64,000 bases of DNA from Streptomyces sp. QL37 (GTDB lineage: Bacteria; Actinomycetota; Actinomycetes; Streptomycetales; Streptomycetaceae). The DNA lies in contig NZ_PTJS01000001.1 of assembly GCF_002941025.1 (NCBI RefSeq), positions 6,958,605-7,022,604 of the forward strand, in the 5' to 3' direction. Positions 1 through 64,000 of this stretch are shown here, piece by piece. A program made the position numbers and the translations under genes. Each line of letters starts with the position of its first letter. The first letter of the stretch is position 1. Below the pieces are notes generated by a model. It made no database searches, was not told where the DNA came from, and saw nothing but the letters and a program-made list of their open reading frames with translations.

Positions 1-114
1 GGAAGATGCGCACGGCTTCGTCGCACCCGCCCCCACCCGCTCTTCGCCGGCCTGGTGAAGGCCGCCGTGGAGCGCAAGGTCGCGGCGGCGCAGGGGACCG
101 GCGCCGACGCGTAA
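1..114 (+). CDS. pyrG: CTP synthase, C-terminal end only
   Basis: Only the last codons are present. The tail TRPHPLFAGLVKAAVERK followed by a short Ala-rich end and TAA is the usual C-terminus of actinobacterial CTP synthase, the glutamine-dependent enzyme that turns UTP into CTP. In this family the tail is preceded by a segment like FHPEFLSRP, but here bases 1-25 read as unrelated residues. Those bases are an exact inverted copy of bases 555-579, so the pyrG sequence is trustworthy only from about base 26. The identification also fits gene order, since pyrG normally precedes this NUDIX gene in Streptomyces. Confidence 0.8.
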   Translation, partial: GRCARLRRTRPHPLFAGLVKAAVERKVAAAQGTGADA

Positions 115-191
115 GGCGATACGGTTGACCGGGGTACGGATCCTTCACGGGATGCGTGCCCCGGTTTCTGTTTGTTCGTGGGAGGACGTAC

Positions 192-818
192 ATGGGTTTC
201 CAGGACACGCCCGAGGAGTGGCAGGTCACCGCGACGGTGACGCCCTTCACCGGTAACAAGACCAGCGTCCGCACCGACGACGTCGTGATGCCCGACGGGA
301 GCGTTCACAGCCGCGACTACCAGGTCCACCCCGGTTCGGTGGCCGTCCTCGCGCTCGACGCGGACGGCCGGGTGCTCGTCCTGCGGCAGTACCGGCACCC
401 GGTGCGCCACAAGCTGTGGGAGATCCCGGCGGGGCTGCTCGACATCCCCGGCGAGAACCCGCTGCACGCCGCGCAGCGCGAGCTCTACGAGGAGGCGCAC
501 GTCAAGGCCGAGGACTGGCGGGTACTGACCGACGTCTACACCACGCCGGGCGGCTGCGACGAAGCCGTGCGCATCTTCCTCGCCCGGGACCTCTCCGAGG
601 CCGAGGGCGAGCGCTTCGAGGTCTCCGAGGAGGAGGCCGACATGGAGCAGGCACGGGTGCCCCTAGAGGAGCTCGTACGCGGTGTGCTGGGCGGCGACCT
701 GCACAACAACTGCCTGGTCGTGGGGGTCCTGTCGCTCACCGCGGTGCTCGCGGGCGACGGCGTGGACTCGCTGCGCCCGGCCGAAGCGCCCTGGCCGGCC
801 CGCCCGTTCGAGGCCTGA
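192..818 (+). CDS. NUDIX hydrolase, ADP-ribose pyrophosphatase type
   Basis: A 208-residue protein of the ADP-ribose pyrophosphatase subgroup, which hydrolyses ADP-ribose to AMP and ribose 5-phosphate. The Nudix box spans about residues 81-104 and shows E-x7-RELYEE. The preceding RQYRHP and LWEIPAG segments are typical of this subgroup. The ATG at 192 is preferred because GGAGG lies at 181-185; a longer in-frame start at 156 has no comparable site. The gene follows pyrG after about 80 bp and may be cotranscribed with it. Substrate is inferred from family resemblance; other nucleoside diphosphate sugars are possible. Confidence 0.88.
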   Translation: MGFQDTPEEWQVTATVTPFTGNKTSVRTDDVVMPDGSVHSRDYQVHPGSVAVLALDADGRVLVLRQYRHPVRHKLWEIPAGLLDIPGENPLHAAQRELYEEAHVKAEDWRVLTDVYTTPGGCDEAVRIFLARDLSEAEGERFEVSEEEADMEQARVPLEELVRGVLGGDLHNNCLVVGVLSLTAVLAGDGVDSLRPAEAPWPARPFEA

Positions 819-1005
819 CCCGGACCGGCCGGTCCGCCCTCCCGAGGGGCGGACCGATGCCGGGCCGATCGTACGAAACGCTGATCCGATCGAGGGACCC
901 GTCCGCCGCGCTCGGCCGTGATCGCCCGCACCACTGAACTACGCTCGAAAGGCCCCGTCCGGACTTCCGGCGGGCAACCGCGTGCAGCGAAGTGGAGCGT
1001 GGCCC

Positions 1006-3078
1006 GTGACCGATCAGGCGGTGGACACCAACGGCCCGGCCGGAGTGGCGGGGACGGCGGGAACCAGAGAGCCGCCGGAAGTGACCCCGTCTCAGTTCTT
1101 CGGCCGCGCACGCGAGTTGAAAGCCCTTCAGGAGGACATCGAGCGGGCGGGCCTGGACACCCTGGCGGGACGTAAAGCCGCCCGCGCGCGGGTCCTCCTG
1201 ATCGCGGGACGGCCCGGATCCGGACGCACCGCACTGGCCGCCGAGCTCGCCCGCCGGCTGGCGGAACCCGGTGACTACCCCGACGGCGTGTTCCGGGTCC
1301 CGCTCACCGAACCCGGGGGCGAGCGGGTTCCCACGGAGCGCACCGCACGCGCACTCCTGGACCTGCTGGCCGTCAGCGCCCCGCCCGGAGCGGACGAAGA
1401 CGAGCTCTCCGAGATGGTCCGCGAGGCGTTCGCCGTACGCCGCGCCCTGATCCTCCTCGACGACGCCGTCGACGCCGAACAGGTCGAGCCGCTGCTGCCG
1501 GACAACCCCGACTGCCTGGTCGTCGCCACCGCGACCGGCCCCCTCACCGGCATCCCGGACGTCCGCCCCTGCACCATCGGCGGGCTGGACGCGGGTTCCG
1601 CGGTGCAGCTGCTCGCCCGCGCCATCGGCCAGGTCCGCATCACGGTCGACCCGCGGACCGCCGAGACGCTCGCGGAGGAGTGCGGCGGGCAGCCCGCCGC
1701 ACTGACCCTGGTCGCGGGCTGGCTCGCGGCCCGGCCCGGCGCCTCGGTCGCCGATGTCGCCAGGCAGCTGCGCGACCAGCAGGACGGTCCCGAACAGCCC
1801 GTCGGCGGCCGGCCGCTGGCCCGGGCCTTCCGGCTGGTCCACGAGTCGCTGCCACCGGCCGCCGCCCGGATACTGCGGCTGCTCGCCCTCGCCCCCGCCG
1901 GGCTGGCCGACGCCCACACCGCCTCCGCCCTGGCCGGGTGCTCCGTCTCGGCCGCACAGACGACTCTGGACGACTTCGTCAGGTTCGGGCTGCTCGGGTC
2001 GAACGGCGCCGAGCAGCCGCAGTACGAGATGCCCGGATGCCTCGCCCCGCTGGTCCGCGCCGTGCTGGAGGAGCGGGAGCGGCCCGCGGAGATCCAGCTC
2101 GCCCGGGCCAGGATGCTGGAGCGGACCGTGCGCCGGCTCCAGGCCTGCCGCGCGGTCACCGACCCCGAGGACTCCCCGGCCCGCCGCCGGCTCGCCGGGC
2201 TGCCGCGCTCACTGCGCTTCCCCGGTCCGGAGAACGCCGCCGAGTGGCTGCGGATCCGCGAGCCGGCACTGCTGGCCTCCGCGCGTGCCGCCGTGCGCGA
2301 CGGCGACCTGGACACGCTGGCCCGCCGGCTGGTGGCCGCCCTGGTCCGCGCCCTCGCCGTGCACAGGGGCACCGAGGACGCCGCACCCGTGCTCTACGGG
2401 CTGCACGGGCTGGTCCTCGATGTGGCGGAGCGCCGGCACCTGCCCCGGGAGAAGGCCGCCGCCCTGCTCAACCTCGCCGATCTGGACGCCAGGACCGGGC
2501 GTACGCGGGAGGCGCTGGCCCGCTACCGGGCGGCACTGGACGCCGGACGCGCGGCGAACGACCTGTACGCGACGGGCAGGGCGATGGAATCCGCAGGCGG
2601 CGCGTACGCCGAGCTCGGGGACTTCAACCGGGCCTCCGACTGGTACGGCCGGGCCCTGGCGCAGCGGCTCACACAGGGGGAGCGGGCCGACGCGGCACGG
2701 CTGTACGGCCGGCTCGGAGCGGTCCACACGTACGCCGGCCGTTACGGCGAGGCGCTGCGCGACTGGCGCGCCGCGGCGGCCGGCCACCGCAGGCTCGGGG
2801 ACCTCCCGGCCCAGGCGCGTGCGCTCAGCGAGGCCGCTCGGGTGCAGGAGTACGCGGGCAGGCCCCAGGAGTCGCTGCACACCTGCCGGGAGGCGGTCGA
2901 CCTGGCACGCAGGGCGGGCGACGCGCGTCTCCAGGCCGCGCTGGAGCTCAGGCTGGCGGACACCCTGGACCGGCTGGGGGACCCGGCGGCGGCCAGGCTG
3001 CACCGGTCGACGGCCGACAGATTGCTTGGCGACGAGGGCTCTGCCTACGAAATCCGTAGTGCTGCGAACAAAACTTAA
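1006..3078 (+). CDS. NB-ARC/AAA-like ATPase with C-terminal TPR repeats
   Basis: A 690-residue STAND-type protein. A Walker A motif, AGRPGSGRT, lies near residues 67-75 with Arg in place of the usual Lys, and a Walker B-like stretch (ALILLDDA) is near 147-154. The middle holds a helical region (LARAFRLVHESLPPAAARIL) like the winged-helix arm of NB-ARC regulators. From about residue 480 there are repeated TPR-like helices (ALARYRAALDAG, ASDWYGRALAQ, ALRDWRAAAAG). GTG 1006 is chosen because GGAG sits at 994-997; GTG at 982 is also in frame. Such proteins usually act as signalling or regulatory switches, but no DNA-binding domain is visible here and the ligand is unknown. Confidence 0.75.
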   Translation: MTDQAVDTNGPAGVAGTAGTREPPEVTPSQFFGRARELKALQEDIERAGLDTLAGRKAARARVLLIAGRPGSGRTALAAELARRLAEPGDYPDGVFRVPLTEPGGERVPTERTARALLDLLAVSAPPGADEDELSEMVREAFAVRRALILLDDAVDAEQVEPLLPDNPDCLVVATATGPLTGIPDVRPCTIGGLDAGSAVQLLARAIGQVRITVDPRTAETLAEECGGQPAALTLVAGWLAARPGASVADVARQLRDQQDGPEQPVGGRPLARAFRLVHESLPPAAARILRLLALAPAGLADAHTASALAGCSVSAAQTTLDDFVRFGLLGSNGAEQPQYEMPGCLAPLVRAVLEERERPAEIQLARARMLERTVRRLQACRAVTDPEDSPARRRLAGLPRSLRFPGPENAAEWLRIREPALLASARAAVRDGDLDTLARRLVAALVRALAVHRGTEDAAPVLYGLHGLVLDVAERRHLPREKAAALLNLADLDARTGRTREALARYRAALDAGRAANDLYATGRAMESAGGAYAELGDFNRASDWYGRALAQRLTQGERADAARLYGRLGAVHTYAGRYGEALRDWRAAAAGHRRLGDLPAQARALSEAARVQEYAGRPQESLHTCREAVDLARRAGDARLQAALELRLADTLDRLGDPAAARLHRSTADRLLGDEGSAYEIRSAANKT

Positions 3079-3110
3079 TGCTTTGTAAGGCTGGACAGCG
3101 GGAAGTCCTT

Positions 3111-3182
3111 CATTAATGATGGCTCTGCCGCAGATCTCTGCGGTGTCCCCCTTTATGCTTGGTTCATGCGGGTATGTCCCGC
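3111..3182 (+). promoter_or_regulatory. Candidate ald promoter/operator region with three palindromes
   Basis: Three short dyads lie in the 134 bp before ald: CATTAATG at 3111-3118, CCGCAG-atct-CTGCGG at 3128-3143, and GCGGG-tatgt-CCCGC at 3168-3182. TATGCT at about 3154 could serve as a -10 element. Alanine dehydrogenase genes are commonly controlled by Lrp/AldR-type regulators that bind dyads, but nothing here identifies the protein involved. Confidence 0.35.
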
Positions 3183-3212
3183 TATGCCCAGCCAGCCTCC
3201 GAGTCAAGGACC

Positions 3213-4337
3213 GTGATCGACGTGAAGGTCGGCATCCCCCGCGAAGTCAAGAACAACGAGTTCCGGGTGGCGATCACCCCTGCCGGAGTGCATGAGCTCG
3301 TACGCCACGGCCACCAGGTCCTCGTCGAGCAGCACGCAGGCGAGGGGTCGTCCATCCCGGACGAGGAGTACGTCGCCGCCGGTGCGCGGATCCTGCCCAC
3401 CGCCGACGAGGTCTGGGCCGCCGCCGACCTGCTGCTCAAGGTGAAGGAGCCGGTCGCCGAGGAGTACCACCGCCTCCGCAAGGGCCAGACGCTCTTCACG
3501 TACCTGCACCTCGCCGCCTCCCGCGCGTGCACGGACGCCCTGCTGGAGTCGGGCACGACCGCCATCGCCTACGAGACCGTCGAGACCGCGAACCGCGCGC
3601 TGCCGCTGCTCGCCCCGATGTCCGAGGTCGCCGGCCGGCTCGCCCCGCAGGTCGGCGCGTACCACCTGATGCGCTCGGTCGGCGGGCGCGGTGTGCTCCC
3701 CGGCGGGGTCCCCGGCACGGGGTCGGCCAGGGCGGTCGTCATCGGCGGCGGGGTCTCCGGCTGGAACGCCACGCAGATCGCCGTCGGGCTCGGCTTCCAC
3801 GTCACGCTGCTCGACAAGGACATCAACAAGCTGCGCGAGGCGGACAAGATCTTCGGTACGAAGGTGCGGACGGTCGTCTCCAACGCCCTGGAGCTCGAGA
3901 AGGCCGTCGTCGAGGCCGACCTCGTGGTGGGCGCCGTCCTGATCCCGGGCGCGAAGGCACCGAAGCTGGTCACCAACGAGCTGGTCGCCAAGATGAAGCC
4001 CGGAAGTGTTCTTGTCGACATCGCGATCGACCAGGGAGGCTGCTTCGAGGACTCGCATCCGACGACGCACGCCGAGCCGACCTTCATGGTCCACAACTCG
4101 GTCTTCTACTGCGTCGCGAACATGCCGGGCGCCGTCCCGAACACCTCCACCTACGCACTCACGAACGCCACGCTGCCCTACATCCTGGAGCTCGCGAACC
4201 GGGGCTGGGCCGATGCCCTGCGCCGTGACGCCGCACTGGCCAAGGGTCTCAACACCCATGACGGCCAGGTGGTTTACCGCGAGGTGGCCGAGGCGCACGG
4301 CCTCGACCACGTCGAACTGAGCGCGCTTCTCGGCTGA
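3213..4337 (+). CDS. ald: Alanine dehydrogenase
   Basis: NAD-dependent alanine dehydrogenase, 374 residues, interconverting L-alanine with pyruvate and ammonia. The start ([18 protein letters not shown]) is diagnostic. Residues KVKEP and HLAAS carry the catalytic Lys and His of the family, and GGGVSGWNA is the dinucleotide-binding loop. GTG at 3213 is chosen with AAGGA just upstream; GTG 3222 would remove only three residues, and the longest reading frame begins at 3159 without a ribosome site. It is monocistronic: a strong hairpin terminator follows directly. Length and motifs are all normal. Confidence 0.96.
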
Positions 4338-4360
4338 GCGGTCAACCCTCCCCGTCAACC

Positions 4361-4409
4361 TCATGCGTCCGGCCGGACCTTGCCCAGCAAGGTCCGGCCG
4401 GACGCATGA
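4361..4409 (+). terminator. Strong hairpin terminator after ald
   Basis: A perfect 22-bp stem (4361-4382 with 4388-4409) closes a 5-base loop, cccag. There is no T-run, as is common for Streptomyces terminators. Confidence 0.85.
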
Positions 4410-4548
4410 GAGGGTCCGGATCAACTCGCCTGAGACGTAACCCTCTACCCGTTTTGCACCCCCGCGAAAGGTGCGCCCCGGGCGCTCCGCGCTCTTGACA
4501 GCGGGGTGTTCGATTGCCGACACATGGGGCCGGGTCCGGCGGATTGTG

Positions 4549-4578
4549 TTGCTGCGAACCGGTGACACGCCATAGAGT
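4549..4578 (+). promoter_or_regulatory. Possible promoter of the parA-like operon
   Basis: TTGCTG at 4549-4554 and TAGAGT at 4573-4578 are separated by 18 bp, resembling the Streptomyces vegetative consensus. The rest of the 316-bp gap between ald and the ParA-like gene (4338-4653) holds the ald terminator and no reading frame I would call. TTGACA at 4494-4499 has no convincing -10 partner. Confidence 0.35.
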
Positions 4579-4653
4579 CGCCAATCGTCGGCATGGTGCC
4601 ACGCTGACCTATCGATAAGTTTCCTGGTCACATCCAAGGAGGTAAGACGACTT

Positions 4654-5814
4654 GTGAATGAGTCGACAATTACTCCCGGGGGTGGTCAACCAGGGATGCC
4701 TGCACGGGGTCTGAGCCCGATCGGGCTCGAAGCTGTCGGCTCCGTCGCTGTCCGCACCTTCGCCACCCACCAGCACATGACGACAGCCCCCCAGATGATG
4801 GACGGCCTACACGTGAACGCCATGGCCGGCAACGAAAGTGGCCGAGAGACCTCCCACTTCGCCGACTTCGCCGAGGTGCCCGAGGGGCACTTCTACGACC
4901 CCGATGCCGAATACGAGCCCGATCCGGAGTACGCGGCCACCCTCGCGCCCGACGCCGCCCGCCAGCGCCGCGAGCGGATCGGCCCCACCGGCCGGCCGCT
5001 GCCGTACTTCCCGATTCCAGGTCCCCTGACGGACCACGGCCCCGCGAAGATCATCGCGATGTGCAACCAGAAGGGCGGCGTCGGCAAGACCACGTCGACC
5101 ATCAACCTGGGTGCCGCGCTCGCGGAGTACGGCCGCCGTGTCCTGCTCGTCGACTTCGACCCGCAGGGAGCCCTGTCCGTCGGCCTCGGGGTCAACCCGA
5201 TGGAGCTCGACCTCACCGTCTACAACCTGCTCATGGAGCGGGGCATGGCGGCCGACGACGTGCTGCTGAAGACGGCCGTGCCCAACATGGACCTGCTCCC
5301 CAGCAACATCGACCTCTCGGCCGCCGAGGTGCAGCTGGTGAGCGAGGTGGCCCGGGAGTCGACGCTGCAGCGCGCCCTCAAGCCGCTGATGGCCGACTAC
5401 GACTACATCGTGATCGACTGCCAGCCCTCGCTCGGCCTGCTCACCGTGAACGCCCTGACGGCGGCTCACAAGGTGATAGTCCCGCTCGAGTGCGAGTTCT
5501 TCGCGCTGCGCGGTGTGGCGCTGCTCACCGAGACCATCGAGAAGGTCCAGGAGAGGCTCAACCCCGAGCTCGAACTGGACGGCATCCTGGCCACGATGTA
5601 CGACTCCCGCACGGTGCACAGCCGTGAGGTGCTCGCGCGCGTCGTCGAGGCCTTCGACGACCACGTCTACCACACCGTCATCGGACGTACGGTGCGCTTC
5701 CCGGAGACCACGGTCGCCGGTGAGCCCATCACGACGTACGCGTCGAACTCGGTCGGTGCCGCCGCCTATCGTCAGCTCGCCAGGGAGGTGCTCGCCCGGT
5801 GTCACGCCGAGTGA
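4654..5814 (+). CDS. ParA/MinD-family chromosome-partitioning ATPase (orphan ParA)
   Basis: A 386-residue ParA-family ATPase. After about 125 acidic and Pro-rich residues the core opens with the deviant Walker A KGGVGKTT (residues 140-147), followed by VDFDPQGALS and VIDCQPSLGLLTVNAL, the switch and Walker B regions. The GTG at 4654 follows AAGGAGG at 4636-4642. It is not the ori-proximal parA, since no ParB gene or parS site follows. The next gene overlaps it by 16 bases, and scpA and scpB lie downstream, so a role in chromosome organisation or segregation is the sensible inference. The long N-terminal extension is common in the Streptomyces copy at this locus. Confidence 0.9.
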   Translation: MNESTITPGGGQPGMPARGLSPIGLEAVGSVAVRTFATHQHMTTAPQMMDGLHVNAMAGNESGRETSHFADFAEVPEGHFYDPDAEYEPDPEYAATLAPDAARQRRERIGPTGRPLPYFPIPGPLTDHGPAKIIAMCNQKGGVGKTTSTINLGAALAEYGRRVLLVDFDPQGALSVGLGVNPMELDLTVYNLLMERGMAADDVLLKTAVPNMDLLPSNIDLSAAEVQLVSEVARESTLQRALKPLMADYDYIVIDCQPSLGLLTVNALTAAHKVIVPLECEFFALRGVALLTETIEKVQERLNPELELDGILATMYDSRTVHSREVLARVVEAFDDHVYHTVIGRTVRFPETTVAGEPITTYASNSVGAAAYRQLAREVLARCHAE

Positions 5815-6407
5815 GTCTGCCGGGGGCCGACGAGTTGTTCCGTACCACCGGGGGCATGGGTCTCCAGGGCTCGTCCCCCGCCGAGCGGCGACGCAAGGCG
5901 AACGGCGAGGCGCGGGTTCCCGCACCGGCCGGAGGAAGCGATCCGGCGCCGTCGGACACCGGCCAGGACGGCACTCCGGGCAGCGGCGACACGCCCGCCG
6001 GGGCCTCCCGGGAGGAGCACTCCGCGGCGGACGCCGACGGCGGAGGCTCCCGCAGCCGGGCAGACGGGGACGACCGGGGCCAGGCCGCCCCGCCCCGGGC
6101 CCGTACCGCGCCCGTTCAGGAGCAGACAGGGACGTCCGCCACCGTCCAGCCGCAACGCGGACGCGGGGGCGGGCGGGGAGCCAACCGGCGGCCCAGTGGC
6201 CGTGAGCGCCACGACGAGAAGATCACCGTCTACGTGTCGGCCGAGGAACTGATGGACCTCGAACACGCGCGCCTCGTGCTGCGCGGCGAACACGGGCTGG
6301 CCGTCGACCGCGGGCGCATCGTCCGGGAAGCGGTCGCGGTGGTGCTGGCCGACCTGGAGTCGCGCGGCGACGCGAGCATCCTCGTACGGAGGCTGCGGGG
6401 CCGCTGA
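5799..6407 (+). CDS. Conserved ParA-coupled protein, ribbon-helix-helix-like C-terminus
   Basis: A 202-residue protein translated from a GTG that lies inside the end of the ParA-like gene. The N-terminus (VSLPGADELFRTTGG) is conserved in Streptomyces as I recall it. Residues about 25-130 are disordered and rich in Gly, Ala, Pro and Asp. The last 70 residues contain EKITVYVSAEELMDLEHARL and a Val/Ile-rich helical end, a beta-strand plus two-helix layout like ribbon-helix-helix DNA-binding proteins. I infer a ParB-like partner for the upstream ATPase; this is not shown. The coding region from 6148 onward is duplicated in inverted orientation downstream, but this copy is intact. Confidence 0.75.
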   Translation: MSRRVSLPGADELFRTTGGMGLQGSSPAERRRKANGEARVPAPAGGSDPAPSDTGQDGTPGSGDTPAGASREEHSAADADGGGSRSRADGDDRGQAAPPRARTAPVQEQTGTSATVQPQRGRGGGRGANRRPSGRERHDEKITVYVSAEELMDLEHARLVLRGEHGLAVDRGRIVREAVAVVLADLESRGDASILVRRLRGR

Positions 6408-6749
6408 GCGGTGCGGCGCCGGTAGCCTGCCGGGGGAGGGCCGCCGTACGGACGGCCCCGCCCCCGGCAGGCTACCGGCGCCGCACCGCTCAGCGGCCCC
6501 GCAGCCTCCGTACGAGGATGCTCGCGTCGCCGCGCGACTCCAGGTCGGCCAGCACCACCGCGACCGCTTCCCGGACGATGCGCCCGCGGTCGACGGCCAG
6601 CCCGTGTTCGCCGCGCAGCACGAGGCGCGCGTGTTCGAGGTCCATCAGTTCCTCGGCCGACACGTAGACGGTGATCTTCTCGTCGTGGCGCTCACGGCCA
6701 CTGGGCCGCCGGTTGGCTCCCCGCCCGCCCCCGCGTCCGCGTTGCGGCT
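6148..6749. repeat. Large perfect inverted repeat, 289-bp arms
   Basis: Bases 6148-6436 and 6461-6749 are reverse complements of one another in register (paired positions sum to 12897), around an imperfect 24-bp centre. The left arm carries the 3' half of the RHH-like gene and its downstream hairpin; the right arm is its mirror copy and encodes nothing new. The right arm ends at 6749 inside a TGCGGCT stretch that also begins the direct repeat starting at 6743. A palindrome of this size is rarely stable in a bacterium, so an assembly or amplification fold-back is likely. Confidence 0.93.
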
Positions 6750-7035
6750 CCGTACGCGGCCCCGGAGGCTCCTCCCGGGCCGGTGGTGGCCGTGGAGGCG
6801 CCGACGGCCCCGCCGGCCGCTGACGGGCCCGTGGAGGGCCCTCCGGGGCCGCGTACGGAGCCGCAGGCGCCTCCGCGGGCCGTGTCCCCGGCCCTCGGCC
6901 GAGGGCCGGGGACACGGCCCGCGGAGGCGCCTGCGGCTCCGTACGCGGCCCCGGAGGCTCCTCCCGGGCCGGTGGTGGCCGTGGAGGCGCCGACGGCCCC
7001 GCCGGCCGCTGACGGGCCCGTGGAGGGCCCTCCGG
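6743..7035. repeat. 104-bp direct repeat, two copies
   Basis: Bases 6743-6846 and 6932-7035 are identical over 104 bp and offset by 189 bp, exactly 63 codons, so both are read in the same frame within the scpA ORF (VVAVEAPTAPPAADGPVEGPP appears twice). The repeat unit continues into authentic scpA after the second copy. Confidence 0.93.
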
Positions 7036-7919
7036 AGGCGGTTCCGGTGGCGCCCGTGCCCGAGGCGGCCGACGTGGCACCCGCTGCGGGTGACGCCGGC
7101 GGCGCCGGCGACGACCGGCGGTTCACCGTGCGGCTGGTCAACTTCGAGGGCCCCTTCGATCTGCTCCTCCAGCTGATCTCCAAGCACAAGCTGGATGTGA
7201 CCGAGGTCGCCCTGTCGAAGGTCACCGACGAGTTCATGGCCCACATCCGGGCCATGGGAACGGACTGGGACCTCGACCAGACCACCGAGTTCCTCGTCGT
7301 CGCCGCGACCCTGCTCGACCTGAAGGCCGCCCGGCTGCTCCCCACCGCCGAGGTGGAGGACGAGGCGGACCTGGCTCTGCTGGAGGCACGGGACCTGCTC
7401 TTCGCGCGGCTGCTGCAGTACCGCGCGTACAAGAGGATCGCGGAGATCTTCAGCGACCGGCTGGAGTCCGAGTCCCGCCGCTACCCCCGCACCGTGGGGC
7501 TCGAACCCCAGCACGCGGAGCTGCTCCCCGAGGTCGTGATCAGCATCGGGTTCGAGGGGTTCGCGCGGCTCGCGGTGAAGGCGATGCAGCCCAGACCCAA
7601 GCCGCAGGTCTACGTCGACCACATCCACGCCCCGCTGGTCAGCGTGCGCGAACAGGCGGAGATCGTGGTCGCGCGGCTGCGCGCGGAGGGCGAGATCAGC
7701 TTCCGGGAGCTCACCGAGGACGCGGAGGACACCCTCACGGTCGTCGCCCGTTTCCTGGCGCTCCTGGAGCTCTACCGGGAGAAGGCCGTCGCGCTGGACC
7801 AGGAGGAGGCGCTCGGCGACCTCCTGGTGCGCTGGGCCGGGGGCGAGGGAGCCGAACCGGTGGTCACGGACGAGTTCGACCAGGAGACGCGCGAGCCACA
7901 GGAGGACGTACAGGCATGA
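6783..7919 (+). CDS. scpA: Segregation and condensation protein A (kleisin); 5' end doubtful
   Basis: ScpA is the kleisin subunit that bridges SMC heads and binds ScpB in the bacterial condensin. The authentic part begins near base 7110 with RRFTVRLVNFEGPFDLLLQL, followed by ISKHKLDVTEVALSKV and a C-terminal winged-helix region ending near VRWAGG. Roughly 110 residues before it are Ala/Pro-rich. Streptomyces ScpA does carry such an extension, but here it is encoded by the palindrome and direct repeats at 6743-7035, so the ATG at 6783 is only the first available start in a suspect region. GTG 6882 (VSPALGRGPG) is another candidate. The 3' end overlaps scpB by ATGA. Confidence 0.85.
   Translation: MVAVEAPTAPPAADGPVEGPPGPRTEPQAPPRAVSPALGRGPGTRPAEAPAAPYAAPEAPPGPVVAVEAPTAPPAADGPVEGPPEAVPVAPVPEAADVAPAAGDAGGAGDDRRFTVRLVNFEGPFDLLLQLISKHKLDVTEVALSKVTDEFMAHIRAMGTDWDLDQTTEFLVVAATLLDLKAARLLPTAEVEDEADLALLEARDLLFARLLQYRAYKRIAEIFSDRLESESRRYPRTVGLEPQHAELLPEVVISIGFEGFARLAVKAMQPRPKPQVYVDHIHAPLVSVREQAEIVVARLRAEGEISFRELTEDAEDTLTVVARFLALLELYREKAVALDQEEALGDLLVRWAGGEGAEPVVTDEFDQETREPQEDVQA
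6840..6957. repeat. 118-bp perfect palindrome, no spacer
   Basis: Bases 6840-6898 are the exact reverse complement of 6899-6957, centred on CTCGGCCGAG. It sits between the two direct repeat copies. Left of the centre the sequence is a mirror of the right, so it cannot be the native upstream region of scpA. Confidence 0.93.
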
Positions 7920-8566
7920 GCACGGATGACGAGGGGCGCGGCGCCGCGGTCGCGGAGCTCGACCTCAAGCCCGCGCTGGAGGCGGTCCTCATGGTCGTCG
8001 ACGAGCCCGCCACCGAGGAACACCTCGCCAAGGTCCTCCAGCGGCCCCGCAGGGCCGTCGCGGACGCCCTGCGGGAGCTGGCCGACGAGTACACCGTCCA
8101 GCGCCGCGGATTCGACCTGAGGCTCGTCGCCGGGGGCTGGCGCTTCTACACCCGCCCGGAGTACGCGGAAGCGGTCGAGGGCTTCGTCCTGGACGGCCAG
8201 CACGCCCGGCTCACCCAGGCCGCGCTGGAGACGCTCGCGGTGGTCGCGTACCGTCAGCCGGTCAGCAGGTCGAGGGTCTCGGCGGTACGCGGAGTGAACT
8301 GCGACGGCGTCATGCGGACCCTGCTCCAGAGGGGTCTCGTCGGGGAGGCGGGCGCGGAACCCGAAACAGGTGCGATCCTGTACAGGACGACGAACTACTT
8401 TCTGGAGCGCATGGGCCTGCGAGGCCTGGACGAGCTCCCGGAGCTCGCGCCCTTCCTCCCGGAGGCGGACGCGATCGAGGCTGAGACGCTAGAGGGTGTG
8501 CCGTCGTTCGATCCGGACGCACCGGACACCCCGGATACTCACGCAGACGACAAGACGGATTTTTGA
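7916..8566 (+). CDS. scpB: Segregation and condensation protein B
   Basis: ScpB, 216 residues, the winged-helix dimer that binds ScpA in the SMC condensin complex. The tandem wHTH pattern is visible: LEAVLMVVDEPATEEHLAKVL in the first domain, and LTQAALETLAVVAYRQPVSR plus a following GVNCDGVMRTLLQRGLV segment in the second. The ATG overlaps the scpA stop (ATGA), so translation is coupled. Acidic residues form a short C-terminal tail, after which the pseudouridine synthase starts immediately. Length is typical for actinobacteria. Confidence 0.94.
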   Translation: MSTDDEGRGAAVAELDLKPALEAVLMVVDEPATEEHLAKVLQRPRRAVADALRELADEYTVQRRGFDLRLVAGGWRFYTRPEYAEAVEGFVLDGQHARLTQAALETLAVVAYRQPVSRSRVSAVRGVNCDGVMRTLLQRGLVGEAGAEPETGAILYRTTNYFLERMGLRGLDELPELAPFLPEADAIEAETLEGVPSFDPDAPDTPDTHADDKTDF

Positions 8567-9723
8567 TGCGAAGCAGTGGCAGGAACAGCGGAAGCGGCAG
8601 CGGCGGCAACAGCGGCGGCCGGAGCGGTGGCGGCGGCCGGAGCGCCAGGAACAACACCGGCACCGGCAGGAACAGCAACCCGAACCCCCGGGTCTCCGGC
8701 TCAGGGCGCGACGACAAGCAGGAGCAGCGCCCCCGCCGCCCCCGTCCCGAGGAGCGCCGCTACGACGTGGGCTCCGACAAGCCGGGCGGCGACGGCGGCC
8801 CCCGCAAGGGCCGCGGCGCCGCGGCCCGCGGCGGTGCCAAGGGCGGACCGAAGCCCGCGCAGAACGTGAGCAAGGGCGGCCGGCGCCAGGGCGCGCCCGC
8901 CCGCCCCCGCGAGCTGGACGCCAAGATCGAGCAGCGCAACCGCGACCGTTACGCGGAGAAGCCCGAGATCAGGACGCCGAAGACGCACCCCGGAGCCGAG
9001 CAGGAGGGTGAGCGGCTGCAGAAGATCCTCGCCCGGGCCGGCATGGGCTCGCGCCGGGCATGCGAGGAGCTGATCGAGCAGGCCCGTGTCGAGGTCAACG
9101 GCGAGATCGTCCTGGAGCAGGGCAAGCGTGTCGACCCGCAGAAGGACGAGATCAAGGTCGACGGCCTGACCGTCGCGACCCAGTCGTACCTCTTCTTCGC
9201 GCTGAACAAGCCCGCCGGCGTCGTCTCCACCATGGGCGACCCGGACGGCCGTCAGAACCTCGGCGACTACGTGACCAACCGCGAGACGCGGCTGTTCCAC
9301 GTCGGCCGGCTCGACACCGAGACCGAGGGCATCATCCTGCTCACCAACCACGGCGAGCTGGCCCACCGTCTGACGCACCCCAGGTACGGCGTGAAGAAGA
9401 TCTACCTGGCCGCCATCCAGGGGCCGCTCCCGCGGGACCTCGGCAAGCGGCTCAAGGACGGCATCCAGCTGGAGGACGGCTACGCCCGCGCCGACCACTT
9501 CCGGGTCGTCGAGAACACCGGCAAGAACTACCTGGTCGAGGTCACGCTCCACGAGGGCCGCAAGCACATCGTCCGCCGGATGCTGGCCGAGGCCGGCTTC
9601 CCGGTCGAGCGCCTCGTGCGCACCTCCTTCGGGCCGATCCCGCTGGGCGACCAGAAGTCGGGCTGGCTGCGCCGCCTGACCAACACCGAAGTCGGCATGC
9701 TGATGCGCGAGGTCGGTCTGTAA
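8566..9723 (+). CDS. rluB: rRNA pseudouridine synthase, RsuA/RluB family
   Basis: A 385-residue pseudouridine synthase acting on rRNA (RluB isomerises a helix 80 uridine in 23S in model species). The first 145 residues are Gly/Ser/Arg/Asn-rich and disordered. An S4 RNA-binding domain begins at LQKILARAGMGSRRACEEL, and the catalytic loop VGRLDTETEG puts the nucleophilic Asp at residue 250. RKHIVRRMLAEAGFPVERLVR is the conserved C-terminal block. ATG 8566 overlaps the scpB stop (TGATG), and the scpAB-rluB linkage is widespread. The long RNA-binding-like N-terminal tail is normal in Streptomyces. Confidence 0.93.
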   Translation: MRSSGRNSGSGSGGNSGGRSGGGGRSARNNTGTGRNSNPNPRVSGSGRDDKQEQRPRRPRPEERRYDVGSDKPGGDGGPRKGRGAAARGGAKGGPKPAQNVSKGGRRQGAPARPRELDAKIEQRNRDRYAEKPEIRTPKTHPGAEQEGERLQKILARAGMGSRRACEELIEQARVEVNGEIVLEQGKRVDPQKDEIKVDGLTVATQSYLFFALNKPAGVVSTMGDPDGRQNLGDYVTNRETRLFHVGRLDTETEGIILLTNHGELAHRLTHPRYGVKKIYLAAIQGPLPRDLGKRLKDGIQLEDGYARADHFRVVENTGKNYLVEVTLHEGRKHIVRRMLAEAGFPVERLVRTSFGPIPLGDQKSGWLRRLTNTEVGMLMREVGL

Positions 9724-9746
9724 CCCGCCCGCACCTCGCACCGAAC

Positions 9747-9803
9747 GGCCCGCGGCCGGTTCCTCGTTCACTTTTTCGAACGGGAACCGGCCGCGGGCCT
9801 TTT
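9747..9803 (+). terminator. Intrinsic terminator after rluB
   Basis: A 17-bp stem pairs 9747-9763 with 9783-9799 and is followed by TTTT, a good rho-independent form. Bases between the arms can extend the helix (CGTTC with GAACG). Confidence 0.85.
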
Positions 9804-9823
9804 GCGACCGGCGTTTCTTCTTT

Positions 9824-9840
9824 ATAGTCAGAGTGACCAT
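9824..9840 (+). promoter_or_regulatory. Probable NrtR operator upstream of pnuC
   Basis: ATAGTCA-gag-TGACCAT is an inverted repeat with six of seven positions paired. It lies 16 bases before the pnuC GTG, between the rluB terminator and the ribosome site. NrtR operators are dyads containing GTCA/TGAC half-sites, and the operon encodes its own NrtR-like protein, so autoregulation by ADP-ribose level is the natural inference. Confidence 0.6.
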
Positions 9841-9856
9841 TAAAGAGGAGGGCGGC

Positions 9857-10510
9857 GTGACGCTCGCGGACGTACTCGATCCTTTGCAGCAGCCCCTGGT
9901 GACGGTCCTGGACACCCCGGTCAGCTGGACCGAGGTGCTGGGCTTCGGCAGTGGCGCGCTGTGCGTCTGGCTCGTGGCCCGCCAGCACCTCGCCAACTGG
10001 CCGATCGGCATCGCCAACAACCTGTTCTTCATCCTGCTGTTCGCCCAGTCCGGTCTGTACGCCGACGCCGGCCTGCAGATCGTCTTCATCTCCCTCGCCG
10101 CGTACGGCTGGTGGACCTGGACCCACGGGGGTGGACCAGGGACATCCGTCCTGCCGGTGCGGAGCACCACCCGCACCGAGTGGACCTGGCTGTTCGCGGC
10201 GGGGGCGGCGGGGACCCTCGGCCTCACCCTGCTGCTCTCCAGGGCCACGGACTCGACCGTGCCGTTCTGGGACGCCCTGACCACCTCCCTGTCGCTCATG
10301 GCGACGTACGGGCAGTGCCGCAAGCGGGTCGAGTCCTGGTGGCTGTGGATCGCCGCAGACGTGGTCTACATCCCGCTGTACGCGTACAAGGAGCTCTACC
10401 TCACGTCCCTGCTCTACGTCGGCTTCCTCACGCTCTGCCTCATCGGGCTGCGCAACTGGAGCCGGGACCTGGCCGCCGTCCGGCGCGAGGACACGGTGGT
10501 GCCCGTATGA
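9857..10510 (+). CDS. pnuC: Nicotinamide riboside/mononucleotide transporter PnuC
   Basis: A 217-residue integral membrane protein of the PnuC family, which imports nicotinamide riboside by facilitated diffusion coupled to phosphorylation inside the cell. It has about seven hydrophobic segments and the family motifs NWPIGIANNLFF, YADAGLQIVF, YGWWTW and WLWIAADVVYIPLYAYK. The start is GTG 9857 with GAGGAGG at 9845-9851; an upstream in-frame start at 9833 would overlap the operator. The stop overlaps the start of the NadR-like kinase by ATGA, which is the expected functional partner because trapping depends on that kinase. Confidence 0.95.
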   Translation: MTLADVLDPLQQPLVTVLDTPVSWTEVLGFGSGALCVWLVARQHLANWPIGIANNLFFILLFAQSGLYADAGLQIVFISLAAYGWWTWTHGGGPGTSVLPVRSTTRTEWTWLFAAGAAGTLGLTLLLSRATDSTVPFWDALTTSLSLMATYGQCRKRVESWWLWIAADVVYIPLYAYKELYLTSLLYVGFLTLCLIGLRNWSRDLAAVRREDTVVPV

Positions 10511-11586
10511 AGCGCCACGGGCACGGACTGGTCCTCGGCAAGTTCTATCCGCCGCACGCCGGCCACCACCACCTCGTCCGCACCGCACGGGACCGCTGCG
10601 AGCGGCTCACCGTCCTGGTCTGCGCCGCCTCGGTCGAATCCGTACCGCTCGCCGACCGGGTCGCCTGGATGCGGGAGGTGCACCCCGACGTCCGGGTGGT
10701 GGGAACCGTCGACGACATCCCCGTGGACGTCACCGACCCGGCCGTCTGGGACGCCCACATGGAGGTGTTCACCGGCGCGGTACCCGAACGGGTCGACGCC
10801 GTCTTCACCTCCGAGGCGTACGGCGGGGAACTGGCCCGCCGCTTCGGCGCCGAATCCGTCCTCGTCGACCCCGGCCGCACCCTCTTCCCCGTCTCGGGCA
10901 CCGCGGTCCGCGCCGACCCCGTCAGCTGCTGGGACCACCTGGAGCCGCCCGTGCGGGGCGCGCTCGCGCGCCGGGTCGTCGTCCTCGGCGCCGAGTCCAC
11001 CGGCACCACCACCCTGGCCCTGGCGCTCGCCGACCACTACCGCCGGCGCGGCGGGACATGGGCGCGGACGGGGTACGTCGCCGAGTACGGACGGGAGTTC
11101 AGCGAGGCCAAGCTCGCCGCCCTGCGCGAGCGGTGGCCGGACGCCCAGTGGGAGGACGTCTCCTTCACCACGGACGACTTCCCCCTCATCGCCGAGACGC
11201 AGAATGCCAGGGAGGACGCCGCCGCGCGGGCCGGGTCACCGGTGCTCGTCTGCGACACCGACTCCTTCGCCACCACCGTCTGGCACGAACGCTACGTCGG
11301 CGGACGCAACCCGCTCGTCGAGAAGACCGCCGACCGGGTCACCCACCACCTCTGGCTGCTCACCGACCACGAAGGTGTCGCGTTCGAGGACGACGGACTG
11401 CGCGACGGCGAGGAGCTGCGGCCCTGGATGACGGACCGCTTCCGTGCCGAACTCACCCGCACCGGAAGGCCGTTCGTCGAGATCACCGGGGACCGCGGCG
11501 AGCGCCTCGAAGCGGCGGTCGCCGCCGTGGACGAGCTCCTCGCCACCGGCTGGCACTTCACCGCACCCCTGCCGGAGCGCCGATGA
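10507..11586 (+). CDS. nadR: NadR-like NMN adenylyltransferase / ribosylnicotinamide kinase
   Basis: A 359-residue bifunctional salvage enzyme. The N-terminal nucleotidyltransferase domain shows GKFYPPHAGHHH with the HxGH motif at residues 17-20, which makes NAD from NMN and ATP. The C-terminal kinase domain starts at GAESTGTTTLA (161-171), the position of the P-loop that in enteric NadR reads GxESxGKST; here Thr replaces the usual Lys. Unlike E. coli NadR there is no N-terminal helix-turn-helix, so repression is left to the NrtR encoded next. It is translationally coupled to both neighbours. Together with PnuC it gives nicotinamide riboside to NAD. Confidence 0.9.
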   Translation: MKRHGHGLVLGKFYPPHAGHHHLVRTARDRCERLTVLVCAASVESVPLADRVAWMREVHPDVRVVGTVDDIPVDVTDPAVWDAHMEVFTGAVPERVDAVFTSEAYGGELARRFGAESVLVDPGRTLFPVSGTAVRADPVSCWDHLEPPVRGALARRVVVLGAESTGTTTLALALADHYRRRGGTWARTGYVAEYGREFSEAKLAALRERWPDAQWEDVSFTTDDFPLIAETQNAREDAAARAGSPVLVCDTDSFATTVWHERYVGGRNPLVEKTADRVTHHLWLLTDHEGVAFEDDGLRDGEELRPWMTDRFRAELTRTGRPFVEITGDRGERLEAAVAAVDELLATGWHFTAPLPERR

Positions 11587-12326
11587 GCACCGCACCCGAG
11601 GGGTACGACCCCCACGCCTTCTTCCCCTTCGCCGTCACCGTCGACCTCGCCGTCTTCACGGTCCGCGAAGCGCGGCTCCACGTCCTGCTCGTGGAGCGCG
11701 GCGAGGCCCCCTACAAAGGACGGTGGGCCCTGCCCGGCGGCTTCGTGCTGCCCCGGGAGTCCGCCGAGGAGGCCGCGCGCCGAGAACTGGCCGAGGAGAC
11801 CGGCCTCACGAAGAAGTCGGTGTGCTCCTTCCATCTCGAACAGCTGCGCACCTACAGCGATCCGGACCGCGACCCCAGGATGCGGGTCGTCTCCGTCGCG
11901 TACGCCGCACTCGTGCCCGACCTCCCCGAACCACGGGGCGGCGGGGACGCGGCGCACGCCCAGTGGTGGGACGCGGGAGCCACCGGGCCGCTCGCCTTCG
12001 ACCACGACCGCATCCTGGCCGACGCGCGCGACCGGATCGGAGCCAGGCTCGAGTACTCCTGCCTGGCCACCGCGTTCTGTCCGGCCGAGTTCACCCTCGG
12101 GGAGCTCCAGGGGGTCTACGAGACCGTCTGGGGCGTCGAGCTCGACCGGCCCAACTTCCGGCGCAAGGTCCTCACCACGCCCGGCTTCGTCCAGGCCGTG
12201 GACGGACCGCCGCGCCGCACCGGCGGACGGGGAAAACCGGCCGCCCTCTACCGGGCGGGTGCCGCCACCGCCCTGCACCCTCCACTGCTGCGCCCGGAAG
12301 GACGCCCTGAAGGACGGACATCATGA
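11583..12326 (+). CDS. nrtR: NrtR-type transcriptional regulator (Nudix + winged helix)
   Basis: A 247-residue protein with an N-terminal Nudix domain and a C-terminal winged-helix segment (FTLGELQGVYETVWGVELDRPNFRRKV), the architecture of NrtR regulators, which bind ADP-ribose and repress NAD metabolism genes. The Nudix box at residues 53-75 is intact (G-x5-E-x7-REL-x-EE), so residual hydrolase activity cannot be excluded; many NrtR proteins have a degenerate box. The ATG overlaps the nadR stop, and its own stop overlaps the next gene. The dyad at 9824-9840 is the likely operator. Confidence 0.9.
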   Translation: MSTAPEGYDPHAFFPFAVTVDLAVFTVREARLHVLLVERGEAPYKGRWALPGGFVLPRESAEEAARRELAEETGLTKKSVCSFHLEQLRTYSDPDRDPRMRVVSVAYAALVPDLPEPRGGGDAAHAQWWDAGATGPLAFDHDRILADARDRIGARLEYSCLATAFCPAEFTLGELQGVYETVWGVELDRPNFRRKVLTTPGFVQAVDGPPRRTGGRGKPAALYRAGAATALHPPLLRPEGRPEGRTS

Positions 12327-13345
12327 CCCCGACACGGATTCTCACCAAGCAGGCTGCCACAGGCACGCTGACCGGGCTCGCGCTCGGCGACGCCCTGGGC
12401 TTCCCCACCGAGTTCAACGACGTCCCCTCGATCCTCGCGAAGTGCGGGCCCTGGCGCGAGATGCGGCTCCCGGAGCCCGCGTTCGTCACCGATGACACCC
12501 AGATGACCCTCGCCCTGGGACGTGGCATCCGGACCGCCATGGACCAGGGGCTGCTCACCCCGGACCGGATGGTGGGCCCGGTCCGGCAGGAGTTCGTGCG
12601 CTGGAACCGCTCACCCGACAACAACCGCGCTCCCGGCAACACCTGCCTGGAGGCGTGCGCGCTGCTGGAGGGCGACCGGATCTGGCAGGAAGCCAGCCGG
12701 ACCGGCTCCAAGGGCTGCGGCGCCAACATGCGCGTCGCCCCCGTCGGCCTCGTGCCCGGTCTCAGCGACGAACAGCGTGCCGGGGCGGCCCAGCTCCAGG
12801 CCGCCCTCACCCACGGCCACCCCACCGCCCTCGCGGCCTCCGACCTGACGGCCCGCGCGGTCCACCTCCTCGCCCAGGGGGCCGAACCGCTCGGCCTGGT
12901 GGGCCAGCTGCGCTCCTACGCGTACGAGAACCGGGGCCGCTACCTGAACCGCTGGCTCGGCGACCTGTGGCGGTACACCCATGACGCCTCGCCCGAGGCG
13001 TTCATCAGCCGCGGCTGGGACGAGTGCCTGGCCGTGCTGGGACACCTCCAGGACGCCCTGCGCCGTCCGTCGCCGGAGACCGACCCGTGCGAGCGGACCG
13101 GCGACGGCTGGATCGCCGAGGAGGCGCTCGCCACGGCCCTGCACTGCTTCCTGCTCTTCCCCGAGGACCCGTTGACCGCCCTGCGCCGCGCCGCCTGCAC
13201 CCGGGGCGACTCCGACTCCATCGCCTGTCTCACGGGCGCGTTCGCCGGAGCGCACCTGGGGGCGGGAGCCTGGCCCAAGGAGTGGTCGGAACGCATCGAG
13301 TACCGCAGCGACCTGCTCTCGCTGGCCGCGCTCTGGGACGCCTGA
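12323..13345 (+). CDS. ADP-ribosylglycohydrolase (DraG family)
   Basis: A 340-residue DraG/ARH-type hydrolase, which removes ADP-ribose from proteins or small molecules using a binuclear metal centre. The metal-binding signatures are TDDTQMTLAL (Asp57-Asp58) and GDSDSIACLTGAFAGA (Asp296, Asp298). It also has GTLTGLALGDALGFPTE at the start, as usual. Its start overlaps the nrtR stop (ATGA). Sitting in an operon regulated by an ADP-ribose sensor, it could supply that signal by releasing ADP-ribose. The physiological substrate is unknown. Confidence 0.9.
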   Translation: MTPTRILTKQAATGTLTGLALGDALGFPTEFNDVPSILAKCGPWREMRLPEPAFVTDDTQMTLALGRGIRTAMDQGLLTPDRMVGPVRQEFVRWNRSPDNNRAPGNTCLEACALLEGDRIWQEASRTGSKGCGANMRVAPVGLVPGLSDEQRAGAAQLQAALTHGHPTALAASDLTARAVHLLAQGAEPLGLVGQLRSYAYENRGRYLNRWLGDLWRYTHDASPEAFISRGWDECLAVLGHLQDALRRPSPETDPCERTGDGWIAEEALATALHCFLLFPEDPLTALRRAACTRGDSDSIACLTGAFAGAHLGAGAWPKEWSERIEYRSDLLSLAALWDA

Positions 13346-13348
13346 CCG

Positions 13349-14140
13349 ATGCGCGGCCACACGACGCTCCTGCGACAGGCCGGGCTTCCGGTCACCGACC
13401 TGACCCCGGTACTCCGACAGGAGCCCTGCCCGCTCCTGTTCGCCACGGTCTCGGGCGCCCATCTGTACGGCTTCCCCTCGCGGGACTCGGACGTGGACCT
13501 GCGGGGGGTCCACGTCCTGCCCGCGGAGGACCTCGTAGGGCTCCGGACGCCGGAGGAGACACGGTCACGGATGTGGGACCACGACGGGGTCGAGATGGAC
13601 CTCGTCACCCATGATCTGCGCAAGTTCGTCAGGCTCATGCTGAAACCCAACGGCTACGTCCTCGAACAGCTGCTGTCCCCGCTGGTGGTGCACACCACGG
13701 TGCTCCACGCCGAACTCGTGGAGCTGGCACCGGCGGTGGTGACCCGCAACCATGCCCACCACTACCGGGGCTTCGCCGGAACGCAGTGGCGGCTGTACGA
13801 GAGAACCGGCGAGCTGAAGCCGCTCCTCTACACGTTCCGTGCACTGCTCACCGGCATCCACCTGATGCGCACCGGCACCCTGGTGGCGCATCTGCCGGCC
13901 CTGCTGGGCGAGGTGGCCGCGCCGGCCTACCTGCCCGCGCTGATCGAGGCGAAGGCGGAGGCCGAGCACGGGGCCGCGCACCTGGCCGACGGCCCGGCCG
14001 TCGCACAGGACGTCGAAGCCCTGAACGCGGTGCTCGACGAGGCGCGGACCGCGTCACGGCTCGCCGAGGCGCCCTCGGGCTTCGACGCCCTGCACGACCT
14101 CGTCGTCCGCGCGCGACTGGGGGAGACCGCTTCCCCTTGA
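13349..14140 (+). CDS. RlaP-like nucleotidyltransferase (copy 1)
   Basis: A 263-residue predicted nucleotidyltransferase of the DNA polymerase beta superfamily. The catalytic pattern is SGAHLYGFPSRDSDVD (residues 35-50), i.e. a G-S-like turn followed by paired acidic residues (Asp48, Asp50), with a third acidic position in VEMDLVTHDLRKF. The helical C-terminal half (NHAHHYRGFA, LKPLLYTFRALLTG) resembles RlaP-type proteins that accompany RNA ligases. It starts three bases after the DraG stop, making it the last gene of the NAD/ADP-ribose operon. The nucleotide and acceptor are unknown. Confidence 0.8.
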   Translation: MRGHTTLLRQAGLPVTDLTPVLRQEPCPLLFATVSGAHLYGFPSRDSDVDLRGVHVLPAEDLVGLRTPEETRSRMWDHDGVEMDLVTHDLRKFVRLMLKPNGYVLEQLLSPLVVHTTVLHAELVELAPAVVTRNHAHHYRGFAGTQWRLYERTGELKPLLYTFRALLTGIHLMRTGTLVAHLPALLGEVAAPAYLPALIEAKAEAEHGAAHLADGPAVAQDVEALNAVLDEARTASRLAEAPSGFDALHDLVVRARLGETASP

Positions 14141-14159
14141 CGGCCCGGCGGCCGCCCTC

Positions 14160-14726
14160 TCACCCGCGTTCGCGCAGATGGGAGCGGCGGCCGTCCCGGT
14201 CGAAGATGCCCAGGACCTCGGCCGGGCCGCCGACGGCGCCCAGCGCGTGCGGGAGCATCGTCGTGAACTCCGCGGCCTGCCCCTGCTCCACCCGCAGCCG
14301 CCGTTCCCCCAGCAGCAGCAAGGCAGTGCCGGACAGCACCGTGAACCACTCCCGGCCGGGGTGCGCCTTGAGCGCCGAGGGGCCTTCGGCCGGGGGACCC
14401 GTCAGCCGTATCCGGGCCACGGTGACGCCGGGCTGGCCGCGCAGCGCCCACTGGGTCAGACCTCGCGCCAGATCGAGGGTGGGGTTCGTGACCACGTCGT
14501 CGGCGTCCGTCTCGACGAGCTGGTCGAGCGAGGTGCCCAGCGCCCGGGCGATCACGGTGAGCTGGTCGAGCGCGATCCTGCGGTGGCCGGTCTCGATCCG
14601 GCTGAGCGTGGAGGGGCTGAGGTGGCAGCGGGCGGCCAGGTCGTCGAGCGACCAGCTGTGCGCGGCACGCAGGGCCCGGATCCGTTTGCGTACGAGGCCG
14701 TCCAGACCACTTCCTTCTTGCGTCAT
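14160..14726 (-). CDS. XRE-family regulator with cupin domain
   Basis: A 188-residue regulator with an N-terminal helix-turn-helix (LDDLAARCHLSPSTLSRIETG) and a C-terminal cupin-like beta barrel (HPGREWFTVLSGTALLLLG), a common pairing in which the cupin binds a small-molecule effector. The start is the ATG whose complement is 14724-14726; the longer frame reaching 14867 overlaps the divergent methyltransferase and has an Arg-rich, unlikely N-terminus. The adjacent divergent methyltransferase is the probable target. Confidence 0.88.
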   Translation of the reverse strand: MTQEGSGLDGLVRKRIRALRAAHSWSLDDLAARCHLSPSTLSRIETGHRRIALDQLTVIARALGTSLDQLVETDADDVVTNPTLDLARGLTQWALRGQPGVTVARIRLTGPPAEGPSALKAHPGREWFTVLSGTALLLLGERRLRVEQGQAAEFTTMLPHALGAVGGPAEVLGIFDRDGRRSHLRERG

Positions 14727-14773
14727 GGGCAAGAGAGTATGCGCTGTACGCAAATATTCGTAGGCTCGGCCGC
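14727..14773. promoter_or_regulatory. Divergent promoter region between regulator and methyltransferase
   Basis: The 47 bp are AT-richer than their surroundings and contain TGCG-ctgta-CGCA at about 14739-14751, a short dyad that could be the XRE operator. Transcription in both directions must start here or just inside the genes. Confidence 0.4.
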
Positions 14774-15682
14774 ATGACTTCCTCCGCTTCCCACGCGCAC
14801 CACCACGGCCCCGGCCACCACCACGAGCACGGCCACGGGCAGGCCGGCACCGGCGAGGACGACGCACTCGCCGTCGTGCTCGATCTCGACGCCGAGATCT
14901 TCGCCCCGTACCTCGACGCCGTGACCCGCCGGGTCGCCGATCTCGCCGGGGACGGCGTCACGCACGTCGTCGACCTGGGATCGGGCACCGGGACCGGCAC
15001 GTTCGCCCTGCTGGAACGCTTCCCCCACGCCCGTGTGACCGCCGTCGACAGCTCTCCCGCCCTGCTCGCCCGGCTCCTCGACGCGGCCCGGGCGCAGGGC
15101 CGGGGCGACCGGGTGCGCACCCTGGAGACGGACGCGGGTGCCGGGCTCGCAGGCATCGCGGACGCCGACCTCGTCTGGGCCTCGGCCTCCCTGCACCACA
15201 TGGACGACCCGGCCGCCGCCCTCGACGGGGTCCGCGCCGCGCTGCGCCCCGGCGGACTGGTGGCCGTCGCCGAGCTGGACGGGATGCCGCGTTTCCTCCC
15301 GGACGACGCCGTGGCCGGCCGCCCCGGCCTGGAGGCGCGGTGCCGCGAGGCGCTGGATGGCCTCCACGCCGAACAGATGCCGCACATGGGCGCCGACTGG
15401 GGAGCGATGCTGGCCGCGGCCGGCCTCCTCGTCGAGGACGACCGCACGGAGCGGCTGGAGCTGCACGCCCCGCTGCCCGCCGGTGTCGGCCGGTACGCCC
15501 ATGTCGTGCTCGACCGCATCCGGGGCGCCCTCGACGGCCGGGCCGACCCCGCGGACCTCGCCGCGCTCGGCACCCTGCTCGACGGAGGCCCGGCGGACGT
15601 GCGCCACCGGGACGACCTCGTCGTCCGCTCGACACGCCGGCTCTGGGTCGCCCGCCGCCCGGCGGAGACCGTGAAGGGCTAG
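14774..15682 (+). CDS. Class I SAM-dependent methyltransferase with His-rich N-terminus
   Basis: A 302-residue Rossmann-fold methyltransferase. Motif I is VVDLGSGTGTGTF (about 65-77), followed by VTAVDSSPALL, and WASASLHHMDDP as the motif IV region, with ALRPGGLVAVAELDG after it. Residues 7-21 contain nine histidines, which may bind metal or be a linker peculiar to this family. It is transcribed away from an XRE/cupin regulator. The 3' end overlaps the convergent nucleotidyltransferase gene by four bases. The substrate is unknown. Confidence 0.85.
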   Translation: MTSSASHAHHHGPGHHHEHGHGQAGTGEDDALAVVLDLDAEIFAPYLDAVTRRVADLAGDGVTHVVDLGSGTGTGTFALLERFPHARVTAVDSSPALLARLLDAARAQGRGDRVRTLETDAGAGLAGIADADLVWASASLHHMDDPAAALDGVRAALRPGGLVAVAELDGMPRFLPDDAVAGRPGLEARCREALDGLHAEQMPHMGADWGAMLAAAGLLVEDDRTERLELHAPLPAGVGRYAHVVLDRIRGALDGRADPADLAALGTLLDGGPADVRHRDDLVVRSTRRLWVARRPAETVKG

Positions 15683-16371
15683 CCCTCCGCCGACGCCCGC
15701 CGGGTCCGGATCAGGAAGGCCTCCACGCGTTCCCGGTCGGGCTCCGGCGGCAGCGGGGAGCGGGCGGCCGCCTCGTCGTTCTCCTCGGCCAGGCGCGTCA
15801 TGCGGCGCTCCACCTCGGCCCACGGGACCTCGCCCCGCTTCACCGACAGCAGATCCTCGCGCGCCTCCCCGACCTCGATCCGCAGCTCGCCCGTCCGCAG
15901 CAGATCCCGGCAGGAGGCCAGCAGCCGCAGCAGATGCATGGCGTGCTTCCAGCGCGGAGCGCCGTGCGTACGGACATCGGCCTCCAGCTTCCGCCGCTGG
16001 CCCAGCGCGTAGCGTACGAACGTTCCGTGGGCCTGCCGGGACAGGAAGGCCCCGCGCAGGCCGAGGAGTTCGCGGCCCGTGGCGTCGACCCGCTCCACGA
16101 GCGGGGAGTGCAGACACTCCAGCACATTGGGGTTCGCCCGCAGCGCCAGCTCGCAGAAGCGCTCCAGCTCCCAGGAGAACTGCTCGTCGGCCGGGCCCTC
16201 GACGTGGCCGGGGGGCTTCGTGAAGCCCCAGAACAGCGGGGTGGGTGCGAGGAAGACCCCGCGCCGGTCCGTGTCGCTGCCGTCGGTGGCCAGCCCGAAG
16301 GCGCGGGAGCCCATCACACAGGAGTAGACGGTGTGCTCCCGGACGAGCCGCGCGCCATCAGGGGTGATCAT
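15679..16371 (-). CDS. RlaP-like nucleotidyltransferase (copy 2)
   Basis: A 230-residue protein of the same broad family as the gene at 13349. The active-site pattern is MGSRAFGLATDGSDTDRRGV, with GS at 21-22 and Asp33/Asp35. The C-terminal half is helical and charged (RYALGQRRKLEAD, HAMHLLRLL). The ATG complement is at 16369-16371. It converges with the methyltransferase. Two members of this family in 3 kb, on opposite strands and differing in length, suggest separate acquisition rather than recent tandem duplication. Confidence 0.8.
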   Translation of the reverse strand: MITPDGARLVREHTVYSCVMGSRAFGLATDGSDTDRRGVFLAPTPLFWGFTKPPGHVEGPADEQFSWELERFCELALRANPNVLECLHSPLVERVDATGRELLGLRGAFLSRQAHGTFVRYALGQRRKLEADVRTHGAPRWKHAMHLLRLLASCRDLLRTGELRIEVGEAREDLLSVKRGEVPWAEVERRMTRLAEENDEAAARSPLPPEPDRERVEAFLIRTRRASAEG

Positions 16372-16390
16372 GCGCGCGAGATTACGCGCC

Positions 16391-16789
16391 CTACCCGAGC
16401 CGGATGCTGTCGCCCTCGACGGTGATCCGCTCGGCGGGCAGCGGGCGCGTCGCCGGGCCCTGCTCGACGGCCCCGTCCGTGATGGCGAACCGGCTGCCGT
16501 GGCAGGCGCAGTCGATGGTCCCGTCGGCGACCGAGGAGACGATGCAGCCCGCGTGCGTGCAGACCGCGGAGAAGGCCTTGAACCGGCCGGCCTCCGGCTG
16601 GGTCACCACGATCCTGCGGTCCTCGAAGATCGTGCCGCCGCCGGCCGGGATGTCCGAGGTCCTGGCCAGCTCGGCGTCCCCGGAGGCCGGCGGGGAGCTC
16701 TCCTCGCCCCCGTCACCGCCGGACGAACCGCACCCCGTCACCAGTGCGGCCGCTCCCGCCGTCAGGACCGTCCTCCGCCGTGCGTTCAT
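16391..16789 (-). CDS. Rieske [2Fe-2S] lipoprotein
   Basis: A 132-residue secreted iron-sulfur protein. RRRTVLTAGAAALVTGC is a signal peptide with a lipobox ending at Cys20 and a possible Tat-like Arg pair. The Rieske ligands are Cys77/His79 (CTHAGC) and Cys94/His97 (CACHGS); Cys82 and Cys96 are the usual stabilising disulfide pair. Small Rieske lipoproteins of this kind are common in Streptomyces and their electron partners are unknown. ATG at 16787-16789 (complement) follows a GAGGAG ribosome site; longer frames overlap the divergent chorismate mutase region. Confidence 0.9.
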   Translation of the reverse strand: MNARRRTVLTAGAAALVTGCGSSGGDGGEESSPPASGDAELARTSDIPAGGGTIFEDRRIVVTQPEAGRFKAFSAVCTHAGCIVSSVADGTIDCACHGSRFAITDGAVEQGPATRPLPAERITVEGDSIRLG

Positions 16790-17001
16790 GGCTCTCCTCG
16801 GGGTCGACCGGTGTGTCCGATGACGGCATCGTGACCCCGCCCGGCGCCCCGGCCCCACGACTCGCCGGTACGTGCGCCCGACCGGGTGCCCCGGGCTGCC
16901 GCACGCACCTCCGCGTCTCACGGACAGAGCACGGTGACCGGCGGCGCCGTCGCACCTCTAGGCTGAAAGGGCACGCAGCACGAGGCGACGAGGGGTACGA
17001 C

Positions 17002-17364
17002 GTGGCGGTACGAGCAGTCCGTGGAGCCGTCCAGCTGGACCGGGACGAAGCCGGTCACATGGACGAGCGGGTGAGTGAGCTCCTCACCGCGGTCCTGGAA
17101 CGCAATCAGCTCGTCGCCGACGACCTGATCAGCGTCTGGTTCACCGCCACCCCCGATCTGCACAGCGATTTCCCGGCCGCGGCGGCCAGAGGCCTCGGTA
17201 TCGTCGACGTACCGCTGATCTGCGCCCAGGAGCTCGACATCACCGGGGCCATGCCCCGCGTGGTGCGCATCATGGCCCATGTGGAGACGTATCTCTCCAA
17301 GTCAGAGATCAGCCACGTCTACCTCGGCGCCACCGGCGCCCTCCGCAAGGACATCGCCCAGTGA
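17002..17364 (+). CDS. aroH: Chorismate mutase, AroH class
   Basis: A 120-residue monofunctional chorismate mutase converting chorismate to prephenate, the first committed step to Phe and Tyr. The AroH fold shows in VRAVRGAVQLDRDE, VSVWFTATPDL-type strand (here ISVWFTATPDLHSDFPA), and PRVVRIMAHVET with the active-site Arg. GTG 17002 has a GAGGGG site about ten bases upstream; longer frames run into the Rieske promoter region. The stop overlaps the tyrA GTG, so the two consecutive pathway enzymes are translationally coupled. Confidence 0.94.
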   Translation: MAVRAVRGAVQLDRDEAGHMDERVSELLTAVLERNQLVADDLISVWFTATPDLHSDFPAAAARGLGIVDVPLICAQELDITGAMPRVVRIMAHVETYLSKSEISHVYLGATGALRKDIAQ

Positions 17365-18446
17365 GAACCGCCCTCGTCATCGGAACCGGACTGGTCGGCA
17401 CCTCCGCCGCCCTCGCCCTCGCGGGGCGCGGCGTCCAGGTGCACCTCGTCGACCGCGACCCGTCCTCGGCGCGGACCGCCGCCGCGCTCGGCGCCGGCAC
17501 GGACGAGGCGCCCGAGGGCCCCGTCGACCTGGCGATCATCGCCGTGCCGCCCGCCCACACCGCGTCCGTGCTGGCCACGGCCATGCGGGACGGGATCGCG
17601 CGCGCCTACCTCGACGTCGCCAGCGTCAAGGGCGGCCCGCGCCGTGAGCTGGAGGCGCTCGGCGTCGACCTCACGCCGTACATCGGCACGCACCCCATGG
17701 CCGGCAAGGAGCGCTCCGGGCCTCTCGCGGCGACCGCCGACCTCTTCGAGGGGCGCCCCTGGGTCCTCACACCGACCCGGGAGACGGACACCGAGGTCCT
17801 CAACCTCGCCCTGGAACTGGTCGCGCTCTGCCGGGCCGTCCCGGTCGTCATGGACGCCGACGCCCACGACCGAGCCGTCGCCCTGGTCTCCCACACCCCC
17901 CAGCTGATCTCGTCGATGGTCGCCGCCCGGCTGGAGGAGGCCGACGAGACCGCCGTACGTCTGTGCGGCCAGGGGATCAGGGACGTCACCCGCATCGCGG
18001 CCTCCGACCCCCGGATGTGGGTGGAGATCCTCTCCGCCAACCCCGGCCCGGTCGCCGACGTCCTGGCGGGCGTCGCCTCCGACCTGGACGAGACGGTACG
18101 GGCGCTGCGCGGCCTGCAGTCCGCCGACGAGGAGAAGCGCCGCACGGGCACCGAGGGCATCGAGGACGTCCTGCGGCGCGGCAACGCGGGCCGGGTCAGG
18201 GTCCCGGGCAAGCACGGGGCGGCCCCGGCGTCGTACGAGATCGTCGCCGTGCTCATCAGCGACCGGCCGGGCGAGCTGGCGTCGATCTTCGCCGACGCGG
18301 GGCGGGCCGGCGTCAACATCGAGGACGTCCGCATCGAGCACGCCACCGGCCAGCAGGCCGGACTGGTCCAGCTGATGGTCGAGCCGAGCGCCGCACCCGC
18401 GCTGAGCGCGGCCCTCAGCGAACGGGGCTGGTCGATCCGCCCGTGA
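17361..18446 (+). CDS. tyrA: Prephenate dehydrogenase with ACT domain
   Basis: A 361-residue enzyme that makes 4-hydroxyphenylpyruvate from prephenate for tyrosine synthesis. The NAD(P)-binding loop is VIGTGLVGTSAALALAGRG near the start, with SVKGGPRRELE and the active-site THPMAGKERSG region. A C-terminal ACT domain (IVAVLISDRPGELASIFADA) from about residue 283 is likely the tyrosine feedback site. It starts at a GTG that overlaps the aroH stop. Length is typical of the actinobacterial form. About 160 bp separate it from cmk. Confidence 0.95.
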   Translation: MRTALVIGTGLVGTSAALALAGRGVQVHLVDRDPSSARTAAALGAGTDEAPEGPVDLAIIAVPPAHTASVLATAMRDGIARAYLDVASVKGGPRRELEALGVDLTPYIGTHPMAGKERSGPLAATADLFEGRPWVLTPTRETDTEVLNLALELVALCRAVPVVMDADAHDRAVALVSHTPQLISSMVAARLEEADETAVRLCGQGIRDVTRIAASDPRMWVEILSANPGPVADVLAGVASDLDETVRALRGLQSADEEKRRTGTEGIEDVLRRGNAGRVRVPGKHGAAPASYEIVAVLISDRPGELASIFADAGRAGVNIEDVRIEHATGQQAGLVQLMVEPSAAPALSAALSERGWSIRP

Positions 18447-18605
18447 GAGTCCTTCGTCACGGAAGGCCGGGCGGGCCCGGGGGAGGGCCCCGGAGACAGG
18501 GGTGCAAAGGCGCTTCGCGCACTCGGTAACCTTGTGGGGGAGGGCGCCCCGGTCTGCCCTGCCCCGCTCCGCCCGCCCCCGTGTACCAGGAAGGTGTCCA
18601 CCCCC

Positions 18606-19310
18606 GTGGAAACCGTAAGCGCCGCCGCCCGGACCGCCCCGGCCGCAGTGATCGTCGCCATCGACGGTCCCTCCGGCACCGGCAAGTCGAGCACCTCCAA
18701 GGCCGTCGCCGCCCAGCTCGGCCTGAGCTACCTGGACACCGGCGCCCAGTACCGGGCGATCACGTGGTGGATGCTGAACAACGGCATCGACGTGCAGAAC
18801 CCGGCCGAGATCGCCACGGCCGCCGCCAAGCCGGTCATCGTCTCCGGCACGGACCCGTCCGCCCCGACCATCACCGTCGACGGCGAGGACGCCTCGGGCC
18901 CCATCCGTACCCAGGAGGTCACCTCCAAGGTCAGCGCCGTCAGCGCCGTGCCCGAGGTACGCGCCCTGATCACCGAACTCCAGCGCTCGATCGCCAAGGA
19001 GGCCGAGCGGGGCATCGTCGTCGAGGGCCGTGACATCGGCACCACCGTGCTGCCCGACGCCGACATCAAGATCTTCCTGACCGCCTCCCCGGAGGCGCGC
19101 GCCGCCCGCCGCAGCGGCGAGGTCAAGGGCTCCGACCTGGCCGCCACGCGGGAGGCGCTGATCAAGCGGGACGCCGCCGACTCCGGCCGCAAGACCTCGC
19201 CGCTGGCGAAGGCCGGTGACGCCGTCGAGGTGGACACCACCGACCTGACTCTCGGGCAGGTCATCGAGTGCGTCGTCACCCTCGTCGGGGAGAAGCAGGC
19301 CGCGAAGTGA
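18606..19310 (+). CDS. cmk: Cytidylate kinase
   Basis: A 234-residue CMP/dCMP kinase, nucleotide metabolism. The P-loop is AIDGPSGTGKSST (about 18-30); YLDTGAQYRAITWWML is the family NMP-binding block and VVEGRDIGTTVLPDA the conserved catalytic region. GTG 18606 lies 11 bases after AGGAAGG; the in-frame GTG at 18594 overlaps that site and is less likely. The stop overlaps the acyltransferase start. The cmk-acyltransferase-der order is standard in actinobacteria. Confidence 0.95.
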   Translation: METVSAAARTAPAAVIVAIDGPSGTGKSSTSKAVAAQLGLSYLDTGAQYRAITWWMLNNGIDVQNPAEIATAAAKPVIVSGTDPSAPTITVDGEDASGPIRTQEVTSKVSAVSAVPEVRALITELQRSIAKEAERGIVVEGRDIGTTVLPDADIKIFLTASPEARAARRSGEVKGSDLAATREALIKRDAADSGRKTSPLAKAGDAVEVDTTDLTLGQVIECVVTLVGEKQAAK

Positions 19311-19975
19311 CCGAAGCCATCGCCGCGCCGACGCCGCGCGGAGCGGCCGTCGGGCGCGGGATCGGCATCGGGCTCATGTACGGGCTGTTCAGGCCCCGTG
19401 TGCTCGGAGCGTGGCGCGTCCCCACCACGGGACCCGTCATACTCGCGGTGAACCACGCGCACAATCTCGACGGACCGATGCTGATGGGCACCGCGCCCCG
19501 GCCCGTCCACTTCCTGATCAAGAAGGAGGCGTTCGTCGGCCCCCTCGACCCGTTCCTCCGCGGAATCGGGCAGCTGAAGGTGGACCGTACGACCGTCGAC
19601 CGCAACGCCATCACGCAGGCACTCGGCGTGCTGGACGACGGCGGGGTCCTCGGGATCTTCCCCGAGGGCACCAGGGGCGAGGGCGACTTCGCCTCCCTGC
19701 GCGCGGGGCTCGCGTACTTCGCGGTGCGCGGCGGGGCGCCGATCGTCCCCGTCGCGGTCCTGGGAAGCACGGAGCGCCGCGGACGGTTGATATCAGCACT
19801 GCCTCCGTTGCGGAGCAGGGTCGACGTCGTCTTCGGCGACGCCTTCCAGGCCGGTGACGGCAGCGGCCGGCGTACGAGGAAGGCGCTGGACGAGGCGACT
19901 CTCCGGATCCAGGGAGAGCTGACCGCGCACCTGGAGAACGCCAGGCGCCTCACCGGGCGCCCGGTCAGGACTTGA
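19307..19975 (+). CDS. 1-acyl-sn-glycerol-3-phosphate acyltransferase family protein
   Basis: A 222-residue PlsC-family acyltransferase, probably acting at the membrane in phospholipid synthesis. The catalytic HX4D motif is NHAHNLDGP (His50, Asp55), and FPEGTRGEG is the substrate-binding motif. GTG 19307 overlaps the cmk stop (GTGA). A hydrophobic stretch near the N-terminus ([11 protein letters not shown]) may attach it to the membrane. Acyl donor and acceptor are inferred from the family. Confidence 0.88.
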
Positions 19976-20031
19976 GTAGTGGGCCGCGCGATCGCGGCCC
20001 ATCGATGATGATGCAAAGAGGAACGGACTTC

Positions 20032-21501
20032 ATGAACGACCAGATTCACTCCGACGGCTCGGACCACGAGCACGGAGCACTTGGCGATGCCGAGTACGCG
20101 GAGTTCATGGAGCTCGCCGCGCAGGAGGGGTTCGACCCCGAGGAGGTCGAGGGCGCGATCGGTGCGGCCGGTCACGGACCGCTTCCCGTGCTCGCCGTCG
20201 TCGGCCGCCCGAACGTCGGCAAGTCGACCCTGGTGAACCGGATCATCGGCCGGCGCGAGGCCGTGGTCCAGGACAAGCCCGGTGTGACCCGTGACCGTGT
20301 CACCTACGAGGCCGAGTGGGCCGGACGCCGCTTCAAGGTCGTCGACACCGGAGGCTGGGAGCAGGACGTCCTCGGTCTCGACGCCTCCGTCGCCGCCCAG
20401 GCCGAGTACGCGATCTCGACGGCCGACGCGGTCGTCTTCGTCGTCGACGCGACGGTCGGCGCGACCGACACCGACGAGGCCGTCGTCAGGCTGCTCCGCA
20501 AGGCCAAGAAGCCCGTCGTCCTCTGCGCCAACAAGGTCGACGGACAGAGCGGCGAGGCCGACGCCACCGCGCTCTGGTCGCTCGGCCTCGGCGAGCCGCA
20601 CCCGGTCTCCTCCCTGCACGGCCGCGGCACCGGAGACATGCTGGACGCCGTCCTGGAGGCGCTGCCCGAGGCCCCGGCCCAGACCTTCGGCACCGCGCTC
20701 GGCGGCCCCCGCCGCATCGCGCTCATCGGCCGCCCGAACGTCGGCAAGTCCTCGCTCCTGAACAAGGTCGCCAACGAGGACCGCGTCGTCGTCAACGAGC
20801 TCGCCGGCACCACCCGCGACCCGGTCGACGAGCTGATCGAGCTCGGCGGCATCACCTGGAAGTTCATCGACACGGCCGGCATCCGCCGCAAGGTCCACCT
20901 CCAGGAGGGCGCGGACTACTACGCCTCGCTGCGTACCGCGGCCGCCGTGGAGAAGGCCGAGGTCGCCGTCATCCTGATCGACTCGAGCGAGTCCATCAGC
21001 GTCCAGGACCAGCGGATCGTCACCATGGCCGTGGAAGCGGGCCGTGCGATCGTCATCGCCTTCAACAAGTGGGACACCCTCGACGAGGAGCGCCGCTACT
21101 ACCTGGAGCGCGAGATCGAGACGGAGCTCGCGCAGGTCGCCTGGGCCCCGCGCGTCAACGTCTCGGCCGTCACCGGCCGGCACATGGAGAAGCTGGTCCC
21201 GGCGATCGAGACCGCGATCGAGGGCTGGGAGACCCGGGTTCCCACCGGCAGGCTCAACGCCTTCCTCGGTGAGATCGTCGCCTCCCACCCGCACCCGGTG
21301 CGCGGCGGCAAGCAGCCCCGCATCCTCTTCGGCACCCAGGCGGGTACGAAGCCGCCGCGCTTCGTCCTCTTCTCGTCCGGCTTCCTGGAGCACGGCTACC
21401 GCCGCTTCGTCGAGCGCCGCCTGCGCGAGGAGTTCGGCTTCGAGGGCACGCCACTGCACATCTCGGTGCGGGTGCGCGAGAAGCGCGGCCGCAAGAAGTG
21501 A
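20032..21501 (+). CDS. der: Ribosome biogenesis GTPase Der (EngA)
   Basis: A 489-residue protein with two tandem GTPase domains and a C-terminal KH-like domain, needed for 50S subunit maturation. The two G1 loops are GRPNVGKST (residue 58) and GRPNVGKSS (233). NKVD-type and NKWD motifs give guanine specificity, and [15 protein letters not shown] is the typical basic end. ATG 20032 follows AAAGAGGA; the longer frame begins inside the previous gene. An 8-bp hairpin at about 19982-19999 lies in the spacer. A strong terminator follows. Confidence 0.97.
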
Positions 21502-21505
21502 GCTG

Positions 21506-21569
21506 AGGGACACGGCGAAGCCCCCTGGGGCCCCACGCGGGGGACCAGGGGGCTTCGCCGTATCCCTCA
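21506..21569. terminator. Bidirectional terminator between der and the minus-strand genes
   Basis: ACGGCGAAGCCCCCT at 21512-21526 pairs with AGGGGGCTTCGCCGT at 21547-21561, and flanking GAGGGA/TCCCTC extends the stem. It lies between the converging stops and can serve both strands. Confidence 0.8.
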
Positions 21570-21920
21570 GGCGTCCGTCGACCCGGGCGGCAGCGCCGCA
21601 GGGCGGGCGCGCCCGGCATGCCGTCCGACCCGCTGCCAGGAACCGGGGTTGCCGCCGCCCGCGCTGTGGCTGCCCTGCGCGTTCGCCGCCGTACGGCCGC
21701 TCAACGGTGCACGGCTGCCGAACGTCCCGATGCCGAACGTTCTGAAGCCGAGATTCTCCTCACCGGTGCGATCCCCGGGAAGCGCCCGGAACGATCGCCT
21801 GTACTCGGAGTACAGGGCGTCGTAGATCGGGGTGGGGGACTTACCGCCCGAGGGGTCCTGCGACGGGCGCATGGCCGGGATCGGGGTCTGCTGCTGGCGA
21901 GGAGGGTCGTATGAGTGCAC
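21567..21920 (-). CDS. Small Pro-rich hypothetical protein
   Basis: A 117-residue reading frame from GTG (complement 21918-21920) starting VHSYDPPRQQQTPIPAMRP, with a central block PIYDALYSEYRRSFRALPGD that looks structured and, as I recall, recurs in Streptomyces at this place. The rest is Gly/Ser/Arg-rich. The start is uncertain: no strong ribosome site is visible and the open frame continues upstream. It lies 88 bp downstream of another minus-strand hypothetical gene and ends in the der terminator. Function unknown; no signal peptide or membrane segment is seen. Confidence 0.5.
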   Translation of the reverse strand: MHSYDPPRQQQTPIPAMRPSQDPSGGKSPTPIYDALYSEYRRSFRALPGDRTGEENLGFRTFGIGTFGSRAPLSGRTAANAQGSHSAGGGNPGSWQRVGRHAGRARPAALPPGSTDA

Positions 21921-22008
21921 GTAGGTGCCAACGACCTCACCGCCCGTCGGATGCGGGCCCGGCGTAGAAAACGCTGTTCGGCGGGGAGGGGAGGGCGGCG
22001 GGGACACG

Positions 22009-22839
22009 TCAGGTCCCGGCGAGCGGCATCGTCGCGGCGACCAGGAGGCCGTTGACCGCGGCCTTGTCCAGCGCGTCACGGAGCAGGTCCTCGCGCGGCT
22101 GCTGACCGATGGAACCGGCCGGAGCGGCGAACACCAGGACGCTCTGCGCCTTGTTGGCGGCCGTCCGCCAGCCCTCGGTGACCTGGAGCGGCTGGTGCGC
22201 CTGCCACCAGGCGACCGGGCTGCCGCCGCCGGCACCGGGCTGGAGCACCGCGTGCAGCTGCCCCATGGCGAGAAGGACGGACCAGCCGCCGAGGACGCCG
22301 GGCAGCCGGTTGAGGTGGGGCGTGGGCTGGAAGCCCTGCTCCAGCAGGAGCTGGAGGAACTGGTCGCCGCCGCTGCCGTCCGTGCCGGGCCGGGCGATCG
22401 GACCGGTCGGCTCGACGACCAGGGCCGGGCGGAGGTCGTCCTCGATCAGGACGAGACCGCTGGTGATGCCGAGGACGGCCTGTTCGGGCATGAGGCCCTC
22501 CGGATTCTGTGGCTCGCTGCCTGTGATGGACCGCACGGCGCCCTGGAGCTGGTCCTCCGCGACCTGGACGACCTGCGAGGGGATGCAGGTCGCATGGGCG
22601 AAGGCGAGCACGGCGGTCTCGTCACCCACGAACAGCACCGTGCTGGTGCGCTCCTGGTCGGAGTCGCCGGGGGTGCGGCACGAGGTGCAGTCGTAGCTGC
22701 CTGGTGCACTGTCGCCGACGAGCAGCCGGTCGGCTTCGGCATCGCCGATCTCGGCGCGTACGTCCTCGCTGACGTCGAGCATGCGCGGCACGGGTGGCTC
22801 CTCGAACTCGGGGCGTGGGCCGGGCGGTTCCCGGCTCAT
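22009..22839 (-). CDS. Conserved hypothetical protein
   Basis: A 276-residue soluble protein with acidic character and no recognised catalytic motif. Segments VLFVGDETAVLAFAHATCIPSQVVQVAEDQL and WSVLLAMGQLHAVLQPGAGG suggest alpha/beta folding (described here only by their ends to the degree needed). The start at ATG 22839 is chosen because it gives a plausible N-terminus (MSREPPGPRPEFEEP); a GTG at 22872 is also in frame and neither has a good ribosome site. It is followed in the same direction by the small Pro-rich gene. I do not recognise the family with confidence. Confidence 0.65.
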   Translation of the reverse strand: MSREPPGPRPEFEEPPVPRMLDVSEDVRAEIGDAEADRLLVGDSAPGSYDCTSCRTPGDSDQERTSTVLFVGDETAVLAFAHATCIPSQVVQVAEDQLQGAVRSITGSEPQNPEGLMPEQAVLGITSGLVLIEDDLRPALVVEPTGPIARPGTDGSGGDQFLQLLLEQGFQPTPHLNRLPGVLGGWSVLLAMGQLHAVLQPGAGGGSPVAWWQAHQPLQVTEGWRTAANKAQSVLVFAAPAGSIGQQPREDLLRDALDKAAVNGLLVAATMPLAGT

Positions 22840-23102
22840 GGAAGACAACGGAAGACCCGGGGCCGGGGTCACGCGCGAATCGGGAGATTAAGAGACCGGT
22901 CAAGCACCGGAGCCGGCCGGCCGATGAACCGGAAGATCGCGCGGACGATCCGGAGGCCAACCTTCCGGGGAATGGCCCCTGGTGCACGCGCCTCCGTTCG
23001 AAACGTCACGGCTTTGTGCGATTCCTGTGCGAATGCTGTGGCATGACCTGACGCCACGTAAGGTCCGTTGGTGACCAGTCGAACAGGGGAAACGACTACG
23101 TA

Positions 23103-24380
23103 ATGCACATTTCATTTCTGCTCCACAACGCGTACGGCATCGGGGGAACGATCCGTACCACCTTCACGCTCGCCAGGACCCTGGCGGAACAGCACGACGT
23201 CGAGATCGTCTCCGTCTTCCGGCACCGCGACGACCCGAAGCTCGGCGCACCCGAGGGCGTGCGGATGAGTCATCTCGTCGATCTGCGCAGGTCGAGCCCG
23301 GCGTACGACGGAGAGGCCGAGGAGCACGCCAGGCCCGCGTCGGTCTTCCCGCGTGGCGACACCAGGTACGGGCAGTACAGCAGGCTCACCGACAGCCGTA
23401 TCGCGGCTCATCTGGGCGCCCTGGAGGCCGACGTCGTCGTCGGTACGCGCCCCGGTCTCAACGTCCACATCAGCCGGCAGGCGCGGCGCGGCCCGGTGCG
23501 GGTCGGCCAGGAACACCTCACCCTCGAGAGCCACGGATACCGCCTCCGCCGGGAGATAAGCCACCGGTACCAGCAGCTCGACGCGGTCACCACCGTCACC
23601 GAGGCCGACGCGCGGGACTACCGCACCGGTCTGCGGCTGCCCGGCGTGCGGATCGAGGCCATCCCGAACAGCGTGCCCGAGCCCGCCGGCCCGCCCGCAG
23701 ACTGCGATGCCAAGTGGATCGTGGCCGCGGGCCGGCTGCACCGGGTCAAGCGCTACGACGTGCTGATCCGGGCCTTCGCCGAGATCGCGGCGGTGCGCCC
23801 GGAGTGGCGGCTGCGGATCTACGGCGCCGGGGACGCCTCCGGCAACGAGCAGAAGCCTCTGCGCGGGCTCGTCGACGAGCTCGGACTCCGGGAACGGGTC
23901 CTCCTCATGGGTTCGGCCGACCCCATGGAGAAGGAGTGGCCCAAGAACTCCATCGCCGCCGTCACCTCCGAGCGGGAGTCGTTCGGCATGACCATCGTGG
24001 AGGCGATGCGGTGCGGAGTGCCCGTCGTGGCGACCGACTGCCCCCACGGCCCGGCCGAGATCATCGACGACGGCACGGACGGGCGGCTGGTCCCACCGGG
24101 GGACACCCGCGCGTTCGCCAAGGCCCTGCTCGGCCTGATCGACGACGACGCCCTGCGGCACCGCATGGGCCGTGCCGCACGGGCCTCCGCCGCGCGGTTC
24201 GACCCGGCACCGATCGCCGAGCGGCACGAGAGGCTCTTCGCCGAGCTGACCGCCCAGGGCGGCGGGACGCGGTCGCAGGGCGTCCTGCGCAGCGCGTACC
24301 ACCGGTCCAGGGGCGGCGTGCTGGACGGGGCGTACGCGCTGCGTTACAAGGCCGCGGGGGTGATCCGCAGGGGGGCCTGA
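23103..24380 (+). CDS. Glycosyltransferase family 4 protein
   Basis: A 425-residue GT-B fold glycosyltransferase. The acceptor side opens with FLLHNAYGIGGTIRTTF, the glycine-rich loop of GT4 enzymes, and the donor side has the E-x7-E motif (ESFGMTIVE, Glu292/Glu300) followed by GVPVVATDCPHGPAEII. AAGRLHRVKRYDVLIRAF is the conserved linker into the donor domain. ATG 23103 follows GGGGAAA. The C-terminus is basic. Sugar donor and acceptor cannot be told from sequence; no wall or capsule genes are adjacent. The 263-bp upstream gap holds nothing recognised. Confidence 0.88.
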   Translation: MHISFLLHNAYGIGGTIRTTFTLARTLAEQHDVEIVSVFRHRDDPKLGAPEGVRMSHLVDLRRSSPAYDGEAEEHARPASVFPRGDTRYGQYSRLTDSRIAAHLGALEADVVVGTRPGLNVHISRQARRGPVRVGQEHLTLESHGYRLRREISHRYQQLDAVTTVTEADARDYRTGLRLPGVRIEAIPNSVPEPAGPPADCDAKWIVAAGRLHRVKRYDVLIRAFAEIAAVRPEWRLRIYGAGDASGNEQKPLRGLVDELGLRERVLLMGSADPMEKEWPKNSIAAVTSERESFGMTIVEAMRCGVPVVATDCPHGPAEIIDDGTDGRLVPPGDTRAFAKALLGLIDDDALRHRMGRAARASAARFDPAPIAERHERLFAELTAQGGGTRSQGVLRSAYHRSRGGVLDGAYALRYKAAGVIRRGA

Positions 24381-24728
24381 AGCGGGCACCCGGGCGGCCG
24401 GACCGGAAGGGTAAGCAATGCATAAGGGGGAGTGAATTCGAGGTGGCGTGCCCGTATATTCTTCTTTCCGGGGTCTCCGGAAAGAGGATTGCGCGTGGCA
24501 CCCTCCCTCCCCTCAATTACCTCTCCGTGGTCCTCCCGGGTGCATTTCCCGGAGGTCTGTCAATTCAACCCGTGAGGAGCCGGACTGCCGTTCGGGTGAA
24601 GTCGCCCCCGGTAAACGGGCGTGGGGATCCTGTGACACAAGCGTGACCGCCGAGGTACACGCAGATGCATCGGGGCCCGCGACCGCCACCGCTTCCGCCA
24701 CGGCGCGGGGCGGCCTACGGTGAGGGGT
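24381..24728 (+). other. Gene-free stretch of about 350 bp
   Basis: No convincing reading frame. It contains a local AT-rich patch (GTATATTC near 24455) and a hairpin TCTTTCCGG-ggtct-CCGGAAAGA at 24463-24485, without a following T-run. It probably holds the end of the glycosyltransferase transcript and the promoter of the small inhibitor-like gene. Confidence 0.5.
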
Positions 24729-24944
24729 ATGGCATCTGTACCGACCCCTCCCGCCCAGCCGGACGACACCCCCGAGACGTACGTCGGCCTCGACGCGGAG
24801 GCCGCCGAACGGCAGGCCAGAGCGCGCGGCTGGAGCACGGTCCGGGCTCTTCCGCCGGGCACCGTCATCACCATGGAGTTCCGCGGCGGACGCATCAACT
24901 TCGAGGTGGACGCCTCGACCGTGACCCGCTGCTGGGTCGGCTGA
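24729..24944 (+). CDS. Small I78-like peptidase inhibitor family protein
   Basis: A 71-residue protein. The layout is that of I78-family inhibitors: a helix (AEAAERQARARGW), then RALPPGTVITMEFRGGRINFEVD with the PG-turn and the beta strands, ending in TVTRCWVG. No signal peptide is present, so a cytoplasmic role is possible, unlike classical secreted inhibitors. ATG 24729 follows GAGGGG; a start at 24720 is also in frame. It stands alone, followed by a strong terminator. Confidence 0.65.
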   Translation: MASVPTPPAQPDDTPETYVGLDAEAAERQARARGWSTVRALPPGTVITMEFRGGRINFEVDASTVTRCWVG

Positions 24945-24959
24945 ACCCGGCCCGACAGA

Positions 24960-24991
24960 GCGAAGGCCCCGACCGGAGTCGGGGCCTTCGC
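24960..24991. terminator. Terminator between the I78-like gene and the PAP2 gene
   Basis: A 14-bp stem (24960-24973 with 24978-24991) closes a 4-base loop, CGGA. It separates convergent genes and can act on both. Confidence 0.85.
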
Positions 24992-25018
24992 CGTACGTCG
25001 CCGCAGGTCAGGAAGTGG

Positions 25019-26071
25019 TCAGGGAGCCACCGGGCCGCCGGCCACCGGGCGGGACGGACCCGCGCTGTTCCTTGGCGACCGGTCCGCGTGGGGCGGGCGG
25101 CGCGAGCCGGCCGGGGCCGGCGACGTCCGTTCCGGACGCACGGGGTGCGTCGGATGTGCCCGCGCCCTGGCGGCGGCTCCCGGGTGCCCCGCGCCCGCAG
25201 TTCCCGGTGCCCCGGGCGCCGGAGCCCTGCCCGCGGCCTCCTGGGCCCCCTCCGAGGCCGCCCCGCCGCCCAGCGCCTGCGGCAGCAGAACCGGCTCCGG
25301 TGCCGCAGGAGACGGTGGCACGGGCTTCCGGAGCCGCCCGCGGCGGTTCCGCCACTGCTCGCGGACCGAGAGGATCAGGACCTCGGTACGCGTGATCAGC
25401 GGCTCGAACCACGGCAGGGCGAGCAGGATCAGCAGCCCGGCGGCCCAGCCCAGCAGGACGTCGCTGAGCCAGTGGGTGCCGATGTAGACCGTGGTGAGCC
25501 CCACGCCCAGCGAGACGAAGGCCGACACGGCCGAGAGGTAGCGCCTGGCCCGCGGCGTGGTGGCCAGGTAGGCAAGGATTCCCCAGGTCACGACGGCGTT
25601 GGCGGTATGGCCCGAAGGAAATATATCGCCGCCGGCGAAGAGCTCCGCCGAGCCGATCTGGGTGGCGTAGTGCGGGCCGAGCCGCCCCAGGCCGAGCTTG
25701 ACCGCGCCCACCGACAGATTGAGCAGCAGCAGGGACGCACCCAGCGTGAGCAGCGGGCGCAGCGTGTGCTGGCGCCAGGAGCGCCAGCCGAGCCAGGCGG
25801 CGACCATCACGGCCGTGGGGCCGCGCTGGCCGAGCACGACGTAGTAGTCGAGGAAGGCGTGGAGCTCCGGCCACTGCTGGTAGGGCCGGAACAGCATGAC
25901 CTTCCAGTCGAGGGCCACCAGCCAGGACGAGACCAGCACGGCAACGACGATGGCGAGATAGAACGCCAAAGTCCCGCCGAAGAGAGCGATGCGGTGACGA
26001 CTCATCCGCGGGGTCTCTATCTTCGGCGGTTCCGGCTCCCGGTCCAGACGGGCAAAGATGTCGGTACGCAC
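25019..26071 (-). CDS. PAP2-family membrane phosphatase
   Basis: A 350-residue protein with about six membrane helices and the three PAP2 phosphatase motifs: KLGLGRLGP (125-133), PSGHT (His155), and GTHWLSDVLLG (His200, Asp204). Such enzymes dephosphorylate membrane lipid phosphates such as phosphatidic acid or undecaprenyl diphosphate. The C-terminal 100 residues are a disordered Pro/Ala/Arg-rich tail. The GTG at 26071 (complement) gives VRTDIFARLDREPEPPKIE, which I believe is the common N-terminus in Streptomyces; no clear ribosome site is seen, and a frame to 26200 exists. Confidence 0.85.
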   Translation of the reverse strand: MRTDIFARLDREPEPPKIETPRMSRHRIALFGGTLAFYLAIVVAVLVSSWLVALDWKVMLFRPYQQWPELHAFLDYYVVLGQRGPTAVMVAAWLGWRSWRQHTLRPLLTLGASLLLLNLSVGAVKLGLGRLGPHYATQIGSAELFAGGDIFPSGHTANAVVTWGILAYLATTPRARRYLSAVSAFVSLGVGLTTVYIGTHWLSDVLLGWAAGLLILLALPWFEPLITRTEVLILSVREQWRNRRGRLRKPVPPSPAAPEPVLLPQALGGGAASEGAQEAAGRAPAPGAPGTAGAGHPGAAARARAHPTHPVRPERTSPAPAGSRRPPHADRSPRNSAGPSRPVAGGPVAP

Positions 26072-26525
26072 ACAATGGACGTTACAGCGAGTGAGTGTGT
26101 GATCCGGCCGATCCCGCGTCTTTGTGATGACGATGTGATGTGGACTTTGTCTCAGACAGGTATCCATTCCCGGGGTGCCGGGGAATGGGTTTCGATCCAC
26201 CGCCTATTAGTTCCGCGCGCTATTCGTAGAAATGTTTGGGTGTCGATTAAATAGCGCAGCGTGACCGCGCCGGGGGAGCCGCGGTGCCATTCCGGCGCGC
26301 CGCCGGGGGAGCGGCGTGGGGCCCGGGCGTCCCCCCACGTGCGGGCGGCGGAGTGGCGTACGCCACACCCGGTGGCCGGCGAACGTATGAGCTGCACCAC
26401 GCGTGACCACCTGGAACTCGCGTACGCTGACGGCTCACTCGCCCGTCGATGCCGGGCCCGGGGGACCGTGAGCCGGCCCCAGCAGGTCTGCCGAGCGCGA
26501 GGGACTCATTGTGGGAGGTACGTAC
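26072..26525 (+). other. Divergent intergenic region, 454 bp
   Basis: No gene is supported. It contains an inverted repeat, CCATTCCC at 26164-26171 with GGGAATGG at 26181-26188, and an AT-rich patch around 26205-26250 (GCTATTCG to AAATAGC), the likely promoter area for the PAP2 gene on one side or the MFS gene on the other. Confidence 0.5.
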
Positions 26526-28259
26526 ATGACTGGGACGTCCACGGCCGTGAGCAGGCTGCGCGCGGCAGCCGACGGTGCCAACCGCTGGGTCGTCCTGGTC
26601 GTCCTCTGCCTCAGTCTTCTGCTCGTCGCGCTCGACGCGACCGTGCTGCACGTCGCCGTCCCCGCCGTCACCGAGGACCTGCGGCCCAGCGCCGTCGGCC
26701 TCCTGTGGATCGTGGACGCCTACCCACTGGTCTGCGCCTCGCTGCTGATCCTCTTCGGCACGCTCGGTGACCGGATCGGCAGACGGCGTGTCCTCCTCTT
26801 CGGCTACGCGCTCTTCGGCGTCGCCTCCGCGCTCGCCGCGACGGCGGGCTCGCCCGGTGTGCTGATCGCGGCCCGCGCCCTGCTCGGAGTGGGCGGCGCG
26901 ATGATCATGCCGGCCACGCTCTCGATACTCCGCCAGGTCTTTCCCGACCGCCGCGAGCGTGCCCTGGCGATCGGTGTGTGGACCGCCGTCGCCGCCGTCG
27001 GGGCCGCGACCGGGCCGGTCATCGGCGGCTTCCTCGTCGAGCACTACTGGTGGGGCTCCGTCTTCCTGATCAACATCCCGCTCATGATGGTGATCCTCCC
27101 GGTCGGCCGATGGCTGCTGCCCGAGTCCCGCGGCGTGGACGACGGCCCCTGGGACGTGCTCGGCGCGCTGATGGCGGCGGCCGGTGTGCTCGGAGTGGTC
27201 CTCGGGATCAAGCGGATCGGTGGCGGCGAAGGGCTGCTGAACCCCGCCACCCTGGTCCCGCTGTTCGCCGGAGCCGCTCTGGTCGTCCTCTTCGTGCGTC
27301 GGCAGAAGCGGCGTACGCACCCGCTGATCGACATCGCGATGTTCTCCCGGCCCGCCTTCACCACCGCGGTCGGATGCATCGTGCTGGCCATGCTGGCCCT
27401 GGTCGGCCTGGAGCTGATCGCGGTCCAGTACCTCCAGCTGGTGCTGGACCTGAGTCCGCTGGAGACCGGTCTGCGGCTGCTGCCGCTGACCTTCGCCGCG
27501 ATGGCGGCCGGGGCCACGGGTTCGTACACCCTGAGCCGTGTCGGGCCCCGCCGGATGGTCGGCTGGGGCTTCGTGCTCACCGCGGCATCGGTGCTTCTGC
27601 TGACCCTGATGGGCCAGCACGACCGCCCCGTGCTGCTGACGGCCGGCTTCGTGCTGCTGGGCTTCGGCCTGCAGTCCACGCTCTTCGGGGCGTACGAGTC
27701 GATGCTGAGCGAGGTCCCCGCCGAGCGGGCGGGCGGCGCGGCCGCGATCGGCGAGACCTCCTACCAGCTGGGTGCGGGCATGGGCATCGCGCTGCTCGGC
27801 AGCGTCATGAACGCGGCCTACGCGCCCGGACTCTCCCGGCTCCACGAGGAGGGTGTGCCCGCCGCCGCGGGATCGGCGGCCTCGCACTCGCTGGGTGAGG
27901 CCTACCAGGTGGCCGGCCGGCTGGGCGGGCCCATGGGGGACCTGCTGCGGAACACGGCCCGGCACGCCTTCGTCGACGGCCTCCACATCACCCTGCTGGT
28001 CAGCGCGGGCCTCCTGCTGCTCGGTGCGGTGGCGGCGCTGCGTCTTCCGCGCGTCATGGACTGTCCGCCGGTGAAGGGGGCCTGCCGGGAGCGGGAGGCC
28101 GCCCTCCCGGAGCAGGCCGTGGGGCCTGGGACGGCCGGGGCCGCGCCGCGTGGCGAGCACCGTGCGCTCGCGGCGTCCGACGCTCCGGCGCGCCGGGTCC
28201 CCCTTCCCTCCCGGCGTGAACCTGTCGAGGTCACGGGCTCTGGACGATCAGCGCGCTGA
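26526..28259 (+). CDS. MFS transporter, DHA2 (14-helix) drug efflux type
   Basis: A 577-residue major facilitator of the QacA/EmrB-like DHA2 group. Motif C-like ALDATVLHVAVPAV in helix 1, GDRIGRRRVLL (motif A) after helix 2, and RALLGVGGAMIMPATLSILR in helix 4 are typical; about 14 hydrophobic segments can be counted. The C-terminal 60 residues are hydrophilic and unusually long. ATG 26526 follows GGGAGGT at 26513-26519. Proton-coupled export of cationic or lipophilic compounds is inferred. No TetR-type regulator is adjacent. Confidence 0.9.
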   Translation: MTGTSTAVSRLRAAADGANRWVVLVVLCLSLLLVALDATVLHVAVPAVTEDLRPSAVGLLWIVDAYPLVCASLLILFGTLGDRIGRRRVLLFGYALFGVASALAATAGSPGVLIAARALLGVGGAMIMPATLSILRQVFPDRRERALAIGVWTAVAAVGAATGPVIGGFLVEHYWWGSVFLINIPLMMVILPVGRWLLPESRGVDDGPWDVLGALMAAAGVLGVVLGIKRIGGGEGLLNPATLVPLFAGAALVVLFVRRQKRRTHPLIDIAMFSRPAFTTAVGCIVLAMLALVGLELIAVQYLQLVLDLSPLETGLRLLPLTFAAMAAGATGSYTLSRVGPRRMVGWGFVLTAASVLLLTLMGQHDRPVLLTAGFVLLGFGLQSTLFGAYESMLSEVPAERAGGAAAIGETSYQLGAGMGIALLGSVMNAAYAPGLSRLHEEGVPAAAGSAASHSLGEAYQVAGRLGGPMGDLLRNTARHAFVDGLHITLLVSAGLLLLGAVAALRLPRVMDCPPVKGACREREAALPEQAVGPGTAGAAPRGEHRALAASDAPARRVPLPSRREPVEVTGSGRSAR

Positions 28260-28288
28260 GCCGTAACGTCGGCACGGCGCCGTAACTA

Positions 28289-28312
28289 CCACTGCTAGTT
28301 TTAGTAGCGTGG
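28289..28312 (+). promoter_or_regulatory. Imperfect dyad before the acyl-CoA dehydrogenase gene
   Basis: CCACTGCTA at 28289-28297 and TAGCGTGG at 28305-28312 form an inverted repeat with one bulged base, around an AT-rich centre. It lies 37 bp before the start codon and could be an operator. Confidence 0.35.
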
Positions 28313-28348
28313 CGCGTTTCCGTACCGTGCGAGCCGCCGGAGGCATTC

Positions 28349-29587
28349 ATGTCCACCACCGAGTCCGCGGAGCCGTCCGCGCCGTCCGCGCCGTCGAAGG
28401 GCGGGCGGTTCGATCCGGGTGACCCGCTCGGCATCGACGACCTCCTCGACCCCGAGGACCTCGCGATCCGCGACACCGTGCGCACCTGGGCCGCCGACCG
28501 GGTCCTCCCGCACATCGCCGAGTGGTACGAGAACGGCGAGCTACCCGGCATCCGGGAGCTGGCCCGCGAACTGGGTTCGCTCGGGGCGCTGGGCATGTCC
28601 CTGGAGGGCTACGGCTGCGCCGGGGCGAGCGCGGTGCAGTACGGCCTGGCCTGTCTGGAGCTGGAGGCCGCCGACTCCGGCATCCGCTCCCTGGTCTCGG
28701 TCCAGGGCTCGCTCGCCATGTACGCGATCCACCGCTTCGGCTCCGAGGAGCAGAAGCGGCGGTGGCTGCCCGGCATGGCGGCCGGCGAGACCATCGGGTG
28801 CTTCGGCCTCACCGAACCGGACCACGGCTCGGACCCCGCGGGGATGCGCACGTACGCGGAGCGGGACGGTGAGGACTGGGTCCTCACCGGCCGCAAGATG
28901 TGGATCACCAACGGATCGGTCGCCGGGGTCGCCGTCGTATGGGCGCAGACCGATCAGGCGGGTGGCGGCTCGGGGATCCGCGGCTTCGTCGTGCCGACGG
29001 ACAGCCCCGGCTTCTCCGCACCCGAGATCAGGCACAAGTGGTCGCTGCGCGCCTCGGTCACCAGCGAGCTGGTGCTGGACGGCGTGCGGCTGCCCGCCGA
29101 CGCGGTCCTGCCCGGGGCCACCGGGCTGCGCGGCCCGCTCAGCTGCCTCAGCCACGCCCGCTACGGAATCGTCTGGGGAGCCATGGGTGCCGCGCGCGCC
29201 AGCTTCGAGGCGGCGCTCGACTACGCGAAGTCCCGTGAGCAGTTCGGCAGGCCCATCGGCGGATTCCAGCTCACCCAGGCCAAGCTCGCGGACATGGCCC
29301 TGGAGCTCCACAAGGGCATCCTGCTCGCCCACCACCTGGGCCGCCGGATGGACGCCGGCAGGATCCGCCCCGAGCAGGTCAGCTTCGGAAAGCTGAACAA
29401 CGTGCGGGAGGCGATCGAGATCTGCCGCACGTCGCGCACGATTCTCGGCGCCAACGGGATCTCGCTCGAATACCCCGTGATGCGGCACGCGACGAATCTG
29501 GAGTCGGTGCTCACCTACGAGGGCACCGTGGAGATGCACCAGCTGGTGCTGGGCAAGGCGCTCACCGGCCTGGACGCTTTCCGGTAG
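28349..29587 (+). CDS. Acyl-CoA dehydrogenase, glutaryl-CoA dehydrogenase-like
   Basis: A 412-residue flavoprotein of the acyl-CoA dehydrogenase family. FGLTEPDHGSDP and WITNGSVAGVAVVWA bind FAD, RYGIVWGAMGAA and REQFGRPIGGFQLTQAKLADM are typical of the glutaryl-CoA dehydrogenase branch, and the catalytic base is Glu391 in LTYEGTVEMHQLVLG. ATG 28349 follows GGAGG. The protein may oxidise and decarboxylate glutaryl-CoA, but the exact acyl group is inferred. It converges with the SepF-like gene after a 22-bp gap. Confidence 0.88.
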   Translation: MSTTESAEPSAPSAPSKGGRFDPGDPLGIDDLLDPEDLAIRDTVRTWAADRVLPHIAEWYENGELPGIRELARELGSLGALGMSLEGYGCAGASAVQYGLACLELEAADSGIRSLVSVQGSLAMYAIHRFGSEEQKRRWLPGMAAGETIGCFGLTEPDHGSDPAGMRTYAERDGEDWVLTGRKMWITNGSVAGVAVVWAQTDQAGGGSGIRGFVVPTDSPGFSAPEIRHKWSLRASVTSELVLDGVRLPADAVLPGATGLRGPLSCLSHARYGIVWGAMGAARASFEAALDYAKSREQFGRPIGGFQLTQAKLADMALELHKGILLAHHLGRRMDAGRIRPEQVSFGKLNNVREAIEICRTSRTILGANGISLEYPVMRHATNLESVLTYEGTVEMHQLVLGKALTGLDAFR

Positions 29588-29609
29588 GGCTCTCCGGCGA
29601 GCGCCCCGC

Positions 29610-30050
29610 TCAGCTCTGGTTGAAGAAGCCGTCGGCGGGCCGGCCGGCGGCTTCGCCGTTGACCACCTGGGTGTGGGCGGGGGACAGCAGGAAGACCCGG
29701 GTCGCCACGCGGTCGATCGAACCGTGCAGGCCGAAGATCAGTCCCGCGGCGAAGTCCACGACGCGCTTGGCGTCGCCGGGGTCCATCGCGGTGAGGTTGA
29801 CGATCACCGGTACGCCGTCCCGGAAGAGCTCGCCGATGGCGCGCGCGTCCCGGAAGCTGTCCGGGGTGACGGTGGCGATCCGGCGGCCCGTGTCCTCCGC
29901 CTTCTCGGAGGCGACCCGCACGCGGGGGTCGGTCACCCATGGCTGATTCGTGCCGGTCTCAGCATCCTCGGAGTACTCGTCGTCGTAGTACCGCTCGTCG
30001 TTGTCCTCCACGAGGCCCAGCCAGGCGCTCGCCTTGCGCACCGATCCCAT
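29610..30050 (-). CDS. sflA: SepF-like protein (SflA type)
   Basis: A 146-residue SepF-family protein. The C-terminal domain reads [50 protein letters not shown] and a following [14 protein letters not shown] strand, the SepF core that binds FtsZ. The N-terminus [13 protein letters not shown] could be the membrane-binding helix, and the linker is acidic with many Tyr and Asp. It is not in the ftsZ cluster, so it is a SepF paralogue; its place between the acyl-CoA dehydrogenase and a Cys-rich protein matches the SflA locus as I remember it. ATG 30050 (complement) follows GGAGG. Confidence 0.88.
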
Positions 30051-30357
30051 GGACGCCTCCTCTCACCGCGGTTCGTTGGTTCCGTATCTCTTTCCTATCC
30101 CTATGGTCGTCCATGATGCGGATACAGCGCCAAGGGGATAGTCGCCGCACACGCGATTCGTGACGCTACTGGTGCAGAACATGTGGCGATTCGTCAGGGT
30201 TCGTACCGCATAGGGGGGCTTGCGGAAGGAAAATATGATGCACCCGTCCGTACGGGTGAGATGGGGGGCGTACGGGTGAACGGACGGCTGGATACGATGC
30301 ACCCCGCGCAGGCGCATGAGCGCGGCTCGTCAGTTGAACGGCTCCCGGGGGATCGTC
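30051..30357. other. Divergent region between the SepF-like and Cys-rich genes
   Basis: No gene is supported in these 307 bp. A 9-bp direct repeat GCGATTCGT occurs at 30153-30161 and 30186-30194, 33 bp apart (about three helical turns). GTACGGGTGA is also repeated within 30 bp near 30250-30290. These may be binding sites for a developmental regulator. Confidence 0.45.
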
Positions 30358-31557
30358 GTGTTCGGAATCGTGAGGCCATGTACCCATCGGCTGTCCGAGG
30401 GGCTCAAGGCCGAGTGGATGGCTCATCTCTGCGGGCTCTGCCTCGCTCTTCGCGCGGACCACGGGCAGTTCGCCCGGGTCGTCACGAACTATGACGGCCT
30501 GATCGTCTCGGTCCTGACGGAGGCTCAGTCGGAGCGCTCCGCCGGACAGCGGCGCACCGCCGGCCCCTGCCCCCTGCGCTCCATGCGGACGGCGCCGGTC
30601 GCCCGCGGGGAGGGGGCCAGGCTCGCCGCCGCCGTGTCGCTCGTGCTGGCGTCCGCGAAGGTGCGCGACCATGTGGCCGACCGGGACGGGCTGTTGAAGC
30701 GGCGTCCGGTGGCGGCCGCCGCGCGCCGGGTCGCCGCGGGCTGGGACAGGGCCGGGGCGCGCACCGGGGCCGAGCTCGGCTTCGACACCGCGGTCCTGGT
30801 CGACGCGGTCGACCGGCAGACCGGCATCGAGTCGCTCGCCGGCCCCGGCACCCCGCTGCTGACCGTCACGGAGCCCACCGAGACGGCGACGGCCGCGGCC
30901 TTCGCACACACCGCAGTGCTCGCGGGCAAGCCGCGCAACGCGGAGCCGCTCGCCGAGGCCGGCCGGCTCTTCGGACGGCTCGCGCACCTGCTGGATGCCG
31001 TGGAGGACCGCGAAGCTGACGCCGCGTCGGGTGCCTGGAACCCGCTCACCGCGACCGGCACACCGCTCACCGAGGCCCGCCGTCTGTGTGACGACGCCCT
31101 GCACGGCGTACGCCTGGCGCTGCGCGACGCGGAGCTCACCGACGGTGCGCTGGCCCATGTGCTCCTGGTGCACGAACTGCGGCGCTCCGTGGACCGGGCC
31201 TTCGGCTCCTCGTCCTGCTCCCACCAGGCCGGGGGGCAGCCTTCGGGAGCGTTCGGCCCGCCGCCCGGCCCGTACGCACCGGGTCCCGGAGGCCCGCCCG
31301 GCCCGCCGCTCCCGCCCGAGCCTCCCCGCAACCGGCGCGGCCTCATAGCCGGCTGCCTGGTCTGGGCGGGGCTCGCCTGCACCTGTCAGATGTGCTGCGC
31401 GAACAACTTCAACGACCCGTGGAGCGGACAGGAGCGCGAAGGGCTCTGCCACAAGGCCGACTGCGACGAATGGTGCGAGGGCTGCTGCGAGGGCTGCAAC
31501 TGCTGCGGCAACTGCTGCAGCTGCTGCGAAGGCTGCGACTGCGGGTGCGACTGCTGA
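30358..31557 (+). CDS. DUF5685-like protein with Cys-rich C-terminal tail
   Basis: A 399-residue protein of unknown function. The N-terminal two thirds are helical and begin with FGIVRPCTHRLSEGLKAEW and HLCGLCLALRADHG, the conserved opening of a family I know as DUF5685. A Pro/Gly-rich linker is followed by a hydrophobic stretch (GLIAGCLVWAGLACTC) and then a tail where 21 of about 67 residues are Cys, mostly in CC and CxC pairs. GTG 30358 is chosen for GGGGGA upstream and agreement with the family start; ATG 30316 is in frame but lacks a site. Metal binding by the tail is inferred. Confidence 0.75.
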   Translation: MFGIVRPCTHRLSEGLKAEWMAHLCGLCLALRADHGQFARVVTNYDGLIVSVLTEAQSERSAGQRRTAGPCPLRSMRTAPVARGEGARLAAAVSLVLASAKVRDHVADRDGLLKRRPVAAAARRVAAGWDRAGARTGAELGFDTAVLVDAVDRQTGIESLAGPGTPLLTVTEPTETATAAAFAHTAVLAGKPRNAEPLAEAGRLFGRLAHLLDAVEDREADAASGAWNPLTATGTPLTEARRLCDDALHGVRLALRDAELTDGALAHVLLVHELRRSVDRAFGSSSCSHQAGGQPSGAFGPPPGPYAPGPGGPPGPPLPPEPPRNRRGLIAGCLVWAGLACTCQMCCANNFNDPWSGQEREGLCHKADCDEWCEGCCEGCNCCGNCCSCCEGCDCGCDC

Positions 31558-31587
31558 CAATCCGTCAGCCGACCGCACCCGGCCGGT

Positions 31588-32529
31588 TCACTTGATCTCG
31601 GGCGGCGAGATCTGCGAGGTCTCGATCGCCGACCCGGTGGTGCCCCACTTCTTCAGGATGCGGTCGTAGGTCCCGTCGGCCTTGAGGCTGTTCACCGCTG
31701 CCTGGAAGGCCGGTGCCAGCGGGGTGCCCTTCTTGAAGACGAAGCCGACGTCCAGGCGCTTGTACTCGTTGAGGAAGCGCAGCCCCTCCAGCTGGGCGAT
31801 GCCGTAGCGCAGTCCGTTGATCGTGCTCATCACGACGTCGCTGCGGCCCTGCTGGAGCGAGATCCAGACGGCGGACGGATCGCCGTACGTCTTGACCTCG
31901 TACGGCTTCCTGCCCGCGTCGGCGCACAGGTGCTTGCTCTCCTCCAGCGTCGCCTCGAAGGTCGTCCCGGCGCCGGTGCCGATCGTCAGGCCGCAGAGCT
32001 GCGTGAGGTCGGTGACCTTCTTCAGATCGCTGTCGTCACGGACGGCGAAGCCCTGACCGTCATTGATGTAGGTGACGAAGTCGATCGTCTTCCGGCGCTC
32101 GTCCGTCACCCCGAAGTTGCCCGTGCCCACGTCGTACTTGCCGCTGCCCAGGGCGGGGAGGATCGCCTCGAAGGCGGCGATCTCCCGCTTCAGCTTCAGC
32201 CCGAGCGCCTTGGCCACCGCGTCCGCGAAGTCGACGTCCGCCCCCGCGAGCGTCTTCCCGTCCTCCAGGTAGGCGGCGCCGCCGGGAGGCGAGCCGGTGG
32301 CGGACGCGATCGTCAGGGTGCCGGCGGCGCGCACCTTCTCGGGAAGCAGCTTCGCCGCGTCCTCGTTCTTCTTCACCGACGAGACCACGTCGGTCGTCGG
32401 GATCTTCCCCTTCGCCGAGGATTCCGCGCCGGCCGGCGCGGTGGCGGGGTCGCCCGATCCGCAGGCGCTGAGCGAGAGGGCGGCCACGGTGATCAGTGCG
32501 AAGGCAGCGGTCTGCCGGGTTCGGGGCAT
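31588..32529 (-). CDS. ABC transporter solute-binding lipoprotein (polar amino acid/cystine type)
   Basis: A 313-residue periplasmic-type binding lipoprotein of SBP family 3. The signal peptide ends in a lipobox (LSAC, Cys23). GTLTIASATGSPPGGAAYLEDGKTLAGADVDFADAVAKALG-like opening and SGKYDVGTGNFGVTDERRKTIDF are typical of amino-acid binding proteins; the quoted parts are from a long conserved run at residues 70-150. It is transcribed divergently from the permease operon that starts at 32979 and carries a second binding protein. A cysteine-rich leader peptide gene lies 185 bp upstream, pointing to sulfur-regulated expression. Confidence 0.9.
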   Translation of the reverse strand: MPRTRQTAAFALITVAALSLSACGSGDPATAPAGAESSAKGKIPTTDVVSSVKKNEDAAKLLPEKVRAAGTLTIASATGSPPGGAAYLEDGKTLAGADVDFADAVAKALGLKLKREIAAFEAILPALGSGKYDVGTGNFGVTDERRKTIDFVTYINDGQGFAVRDDSDLKKVTDLTQLCGLTIGTGAGTTFEATLEESKHLCADAGRKPYEVKTYGDPSAVWISLQQGRSDVVMSTINGLRYGIAQLEGLRFLNEYKRLDVGFVFKKGTPLAPAFQAAVNSLKADGTYDRILKKWGTTGSAIETSQISPPEIK

Positions 32530-32978
32530 GACGGAGTTTCTCCGGATTCGTCGACCCCGCTCCGGGGCCAGGGCAGCACGGAGCGTCGGGGCGGGAGATC
32601 AGCTGTTACGAGGGGAGGGCCGAGCCATGTCGTGTACGCGAAGGAACGCGAAGGACTCCGCTCCAGCGCCGGCAACGGCGCGAGCGGGAGAAAAGGGAAC
32701 GCAGGGCGTCAGCTCAACAGGAACAGGACCACACGCGACCGAAGTCGATGTGGGAGCGGGTGACCAGCCACTGCTGCGAATACATGGCCCAAGTTGAACA
32801 GGCATCCGGGGACGCGTCAACTGAACTGAGACGTACGGCTCACACTGTGGACAAGCTTGACAACCGAACCGGGTGGCGCTTTTCTCAGAGGCGGACCGGC
32901 GCTGAGGGGCCCGGTCCACGTCGTGTTCGCGCTGAAGGCACGCCCCGTGTTCGATCTCTGCATCCACGGAGCCTTCGC
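32530..32978. promoter_or_regulatory. Divergent control region of the organosulfur cluster
   Basis: These 449 bp separate the divergent binding protein and permease genes and hold the leader peptide at 32714-32785 on the minus strand. The plus-strand half has no gene I can support. No known riboswitch fold was recognised by eye. Confidence 0.6.
32714..32785 (-). CDS. Sulfur-responsive leader peptide, 23 residues
   Basis: ATG (complement 32783-32785) opens a 23-codon frame closed by TGA, ending in RSHIDFGRVWSCSC. Streptomyces sulfur-assimilation operons are often preceded by short leader peptides of the form RRHIDL-R-x-S-x-x-C, thought to act by ribosome stalling at Cys codons. The match of spacing, the Asp, the Arg and the C-terminal Cys residues is good. 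The ribosome site is weak (TTGGGCC). It lies 185 bp before the binding-protein start, room for an attenuator. Confidence 0.75.
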   Translation of the reverse strand: MYSQQWLVTRSHIDFGRVWSCSC

Positions 32979-33848
32979 ATGTCCGCGCAGACAGAAGTCC
33001 CCACCCCGTCATATTCCGTCCCGCCGGGTGAGCACGCCGGGAAGGAAGAAGCCCCTCGCATCGTGCCCGTACGCCGAACAGGCAGGTGGGCGGCGGCCGT
33101 TGTCGTACTCCTCCTGCTCGCCGGGGCTCTCGTCTCCGTCGTCCGCAACGAGGCTTTCCAGTGGGACGTCGTGGGCGCCTACCTCACCACCGACTCGGTG
33201 CTGCGCGGCCTCGGACTCACTCTGTGGCTCACCTGCCTCGTCATGGTGCTCGGCTTCGCCCTCGGCACCCTGCTCGCCGCGTCCAGGCTCTCCGGCAACC
33301 CTGTCCTGCGGGCGGTGAGCTGGGGTTACATCTGGCTGTTCAGGTCCACACCGATCCTGGTCCAGCTGCTCTTCTGGTTCAACATCGGCGCCCTCTACCC
33401 GCAGATCCTCGGCGTCGACACGGTCAACCTCCTCAGCCCGATCGCCGTCGCCGTCATCGGGCTCACCCTCCACGAGGCCGCGTACGCCGCCGAAGTGGTT
33501 CGCGGCGGCATCCTGTCCGTCGAGCGCGGACAGCTGGAGGCGGCCCAGTCGCTCGGTCTCGGGCCCTGGCGCCGGTTCCGGCGGATCGTGCTGCCGCAGG
33601 CCATGCGCTCCATCGTGCCTCCCGCCGGGAACATGCTGATCGGGACTCTGAAGGGCACCTCGATCGTCAGCATCATCGCCGTGCAGGACCTGCTGTACTC
33701 GGCGCAGCTCGTCTACCACCGCACCTACGAGGTCATCCCGCTGCTGCTGGTCGCCACCCTCTGGTACGTCGCGATCACCTCGCTGCTCTCCATCGGCCAG
33801 TACTACGTCGAACGCCACTACGCACGCGGCACGGCAGGTGCCCGGTGA
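32979..33848 (+). CDS. ABC transporter permease, amino acid type (1)
   Basis: A 289-residue permease of the His/Glu/Gln/cystine transporter family. It has about five to six membrane helices, the motif [14 protein letters not shown], and the EAA loop [25 protein letters not shown] that contacts the ATPase. ATG 32979 lies in the most plausible place; the open frame extends upstream to 32748 without a ribosome site. It is the first gene of an eight-gene run ending at 41654. The stop overlaps the FAD-protein start (GTGA). Confidence 0.9.
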   Translation: MSAQTEVPTPSYSVPPGEHAGKEEAPRIVPVRRTGRWAAAVVVLLLLAGALVSVVRNEAFQWDVVGAYLTTDSVLRGLGLTLWLTCLVMVLGFALGTLLAASRLSGNPVLRAVSWGYIWLFRSTPILVQLLFWFNIGALYPQILGVDTVNLLSPIAVAVIGLTLHEAAYAAEVVRGGILSVERGQLEAAQSLGLGPWRRFRRIVLPQAMRSIVPPAGNMLIGTLKGTSIVSIIAVQDLLYSAQLVYHRTYEVIPLLLVATLWYVAITSLLSIGQYYVERHYARGTAGAR

Positions 33849-35686
33849 GCGGCGACCCGACGCTCGTCGTCATAGGCGGCGGTCCCCGCGGCACCGGCGT
33901 CATCGAACGCATAGCGGCCAACGCGGCCGAGCTGTACGGCGACCGGCCCCTGGACATCCACCTCGTCGATCCCTACCCGCCGGGAGGCGGCCGGATCTGG
34001 CGGCAGGACCAGTCCCCGCTGCTCTGGATGAACTCCATGGCCGAGGACGTCACCATGTTCACCGACGACACCGTCCAGCTGGACGGCCCGGTGAACCCCG
34101 GGCCCGCCCTGCACACCTGGGCCGCGGACGTCCGCGAGGGGCGGACCGTCGTCTCCGCCGACCCCGGGGTCCTGGAGGAGATCCGCGCCCTCGGGGGCCA
34201 GGGCTTCCCCAGCCGGCGGCTGCAGAGCGCCTACCTGCGCTGGGTGTACGAACAGGCCGTCGCCGCGCTCCCGCCCGGTGTCACCGTCCACGAACACACC
34301 GGCCGCGCCCTGCGCGTCTCGGGGCCCCGCGACGGCCGGCAGCGGGTCCGGATCGAGGGGCGCGCCGAGCCGCTCGTCGCCGACCTCGTCGTCCTCACCG
34401 TCGGCCACCTCGACGCCGAACCGGACGCGGAACAGCAGGAGCTGGCCGCCTTCGCCGCGCGCCACGGGCTGGTCCACCTGCCGCCCGACTTCACCGCCGA
34501 CACCGACCTGTCCGCCGTGCCGGCGGGCGAAGCCGTCCTCGTACGCGGCTTCGGCCTCGCCTTCATCGACCTGATGGTGCTGCTCACCGAGGGCCGCGGC
34601 GGACGGTACGAGGACGGGGTCTACATCCCCTCCGGCAGGGAGCCCGTCCTGTACGTCGGGTCCCGGCGGGGCGTCCCCTACCACTCCAAGATCGGCTACA
34701 CCTGGCAGGGCGAACGGCCGCCCCTGCCCCGCCACTTCGGCGGCGACCAGGTGGCGGAGATCCTGAGCGGGCCCGGCCCCGTGGACTACCGGCGTGATCT
34801 GTGGCCGCTGATCGCCAAGGAGCTGGGCCACGCCCACTACCACCGGCTCTTCACCGCCCACCCCGAGCGCACCGCCGTGGACCCGGCCGACTTCGAGGAG
34901 AAGTACGCCGTCGCCGAGCCCGGCAGCCCCGAGCTGGCCGCGCTCGTCGCCTCGGCCGTCCCCGACCCGGCGGACCGGCTCGACCTCGACGCCCTCGACC
35001 GCCCGCTCGACGGGGTGCGCCATGCCTCGTACGACGCGTTGCAGGACGGGCTGCGCGCGTACATCGCGGCCGACCTCGAACGCCGCCACGACCCCGGGCA
35101 CAGCTCCGACCTGGCCGTCTTCCTCGGGCTGCTCTCCGTCTACGGACAGCTGGTGGGCGTCGGCGACATCGGCGCGCGGTGGCACGGCTTCTTCAACTAC
35201 CTCGCCTCCGGGCCCCCCGGGCCCAGGCTGCGCCAGCTCCTGGCCCTCTCGCAGGCAGGGGTCGTGCGTTTCCTCGGCGCCGGGATGACCGTCGAGACCG
35301 ACGAGGAGCGCGGTGTCTTCCGCGCCCGCGGCACCACCGTGCCCGGGGCGTACACCGAAGCCCGGGCCCTGGTCGAGGCCAGGCTCCCCGACCCCTCGCT
35401 GCGCAGGACCCGCAGTTCGCTGCTGAGCGGACTGTACGAGGACGGGGCGGCCGGCACCGACACGGGACTGCTCTGCGTCGACCCCGCCGACAGCCGGATC
35501 CTGGACACCGACGGCCGCCCGCACCCGCGCCGTTTCGCCCTCGGCCCGTACACCACCGCCCGTTCCGCCGGAGCCTTCACCCGGCCGCGCACCGGCGGCG
35601 TGGCCTTCCGGCAGAACGACGCGACCGCCCGCACCGCCCTCGCGTTCCTGCGCGACCACTCCTGTCGGGACCGCCTCACCGCGTGA
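33845..35686 (+). CDS. FAD/NAD(P)-binding protein
   Basis: A 613-residue flavoprotein. VVIGGGPRGTGVIERI near the N-terminus is a Rossmann FAD-binding loop, and GRIWRQDQSPLLWMN plus VLTVGHLDA-type segments match the FAD-NAD(P) binding family often found beside hydroxylase and monooxygenase genes. No signal peptide. GTG 33845 overlaps the permease stop, so it is coupled. In this cluster it could oxidise the imported sulfur compound or feed reduced flavin to the LLM enzymes; neither is established. Confidence 0.75.
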   Translation: MSGDPTLVVIGGGPRGTGVIERIAANAAELYGDRPLDIHLVDPYPPGGGRIWRQDQSPLLWMNSMAEDVTMFTDDTVQLDGPVNPGPALHTWAADVREGRTVVSADPGVLEEIRALGGQGFPSRRLQSAYLRWVYEQAVAALPPGVTVHEHTGRALRVSGPRDGRQRVRIEGRAEPLVADLVVLTVGHLDAEPDAEQQELAAFAARHGLVHLPPDFTADTDLSAVPAGEAVLVRGFGLAFIDLMVLLTEGRGGRYEDGVYIPSGREPVLYVGSRRGVPYHSKIGYTWQGERPPLPRHFGGDQVAEILSGPGPVDYRRDLWPLIAKELGHAHYHRLFTAHPERTAVDPADFEEKYAVAEPGSPELAALVASAVPDPADRLDLDALDRPLDGVRHASYDALQDGLRAYIAADLERRHDPGHSSDLAVFLGLLSVYGQLVGVGDIGARWHGFFNYLASGPPGPRLRQLLALSQAGVVRFLGAGMTVETDEERGVFRARGTTVPGAYTEARALVEARLPDPSLRRTRSSLLSGLYEDGAAGTDTGLLCVDPADSRILDTDGRPHPRRFALGPYTTARSAGAFTRPRTGGVAFRQNDATARTALAFLRDHSCRDRLTA

Positions 35687-35731
35687 GCACGGCCCCCCTC
35701 TTTCGCATCCTGTCGCAGAAGGAACCACACC

Positions 35732-36634
35732 ATGGCGCTGACCAGCGATCCACCCATCGACCCTGAGCCCGGGACAGACCCCGTCGAAGAGCCGGCCGCC
35801 CACGACTACGCGGCCCTGAAAGTCGTCCCCCTGCGCCACCCCTGGCGCTGGGTGGCCGTCGTGGCCACGGTCGTGCTGCTCGCCCAGTTCCTCAACGGGC
35901 TGGTCACCAACCCCGGCTGGGAGTGGGACGTCTTCGCCCGGTTCATCACCGCCGAGGCCATCCTGCACGCCGTCTGGGTCACCATCCAGCTGACCTTCTA
36001 CGGCACGGTGATCGGCTTCGCGCTCGGCATCGTGCTGGCCTTCATGCGGCTGTCCGCCAGCCCGTTCCTCAGAGGGGTCTCGTACGCCTACATCTGGGCG
36101 TTCCGCTCGATCCCGCTCATCGTGCAGCTGCTGTTCTGGTTCAACCTCGCCTACCTCTACAAGGAACTCGAATTCGGCATCCCGTTCGGGCCCGGATTCG
36201 TCTCCTTCGACACGATGAACCTCGTCGGCGCGATGAGCGCCGCCGTCCTCGGGCTCGCTCTGCACCAGGCGGCCTATGCGGCGGAGATCGTCCGTGGCGG
36301 CGTACTGGCCGTGGACAGCGGCCAGTTGGAAGCCGCCGCCGCACTCGGGATCCCACGGCTGCGGCAGCTGCGGCGCATCGTGCTGCCGCAGGCGATGCGC
36401 TCCATCCTGCCGAACGCCGCCAACGAGATCATCTCCCTCTTCAAGGGCACCTCGATCGTCTCCGTGATGGCGATCGGCGAACTCTTCTACCAGGTCCAGG
36501 TCGTCTACGGCCGCAACGGCCGGGTCGTTCCCCTGCTCATGGTCGCGACGGCCTGGTACATCCTCCTGACCACCGTGCTCTCCGTCCTCCAGCACTACGT
36601 CGAACGTCACTACGCCAAGGGGGCCGTGCGATGA
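35732..36634 (+). CDS. ABC transporter permease, amino acid type (2)
   Basis: A 300-residue permease homologous to the one at 32979: [15 protein letters not shown] and the EAA loop [25 protein letters not shown] are nearly the same. The two permeases likely form a heterodimer. The N-terminal 30 residues are acidic and Pro-rich. ATG 35732 lies in CACCATGG with AAGGAA just upstream. The stop overlaps the ATPase start (ATGA). Confidence 0.92.
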
Positions 36635-37422
36635 GCGCACCCACAGAAGAAGTCACCGGACCCGACCCCATGGTCGAGATCCGGTCGGTCCACAAGAGCT
36701 TCGGCTCGCTCGAGGTGCTGCGCGGCATCGACCTGTCCGTACGCGCGGGCGAGGTGACCGTGGTCCTCGGCCCCTCGGGGTCGGGGAAGTCCACCCTGCT
36801 GCGCACCATCAACCACCTGGAGAAGGTCGACCAGGGCTGGATCAGCGTGGACGGCACCCTCGTCGGCTACCGGAGGTCCGGCAACAAGCTGTACGAGCTG
36901 CGCGAGCGCGAGGTCCTGCGGCAGCGCACCCGGATCGGCTTCGTCTTCCAGAACTTCAACCTCTTCCCGCACCTCACCGTCCTCGAGAACGTCATCGAGG
37001 CCCCCGTCGCCGCGCTCGGCCGCCCACGCAAGGACGCCGTCGCCGCTGCCGAGAAGCTGCTGGCCCGGGTCGGGCTCGCCGACAAGGCCGGCACCTACCC
37101 CAAACAGCTCTCCGGCGGCCAGCAGCAGCGCGTCGCGATCGCCCGCGCCCTGGCCCTGGAGCCGAAACTGCTGCTCTTCGACGAGCCGACCTCGGCACTG
37201 GACCCCGAGCTCGTCGGTGAGGTCCTCGACGTCATCAAGGACCTGGCCCACGGAGGCACCACGATGATCGTCGTCACGCACGAGATCGGCTTCGCCCGCG
37301 AGGTCGCCGACACCGTCGTCTTCATGGACGAGGGACGGATCGTCGAACAGGGCCCGCCCGCCGACGTACTCGACCGACCGGCCCGGGAGCGCACCCGAGC
37401 CTTCCTCTCCAAGGTCCTCTGA
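36631..37422 (+). CDS. ABC transporter ATP-binding protein, amino acid type
   Basis: A 263-residue ATPase of the polar amino acid family. Walker A is GPSGSGKST (47-55), the Q-loop is [14 protein letters not shown], the signature is LSGGQQQR, and Walker B is [14 protein letters not shown] with VTHEIGFA as the H-loop. It is the only ATPase in the cluster and must serve both permeases. It is translationally coupled to permease 2, and the second binding protein follows. Confidence 0.96.
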
Positions 37423-37488
37423 CCCATGTCCCCACACCCGCCCCCGCAACCGTTCCCGCAACCGTCCTCGCAACCAAGGAGCAACCAC

Positions 37489-38463
37489 GTGTCCGTCCGC
37501 CGCACCCTCCCCGCCGTCCTCGCCACGCTCACCGCCGCCGGGCTGCTCACCGCGTGCGGCGGCACGGACGCCGCCGAGGACGTGATCAGCGCCAAGGGGC
37601 AGAAGGACACCGGCATCAACATCGGCCCCGACCAGAAGCGGATCAGGGGCAAGAAGGTGGACGCCGTCGCCGCCAAGGTGCCGGCCGCGATCCGCGAGCG
37701 CGGCACGCTGAGAATCGGCGGCAGCGCCGACAGTTCGCCACCACTCGGCTTCTACGCGACCGACGACAAGACCCGGATCGGCGCTGACATCGACCTGGCG
37801 ACGCTGCTCGCCGACACGCTCGGCCTGAAGCCGGTGTTCGAGCAGGTCTCCTGGGAGAACCTCTTCGTCGGCCTCGACAGCTCCAAGTTCGACGCGGTCC
37901 TCTCCAACGTCACCGTGACCGAGGAGCGCAAGGAGAAGTACGACTTCGCCACCTACCGGCTCGACAACATCGCGTTCGAGGCGAAGAAGGGCTCCGGCTG
38001 GAAGGTGAACGGCCCCGCCGACGTCGCGGGGAAGACCATCGCCGTCTCCTCCGGCACCAACCAGGAGAAGATCCTCGTCGAGTGGAGCGAGGAGAACGTC
38101 AAGGCCGGCCGGAAGCCGGTGGAGATCAAGTACTTCCAGAACATCACCGACTACTACATCGCCCTCCAGTCGGGCCGCATCGACGCCTACTTCGGCCCGA
38201 GCCCCTCGGCCAACTACCACGTCGCGTCGGCCGGCCAGTCCGAGGTCGTCGGCACGCTCTCCGGCGGGGGCGAGGCCGTCCAGGGGAAGATCGCCGCCAC
38301 CACGAAGAAGGACAGCGGCCTGGTCGAGGCGTACGGCGCCGCGATCGACCACATCATCCAGGACGGCTCGTACGCGAAGGTGCTGAAGCGCTGGGGCCTG
38401 ACCAACGAGGCCGTCGAGAAGTCGGAGATCAACCCGCCCGGCCTCCCCAAGACCGAGAACTGA
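37489..38463 (+). CDS. ABC transporter solute-binding lipoprotein (2)
   Basis: A 324-residue SBP family 3 protein. Start GTG 37489 has AAGGAG at 37476-37481 and gives a normal signal peptide with lipobox LTAC (Cys23); the longer frame from 37426 adds a Pro/Gln-rich piece with no ribosome site. GTLRIGGSADSSPPLGFYA, FVGLDSSKFDAVLSNVTVTEER and QSGRIDAYFGPSPSANYH are the ligand-binding segments. It differs clearly from the divergent binding protein at 31588, so the transporter may accept two classes of substrate, as in Bacillus TcyJ/TcyK. Confidence 0.92.
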   Translation: MSVRRTLPAVLATLTAAGLLTACGGTDAAEDVISAKGQKDTGINIGPDQKRIRGKKVDAVAAKVPAAIRERGTLRIGGSADSSPPLGFYATDDKTRIGADIDLATLLADTLGLKPVFEQVSWENLFVGLDSSKFDAVLSNVTVTEERKEKYDFATYRLDNIAFEAKKGSGWKVNGPADVAGKTIAVSSGTNQEKILVEWSEENVKAGRKPVEIKYFQNITDYYIALQSGRIDAYFGPSPSANYHVASAGQSEVVGTLSGGGEAVQGKIAATTKKDSGLVEAYGAAIDHIIQDGSYAKVLKRWGLTNEAVEKSEINPPGLPKTEN

Positions 38464-38477
38464 CCCGAGAGGTCCCC

Positions 38478-39557
38478 ATGTCCGCCACCAGGCCACTCCA
38501 CCTCGCCGCCGAGATCGGAGGCCCCCCGCGCTACGCCGCCGATTCCCACGTCACGCTCGCACGCCTCGCCGAAGGGGGAGCGCTCGACTACGTCACCCTG
38601 AGCGACTCCTTCGGCCGCCCGGGGCCCGACGCGCTCGCCGTACTGTCCCGCGTCGCCCCTGCCACCACGCGGATCGGTCTCGTACCGACCGTCACCACCA
38701 CCCACACCGAGCCCTTCCACGTCTCGTCCGCCGTCGCCACCCTCGACTGGGTCAGCAAGGGCCGGGCCGGCTGGCAGGCCGACGTGTCGACGACCGAGGC
38801 CGAGGCCCGGCTGTTCGGCCGTCGGTCCGCCGCACCCGCCGGCGCCCTGTGGCAGGAGGCGGGGGAGGTCGCCGACGTCGGTGCCCTGCTGTGGGACAGC
38901 TGGGAGGACGACGCGGAGATCCGGGACGTCGCCACCGGCCGTTTCATCGACCGGGACAAGCTGCACTACGTCGACTTCGAGGGCAGCACCTTCTCCGTCC
39001 GGGGCCCGGCCATCGTGCCCCGGCCGCCGCAGGGCCGGCCCGTCACCGTCGTCGACGGCACGAGCGGCCCCGCCCGGGAGACCGCCGCGCGGTACGCCGA
39101 CGTCGTCCACGTACGGGCCACCTCGCCCGAACAGGCGGCCGCGCTCCGCGACGACCTGCGCCGGAGTGCCGCGGCCCACGGCCGGGACCCCGACGGCCTG
39201 CGGATCCTGGTCGCCCTCACCGTCGACCTCGGAGACGCCGAGAAGACACCCGAACCCGGCCTGGAGAGCGGGCCACAGCTCGCCGGGCGGGGGACCTACT
39301 TCCGGGGCGGCCCGGTCGACCTCGCCGAACTCATCACCCGCTGGCACCGGGGCGGAGCCGTGGACGGCTTCCACCTCACCCCCATCACACCCGAGCGGGA
39401 CCTGGAGAGGATCGTCAACGGCACGGTGGCCCTGCTCCAGCACCGCAGCCTGTTCCGCACCTTCTACCCGGGCGGCACACTCCGCGAGCACCTCGGCCTC
39501 GGCCGGCCCGCCAACCGTCACACGCTCGCGAGGACCTCAGGGGGCCATTCGTCATGA
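38478..39557 (+). CDS. LLM-class flavin-dependent monooxygenase
   Basis: A 359-residue luciferase-like oxidoreductase. The TIM-barrel pattern is visible (ALDYVTLSDSFGRPGPDAL, TRIGLVPTVTTTHTEPFHVSSAVATLDWVSKGRAGW; residues 35-100). This class uses reduced FMN from a partner reductase to cleave C-S or C-N bonds. ATG 38478 follows GAGAGG. The next gene overlaps by ATGA and is a second enzyme of the same superfamily. Substrate unknown; organosulfur is inferred from context. Confidence 0.85.
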   Translation: MSATRPLHLAAEIGGPPRYAADSHVTLARLAEGGALDYVTLSDSFGRPGPDALAVLSRVAPATTRIGLVPTVTTTHTEPFHVSSAVATLDWVSKGRAGWQADVSTTEAEARLFGRRSAAPAGALWQEAGEVADVGALLWDSWEDDAEIRDVATGRFIDRDKLHYVDFEGSTFSVRGPAIVPRPPQGRPVTVVDGTSGPARETAARYADVVHVRATSPEQAAALRDDLRRSAAAHGRDPDGLRILVALTVDLGDAEKTPEPGLESGPQLAGRGTYFRGGPVDLAELITRWHRGGAVDGFHLTPITPERDLERIVNGTVALLQHRSLFRTFYPGGTLREHLGLGRPANRHTLARTSGGHSS

Positions 39558-40843
39558 AACAGATGCACCTCGCCGCCCACTTCCCCGGCGTCAACAGCAC
39601 CACCGTGTGGACCGATCCGCGCTCCCGGAGCCAGATCGACTTCGCCTCGTTCGAGCACCTGGCGAGAACCGCGGAGCGCGGGAAGTTCGACTTCTTCTTC
39701 CTCGCGGAAGGTCTGCGGCTGCGCGAGCACAACGGCCGCATCCACGACCTGGACGTGGTCGGCCGCCCCGAGTCCCTCACCGTCCTGAACGCCCTGGCAG
39801 CCGTCACCGAACGCCTGGGGCTCGCCGCCACGGTCAACGCCACCTTCAACGAACCGTACGAACTCGCCCGGCGCCTCGCCACGCTCGACCACCTCAGTGA
39901 GGGGCGCGCCGCATGGAACGTGGTGACCTCGTCCGACGCCTTCACCGGCGAGAACTTCCGCCGGGGCGGCTATCTCGACCGGGCCGACCGATACACCCGT
40001 GCGGCCGAATTCGTGGCCACAGCCCGGGAGTTGTGGGACTCCTGGACGCCGGACGGTGACTCGCGGCCGTTCGCGCACTCGGGGCAGCACTTCCAGATCT
40101 CCGGGGAGTTCACCGTCCCCCGCTCCCCGCAGGGGCACCCGGTCGTCATCCAGGCCGGGGACTCCGACGAGGGCCGGGAGTTCGCCGCGTCCGCCGCCGA
40201 CGTCATCTTCACCCGGCACGGCACCCTGGAGGCCGGCCGGCGGTTCTACGCCGACGTCAAGGCGCGCCTCGCGAAATACGGCAGGCAGCCCGGTGACCTG
40301 AAGATCATGCCCGGGGTCACCGTCGTCCTGGGTGACACCGACGCGGAGGCCCAGCAGAACGCCGCCGAGATCCGCCATCAGCAGGTGTCGCCGCAGAACG
40401 CGATCCTCGCCCTCGAACAGATCTGGGGCCGCGACCTCTCCTCGTACGACCCCGACGGGCCCCTCCCCGACATCGACCCGGACCCCCGGTCGGACCTGGT
40501 CCAGGGCAGGGTCCGGGTCGCTGATCCGCTGGCCGCGGCCGCGCGGTGGCGGGAGCTCTCCGAGGCCAAGGGGCTGTCCATCCGCCAGACGGCCATCGAG
40601 GCCACCGCCCGGCAGTCCTTCATCGGTTCCCCCGCGACGGTCGCCGCCGAACTGGAGGAGTTCGTCACCACCGACGCGGCCGACGGCTTCATCCTCGTAC
40701 CGCATCTCACCCCGGGCGGCCTCGACGGCTTCGTCGACCAGGTCGTCCCGCTCCTCCAGGAGCGCGGGGCCTTCCGCACCGAATACAGCGGCTCCACGCT
40801 GAGGTCGCACCTCGGCCTGGCCCGGCCCGTATGGAAAAGTTGA
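39554..40843 (+). CDS. NtaA/SnaA/DszA-family FMN monooxygenase
   Basis: A 429-residue monooxygenase of the NtaA/DszA group. Diagnostic segments are FDFFFLAEGLRLRE, ATVNATFNEPYELARRLATLDHLSEGRAAWNVVTS (residues about 90-124), FRRGGYLDRADRY and HPVVIQAGDSDEGREFAA. Family members oxidise nitrilotriacetate, dibenzothiophene sulfone, or, in Bacillus CmoJ, S-alkyl cysteine derivatives. It is coupled to the previous LLM gene. A flavin reductase is not encoded nearby, so one must come from elsewhere or from the FAD protein. Confidence 0.9.
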   Translation: MKQMHLAAHFPGVNSTTVWTDPRSRSQIDFASFEHLARTAERGKFDFFFLAEGLRLREHNGRIHDLDVVGRPESLTVLNALAAVTERLGLAATVNATFNEPYELARRLATLDHLSEGRAAWNVVTSSDAFTGENFRRGGYLDRADRYTRAAEFVATARELWDSWTPDGDSRPFAHSGQHFQISGEFTVPRSPQGHPVVIQAGDSDEGREFAASAADVIFTRHGTLEAGRRFYADVKARLAKYGRQPGDLKIMPGVTVVLGDTDAEAQQNAAEIRHQQVSPQNAILALEQIWGRDLSSYDPDGPLPDIDPDPRSDLVQGRVRVADPLAAAARWRELSEAKGLSIRQTAIEATARQSFIGSPATVAAELEEFVTTDAADGFILVPHLTPGGLDGFVDQVVPLLQERGAFRTEYSGSTLRSHLGLARPVWKS

Positions 40844-40847
40844 CCGC

Positions 40848-41654
40848 ATGAGCACGGACGCACAGCAGGACAGCGAGGAGTTCCACGCCTGGCAGCGCTG
40901 GCACGAGCGGCGCATCGTCGCCGTGGCCGCGCCGCACGGCCCGCTCTCCCTCACCGGCACCCACTGGCTCGCCGACCACCCGGAGGGTCGAATTCCGGCC
41001 GTGCCGGGCCAGTGGCGCGAGGAGGGCGGCGAGGTGGTGCTCACCGCCACCCCCGAGGACGGGCTGACCGTCGACGCGAAGCCGCTGTCCGGCGAGATCC
41101 GCCTCGGTGCCGACCGGGGACCCATCGACACCTCCCGGGTGGCACAGGGCGAGCGCCGCCTGGTCGTGCTGAGCCGCGAAGGCCTCTGGGCCGTACGGGA
41201 CTTCGACCCCCAGTCCCCGGCCAGGCACGCCTTCCGGAGCATCGACGCCACCCCGTACGACCCGAAGTGGTCGCTGAACGGCACCTTCCGGCCGTACGAC
41301 TCCGACCGGACCGTCCGCGTCGAGAACGCCGACGGGCGCCGGCGGGGGCTGGGGCTCGCGGGCGAGATCACCTTCACCCTGGACGGTGCCGAGCACACCC
41401 TCCAGGCGGCGGTCGAGCCCGACGGTTCGCTGTGGGCCGTCTTCGCCGACACCACCAGCGGGAACGGCAGCTACCGCTTCCGCTTCCTGAGGCCCCCGGC
41501 TCCCGACGCGGAGGGCCGGGTGCGCGTCGACTTCAACCGCACCCTGCTGCCGCCGTGCGCCTTCGCCGACCACTTCATCTGCCCCTTCCCGCCGCCGGGC
41601 AACACCCTCACGGTGGCGGTCCCCGCGGGGGAGCGGAACCGGATCGACGGCTGA
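40848..41654 (+). CDS. DUF1684 family protein
   Basis: A 268-residue soluble protein. The C-terminal block DFNRTLLPPCAFADHFICPFPPPGN is the hallmark of DUF1684, a family of unknown function often found with oxidoreductases. The N-terminal half has HERRIVAVAAPHGPLSLTGTHWL. It starts four bases after the monooxygenase stop and is the last gene before a strong terminator, so it belongs to the cluster. Confidence 0.85.
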   Translation: MSTDAQQDSEEFHAWQRWHERRIVAVAAPHGPLSLTGTHWLADHPEGRIPAVPGQWREEGGEVVLTATPEDGLTVDAKPLSGEIRLGADRGPIDTSRVAQGERRLVVLSREGLWAVRDFDPQSPARHAFRSIDATPYDPKWSLNGTFRPYDSDRTVRVENADGRRRGLGLAGEITFTLDGAEHTLQAAVEPDGSLWAVFADTTSGNGSYRFRFLRPPAPDAEGRVRVDFNRTLLPPCAFADHFICPFPPPGNTLTVAVPAGERNRIDG

Positions 41655-41697
41655 GCCGTCCCACCCCGGACGCAGGGCGGCGGCGGCCCCGTCAGCC

Positions 41698-41738
41698 CGG
41701 CGAGCCCCGGCGGCCCCATGGGCCGCCGGGGCTCGCCG
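41698..41738 (+). terminator. Terminator ending the organosulfur operon
   Basis: A 19-bp perfect stem (41698-41716 with 41720-41738) closes a 3-base loop, 44 bp after the DUF1684 stop. Confidence 0.85.
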
Positions 41739-41777
41739 CCGTACCCGGGTACGGCCGAAAAGGCGCCCTTGCGCGGC

Positions 41778-41820
41778 CTCCTGACGCCCCCTGATACTCC
41801 CGAGCAGCGCCTGTCAGGAG
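41778..41820 (+). promoter_or_regulatory. Inverted repeat upstream of the streptogrisin B-like gene
   Basis: CTCCTGAC at 41778-41785 pairs with GTCAGGAG at 41813-41820 across 27 bp. It lies 117 bp before the protease start and could be an operator or part of the promoter region; protease genes in Streptomyces are developmentally controlled. Confidence 0.35.
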
Positions 41821-41936
41821 TACGACACATCCGGAATTCGAACGATTTTCGGAGCATGGTCGTGCTCCATGACCGCGCCTCACGGGTCCGGCCACCCCAC
41901 AGGCGGGCCCCCGACTCCCCTCGGGAGGAATGAAAA

Positions 41937-42842
41937 GTGAGGATCAAGCGCACCACCAACCCCCGCAGCGGCAGCACCGCGAGACGAACCCGGATCACGG
42001 CCGTCGCAGCCGGCCTCGTGGCCGTCGCCGCACTCGCCGTCCCGGCGGCCAACGCCGACCAGGCCGGAACCTACGGCGCCGACCAGCTCAGAGCGGCCGG
42101 AGCGGCCGTGCTCGAAGCCGACGTCGCAGGCACCGCCTGGAACGTCGACCCGGCGACCGGACGGGTCGTCGTCACCGTGGACAGCACCGTCTCGCAGACG
42201 GAGATCAACCGGATCAAGGAGTCCGCCGGCGCCAACGCGGGCGCCCTGCGCATCGAACACACCCCCGGCAGGTTCAGCAAGCTGATCTCGGGCGGCGACG
42301 CGATCTACGCCTCCAGCTGGCGCTGTTCCCTCGGCTTCAACGTCCGCAGCGGCAGTACCTACTACTTCCTGACGGCAGGTCACTGCACCGACGGCGCCGG
42401 GACCTGGTGGTCCGACTCGGCCCACACCACGGTCCTCGGCACGACCACGGGATCGAGCTTCCCGACCAACGACTACGGCATCGTCCGTTACACCAACACC
42501 TCGGTCACCAAGTCCGGCACCGTCGGCAGCCAGGACATCACCAGCGCGGCCAACGCCACCGTCGGCATGTCCGTCACCCGGCGGGGCTCCACGACCGGCA
42601 TCCACAGCGGCATCGTCACCGGACTCAACGCCACGGTCAACTACGGCAGCGGCGACATCGTCTACGGAATGATCCGCACCAATGTGTGCGCCGAACCCGG
42701 TGACTCCGGCGGCCCCCTCTACTCGGGCACCCGGGCGATCGGTCTCACCTCCGGCGGCAGCGGCAACTGCAGCTCCGGCGGGACGACCTTCTTCCAGCCG
42801 GTCACCGAAGCGCTCAGCGCGTACGGCGTCAGCGTGTTCTGA
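41937..42842 (+). CDS. sprB: Streptogrisin B-like S1 serine protease
   Basis: A 301-residue secreted prepro-protease of the alpha-lytic/streptogrisin group. A signal peptide (to about Ala40) and a short pro-region precede the mature enzyme, which I place at Ile117 ([18 protein letters not shown]), giving 185 residues, the length of S. griseus protease B. The triad is His in TAGHC, Asp in NDYGIVRY and Ser in GDSGGPL. The pro-region acts as a folding chaperone in this family. GTG 41937 follows GGAGGA at 41924-41929. Confidence 0.95.
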
Positions 42843-42869
42843 CCCGGCCGGGCACCGCCGCACTCCCGT

Positions 42870-42898
42870 GAGCCCCCGCCGATCCCCGGCGGGGGCTC
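42870..42898 (+). terminator. Terminator after the streptogrisin B-like gene
   Basis: A 12-bp stem (42870-42881 with 42887-42898) and a 5-base loop, 27 bp after the stop. Confidence 0.75.
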
Positions 42899-43028
42899 CC
42901 TTTCGGCCCGCGGCTCTTGAGAGGATGTGGGGACGGTCGGTCGCAGAGGCACCACGGGGGGCGGGCGCTGTGCGGTCCGGAGGGATGCCCTCCGGGAGCC
43001 CCCGCAGACACCAGGGGGTTGCAGGTCC

Positions 43029-43508
43029 GTGAAACGCATCGGAGTGACCGGTCACCGTTCCATCCCCCGGGAGGCCCAGGACCACGTCCTGGAGGGCCTG
43101 AGGGCGGCACTGTGCGGACACGAGGGCTCCCTGGAGGCGCTCTCCAGCCTGGCCGTCGGGGCGGACCAGCTCTTCGCCGACCTGGCCCTGGCCCAGGGCG
43201 CGGAGCTGACCGTGGTCATCCCCAGCGGGGACTACGAGGAGGGCTTCGCCGACGAGGCGGACCTCGCGCGCTACCGGACGCTCAAGGCCCGGGCCGCCCG
43301 CGAGATCCGGCTGGACTTCCCGCACTCCACCGACGAGGCCTACTACGCGGCGGGCGCCTGGATCGCCGACCACTGCGACCGGCTGATCGCGGTCTGGGAC
43401 GGCCTGCCCGCACGGGGCCTCGGAGGCACCGGCGACATCGTGACGTACGCCCGCAGCCTCGGAAGGCCCGTCACCGTCATCTGGCGCGACGGCGTGGAGC
43501 GCGGCTGA
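43029..43508 (+). CDS. SLOG-domain nucleotide-sensor protein
   Basis: A 159-residue protein with the SLOG (SMF/DprA-LOG) Rossmann-like layout: VKRIGVTGHRSIP at the start, LSSLAVGADQLFADLAL, ELTVVIPSGDYEEGF, and near the end DRLIAVWDGLPARGLGGTGDIVTYAR, the phosphate-binding G-G-T region. SLOG domains are proposed to bind or process nucleotide signals in conflict systems. GTG 43029 follows CAGG; the frame from 42927 is an unlikely Arg-rich extension. It converges with the SLATT-like gene after 10 bp, a pair that recurs in nucleotide-activated effector systems. Confidence 0.72.
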   Translation: MKRIGVTGHRSIPREAQDHVLEGLRAALCGHEGSLEALSSLAVGADQLFADLALAQGAELTVVIPSGDYEEGFADEADLARYRTLKARAAREIRLDFPHSTDEAYYAAGAWIADHCDRLIAVWDGLPARGLGGTGDIVTYARSLGRPVTVIWRDGVERG

Positions 43509-43518
43509 GCCCGCGCGC

Positions 43519-44448
43519 TCACATCCGGTGCCTGACCAGCCAGTCCGTGTGCTCGGGCGAGACGATCCGCTCGGTCTCGAAGACGGCGGCCGCCCACTGC
43601 CGCTCGGTGAGGGTGGTCTCCATCGCGGCCTGCATGTTCTCCAGGTCGTCCTCGACCAGGGAGTGCGCGGTCACCAGCGGGTGGTGACGGCGCATCTCGT
43701 TCCAGGCGAGACAGGCGGCGGCAGCCGCGGAGAACGTCCCGGTGAGCGCGAACGACCCGGCGCCGCCGAAGGTCCGCAGCACGGCGAGGACCAGCGCCGG
43801 GAGCGTCAGCGCGGCGATGGTGCTGGACCAGACGAGCGCACCGCGCCGCGATACCAGCCTGCGTCTGCGGTACCAGCGCCGCTGCTCGATCAGCCGGTCC
43901 CGGATGTACGTCTCCTTGCGTACGGTGAACGCCTTGCCCCGCAACTCCCGCATGGACGCGGTGATGAGACCACCGCCCGAGTCCGCCATCTCCTCCCTCG
44001 GGTCGTCCCACCCCACCTTCCGCAACTCCTGGAGCCCTTCCTCGAGTCGGCTGGCGAACACTGCCTCGGGGTGCTGGACGGACGTGTCGAACGGGGAGCC
44101 GTGGACCGCGTAGCGCCAGCAGTTGGACTTGATGAACTCCGCTGCGGAGCGGTTGAGTTGCCAGTGCGACTTTGCTTTGCGCCGGGAGCCCAGGTAGGTC
44201 GTGATCAGGACACCGAGGTACGCCAACACCGCGATACCATCGAGGAGTTGGATACGGGAACCGATCCCGGCGTGCCAGGGCAGGGCGGCGGGCACGGTGC
44301 CCAGGACGAGCAGGGCGAGCTGGCCGCGGGTGGTGTTGACCGCCTCACGCTGGCGTGCGATGGCCACGGCGTCGGTGTGGTGGAAGAGTGCGGGCAGATC
44401 AGCGCTCCTGAAGACCATGCTCTGCAGCGGTCCTGGAATCGCCGTCAT
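43519..44448 (-). CDS. DUF4231/SLATT-type membrane protein
   Basis: A 309-residue protein with two pairs of membrane helices: LALLVLGTVPAALPW and LLDGIAVLAYLGVLITTYLG near the N-terminus, and IAALTLPALVLAVL plus FALTGTFSAAAAACLAW near the C-terminus. Between them is a charged helical region (RKETYIRDRLIEQRRWYRRRR). This matches SLATT-domain proteins, SLOG-associated membrane effectors predicted to form pores when a nucleotide signal is made. The ATG complement at 44446-44448 gives MTAIPGPLQSMVF; the longer frame to 44808 overlaps fxsA. It is divergent from fxsA. Confidence 0.72.
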   Translation of the reverse strand: MTAIPGPLQSMVFRSADLPALFHHTDAVAIARQREAVNTTRGQLALLVLGTVPAALPWHAGIGSRIQLLDGIAVLAYLGVLITTYLGSRRKAKSHWQLNRSAAEFIKSNCWRYAVHGSPFDTSVQHPEAVFASRLEEGLQELRKVGWDDPREEMADSGGGLITASMRELRGKAFTVRKETYIRDRLIEQRRWYRRRRLVSRRGALVWSSTIAALTLPALVLAVLRTFGGAGSFALTGTFSAAAAACLAWNEMRRHHPLVTAHSLVEDDLENMQAAMETTLTERQWAAAVFETERIVSPEHTDWLVRHRM

Positions 44449-44592
44449 GATCACCCCTGTATTCGATGTAGTGGTCACCCCGGGCGGTGCGCGAATGGGT
44501 AATGGCCCATTTGGAGTAGTCCTGCAAATCACTCGGGTTACGGCTGTACGAGTCGAGTTGCACACCGGGGCCATGAGAGTAAAGTCGTGCCG

Positions 44593-44638
44593 CCGGACAC
44601 TGCAATGGTGCAGGTGCCGGTGCTGTTTCCGTGTCCGG
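44593..44638 (+). promoter_or_regulatory. Stem-loop in the fxsA leader
   Basis: CCGGACAC at 44593-44600 pairs with GTGTCCGG at 44631-44638, enclosing a second dyad CTGCA-atgg-TGCAG (44600-44613). It ends 12 bases before the fxsA ribosome site. The divergent region 44449-44660 is visibly less GC-rich than its surroundings and must hold the promoters of fxsA and the SLATT gene. Confidence 0.4.
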
Positions 44639-44660
44639 AACGAGCCCATCAAGGACGGCC

Positions 44661-44825
44661 GTGAAGACCTACGAATCCACCCCGAGCTTCGCTGTCGCGA
44701 AGCGTCGTGTGCCGCTTGCGAAGATCGACGCATCCGGCAGTGCAGCAGCTGAGAAGATGGGCCGGGTGCTCGCGACGGCTGGCGGCCGCCCGACACAGAT
44801 CTCGACATTCAACTCCTCGCTGTAA
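44661..44825 (+). CDS. fxsA: FxSxx-COOH RiPP precursor peptide
   Basis: A 54-residue peptide starting VKTYESTPSFAVAKRR and ending THE core-like TFNSSL with the stop directly after, the FxSxx-COOH signature of FxsA precursors. GTG 44661 follows AAGGA at 44651-44655. The radical SAM enzyme begins 111 bp later. In this family the Phe and the Ser two positions on are thought to be joined into a three-residue cyclophane by FxsB. The rest of the peptide is a basic leader with no signal sequence. Confidence is high because all three dedicated partner genes follow. Confidence 0.9.
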   Translation: MKTYESTPSFAVAKRRVPLAKIDASGSAAAEKMGRVLATAGGRPTQISTFNSSL

Positions 44826-44936
44826 GAACAGCAGGGCCGCCGCTGCCGTAAAGCGTTAAGAATTCCACCCGTTCGGCCGACCGGCCACTGTGGCTCGTCG
44901 TCCGGATTCACGGCGCGGCTGGACTAGAGTGGTGGA

Positions 44937-47213
44937 ATGACAGGCCCCGCGGTCCCGTTCCGCGAAATCGTTCTGAAGGTTCACAGCAGGTGTGACCTAG
45001 CCTGCGATCATTGCTATGTCTACGAACATGCTGATCAGAGCTGGAGAACCCGGCCGAAGACTGTTTCTGATCAAGTCATCTCCAGAACGGCGCAGCGCCT
45101 CGCTGAGCACGCGAAGACACACGCACTGCCCTCCGTGTCAGTGATCCTGCACGGAGGGGAGCCTCTGCTCGCCGGCCCCGCCCGACTGCGGCGCGTATGC
45201 GAGGAGTTCGGATCGGCCCTGGCGGGCGTAGCCGAGCTGGACCTCCGGATCCACACCAACGGCCTGCAGCTCAGCCCCCGGTACCTGGACCTCTTCGACG
45301 AGTTCGACGTCAAGGTGGGTATCTCCCTCGACGGCGACCGCACGGCCAACGACCGGCACCGCCGATTCGCCGACGGACGCAGCAGTCACCCCCTCGTACT
45401 GAAGGCCGTCGAGCTGCTCCGGCAGGATCGCTACCGCCATCTCAACCTCGGGCTCCTGTGCACCGTCGACATCGAGAACGACCCGCACGCGGTACTGGAC
45501 GCCCTCGTGGCGCTCGACCCTCCGCTCATCGACTTCCTCCTTCCGCACGCCACATGGGACGAGCCGCCGCCCCGCCCGGACGGATCGCCCACGGCCTACG
45601 CCGAGTGGCTCCTCGCGGTCTTCGACCGCTGGCAGGAGGAGGGGGGCCCGGTGCCGGTGCGCCTGTTCTCCTCGGTGCTCTCCACGCTGAGCGGCGGTCC
45701 CAGTCTCACCGAGTCCCTCGGGCTCGCCCCCACGGACCTGGTGGTCGTCGAGACGGACGGTCAGCTGGAACAGGTCGACTCCCTCAAGAGTGCCTACGAG
45801 GGCGCCGCGGCCACCGGGTTCGACGTGTTCTCGCACTCCTTCGACGACGTAGCCGCCCACCCCGGGGTCCGGGCGCGGCAGCTCGGTCTGGCAGGTGTCA
45901 GCGAGACGTGCCGCCGGTGCCCCGTCGTGCGCTCCTGCGGTGGCGGGCTCTACACCCACCGGTACAGCTCGGCGGACGACTTTGACAACCCGTCGGTCTA
46001 CTGCGCCGACCTGGAGGCGCTGGTGCGGGGCATCCAGGCCCGCACCAGCGCGGCCGCCGTGTCCCCGGCCCTGGCCGACCGGAGTGAACTGGCCGCCGAG
46101 CAGCACGACCTGACCCGCACGCTCCTCGCCGGCCTCCACGAGGCGCTGGACGGCCGTGGCGGAGCCCGGTGGGACGAGGCCTGGGGGCTCGCGGGCGTCC
46201 TGGAGACCTCCGGCGAGGGCGCCGCCGGGCTCGACCGCGTCGTGGCGCACCCCTTTACGCGTACATGGCTGCTGGACGTCCTGGAGGGGCTGCACGCCGA
46301 ACGGCCCGAAGCCGTCGGTCAGGCGCTGCGGCTGTCGTCGTACGTCGCGGCTGCCGCGGTGCTGTCCGGTCCCGGCCTGGAGGTGCCCTGTGACTACCGG
46401 GACGGCAGGCTCTTCCTCCCCACCCTCGGTGAGCTGCGGGTCGGCGGGCCGGGCGAGACGGGACGGGTCCTCGTGCGAGCCGTCGGCGAGGGGTTCGCGG
46501 TCCGGCGTGAGGGCGGCGGTGAACGGATCGTCGCGAGCGAGGTGGAGGGGTCCGACTGGCTCCCGGTGCGGCACCTCGCCGCAGGCATCGCGCCCCGGCT
46601 CGCCCTCGACGACCTCGACCCGTTCAGGGACTGCTTCGACGCTCCGGCCGCGCCCCGCCTGAGCCGGGCGGACGCGGATGCCTGGGCCGAGGGTGTCGGC
46701 CGGGCATGGGAGCTGCTGGCGCGGGCCGCGCCCCGGGAGGCGGCGGATGCCGCGGAGAGCCTGACCACGCTGACCCCCCTGGTCGCCGGCCGCAACACGA
46801 AGCGGCCGCACGGCCACGGGGCCGTCGGGCTCGAATGGACGGGGGACACCGGGGAGCTCGCACTCGCGTTGCTGCGCGGTCTGCGAAGGGCCAGGTTGCG
46901 GGCGCTCCTGGACGTCACGGATCTCTACGCGCTGGACGGCGCCTGGGAGTACCAGCTGCCCTGGGAGCGGAATTCGAAGGTCCCCTTTTCCGGGCTCCTG
47001 GCCGGCACATACGAACGCGTGGGACTTTCCCTCCTCGTTCCCGGATTCATGGACGGAGTGCCCGAGGCACTCGACATGATGGACGGGGCGGCCGAACCCA
47101 CTGTCGGAGGAATGCGGCTGCTGGGCTCGCTCCGTGACGAGGTGAGAGGTGTACATGGGACAAGTGGGATGAACATCCTTGTGAATGCCGTGGATCAAGA
47201 ACCTGTTCGATGA
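44937..47213 (+). CDS. fxsB: FxsB radical SAM/SPASM peptide-modifying enzyme
   Basis: A 758-residue radical SAM enzyme. SAM cluster ligands are Cys19, Cys23 and Cys26 (CDLACDHC); VSVILHGGEPLLAG and VGISLDGDRTANDRHRRFADG are typical maturase strands; a SPASM-like cluster of Cys follows at CRRCPVVRSCGGGLYTHRY. The last 350 residues form an extension like the beta-hydroxylase-type domain seen in some FxsB proteins; around HGHGAVGLEW I see no HExxH metal motif, so it may be inactive. The 5' end has unusual codon use (CTA at 44997, TGT codons). Its substrate is the upstream precursor. Confidence 0.92.
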   Translation: MTGPAVPFREIVLKVHSRCDLACDHCYVYEHADQSWRTRPKTVSDQVISRTAQRLAEHAKTHALPSVSVILHGGEPLLAGPARLRRVCEEFGSALAGVAELDLRIHTNGLQLSPRYLDLFDEFDVKVGISLDGDRTANDRHRRFADGRSSHPLVLKAVELLRQDRYRHLNLGLLCTVDIENDPHAVLDALVALDPPLIDFLLPHATWDEPPPRPDGSPTAYAEWLLAVFDRWQEEGGPVPVRLFSSVLSTLSGGPSLTESLGLAPTDLVVVETDGQLEQVDSLKSAYEGAAATGFDVFSHSFDDVAAHPGVRARQLGLAGVSETCRRCPVVRSCGGGLYTHRYSSADDFDNPSVYCADLEALVRGIQARTSAAAVSPALADRSELAAEQHDLTRTLLAGLHEALDGRGGARWDEAWGLAGVLETSGEGAAGLDRVVAHPFTRTWLLDVLEGLHAERPEAVGQALRLSSYVAAAAVLSGPGLEVPCDYRDGRLFLPTLGELRVGGPGETGRVLVRAVGEGFAVRREGGGERIVASEVEGSDWLPVRHLAAGIAPRLALDDLDPFRDCFDAPAAPRLSRADADAWAEGVGRAWELLARAAPREAADAAESLTTLTPLVAGRNTKRPHGHGAVGLEWTGDTGELALALLRGLRRARLRALLDVTDLYALDGAWEYQLPWERNSKVPFSGLLAGTYERVGLSLLVPGFMDGVPEALDMMDGAAEPTVGGMRLLGSLRDEVRGVHGTSGMNILVNAVDQEPVR

Positions 47214-47363
47214 TTCCTGGGTATGGATGACTGAAAAGCGGCGTTGATTGACCGAACGCTGTGGGGGTGGAGCACAGTCCGCTCCGGAATGATGAATTCG
47301 CTCGCACCCTCTCCACAGTCCTGGGATGCGGGTGCTCACACAGGACGGGGGTCGTGTGCACGC

Positions 47364-48665
47364 ATGACGCAACAGCGAGCGGACCATCGGCCGTACTTTT
47401 TTCTGAGCTACGCGCATACACCGGGGTACGGCGGTGGATCGGACCCAGACATGTGGGTCGAACGGCTATTCCAAGATCTCTGCGGTCATGTGATGGCCAT
47501 GACCAATCTTCCCGCGGGATCGCCGGCCGGATTCATGGACCGGGAGATACGCTCCGGCGAGGGCTGGTCCGAACGGCTGGGTAATGTCCTGGCCAACTGC
47601 CGGGTCTTCGTCCCGCTCTTCTCGCCTCGTTACTTCGCCAGCGAGATGTGCGGCAAGGAGTGGTACGCCTTCGAGCAGCGCGCCATTCACCACCGGGCCC
47701 GGTCGAACCAGCCGGCGGAGGCGATCGTGCCCGCGCTCTGGGTTCCGGTGCAGCCGAGCCAACTGCCGGGCCCCGCCGAGCGGTTACAGTTCAACCACCG
47801 GGACTTCGGGGACCGGTACGTCAGCGACGGGCTCTACGGGCTGATCAAACTCACGCTCTTCGCCCAGGACTACGAGCAGGCCGTCTACCAACTGGCCAAA
47901 CGCATCGTCCACGTCGCCGACAGTGTGCAGATCGGCTCGGGCAGACCCCTCGACTTCCGCCTCGTACCCAGCGCCTTCGGTGCGCCGGGCAGCGGAGCGG
48001 GCGCCCCGAGGCCCATGCGGATCACCATCGCCGCCCCTACCCGCCACGACCTGCCGGAGGGCCGGAACCCGGAGTACTACGGCGACAATCCGCAGGAGTG
48101 GAACCCCTACCATCCGGCCGCCGCCAGACCGCTGGCCTATGTCGCCGAAGAGCTCGTGCGCTCCCTCAACTACCAGGCCGTCATCACGTCGTTCGACGAG
48201 GAACCCGGTCAGCGGGAGGGCAAGCAGCCGCCGAGCACCCCCGAGATCCTCCTGGTCGACCGCTGGGCCCTGCGGGACGAGGACCTGAGACGCCGGCTCG
48301 CCGCCTTCGACCGGGAGAACCGGCCCTGGGTGACCATGGTCGTCCCGTGGTGCAGGGAGGACCATCAGAGCAGGGCGGCCGAAGCAGAGCTGACCGAGAG
48401 ACTCGAGCAGACGATGCCGGTCAAGATGCGGCAGGGGCGGGCCTTCTGCCGTGTCGCGGCCAAGGGGGTACCCAGCATGGAGGCGTTCGGCCAGATCCTG
48501 CCCCAAGTGGTCGAGGTGGCCGCCCAGCAGTATCTGAGGCACGCCACGGCCTACCCACCGGCCGGTGGACGGCACAGTGAGCGGACGCGGCTGATGGGGC
48601 CCATGGGCAACACCCAGTTCATACCCGACATGCACGACCCTGCGACGGATGCGGAGGACGTATGA
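47364..48665 (+). CDS. fxsC: TIR-like FxsC protein, contains a TTA codon
   Basis: A 433-residue protein. The N-terminal 150 residues are TIR-like: YFFLSYAHTPG, FMDREIRSGEGWSERL and VFVPLFSPRYFASEMCGKEW. The C-terminal half is another alpha/beta domain (MRITIAAPTRHDLP, WVTMVVPWCRED) of unknown function, conserved in FxsC proteins. ATG 47364 is chosen; upstream frame from 47244 looks non-coding. Leu141 is encoded by TTA at 47784-47786, the only TTA codon I found in the window, making translation dependent on the bldA tRNA. The stop overlaps the FxsT start (ATGA). Confidence 0.88.
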   Translation: MTQQRADHRPYFFLSYAHTPGYGGGSDPDMWVERLFQDLCGHVMAMTNLPAGSPAGFMDREIRSGEGWSERLGNVLANCRVFVPLFSPRYFASEMCGKEWYAFEQRAIHHRARSNQPAEAIVPALWVPVQPSQLPGPAERLQFNHRDFGDRYVSDGLYGLIKLTLFAQDYEQAVYQLAKRIVHVADSVQIGSGRPLDFRLVPSAFGAPGSGAGAPRPMRITIAAPTRHDLPEGRNPEYYGDNPQEWNPYHPAAARPLAYVAEELVRSLNYQAVITSFDEEPGQREGKQPPSTPEILLVDRWALRDEDLRRRLAAFDRENRPWVTMVVPWCREDHQSRAAEAELTERLEQTMPVKMRQGRAFCRVAAKGVPSMEAFGQILPQVVEVAAQQYLRHATAYPPAGGRHSERTRLMGPMGNTQFIPDMHDPATDAEDV

Positions 48666-51600
48666 CAGCCGGTCGTGACGGGCGCATCGTCACTTTCTAC
48701 TCGTACAAGGGCGGTACGGGGCGCACCATGGCCCTGGCCAACACCGCCTGGATCCTGGCCGCCAACGGCAAGCGGGTGCTGGCCGTCGACTGGGACCTGG
48801 AAGCACCCGGGCTCCACCGGTTCTTCCATCCCTTCCTCGACCCCTCGACGCTCGGGGCCACCACCGGCGTGATCGATCTGATCACCGAGTACGCCTGGGC
48901 CGCGACCAACCCCGCCCAGCGGGCCGACGACTGGCACCGCGACTACGCCCGCATCCAGCCGCACGCGGTCTCGCTCACCCCCGAGGCGCTCGGCTGGGAG
49001 TTCCCGAGGGGCGGCACCCTCGACTTCGTCTCCGCCGGACGGCAGAACCGCGAGTACTCCGCGACCGTCTCCACCTTCGACTGGGACAACTTCTACGACC
49101 GGCTCGGCGGCGGCCACTTCTTCGACGCCCTGCGGGACGACATGAAGGCCAACTACGACTACGTCCTCATCGACAGCCGTACGGGCCTCAGCGACATCGC
49201 CGACATCTGCACCGTCCACCTCCCGGACGTGCTCGTCGACTGCTTCACCCTCAGCGACCAGTCGATCGACGGCGCGGCCTCCGTCGCCCGGCAGATCGCG
49301 GAGCGCTACACCGGCCGGCCCATCTCGATCTTCCCCGTCCCGATGCGGATCGACGAGGGCGAGAAGGAGAAGGCCGACGCCGGGCGGGCGCTGGCCCGGC
49401 TGAAGTTCGACCGGCTGCCCCGTGACCTCTCGGGCGACGAACTCACCGCCTACTGGGGCGCGGTGGAGATCCCGTACCGCCCCTACTACGCGTACGAGGA
49501 GACCCTGGCCACCTTCGGTGACGAGGCGGGGCTCAGCAACTCGCTGCTGTCCGCCTTCGAGCGTCTCACCGCGGTGGTCACCCAGCAGGAGATCACCTCG
49601 ATGCCCCCGGTGGGTGAGGAGGTCCGGCTGCGCATCCGCGACGCGTTCACCCGGCGCAGGCCCGCGCTGCCCGCCGATCTCTTCCTAAGCTATGTGGCGG
49701 AGAACCGCATGTGGGCCGACTGGATCGAATCGGTCCTCACCCGCGCCGGGTTCCGGGTGGTCCCGCGCGACGTCTCCGCCGAGCCCGGACCCGTGGACGC
49801 GAACCGCGCCGTCGAGACCGCGACCCGCACCGTCGTCCTGCTCTCCAGCGCCTACCTCAAGTCCCAGCGGGCCGTGGACCTCTGGGAGCGCGCGGTCTCC
49901 GAGGACCCCGGTGGCGGGAGGCGTCAGCTGTTGCCGCTCAGGGTCAGCGACGTCCGGCTCTCCGCGCCGTACATCGACCGCAACCCGGTCGACCTGTTCC
50001 GGCTGGACGAGGTGCACGCCACCACGGCCCTGATGCGCGCCCTGGACCGGCCGGTGCAGCTCGGCGACGGTATGTCGCCCGGCCCCCGCTTCCCCGGCAC
50101 CGTGCCGAGGATCTGGAACGCGCCGCCGCGCAACCCCGGCTTCACCGGCCGCTCCCTGGTCCTGGAGCGGATGCGTGACCAGCTCGGCGGTGGCATGGCC
50201 GTCGTGCTGCCGCAGCCGCAGACCCTGTACGGCCTCGGCGGAGTCGGCAAGACACAGGTCGCCCTGGAGTACGTGCACCGCTTCATGGCCGACTACGACC
50301 TGGTGTGGTGGATATCGTCCGAGCAGATCGACGACGTCGTGGCCAGCCTCGCCGAACTCGCCGTACGGCTGGGTGCCCAGGGCGGCGACGACATGGCGGC
50401 AGCCTCGCAGGAAGCCGTGGACCTGCTGCGGCGGGGGGTGCCCTCGGAACGCTGGCTGCTGGTGTTCGACAACGCCGACGACCCGGAGCGCCTCAGCCGC
50501 TACTTCCCGCAGGGCGGCTCCGGCCACATCCTCGTCACGTCCAGGAACCAGTCCTGGTCGCAGCACGGTGACGCGCTGCCCGTCGACGTGTTCCTGCGGG
50601 AGGAGTCGATCGAGCACCTCCAGCGCCGTGCACCGGGGCTGAGCGACGAGGACGCGGCCCAGGTGGCCACCGCCGTCGGAGACCTGCCGCTGGCGGTCGA
50701 GCAGGCGGCGGCGTGGATCGCGGAGACCGCGACCCCGATCGACACCTATCTGGAGCAGTTGGCCCGGCAGGCCCCGGAGGTCCTGGCGCTGAACCAGCCG
50801 GCCGGTTATCCGCAGCCCGTCGCCGCCACCTGGAACATCTCCATCGAACGCCTCAAGGAGCGTTCGCCCGCAGCGGTGCGTCTGCTCCAGCTCTGCGCGT
50901 TCTTCGCGCCCGAGCCGATCTCTGCCAATCTCCTGTACAGCAAGGAGATGATCGAGGCGCTGAAGCCGTACGACCCCTCGCTCCAGGAGAAGCTGGTCCT
51001 CGGCCGGGTCATCCGGGAGATCGGCCGCTTCGCCTTGGCCAAGGTCGACCAGGTGTCGAACTCCATCCAGGTGCACCGACTGGTGCAGGCGGTGATCAGG
51101 GCCCAGCTCAGCGAGGAGGAGCAGCGCGAGGCGAGGCATGTCGTCCACCGCATCCTTGCGGGTGCCCGGCCGGACGACGACGAGCCGATCGACAACCCGG
51201 AGACCTGGCCGCGCTTCGCCACGATCTGGCCGCACCTCGGTCCGTCGGACGCGCGCAACTGCAAGGACCCGGAGACCCGCAGGCTGCTGATCGACCGGGT
51301 GCGCTACCTGTGGAAGCGGGGGGACGTCCGGACGGCGGGCCGGCTCGGGGACGAACTCCGCGACACCTGGCGGGACATGCTGGGCAACCAGGACCTGCAG
51401 TACCTCTACCTCTGCTTCCACCTCTCCAACATCCTGCGCACCCGGGGCCGGTACGTGGAGGCCAAGGAGCTCGACGAGGTGACCCTGGGCAGGCAGCGGG
51501 AGGTGCTGGGGCCGGAGCACCCCCACACGTACATGACCACCAGCAGCCTGGCCATCGACCTCGGGCTCCTCGGTGACTACGGCAAGGCGATCGAGCTGGC

Positions 51601-52594
51601 GACCGCGGCGCACGAGGGATTCAGCCAGATCTTCCACGACAGGCATCCCCGGACGCTGGCCGCGGCGAACAACCTGGCGCTGAACCTGCGGAGCGTCGGA
51701 CAGTACGCCCGGGCCAGGGAGATCGACCAGGACGTCTACGACCTGCGGTCCGAGGTCCTCGGTCCCGAGCACCCGTACAGCCTGTCCTCCGCCATCTCAC
51801 TGGCACGTGATCTGCGCGAGGTGGGGCGGTACGAGGACTCGGTCGGTCTGCTCAGCCGGACGTACGACGCGTACAAGGCCACCCTCGGCCGGACCTACCC
51901 CACCACGCTCAGCGCCGCGAAGAGTCTGGCGGTCTCGCTGCGCAGGGCGGGGCAGCTGGAGGACGCCCGGAGGCTGACGGTGGCCACCCGGGCGAGGTAC
52001 CGGGCCAAGTACACCGCGGCCAACCCCGAGTCGCTGGCCTGCGACCTCAACATGGCGTCCGACCTGTTCGCCGCGGGGGAGGCCGTCGAGGCCAGGGACA
52101 CCGCGCAGGAGGTGGTGGACCAGTACATGAACGTGCCGGGGGAGCACCACCCGTACACCCTGGCCGCGCAGAACAACCTCGGCGCCTACCTCGTGGGGAC
52201 GGGTGCGCACCTGGAGGCGGAGAAGCTGCTGACGCGGGTGGTCGCCTCGATGCGTGAGGTCTTCGGCCGCGAGCACCCGAACACGCTGTTCTGCGTCATG
52301 AACCTGGCGAACGCGACGGCCGGGCGGGGCGATCTCGAACTCGTCCTGGAGACGGAGCGGCGGGTCTCGGGCCAGCTCCGTGATGTTCTCGGAGCGCATC
52401 ACCCGGAGACCCTGGCCATGACGTCGAACCTCGCGGTCACGCTCGGCGCGATGGGACGCAAGGACGAGGCGCTGAGGGTGCGGGCGGAGACGGGGGACGA
52501 ACTGGCACGCCAGCTCGGCGACGAACACCCGCTCACCCGGATAGCGAGGGACGAGCGGAGGTTCTGGCGCGAGCTGGAGCCGATGTCGGTGTGA
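48662..52594 (+). CDS. fxsT: FxSxx-system MinD-like / TIR / NB-ARC / TPR protein
   Basis: A 1310-residue STAND-class protein. Residues 1-320 are a MinD/ParA-like ATPase with a variant P-loop (KGGTGRTMALAN, Arg for Lys) and VDWDLEAPGLHRFF. From about 338 a TIR domain begins (LFLSYVAENRMWADWIESVL), with VVLLSSAYLKSQRAV. NB-ARC begins near 490, P-loop GLGGVGKTQ at 524, LLVFDNADD as Walker B, and VHRLVQAVI near 803 as the wHTH end. From about 900 there are TPR repeats of the kinesin-light-chain type (LGPEHPHT, LGPEHPYS). It is coupled to fxsC. Confidence 0.92.
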   Translation: MTAGRDGRIVTFYSYKGGTGRTMALANTAWILAANGKRVLAVDWDLEAPGLHRFFHPFLDPSTLGATTGVIDLITEYAWAATNPAQRADDWHRDYARIQPHAVSLTPEALGWEFPRGGTLDFVSAGRQNREYSATVSTFDWDNFYDRLGGGHFFDALRDDMKANYDYVLIDSRTGLSDIADICTVHLPDVLVDCFTLSDQSIDGAASVARQIAERYTGRPISIFPVPMRIDEGEKEKADAGRALARLKFDRLPRDLSGDELTAYWGAVEIPYRPYYAYEETLATFGDEAGLSNSLLSAFERLTAVVTQQEITSMPPVGEEVRLRIRDAFTRRRPALPADLFLSYVAENRMWADWIESVLTRAGFRVVPRDVSAEPGPVDANRAVETATRTVVLLSSAYLKSQRAVDLWERAVSEDPGGGRRQLLPLRVSDVRLSAPYIDRNPVDLFRLDEVHATTALMRALDRPVQLGDGMSPGPRFPGTVPRIWNAPPRNPGFTGRSLVLERMRDQLGGGMAVVLPQPQTLYGLGGVGKTQVALEYVHRFMADYDLVWWISSEQIDDVVASLAELAVRLGAQGGDDMAAASQEAVDLLRRGVPSERWLLVFDNADDPERLSRYFPQGGSGHILVTSRNQSWSQHGDALPVDVFLREESIEHLQRRAPGLSDEDAAQVATAVGDLPLAVEQAAAWIAETATPIDTYLEQLARQAPEVLALNQPAGYPQPVAATWNISIERLKERSPAAVRLLQLCAFFAPEPISANLLYSKEMIEALKPYDPSLQEKLVLGRVIREIGRFALAKVDQVSNSIQVHRLVQAVIRAQLSEEEQREARHVVHRILAGARPDDDEPIDNPETWPRFATIWPHLGPSDARNCKDPETRRLLIDRVRYLWKRGDVRTAGRLGDELRDTWRDMLGNQDLQYLYLCFHLSNILRTRGRYVEAKELDEVTLGRQREVLGPEHPHTYMTTSSLAIDLGLLGDYGKAIELATAAHEGFSQIFHDRHPRTLAAANNLALNLRSVGQYARAREIDQDVYDLRSEVLGPEHPYSLSSAISLARDLREVGRYEDSVGLLSRTYDAYKATLGRTYPTTLSAAKSLAVSLRRAGQLEDARRLTVATRARYRAKYTAANPESLACDLNMASDLFAAGEAVEARDTAQEVVDQYMNVPGEHHPYTLAAQNNLGAYLVGTGAHLEAEKLLTRVVASMREVFGREHPNTLFCVMNLANATAGRGDLELVLETERRVSGQLRDVLGAHHPETLAMTSNLAVTLGAMGRKDEALRVRAETGDELARQLGDEHPLTRIARDERRFWRELEPMSV

Positions 52595-52779
52595 CGGCAG
52601 GGCGGGGCGGCCCGGCGCGGATCCGGGGCGCGTGGTGCTTCGAGGGTGCGCCCCGCACTGTTCGTCTTCCGGCCGGCGGGCGTGTGCCCGGCGGCTGCCG
52701 TGGAGGTGTCCGGGGGCGGCACCCCTTTCACCTTCCTCGGCCGGACCTCGGCCTCGGGGCGCCCCCGGGCCGGTTGATC

Positions 52780-52809
52780 CGGTGGGGCTCCGCCCCCGGA
52801 GCCCCACCG
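52780..52809. terminator. Bidirectional terminator between fxsT and the hydrolase
   Basis: A 13-bp stem (52780-52792 with 52797-52809) closes a CCCC loop between convergent genes. The preceding 185 bp after fxsT hold no gene. Confidence 0.8.
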
Positions 52810-52813
52810 CCGG

Positions 52814-53698
52814 TCAGCCCACCGCGGCCTCCCGTTCGTCCAGCAGCCAGTTGAGCACCTCGGGCAGCACGGACAGCGCGTCGAAGTGCGCCGCCGCCGG
52901 TTCCAGCACGGCGGTGGCGCCCGGTATCTGTTCGGCCAGCCACCGGGAGTGGCCCACCGGGGAGAACACGTCCTTCACGCCGTGCCACAGCATCACGGGA
53001 CACCGGATGTCGGCGGGATCGAACCCCCACGGCCTGCAGAACGCGAGCGCGTCGTCGATCCAGCCGTACGCCGATGTGCGCAGCCCCTCGCGGAAGTTGG
53101 CGAGCAGCATCGTGCGGATCCCGGCGTCGTTGACCACGGTGCGGTCGCTGTCGGTCAGCTCCCGGCGCAGGTCGTCCAGGAGCCGGGCGGGGTTCTGCCG
53201 GATCTCCGCCGAGCGGCTGATGAAGGATTCCGCCAGCCCGTCCGGGTCCGCCGCCGCCCTGGAGTACGCGAGCACGTTCGAAGCGGCCATCCCGTCGAAC
53301 CAGTCGAGCCCTTCGGCATCCGGGGGAGCCAGGCTGACCAGGGCGGCGCCACGGGTGACCCGGTCGGGCATCAGCGCGGCGCAGGCCAGAGCGTGCGGTG
53401 CGCCGCCGGAACGGCCGACCACGGCGAAGCGTTCCAGGCCGAGGGAGTCCGCGATCGCCCGTACGTCCTCGGCGACGTCCATCACCCGCCGCCCCGGAAG
53501 CCGGTCCGAGCCGCCGTACCCCGGGCGGTCGTAGGCGATCAGCTGCATGTTCCGCTGGTAGAGGACCATCCCGCGTGGAGCGGGCCCCAGCCGGCTGCCG
53601 GGCATGCCGTGCAGGAGGAACACCGGTCTGCCGCGGGGGTCCCCCTGTCGCTCGACCATCAGATGCCGTCCGTCGGCCACGCGCACCCGACTCCGCAC
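52814..53698 (-). CDS. Alpha/beta-fold hydrolase
   Basis: A 294-residue cytoplasmic hydrolase. The oxyanion region is HGMPGSRLGP, the nucleophile elbow VGRSGGAPHA places Ser98, the acid is Asp in HGVKDVFSP and the base His in AAHFDALSVL. The GTG complement at 53696-53698 has GGAGGGA just upstream and is preferred over the frame to 53896, which begins in the divergent promoter region. Substrate unknown; no signal peptide. It is divergent from the streptogrisin D-like gene. Confidence 0.85.
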   Translation of the reverse strand: MRSRVRVADGRHLMVERQGDPRGRPVFLLHGMPGSRLGPAPRGMVLYQRNMQLIAYDRPGYGGSDRLPGRRVMDVAEDVRAIADSLGLERFAVVGRSGGAPHALACAALMPDRVTRGAALVSLAPPDAEGLDWFDGMAASNVLAYSRAAADPDGLAESFISRSAEIRQNPARLLDDLRRELTDSDRTVVNDAGIRTMLLANFREGLRTSAYGWIDDALAFCRPWGFDPADIRCPVMLWHGVKDVFSPVGHSRWLAEQIPGATAVLEPAAAHFDALSVLPEVLNWLLDEREAAVG

Positions 53699-53881
53699 GA
53701 CGTCCCTCCGCTCATCACCCCGCTCGGTCCGGACACCAACTGCCCGGTCTTTACTGACAGTTCGATGATGACCCATCGGAGTCGATACCGGCACTCCCTG
53801 TCGGAACGCGCCGGTGGTGTTTCGGGACGTCCGGGAGCATTCGGTGGTGTTCGGCTTCAGGAGTGCCCTCCACGGCATCCG

Positions 53882-53916
53882 GACTCCAGGAGTCATTACA
53901 GGACAGGACTAGTCCT
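53882..53916 (+). promoter_or_regulatory. Two adjacent perfect palindromes upstream of the protease gene
   Basis: GACTCC-a-GGAGTC at 53882-53894 and AGGACTAGTCCT at 53905-53916 lie 23 bp centre to centre (about two helical turns), in the 436-bp region between the hydrolase and the protease. They look like paired operator half-sites. The rest of that region (53699-54134) holds no gene. Confidence 0.5.
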
Positions 53917-54134
53917 CACCCGCTGCCGACGGGCCATCGCCCCGGGTGTTCGCGAACGGAACCGACGTGGTGCGACACCCGGGTTGTGGACGCGGCGCGG
54001 GCGAACCGTCGTCTTCGTGTGCGCGTCCGGAAGTCGACCTTGTGTGCTATCGGCCGCATCGGAATAGTGGGCGCCCCATCCTCCGTGCTCCGGACACCCC
54101 ACTTGTCCGTGCACGGCCCCACAGGAGGTCGAAG

Positions 54135-55220
54135 TTGAAGCACCGACGCATACCCAGGAAGCGTGTGGCCCTGGCCGGATCGGCCGTCCTCGCACTGGTC
54201 GCGGCAGGAGTCACGTTCCAGACCGCGAACGCGAGTGACGACGTACCCGAGTTCACCGCGAAGACCCTCAGTGCCCACTCGGCCGGAAGTCTCGCCACCA
54301 CCCTGGACAAGGCCCTCGGCGGTGACAAGGCGGGCTCGTACTACGACGCCAAGGCCAAGAACCTCGTCGTCAACGTCATCGACGAGGCGGCGGCCGAGCA
54401 GGTCCGCCAGGCGGGCGGCAAGGCCAGACTCGTACAGCACACGCTCGCCGAGCTGACGAACGCGCGGCAGATCCTCACCGACAAGGCAACCATCCCCGGC
54501 ACCTCGTGGGCGGTCGACCCGGTCAGCAACAAGGTGGTCGTCACGGCCGACCGCACGGTCGACGGCGCGGCCTGGGACAAGCTCGGCAAGGTGGTCGACG
54601 GGCTCGGATCCAAGGCCGAACTCAAGAAGTCAGCAGGGGAGTTCAAGCCCCTCATCGCGGGCGGCGACGCCATCTGGGGCGACGGCGGACGCTGCTCGCT
54701 CGGCTTCAACGTGGTCAAGGGCGGCGAGCCGTACTTCCTGACGGCCGGTCACTGCACCGAGGGGATCACCAGCTGGTCCGACACGCAGGGCGGCGCGGAG
54801 ATCGGAGCCAACGAGGGCTCCAGCTTCCCTGACAACGACTACGGCCTGGTCAAGTACACGTCGGACGTCGAGCACCCCAGCGAGGTGGACCTCTACAACG
54901 GCTCCACCCAGGCGATCACCCAGGCCGGCGACGCGACCGTCGGCCAGACCGTGACGCGCAGCGGCTCCACCACCCAGGTCCACGACGGTGAGGTCACCGC
55001 ACTGGACGCCACGGTCAACTACGGCAACGGCGACATCGTCAACGGCCTCATCCAGACCACGGTCTGCGCCGAGCCCGGCGACAGCGGCGGCGCGCTCTTC
55101 GCGGGCGACACCGCGCTCGGTCTCACCTCGGGCGGCAGCGGTGACTGCTCCGCCGGCGGCGAGACGTTCTTCCAGCCGGTGCCCGAGGCGCTGGCGGCCT
55201 TCGGCGCCGAGATCGGCTGA
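54135..55220 (+). CDS. sprD: Streptogrisin D-like S1 serine protease
   Basis: A 361-residue secreted prepro-protease. Start is TTG 54135, with AGGAGG at 54123-54128; all longer frames lack a site, and [19 protein letters not shown] is the normal signal peptide of this family. The pro-region is long (about 145 residues). The mature enzyme begins near [18 protein letters not shown]; triad His in TAGHC, Asp in NDYGLVKY, Ser in GDSGGAL. It is a paralogue of the protease at 41937 but with a larger pro-region, as in S. griseus SprD. Confidence 0.94.
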
Positions 55221-55246
55221 TCTCCGGCACTCTTCGGTTCCGGTGA

Positions 55247-55292
55247 AACGGGCGAGCCCGCTCCCTCGCACGAGGGGGCGGGCTCGCCCGTT
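55247..55292 (+). terminator. Terminator after the streptogrisin D-like gene
   Basis: A 14-bp outer stem (55247-55260 with 55279-55292) with a partly paired interior, 26 bp after the stop. Confidence 0.8.
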
Positions 55293-55506
55293 CCAGGCGG
55301 TGCTTCGGTCCGGGTGGACCTCGTCCTCGACATGGGCGAGCTGGGCGGCGAGGATCTCCTCGAACACGGCGCGACGGTCCGTCCCGAGCGGGATCTCACG
55401 GGAGAGGCGGTGCGCAGATGCCGAGGTCCTGACGCACGGCGCGTCGCCTCGCCTCGCCGTGATCGCGTGCCCCGCTGGGGCGTCGACCCGCCAGGTTCTT
55501 CTGTGA
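55293..55506. other. Short stretch without a recognised gene
   Basis: Open frames exist on both strands (for example one on the plus strand starting VDLVLDMGELGGEDLLEHG at about 55314), but none has a ribosome site or a family I recognise. It could be a gene remnant. Confidence 0.4.
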
Positions 55507-55547
55507 AGGGGGCCTGAGGCCGCCGCGACGGCGGCCTCAGGCCCCCT
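55507..55547 (-). terminator. Terminator of the phospholipase gene
   Basis: A 19-bp perfect stem (55507-55525 with 55529-55547) closes a CGA loop, immediately after the phospholipase stop on the minus strand. Confidence 0.85.
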
Positions 55548-55550
55548 GCT

Positions 55551-56042
55551 TCATGCGGTGGGCGACAGCTCGCCCGCCCTGGCCGGGGCGACGCCGAAGA
55601 TGTCCACCGCGTGGTAGTACGTCCACGCCGTGCTGTTGCACGAGGTCAGTTTGGCGCCGGAATAGGCGGCACACACGCGCTTGAGGTCCGAGTAGAACGC
55701 GGAGTCGATGCGGGACTTGTTCGCGGAGAACGTGCCCGCGGCCTTGTAGTTGCGGTAGCCGAAGTCATGCCGGGCGCAGGCCGTCTGGAACGGGAAGCCG
55801 AACGGATTGTCGGGAGAGGTGCTGCAGTAGTCCGTCGACCAGTCGAAGCCGTATGCCGCCCAGGCGCCCTGGTTGTTGCGTGCGGCGTTCCACGCGTTGT
55901 AGCTGGAGGCGCTCGTCTGTGTCCAGGAGCTGAGGACCTGCGGCTTGTCCGAGGGGGCAGCCGAAGCGGAAGCGGCAGGTCCGAGGGCGAGCGGGAGCGC
56001 CACGGCGATGGCGGCGAACGGGATGGTGAATCGGCGACGCAT
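55551..56042 (-). CDS. Secreted prokaryotic phospholipase A2
   Basis: A 163-residue secreted enzyme like S. violaceoruber PLA2, which hydrolyses the sn-2 ester of phospholipids with calcium. A signal peptide runs to about Ala29. The catalytic helix CARHDFGYRNYK contains His92-Asp93, and four Cys (73, 89 and two near the C-terminus) would make the two disulfides. ATG complement 56040-56042 has GGAGG upstream; two extra in-frame residues are possible at 56060. Confidence 0.93.
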   Translation of the reverse strand: MRRRFTIPFAAIAVALPLALGPAASASAAPSDKPQVLSSWTQTSASSYNAWNAARNNQGAWAAYGFDWSTDYCSTSPDNPFGFPFQTACARHDFGYRNYKAAGTFSANKSRIDSAFYSDLKRVCAAYSGAKLTSCNSTAWTYYHAVDIFGVAPARAGELSPTA

Positions 56043-56436
56043 GAGCAACCTCCGGCGCATGAAAGGGGGTTGTGCCGACCGTGCGCCTCGCGGGTCCCGC
56101 GAGGCGCTCCCCAGAATGCCGCCATGAACCTGTCATGACTAGCGACTTCGCCGATCGGTCGCCAGGAGTTCAGCTGTGACCCTTCGCGCGACGGCTCGCC
56201 GTGCCGGGGTGTCCACCGTGGAGTGGGCCCTTCTCCGGCCGGCCGTGGAGGGCCTGGCGATGCTCCCGAGGGCCACGCGGCCGGAGGCCGGCCTGCACGA
56301 AGCGGCCGCAGAGAACCCGGAGTTCCACCGCCGGCGCCTGGGGGTCTGCTGCGACCTGGCGGGCCGGCGCGCGCGTCGTGCTGCGGATCGCGGGTCGGCC
56401 GGTCTCGCCGAGGAGGTGCTGGGCCGGTTCCCGGGC
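56043..56436. other. Intergenic stretch, 394 bp
   Basis: It holds the phospholipase promoter and a plus-strand open frame from GTG 56176 (preceded by AGGAG at 56163-56167) that starts VTLRATARRAGVSTVEWALL but soon runs antisense into the membrane-protein gene. I do not recognise it; it may be a degraded gene. Confidence 0.4.
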
Positions 56437-57480
56437 TCAGCCGAGGCGCGAGCTGCCGCCGGAGGCGCCCGCCGCCCGCCGGGGCTCCGTGTCCCGGCGG
56501 CGCATCGACAGGAGCAGGGTCAGGGCCGTGCCGACGACTGCCCAGGCGGAGAGCACCAGCAGCGGGCCGGTGACCGCGTTGCCCTTGAAGTACGCGATCG
56601 AGCGGGCCACCCAGGTGCCCGCTCCCGGTGGCAGGGCGGGGCCGATCGCCCGCCAGAAGTCCGGCAGCATCGGCAGCGGGAAGGCGCCGCCTGCGCTCGG
56701 GTTGCCCGCGATCACGATGAGCAGGACGGCCAGGCCGATGCCGACGATGCCGGTGAGCGCCTCCAGGGCGAGCGTGATCATGCCGACCGCGAAGACGGTC
56801 AGGGCGCCCAGGCCGGCCAGGGCCCAGACGCTGCCCGGGAGCGCGCCGAGGACGGGGCCGATGATGACCGCGCCCCCGATGCCGCCCGCGATCGAGTACA
56901 GCGCCATGACCGCGGTGCGGATCACCGCGCGCTGCCGGTTGGCCGGCTTGGTGCCCGCACTGATCGCCAGGATCGACGCGCAGAGGTAGCCGCCCACGCA
57001 CCAGCCCACGACCAGGTAGAACGACGAGAGGCCGTCGAAGTCGTCCGGGGAGGCGGGTGCCACGTCCACGGTCCGTACGGTGCGCTGCCTGGGCCCCTCC
57101 GTCTCCTTGATGATCCTGGTGAGCGAGGTGGCCAGCACGGTGCCGCCCCCGGACGCGACGAGCACGGTGTCCGTCGCCCCGGTGGGGCTGACGATCAGGG
57201 CGCCGTCGATCTCGCGGTTCTGGATCTGCCGGCGGGCCTCGGCCTCGCCGGAGACAGCGCGCGGGTCGAGCGGGCCGCCCGGCAGGTCATCCAGCTGGGT
57301 GACGAGCTGCCCGGACACCTGCTGCGGGGCGACGACCCCGAAGGGGACGTCCGTCGGGTCGGGCCTGTGCAGCGCGCCGACGTACGAGGCGATGAACAGC
57401 AGCTGCAGTGCCAGTACACCGACAACCAGTAGCGCGGCCCGGGTGGTGACGGCGCTCTTCACCTCGTCAGCGAAAGTCAT
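56437..57480 (-). CDS. ABC-2/YhgE-like membrane protein
   Basis: A 347-residue membrane protein: one N-terminal helix (ALLVVGVLALQLLFIA), a 130-residue extracytoplasmic domain, then about five helices (SILAISAGTKP, GIGGAVIIGPVLGAL, IVGIGLAVLLIVIAG and others). This layout is that of ABC-2 permease-like/YhgE-Pip or DUF3533 proteins. No ATPase is adjacent. The ATG complement 57478-57480 gives MTFADEVKSAVTTRAAL. It is divergent from dnaE2. Function unknown. Confidence 0.75.
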   Translation of the reverse strand: MTFADEVKSAVTTRAALLVVGVLALQLLFIASYVGALHRPDPTDVPFGVVAPQQVSGQLVTQLDDLPGGPLDPRAVSGEAEARRQIQNREIDGALIVSPTGATDTVLVASGGGTVLATSLTRIIKETEGPRQRTVRTVDVAPASPDDFDGLSSFYLVVGWCVGGYLCASILAISAGTKPANRQRAVIRTAVMALYSIAGGIGGAVIIGPVLGALPGSVWALAGLGALTVFAVGMITLALEALTGIVGIGLAVLLIVIAGNPSAGGAFPLPMLPDFWRAIGPALPPGAGTWVARSIAYFKGNAVTGPLLVLSAWAVVGTALTLLLSMRRRDTEPRRAAGASGGSSRLG

Positions 57481-57560
57481 GCCCCCACGGTCCGGGGAGT
57501 CCGGCGTTCGCGCAGGCGGGGCCGGGCCGAATGGCGGAGAGGTGGCCCACACGCGGTTAT

Positions 57561-57574
57561 CGTACGAACGTTCG
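57561..57574 (+). promoter_or_regulatory. LexA (SOS) box upstream of dnaE2
   Basis: CGTAC-gaac-GTTCG matches the actinobacterial/Bacillus LexA pattern CGAAC-n4-GTTCG at nine of ten positions. It lies 62 bp before the dnaE2 start. DnaE2 cassettes are normally DNA-damage inducible. Confidence 0.7.
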
Positions 57575-57635
57575 AAACTTGGTCTATGGTGGAGAGCGAG
57601 GGGGTGGCGAGTACGGATCGGTCCAGGAGGTGCGG

Positions 57636-60600
57636 ATGCCCGGGTTCACGCATCTGCATACCGTTTCCGGGTTCTCCCTGCGGTACGGGGCGTCGCACCC
57701 GGAGCGGCTGGCCGGGCGTGCCGTCGAGCGGGGGATGGACGCCCTCGCGCTGACCGACCGCGACAGTCTCGCGGGCGCGGTCCGCTTCGCCAGGGCCTGC
57801 GAGAAGGCCGGGATACGTCCGCTCTTCGGGGCGGAACTCGCGGTGGCGCGGCAGGTCGGCGAGGCGGGGCTTACGCACAGACCGCGCACGCCGGTCCGCG
57901 GAGGTGCCTTTGTCGATGAATCCGCACCCCGGGTCACCTTCCTCGCCCGGGACGGCGCCCGTGGCTGGGCCGAGCTGTGCAGGCTGGTCACCGCCGCCCA
58001 CGCCCCCGTCGCCGGCGGCCCGGACGCCGGGCAGCCCCTGGTCGGCCGGGACGCGCTGCCCGCCGAAGGGCTCACCGTGCTGCTGGGACCCGCCTCCGAG
58101 GTGGGCGCCGCGCTGGCCGCGGGCAGACCCGACCGGGCCGCCGCGCTGCTAGCCCCCTGGCGGGAGATCTACGGCGACGCCCTGCGCCTCGAAGCCGTCC
58201 ACCACGGCCGCGAGGGCACCGGGCCGGGATCGCTGCGGCTCGCCGCCCGTACCGTCGGCTTCGCCGCCGAGCAGGGGGTGCGGGCCGTGCTGACCAACGC
58301 CGTCCGCTACGCCGACCCCGGGCAGGGCCCCGTCGCCGACGTGCTCGACTCGGCCCGCCGGCTGGTCCCCGTCGACCCGCGCCGTTCCCCCCTGGACAGC
58401 GGGGAGCGCTGGCTCAAGGACGCCGGCGCGATGCGGGACACCGCCGAGCGGATCGCCTCCGCCGCGGGGCTCGGACGGGACGCGGGACAGCGGCTGCTCG
58501 CGGAGACCCGGCGCACCGCCGACGCCTGCCGCGTCGACCCGGCGGACGACCTGGGTCTCGGCAGCGTCCACTTCCCCGAACCGCACCTCGTCGGCGCCGG
58601 CCGGCGCACCGCCCAGCGGGTGCTGGCCTCCCGCGCCGCCGCAGGCATGGTGCGGCACGGCTACGACCGCAGGCGCGACTACTGGGACCGGATGCACCAC
58701 GAGCTGGACATCATCGCCCACCACGGTTTCGCCTCCTACTTCCTGACGGTCTCCCAGGTCGTCGACGACGTGAAGGGGATGGGCATACGGGTCGCCGCAC
58801 GCGGCTCCGGGGCCGGTTCCCTGGTCAACCACCTGCTCGGGATCGCCCACGCCGACCCGGTCGAACACGGTCTGCTCATGGAGCGCTTCCTGTCCAAGCG
58901 GCGCTTCGTGCTGCCCGACATCGACATCGACGTCGAGTCGGCCCGCCGCCTGGACGTCTACCGCGCGATCATCGGGCGCTTCGGTGCCGAGCGGGTCGCG
59001 ACCGTCTCCATGCCCGAGACCTACCGGGTGCGCCACGCCATCCGCGACGTAGGTGCCGCGCTCTCCATGGACCCGGCCGAGACCGACCGGCTGGCCAAGG
59101 CCTTCCCGCACATCCGGGCCAGGGACGCCCGCGCCGCGATGGAGGAGCTGCCCGAGCTGCGCGCCGTGGCCGGGCGGAAGGAGAAGTACGGCCGGCTCTG
59201 GGACCTGGTGGAGTCGCTGGACGCACTGCCGCGCGGCATCGCCATGCACCCGTGCGGCGTGCTCCTCTCGGACGACTCGCTGCTGCGGCGTACGCCCGTC
59301 ATGCCCACCAGCGGCGAGGGCTTTCCGATGTCCCAGTTCGACAAGGACGACGTGGAACACCTCGGGCTGCTCAAGCTGGACGTGCTCGGCGTGCGGATGC
59401 AGTCGGCGATGGCGCACGCGGTGACCGAGGTGAAGCGGGCCTCCGGGCAGGAGGTCGACCTGGACGCCGTGCCGCAGGGCGACCCGGAGACGTACCGGCT
59501 GATCAAGAGCGCCGAGACGCTCGGCTGCTTCCAGATCGAGTCGCCGGGCCAGCGTGACCTGGTCGGCCGGCTCCAGCCCGCCACCTTCCACGACCTGGTG
59601 GTCGACATCTCGCTGTTCCGGCCGGGCCCGGTCGCCGCCGACATGGTGCGGCCGTTCATCGAGGCCAGACACGGCCGCGCGCCCGTGCGTTACCCCCATC
59701 CCGACCTGGAAGGGGCGCTGCGCGGCACCTACGGGGTGGTCGTCTTCCACGAGCAGATCATCGAGATGGTGAACATCATGACCGGCTGCGGACGCGGCGA
59801 GGCCGACCGGGTGCGGCGCGGGCTCTCCGACCCCGAGTCGCAGGCCCGGATCAGGGTCTGGTTCGCACAGCGGGCGGCGCGGAGGAAGTACGGCGCCGAG
59901 GTGATCGCCCGCGCCTGGGAGATCATCGAGGCGTTCGGGAGCTACGGCTTCTGCAAGGCGCACGCGGTCGCCTTCGCCGTGCCGACGTACCAGTCGGCCT
60001 GGCTCAAGGCGCACCACCCGGCGGCCTTCTACGCCGGGCTGCTCACGCACGACCCGGGGATGTACCCGAAGCGGCTGCTGCTCGCGGACGCGCGCCGGCG
60101 CGGTGTGCCGGTGCTGCCGCTGGACGTGAACCGGTCGGCGGCCGCCCATCGGATCGAACTGGTGTCTGGCGACAACGGTGACAAATGGGGATTGCGGCTG
60201 GCCCTCTCGGACGTCCACGGCATCAGCGAGGCCGAGGTCGCCCGGATCGAGGCCGGGCAGCCCTACACCTCGCTGCTGGACTTCTGGCAGCGGGCCAGGC
60301 CCGGGAAACCGGCCGCCGAACGGCTGGCCCAGGTCGGCGCGCTGGACGCCTTCGGCGCCAACCGCCGGGACCTGCTGCTGCACCTGTCCGAGCTCCACCG
60401 CGCCCAGCGGAGCTCCGGTTCCGGCGCGGCGGGCGCCCAGCTCCCGCTCGGCGGCGGACACAGGACCGGCACCGTCGGACTGCCCGACCTCAACGACGCG
60501 GAACGTCTCAGCGCCGAGCTCGGCGTCCTCAGCATGGATGTGTCGCGCCATCTGATGGGCGATCACCACGCCTTCCTGAAGGAGCTCGGCGCGCTCTCCG

Positions 60601-61094
60601 CCCAGCGCCTGCGGGAGGCGGGGCACGGGGAGACCGTGCTGGTCGCGGGGGCCAAGGTGGCCACCCAGACCCCGCCGGTCCGCTCCGGGCGGCGAGTCAT
60701 CTTCACCACCCTCGACGACGGGACGGGCCTGGTCGACCTCGCCTTCTTCGACGACAGCCACGCCGCCTGCGCGCACACCGTCTTCCACTCCTGGCTGCTG
60801 CTCGTGCGCGGGGTGGTCCAGCGGCGCGGGGCGCGCAGCATGAGCGTGGTCGGCTCGGCGGCCTGGAACCTGGCGGAGCTGGCCGAACTCCGCCGCACCG
60901 GCGGCCTCGACGCGGTCGCGGCACGGCTGGCGCAAGAGCCCGCCCCCGGCGAGGAGGAGGAGCCCGACGACGGCCGCCGCATCAAGCTGCCGACCGGCTA
61001 CGAGATGAACCCGTGGTCCGATCTCCAGCCGGCCGGCGAAGGGACGCCCACCGGGAGGAAGCTGTGGCACCGGAGCCAGGGGAGCGCGGGATGA
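57636..61094 (+). CDS. dnaE2: Error-prone DNA polymerase III alpha (DnaE2)
   Basis: A 1152-residue C-family polymerase used in translesion synthesis and damage-induced mutagenesis. An N-terminal PHP domain starts FTHLHTVSGFSLRYGASHP; the palm motif carrying catalytic Asp residues is PDIDIDVESARR, near residues 427-438; the finger region includes GRGEADRVRRGLSDPE and YGFCKAHAVAFAVPTYQSAWLKAHHP; an OB fold (RVIFTTLDDGTGLVDLAFF) is at the C-terminus. ATG 57636 has AGGAGG at 57625-57630. It overlaps the ImuB-like gene by ATGA, and a LexA box precedes it. Confidence 0.96.
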   Translation: MPGFTHLHTVSGFSLRYGASHPERLAGRAVERGMDALALTDRDSLAGAVRFARACEKAGIRPLFGAELAVARQVGEAGLTHRPRTPVRGGAFVDESAPRVTFLARDGARGWAELCRLVTAAHAPVAGGPDAGQPLVGRDALPAEGLTVLLGPASEVGAALAAGRPDRAAALLAPWREIYGDALRLEAVHHGREGTGPGSLRLAARTVGFAAEQGVRAVLTNAVRYADPGQGPVADVLDSARRLVPVDPRRSPLDSGERWLKDAGAMRDTAERIASAAGLGRDAGQRLLAETRRTADACRVDPADDLGLGSVHFPEPHLVGAGRRTAQRVLASRAAAGMVRHGYDRRRDYWDRMHHELDIIAHHGFASYFLTVSQVVDDVKGMGIRVAARGSGAGSLVNHLLGIAHADPVEHGLLMERFLSKRRFVLPDIDIDVESARRLDVYRAIIGRFGAERVATVSMPETYRVRHAIRDVGAALSMDPAETDRLAKAFPHIRARDARAAMEELPELRAVAGRKEKYGRLWDLVESLDALPRGIAMHPCGVLLSDDSLLRRTPVMPTSGEGFPMSQFDKDDVEHLGLLKLDVLGVRMQSAMAHAVTEVKRASGQEVDLDAVPQGDPETYRLIKSAETLGCFQIESPGQRDLVGRLQPATFHDLVVDISLFRPGPVAADMVRPFIEARHGRAPVRYPHPDLEGALRGTYGVVVFHEQIIEMVNIMTGCGRGEADRVRRGLSDPESQARIRVWFAQRAARRKYGAEVIARAWEIIEAFGSYGFCKAHAVAFAVPTYQSAWLKAHHPAAFYAGLLTHDPGMYPKRLLLADARRRGVPVLPLDVNRSAAAHRIELVSGDNGDKWGLRLALSDVHGISEAEVARIEAGQPYTSLLDFWQRARPGKPAAERLAQVGALDAFGANRRDLLLHLSELHRAQRSSGSGAAGAQLPLGGGHRTGTVGLPDLNDAERLSAELGVLSMDVSRHLMGDHHAFLKELGALSAQRLREAGHGETVLVAGAKVATQTPPVRSGRRVIFTTLDDGTGLVDLAFFDDSHAACAHTVFHSWLLLVRGVVQRRGARSMSVVGSAAWNLAELAELRRTGGLDAVAARLAQEPAPGEEEEPDDGRRIKLPTGYEMNPWSDLQPAGEGTPTGRKLWHRSQGSAG

Positions 61095-62089
61095 ACGACC
61101 AGCCGGCCGTCCTGTGCCTGCGGTTCCGCCGGATCGGCGGCGGACTGCCGGACAGCGCGGGTTACGAAGGACTGCTCGCCCTCCTCGGGGCGTTCACCCC
61201 GGTCGTCGAGGCGGCCCCGCCCGGCGCCGCGCTCGCCGATGTCGGCGGCGCGCTGCGCTACTTCGGGCAGGACGCGGCGGGCCTGGCCTCCGTGATCCGG
61301 GTGCGCGCCCTCGCTCTGCACGGCGTGGACTGCGCGATCGGTGCGGCCTCCAACCCGATGCTGGCCAGGATGGCCGCACGGCAGGCGATGCCCGGCACGA
61401 CCTTCGTGGTGCCCCCCGGCGAGCACGCCGGCTTCCTCGCGTCCAAGCCCGCCGCCGCGCTGGACGGCGTCGGGACGGCGACCGCGCGCACCCTGTGCGG
61501 CTACGGGCTCGACTCCGTCGGCCGGATAGCGGCCGCGCCGCTCGCCACCCTGCAGCGGATCACCGGCGTACGGACCGGGCGCGAGCTGTGGGAGCGGGCC
61601 AACGGCATCGACCGTACGCGGGTCGTGCCGAACGCCGCCGCCCGGTCGATCGCCGCCGAACGCTCCTTCCCCCGCGACGAGCTGGACCCGGAGCAGCACC
61701 GCCGCGCGCTCCTCTCGCTCACCGAGGAGCTGGGGGTCCGGCTGCGCGGCGACGGCCAGGTGTGCCGCTCGCTCGCGGTCTCCGTGCGCTACGCCGACCG
61801 GACCGGTTACGCGACGCTGACCCGCAGCCGTACGCTTCCGGAGCCCACCGCGCACTCGGCGGCGCTCACCTCGCTCGCGTACCGGATCCAGGACTCGTTC
61901 GCCCTGCAGCGGGCGCGGGTGCGGGGGATCGGGCTGCGGGCGGAGGGGCTTCACGACGCGGAACGCGCCGCCCACCAGCTCACCTTCGACCCGGTGGACG
62001 AGCGGGCACGGCGGATCGAGGCGGTGTCCGACAAGCTGCGGGCCAGGTTCGGCCCGGGGGCCGTGAAACCGGGGCGGCTCGCGGCCTGA
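61091..62089 (+). CDS. ImuB-like Y-family polymerase homologue, likely non-catalytic
   Basis: A 332-residue Y-family polymerase relative coupled to DnaE2. The usual palm motif with catalytic Asp (hhDmDaFFa) is replaced by VLCLRFRRIGG, and the second motif SIDEA-x-LD is replaced by ALADVGGALRYFG, so the metal-binding acids are missing, as in ImuB. The rest is clear: GAASNPMLARMAARQAMPG, an HhH segment (LDGVGTATARTLCGYGLDSVGRIA), and a little-finger domain. It is shorter than classical ImuB and lacks an obvious clamp-binding tail; no imuA is adjacent. Confidence 0.8.
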   Translation: MNDQPAVLCLRFRRIGGGLPDSAGYEGLLALLGAFTPVVEAAPPGAALADVGGALRYFGQDAAGLASVIRVRALALHGVDCAIGAASNPMLARMAARQAMPGTTFVVPPGEHAGFLASKPAAALDGVGTATARTLCGYGLDSVGRIAAAPLATLQRITGVRTGRELWERANGIDRTRVVPNAAARSIAAERSFPRDELDPEQHRRALLSLTEELGVRLRGDGQVCRSLAVSVRYADRTGYATLTRSRTLPEPTAHSAALTSLAYRIQDSFALQRARVRGIGLRAEGLHDAERAAHQLTFDPVDERARRIEAVSDKLRARFGPGAVKPGRLAA

Positions 62090-62248
62090 CTCCGGGGCAC
62101 CGGAATCTTTTACCGACGCGTAACTTCCCCCATGACCTTACCCGTGCGTAACTTGGCATGAGCACGTTGAAAAGACGTCATTCGCTGTGGTCCGGACCGC
62201 AGGGCGCACCGACATCGCAACTCCCTTGAGCCGCAAGGAGACCACCCG

Positions 62249-63133
62249 ATGCTGCCCTGGACCCGTGTCCGGCGCTCCCCACGCGCACGCCGCACCCTCG
62301 CCGCCCTGCTCCTCACCGTCGCCGCGCTCGTCGCCCCCACGGCGACCGCGACCGCGGCGGAAGCCGCCGCTCCGTCCCGTGGATGGAACGACTACTCCTG
62401 CAAGCCCTCCGCGGCCCACCCCCGGCCGGTCGTCCTCGTCCACGGGACCTTCGGGAACTCGGTCGACAACTGGCTGGTCCTCGCGCCGTACCTCGTCAAC
62501 CGGGGCTACTGCGTCTTCTCGCTGGACTACGGACAGCTCCCGGGCGTGCCGTTCTTCAACGGCCTCGGCCCGATCGACAAGTCGGCAGGGCAGCTCGACG
62601 TGTTCGTCGACAAGGTGCTCGGCGCCACCGGCGCGCCCGAGGCCGACCTCGTCGGCCACTCCCAGGGCGGCATGATGCCCAACTACTACCTGAAGTTCCT
62701 CGGCGGAGCCGACAAGGTGAACGCCCTCGTCGGGATCGCCCCCGACAACCACGGCACCACCCTTCTCGGCCTCACCCGGCTGTTGCCGTACTTCCCGGGC
62801 GCCGAGGACCTCCTCACGGCGAACACCCCGGGCCTCGCCGACCAGATCGCCGGCTCCGCCTTCATCACGAAGCTCAACGCGGGCGGCGACACCGTGCCCG
62901 GGGTCCGCTACACCGTCATCGCGACCCGGTACGACGAAGTCGTGACCCCGTACCGCACGCAGTACCTGGACGGGCCGAACGTGCGCAACGTCCTGCTCCA
63001 GGACCTGTGCCCGGTCGACCTGTCCGAGCACGTCGCGATCGGGACCATCGACAGGATCGCCTTCCACGAGGTGGTGAACGCCCTCGACCCGGCGCACGCC
63101 ACCCCGACCACCTGCGCCTCGGTCGTGGGCTGA
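62249..63133 (+). CDS. Secreted lipase/esterase
   Basis: A 294-residue extracellular alpha/beta hydrolase of the class-2 lipase type. A signal peptide runs to about Ala37. VVLVHGTFGNSVDNW is the oxyanion region and VGHSQGGMMPNYY places the nucleophile at Ser138; a C-terminal SEHVAIGTIDRIAFHEVVNAL segment supplies the His. Four Cys residues suggest disulfides. ATG 62249 has AAGGAG at 62235-62240. Followed by a terminator and convergent with the LPMO gene. Triglyceride or ester substrates are inferred from the family. Confidence 0.88.
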   Translation: MLPWTRVRRSPRARRTLAALLLTVAALVAPTATATAAEAAAPSRGWNDYSCKPSAAHPRPVVLVHGTFGNSVDNWLVLAPYLVNRGYCVFSLDYGQLPGVPFFNGLGPIDKSAGQLDVFVDKVLGATGAPEADLVGHSQGGMMPNYYLKFLGGADKVNALVGIAPDNHGTTLLGLTRLLPYFPGAEDLLTANTPGLADQIAGSAFITKLNAGGDTVPGVRYTVIATRYDEVVTPYRTQYLDGPNVRNVLLQDLCPVDLSEHVAIGTIDRIAFHEVVNALDPAHATPTTCASVVG

Positions 63134-63141
63134 GGCACGAG

Positions 63142-63169
63142 GCGGGGCCCCGGAGGTCCGGGGCCCCGC
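63142..63169. terminator. Bidirectional terminator between lipase and LPMO genes
   Basis: A 13-bp stem (63142-63154 with 63157-63169) with a 2-base tip, after the lipase stop and before the convergent LPMO stop. Confidence 0.8.
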
Positions 63170-63181
63170 AGTCACCACCGG

Positions 63182-64000
63182 TCAGGCGCGGTGCGCGCCG
63201 CCCGAGGACCGGCGACGGACCGAGACGAACAGGGCGCTCGCCCCGAGGGCCAGCGCGGCGGCTCCGCCCATCGCGAGGTACGAGGTGCTGCTGCTGCCAC
63301 CCGTCTCGGCGAGGGCCTCGTCCGCCGGGGCCGTGGCCGCGGGGGAGGCGGCGACGTTGTTCGGCTCGGGAGCGTTCGCCCCGGTGTCCCCGGCCGGGGC
63401 CGCCTCGGTGACCTCCGCGCCGGTCGAGGCGTCGTCGTCCCCGTGCCCGCCGTGCTCGACGGACGACTGCTCCGCACCCTCGTCGATCTCCTGCTCGGAC
63501 GGGGCGGACGCGGTGGGCGCCGGGGCGGCCGCGACGGAACCGCTGCCGGACTTCTCACCGCCGAAGACCACGTCGGAGCAGGCGTAGAAGGCCTCGGGGG
63601 AGTCCGACCGCTGCCAGACCGTGTAGATCAGCTGCCGTCCCGACGCCTCCGGCACGGTGCCGTCGAAGACGTACGAACCGTCCTCCAGCGTCGGGTCGGT
63701 GGCCGTGGCGAACGGCTTCTCCTGGAGGTCCGACCACTTCAGCGGCTGCGACGGGTCGTAGCTCGCCTTGGTCAGGTACAGCTCGAACGAGCCCTTGTGC
63801 GGAGCCGTCGCCCGGAACCGGAAGGTGTGGCTGCCCGCCTCCATGGGCGTGGACGGCCAGTCGGCGCGCGGCAGGTCGAGCCCCTTGAACTTGTCGTTGC
63901 CCGCGCTGCACAGCTTGCCGTCCGGGATCAACTCGCGGTGGTTGCCGGCGGCGTTGGCGATGTTCACGCCGTTCCAGTCGTACAGCGCCTGGGTCCCGCC
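63182..64000 (-). CDS. AA10 lytic polysaccharide monooxygenase with LAXTG anchor (partial)
   Basis: The gene runs off the right edge; its start is not in the window. The visible part is a chitin/cellulose-active AA10 domain: HTFRFRATAPHKGSFELYLTK, LKWSDLQEKPFA, and VWQRSDSPEAFYACSDVVFGG, conserved in the copper enzyme. A 100-residue Ala/Pro/Glu linker follows, then LAETGG, a hydrophobic helix and an Arg-rich end: a class E sortase signal (LAXTG) that would fix the enzyme to peptidoglycan. Copper-coordinating N-terminal His is beyond the edge. Confidence 0.9.
   Translation of the reverse strand, partial: GGTQALYDWNGVNIANAAGNHRELIPDGKLCSAGNDKFKGLDLPRADWPSTPMEAGSHTFRFRATAPHKGSFELYLTKASYDPSQPLKWSDLQEKPFATATDPTLEDGSYVFDGTVPEASGRQLIYTVWQRSDSPEAFYACSDVVFGGEKSGSGSVAAAPAPTASAPSEQEIDEGAEQSSVEHGGHGDDDASTGAEVTEAAPAGDTGANAPEPNNVAASPAATAPADEALAETGGSSSTSYLAMGGAAALALGASALFVSVRRRSSGGAHRA

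Follow-up and report, generated by a model that had tools for sequence, protein, structure and literature searches.

The window, a stretch of 64,000 nucleotides corresponding to positions 6958605-7022604 of its source contig, carries the four genes of an FxSxx-COOH system in a single array. All four are recognised by models over their curated cut-offs (TIGR04268, TIGR04269, NF040588/TIGR04276 and NF040586), which bears out the sequence-only reading that fxsA, fxsB, fxsC and fxsT are present together. They span 44661-52594 and are adjoined, on the fxsA side, by genes for a SLOG-fold protein and a SLATT membrane protein. These two genes had been described as lying beside fxsA and divergent from it; the adjacency holds, and so does the divergence of SLATT, but the SLOG gene instead converges with SLATT. 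Between 41.9 and 55.2 kb, the genes and features follow in this order:

41937..42842, + strand: S1 protease with Trypsin and alpha-lytic prodomain matches, retained at empty sites; flank, outside the unit
43029..43508, + strand: SLOG-fold protein, YpsA/DprA-like, 159 aa, GTG start
43519..44448, - strand: SLATT membrane protein, 309 aa, with two SLATT domains (SLATT_3, SLATT_1 and DUF4231 over cut-off) and four hydrophobic segments by hydropathy
44558..44585, + strand: promoter-like block upstream of fxsA (TTGCAC, 16 nt, TAAAGT), conserved in alignment
44661..44825, + strand: fxsA, FxSxx-COOH precursor peptide, 54 aa (TIGR04268, E 1.5e-12)
44937..47213, + strand: fxsB, predicted radical SAM/SPASM cyclophane-forming maturase with CxxxCxxC and an inactivated HExxH extension (TIGR04269, 591 bits; NF040587, 469 bits)
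47244..48665, + strand: fxsC, TIR-like protein keeping the TIR glutamate E139 in the glutamate column, with one TTA codon at 181 (NF040588, TIGR04276)
48662..52594, + strand: fxsT, KGGVGR ATPase, degenerate TIR (leucine in the glutamate column), NB-ARC and TPR, STAND/NLR-like (NF040586, 1036 bits; NF047398; TIR_2, NB-ARC and TPR matches)
52814..53896, - strand: alpha/beta hydrolase (PF00561, E 6e-19), recurring at relatives' loci and counted in the unit
53946..55220, + strand: second S1 protease (S1 protease match), flank, outside the unit by empty-site comparison

The SLATT protein belongs to its family by SLATT_3 and SLATT_1 matches over the curated cut-offs; its open frame extends to 44808, and the start at 44448 was picked because the matches of its relatives begin there. 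Among 42 aligned SLATT-fxsA intergenic regions, the window's own included, the block at 44558..44585 has the highest conservation, and a scan of this region for the sigma-70 consensus returned no sites, the block included. The SLOG protein has no sequence-family match, and phmmer against the PDB returned a single one (E 0.096). Its structure model is confident and shows the Rossmann-like fold of the SLOG superfamily, of YpsA type, with YpsA as the closest solved relative and SLOG chains of ThsA among the fold matches. Domain scans recognised no ABC transporter among the unit's own genes, and no vWA, MoxR or VMAP genes, as in the VMAP-ternary system (PMC7159879), among the genes scanned around it. 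A second FxsT-type gene (832 bits) lies at 1064421-1066874 of the source contig, away from any fxsC locus.

Both FxsC and FxsT contain a TIR region, and the two differ at the [ST]xxCxxE position. The TIR profile of FxsC aligned to the plant TIRs L6 (E 0.005) and RUN1 (E 0.01), and E139 falls on their glutamate, which we take to be the catalytic one. This glutamate is found in 131 of 136 aligned FxsC rows. At the five exceptional loci (L146, L149, L179, L185 and L200), where it is replaced by H or Q, an extra stand-alone TIR gene directly upstream of fxsC keeps it, so that each aligned locus has a glutamate-bearing TIR. In FxsT, the same column holds L, V, A, F, T or I in 137 of 138 rows and a gap in one (compare 3h16), and the KGGTGRT motif (137/138) and the NB-ARC P-loop are retained. 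From these motifs, we read FxsC as the likely enzyme and FxsT as the likely switch. The structure model of FxsC is poor (pLDDT 55; best Foldseek E 0.19), and a whole-FxsC profile found no match in the PDB. Among rows that are related sequences, the FxsC glutamate is kept in 109 of 110 at SLATT-positive loci versus 21 of 25 at SLATT-less ones; since it is also kept at the latter, SLATT cannot be all that the TIR product serves.

A survey for enrichment of SLOG and SLATT beside fxs loci had been proposed along with the sequence-only reading, and the enrichment was found. Among the matches listed for 297 genomes of a single family, FxsC occurs in 155 genomes and SLATT relatives occur in 143: 139 have both, 16 FxsC alone, 4 SLATT alone and 138 neither. 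The corresponding Fisher tests treat kin genomes as independent, and thus their p-values overstate the association. FxsC, SLATT, FxsT and SLOG counts alike are drawn from the best matches listed. Among these, 50 SLATT proteins are at least 42% identical to that of the window, and for 45 of these the gene is no more than 10 kb away from a listed FxsC. The other five were inspected by locus (L226-L230): L227 and L228 proved to be ordinary fxs loci, which brings the close SLATT genes at fxsC loci to 47 of 50, and three lie beside eroded or partial fxs remnants. L226 retains fxsA and FxsB up to residue 429, and L229 retains FxsB up to residue 664 and FxsT up to 178; L230 has within 7 kb just a weak FxsC match (E 5e-11) and an acetyltransferase match, with a further FxsC 17 kb away. 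The genomes with SLOG matches of at least 51% identity are precisely these 50, the SLOG start lying no more than 1134 bp from that of SLATT, and weaker SLOG matches (37-48%) are located elsewhere, as far as these were compared among the matches listed.

The association was followed at the level of the loci in 79 nearest FxsC relatives of the window, all of them Streptomyces records (one labelled [Kitasatospora] papulosa), whose genomes may overlap with those of the family survey. FxsC and FxsT are both present at 75 of these loci, with SLATT and SLOG at 69/75 and a hydrolase relative at 73/75; where FxsB and flanks of at least 2 kb are available, SLATT, SLOG and hydrolase are found in 65 of 65. 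Sixty further fxsC loci of the family (L141-L200), which continue the FxsC-score order of the first ones apart from a few omitted rows and one drawn from a higher rank, carry SLATT in 40, SLOG of the window type in 16 and the hydrolase in 48. Hydrolase relatives are found at 121 of 139 loci. SLATT is absent from 20 of these 60 loci and window-type SLOG was not found in 44, SLOG being missing from most loci with a distant SLATT; the SLATT-less third still keeps fxsB. SLATT is not an obligatory part of fxs loci. Because another 25 loci (L201-L225) were picked for having no SLATT listed within 10 kb, the tally of 56/80 is not that of a random sample.

SLATT could have been a partner of any TIR-NB-ARC-TPR gene. 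This was rejected after comparing 33 genomes of the same genus among the matches listed: 16 of them have an FxsT-type protein over the cut-off and no FxsC, and none of the 16 has a SLATT relative, versus 10 of the 12 with both FxsT-type protein and FxsC. By this pattern of presence, the partner of SLATT is the FxsC-type system and not TIR-NB-ARC-TPR genes in general.

Sites lacking the system were identified in 30 FxsC-less Streptomyces genomes with a DUF1684 gene as bait, 12 of the 14 matches above 290 bits giving the empty-site loci. At matches above 45% identity, SLOG, SLATT, fxsB and fxsT are all without a match in 12 of 12, with the hydrolase left in 2, and the same genomes are also without SLATT among the matches listed. 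All 12 have DUF1684 and one or more S1 proteases, as two separate S1 genes in 10 and as one in 2. These sites, together with the presence and absence pattern, exclude that SLOG and SLATT are mere syntenic background, and SLOG, SLATT, fxsABCT and the alpha/beta hydrolase behave, in these comparisons, as a single heritable unit in Streptomyces. A role of the S1 proteases in peptide processing was considered; they are treated as flank because they are retained at the FxsC-less sites. They surround the unit in direct orientation (41937-42842 and 53946-55220) and are neighbours of each other where it is absent, and recombination between them could be a route of its loss.

Gene order varies around a recurrent association. 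In 79 cases, the SLATT gene lies upstream of fxs on the opposite strand with a convergent SLOG; in 9, it lies downstream on the fxs strand, also with a convergent SLOG; and in 44, it lies downstream on the opposite strand without SLOG. In seven of the 9, the core is inverted and its neighbours are unchanged. Independent insertion upstream and downstream in Streptomyces was thus dropped as an explanation, L125-L128, L141, L143 and L144 being inversions of the fxs core, and only loci with changed flanks and those from other families count as independent. Among the latter, L244 carries SLOG, SLATT, an FxSxx open frame, fxsB, fxsC and fxsT consecutively on one strand, with 21 bp between SLOG and SLATT, and L254, from another family, has a SLATT gene upstream of fxsB on the same strand. 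Six more loci of the same set (L241, L242, L243, L245, L248 and L253) have FxsC and the hydrolase and no SLATT match. SLATT, with or without SLOG, thus recurs next to fxs genes both in other genera and in two further families.

Reading of TTA codons requires the bldA tRNA, and these codons are concentrated in the unit. At the Streptomyces-record loci, TTA occurs in 38 of 74 fxsC and 29 of 70 SLATT genes versus 10 of 679 neighbour genes, at several alignment positions, and 52 of 68 loci have it in at least one of SLATT, fxsB, fxsC and fxsT. The window itself has one in fxsC (codon 181) and none in SLATT. At the remaining loci, SLATT shows a smaller excess and more genes share in it (SLATT 8/40, hydrolase 6/47, fxsB 17/72 and fxsT 11/65, versus 8/499). 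This distribution in fxsC and SLATT suggests bldA-type control, and a response often tied to development.

Several known systems share part of this composition. In Thoeris, the TIR protein ThsB signals to the SLOG-domain protein ThsA. The locus follows the same TIR plus SLOG logic, and SLOG chains of ThsA match the fold of the window SLOG, which, unlike them, is nearer to YpsA and stands alone. PADLOC gave no match in five unit proteins and the Pfam scans found no SIR2 domain, so that no ThsA-type protein was recognised beside the TIR gene. Regarding the peptide, IPR026335 presumably corresponds to the FxsB family. MscB (IPR026335), a triceptide or 3-CyFE enzyme, links C4 of Phe to C-beta of Ser (PMC11002830), a Phe-Ser linkage as expected for F-N-S in FxsA; however, the portion of that work available to us treats these products as chemistry and gives no immune partners. 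FxSxx peptide and AP-ATPase genes have been described as a conflict system, with the peptide proposed to be a toxin or a signal (Kaur et al. 2020, PMC7159879). The available part of that description shares with the window the FxSxx peptide, the radical SAM/SPASM enzyme, the AP-ATPase with TPRs and a MinD/ParA-like domain, standalone there; it differs in having a metallopeptidase as core, whereas FxsB of the window has an inactivated HExxH part, and in linking no SLOG or SLATT to FxSxx, whereas SLOG, SLATT and hydrolase are constant partners here in Streptomyces. YpsA-like SLOGs have been predicted to act in cADPR sensing, and SLATT proteins to be membrane effectors regulated by ADPR derivatives and encoded beside TIR genes in phages (PMC9503650). 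These TIR-SLATT and TIR-SLOG systems resemble the locus in their TIR enzyme candidate, YpsA-like SLOG and predicted SLATT effector, but the available text describes neither a modified peptide nor a STAND TPR switch. The sequence-only reading knew of no described link, and no published link between FxSxx and SLOG/SLATT was found in the open-licence literature, supplements excluded: PMC7159879, in the part seen, names all three unlinked, and the accessible part of PMC13118837 contains nothing on SLATT, SLOG, TIR or FxSxx. No report of a biological role for FxSxx peptides was found in the literature searched.

We infer every functional arrow in what follows from the linkage, unit behaviour and motif retention observed above. 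The reading that we tentatively favour, at a little short of an even chance, is an NLR-like conflict or cell-death pathway running from the FxsA peptide through FxsT and the TIR signal of FxsC to SLOG and SLATT. FxsB would put a Phe-Ser ring onto the FxSxx tail of FxsA, and the modified peptide would hold or trigger FxsT, the STAND switch with a degenerate TIR. Once active, FxsT would assemble and recruit FxsC via TIR-TIR contact, and FxsC, with its glutamate-bearing TIR, would convert NAD+ to an ADP-ribose-type signal. SLOG would bind or process this signal and the SLATT protein would respond by opening the membrane, last steps that the published predictions, in the accessible part of PMC9503650, support; the hydrolase may trim the peptide or limit the signal. 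The earlier working idea of a membrane effector that responds to peptide sensing by FxsT/FxsC is partly supported, in that SLOG and SLATT as signalling or effector arm would fit the FxsC glutamate, the YpsA-type fold and these predictions; SLATT is lacking, however, at 20 of 60 loci. The favoured pathway also has to accommodate the 44 of 60 loci without window-type SLOG, the six loci with hydrolase but no SLATT, the 4 genomes with a SLATT relative and no FxsC among the matches listed, and L226 and L229, where SLOG-SLATT is kept beside eroded fxs genes and the pair may act alone. In Streptomyces and some of its relatives, the genes of this small ring-containing peptide are inherited jointly with signalling genes of immune type and with the gene of a predicted membrane effector, which suggests a part for the peptide in the control of an immune-like or cell-death response. 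If true, an NLR-like immune or cell-death circuit of bacteria would include a post-translationally modified peptide among its components. With a candidate TIR enzyme, a nucleotide-sensor fold and a predicted effector at the membrane as conserved partners, the role of FxSxx peptides becomes a pathway that can be tested, for which the empty sites and the natural SLATT-less loci are ready comparisons.

Other readings of the same parts were weighed. In one, rather doubtful, the cyclophane tail of FxsA would be a self-mark guarded by FxsT: failure of maturation or loss of the peptide under attack would lead FxsT and FxsC to make an ADP-ribose-type signal and SLOG and SLATT to cause membrane death, with TTA in the TIR and membrane genes as a developmental lock. 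It is unlikely that SLOG-SLATT is a separate defence module sharing the fxs island, with co-travel from a common site and no mechanistic link. Such independence would fit the convergent arrangement of the pair in the window, its absence or survival at the SLATT-less and eroded loci just named, and the SLATT relatives L231 and L232, which have no fxs genes in 20 kb; yet the pairing persists despite changed flanks (L145, L150, L158 and L183), through the seven inversions of the fxs core and in other families (collinear L244, also L254), and none of the 16 genomes with FxsT paralogues and no FxsC has SLATT among the matches listed. Quite unlikely, in turn, is a developmental switch, in which the same parts would act in sporulation or antibiotic production, as a cell-death or signalling step dependent on bldA, and not in phage defence. 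The TTA enrichment described above speaks for it, but TTA may equally mark any costly or acquired gene, and the lack of FxsC in 142 of 297 family genomes, among the matches listed, argues against core development. Least probable, and improbable in itself, is the reading of the peptide as a RiPP antibiotic or signal, secreted or intercellular, with SLATT and hydrolase for export, immunity or turnover and FxsT/FxsC as receptor: even though SLATT and the hydrolase are the genes closest to the peptide operon and the unit's own genes include no recognised ABC transporter, SLATT families are predicted to be effectors and not transporters (PMC9503650, in the part available), and a third of the sampled loci keep fxsB without SLATT.

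Further genes accompany some of the loci. In another genus of the family (g14), a second, distant SLATT gene often lies 18-45 kb from fxsC, with no fxs match around it in L233 and L234. An AAC(3)-like acetyltransferase gene, absent from the window, separates fxsB from fxsC at 61 of 139 loci (PF02522, E 2e-64; L173:10998-11786, - strand) and possibly encodes an optional peptide-tailoring enzyme. At L148, L174, L178, L181 and L186, fxsT is followed downstream by three other genes (about 380, 940 and 350-400 aa), the first of which matches TIR in L186; they could be an alternative partner module, and of these five loci only L148 also carries SLOG-SLATT.
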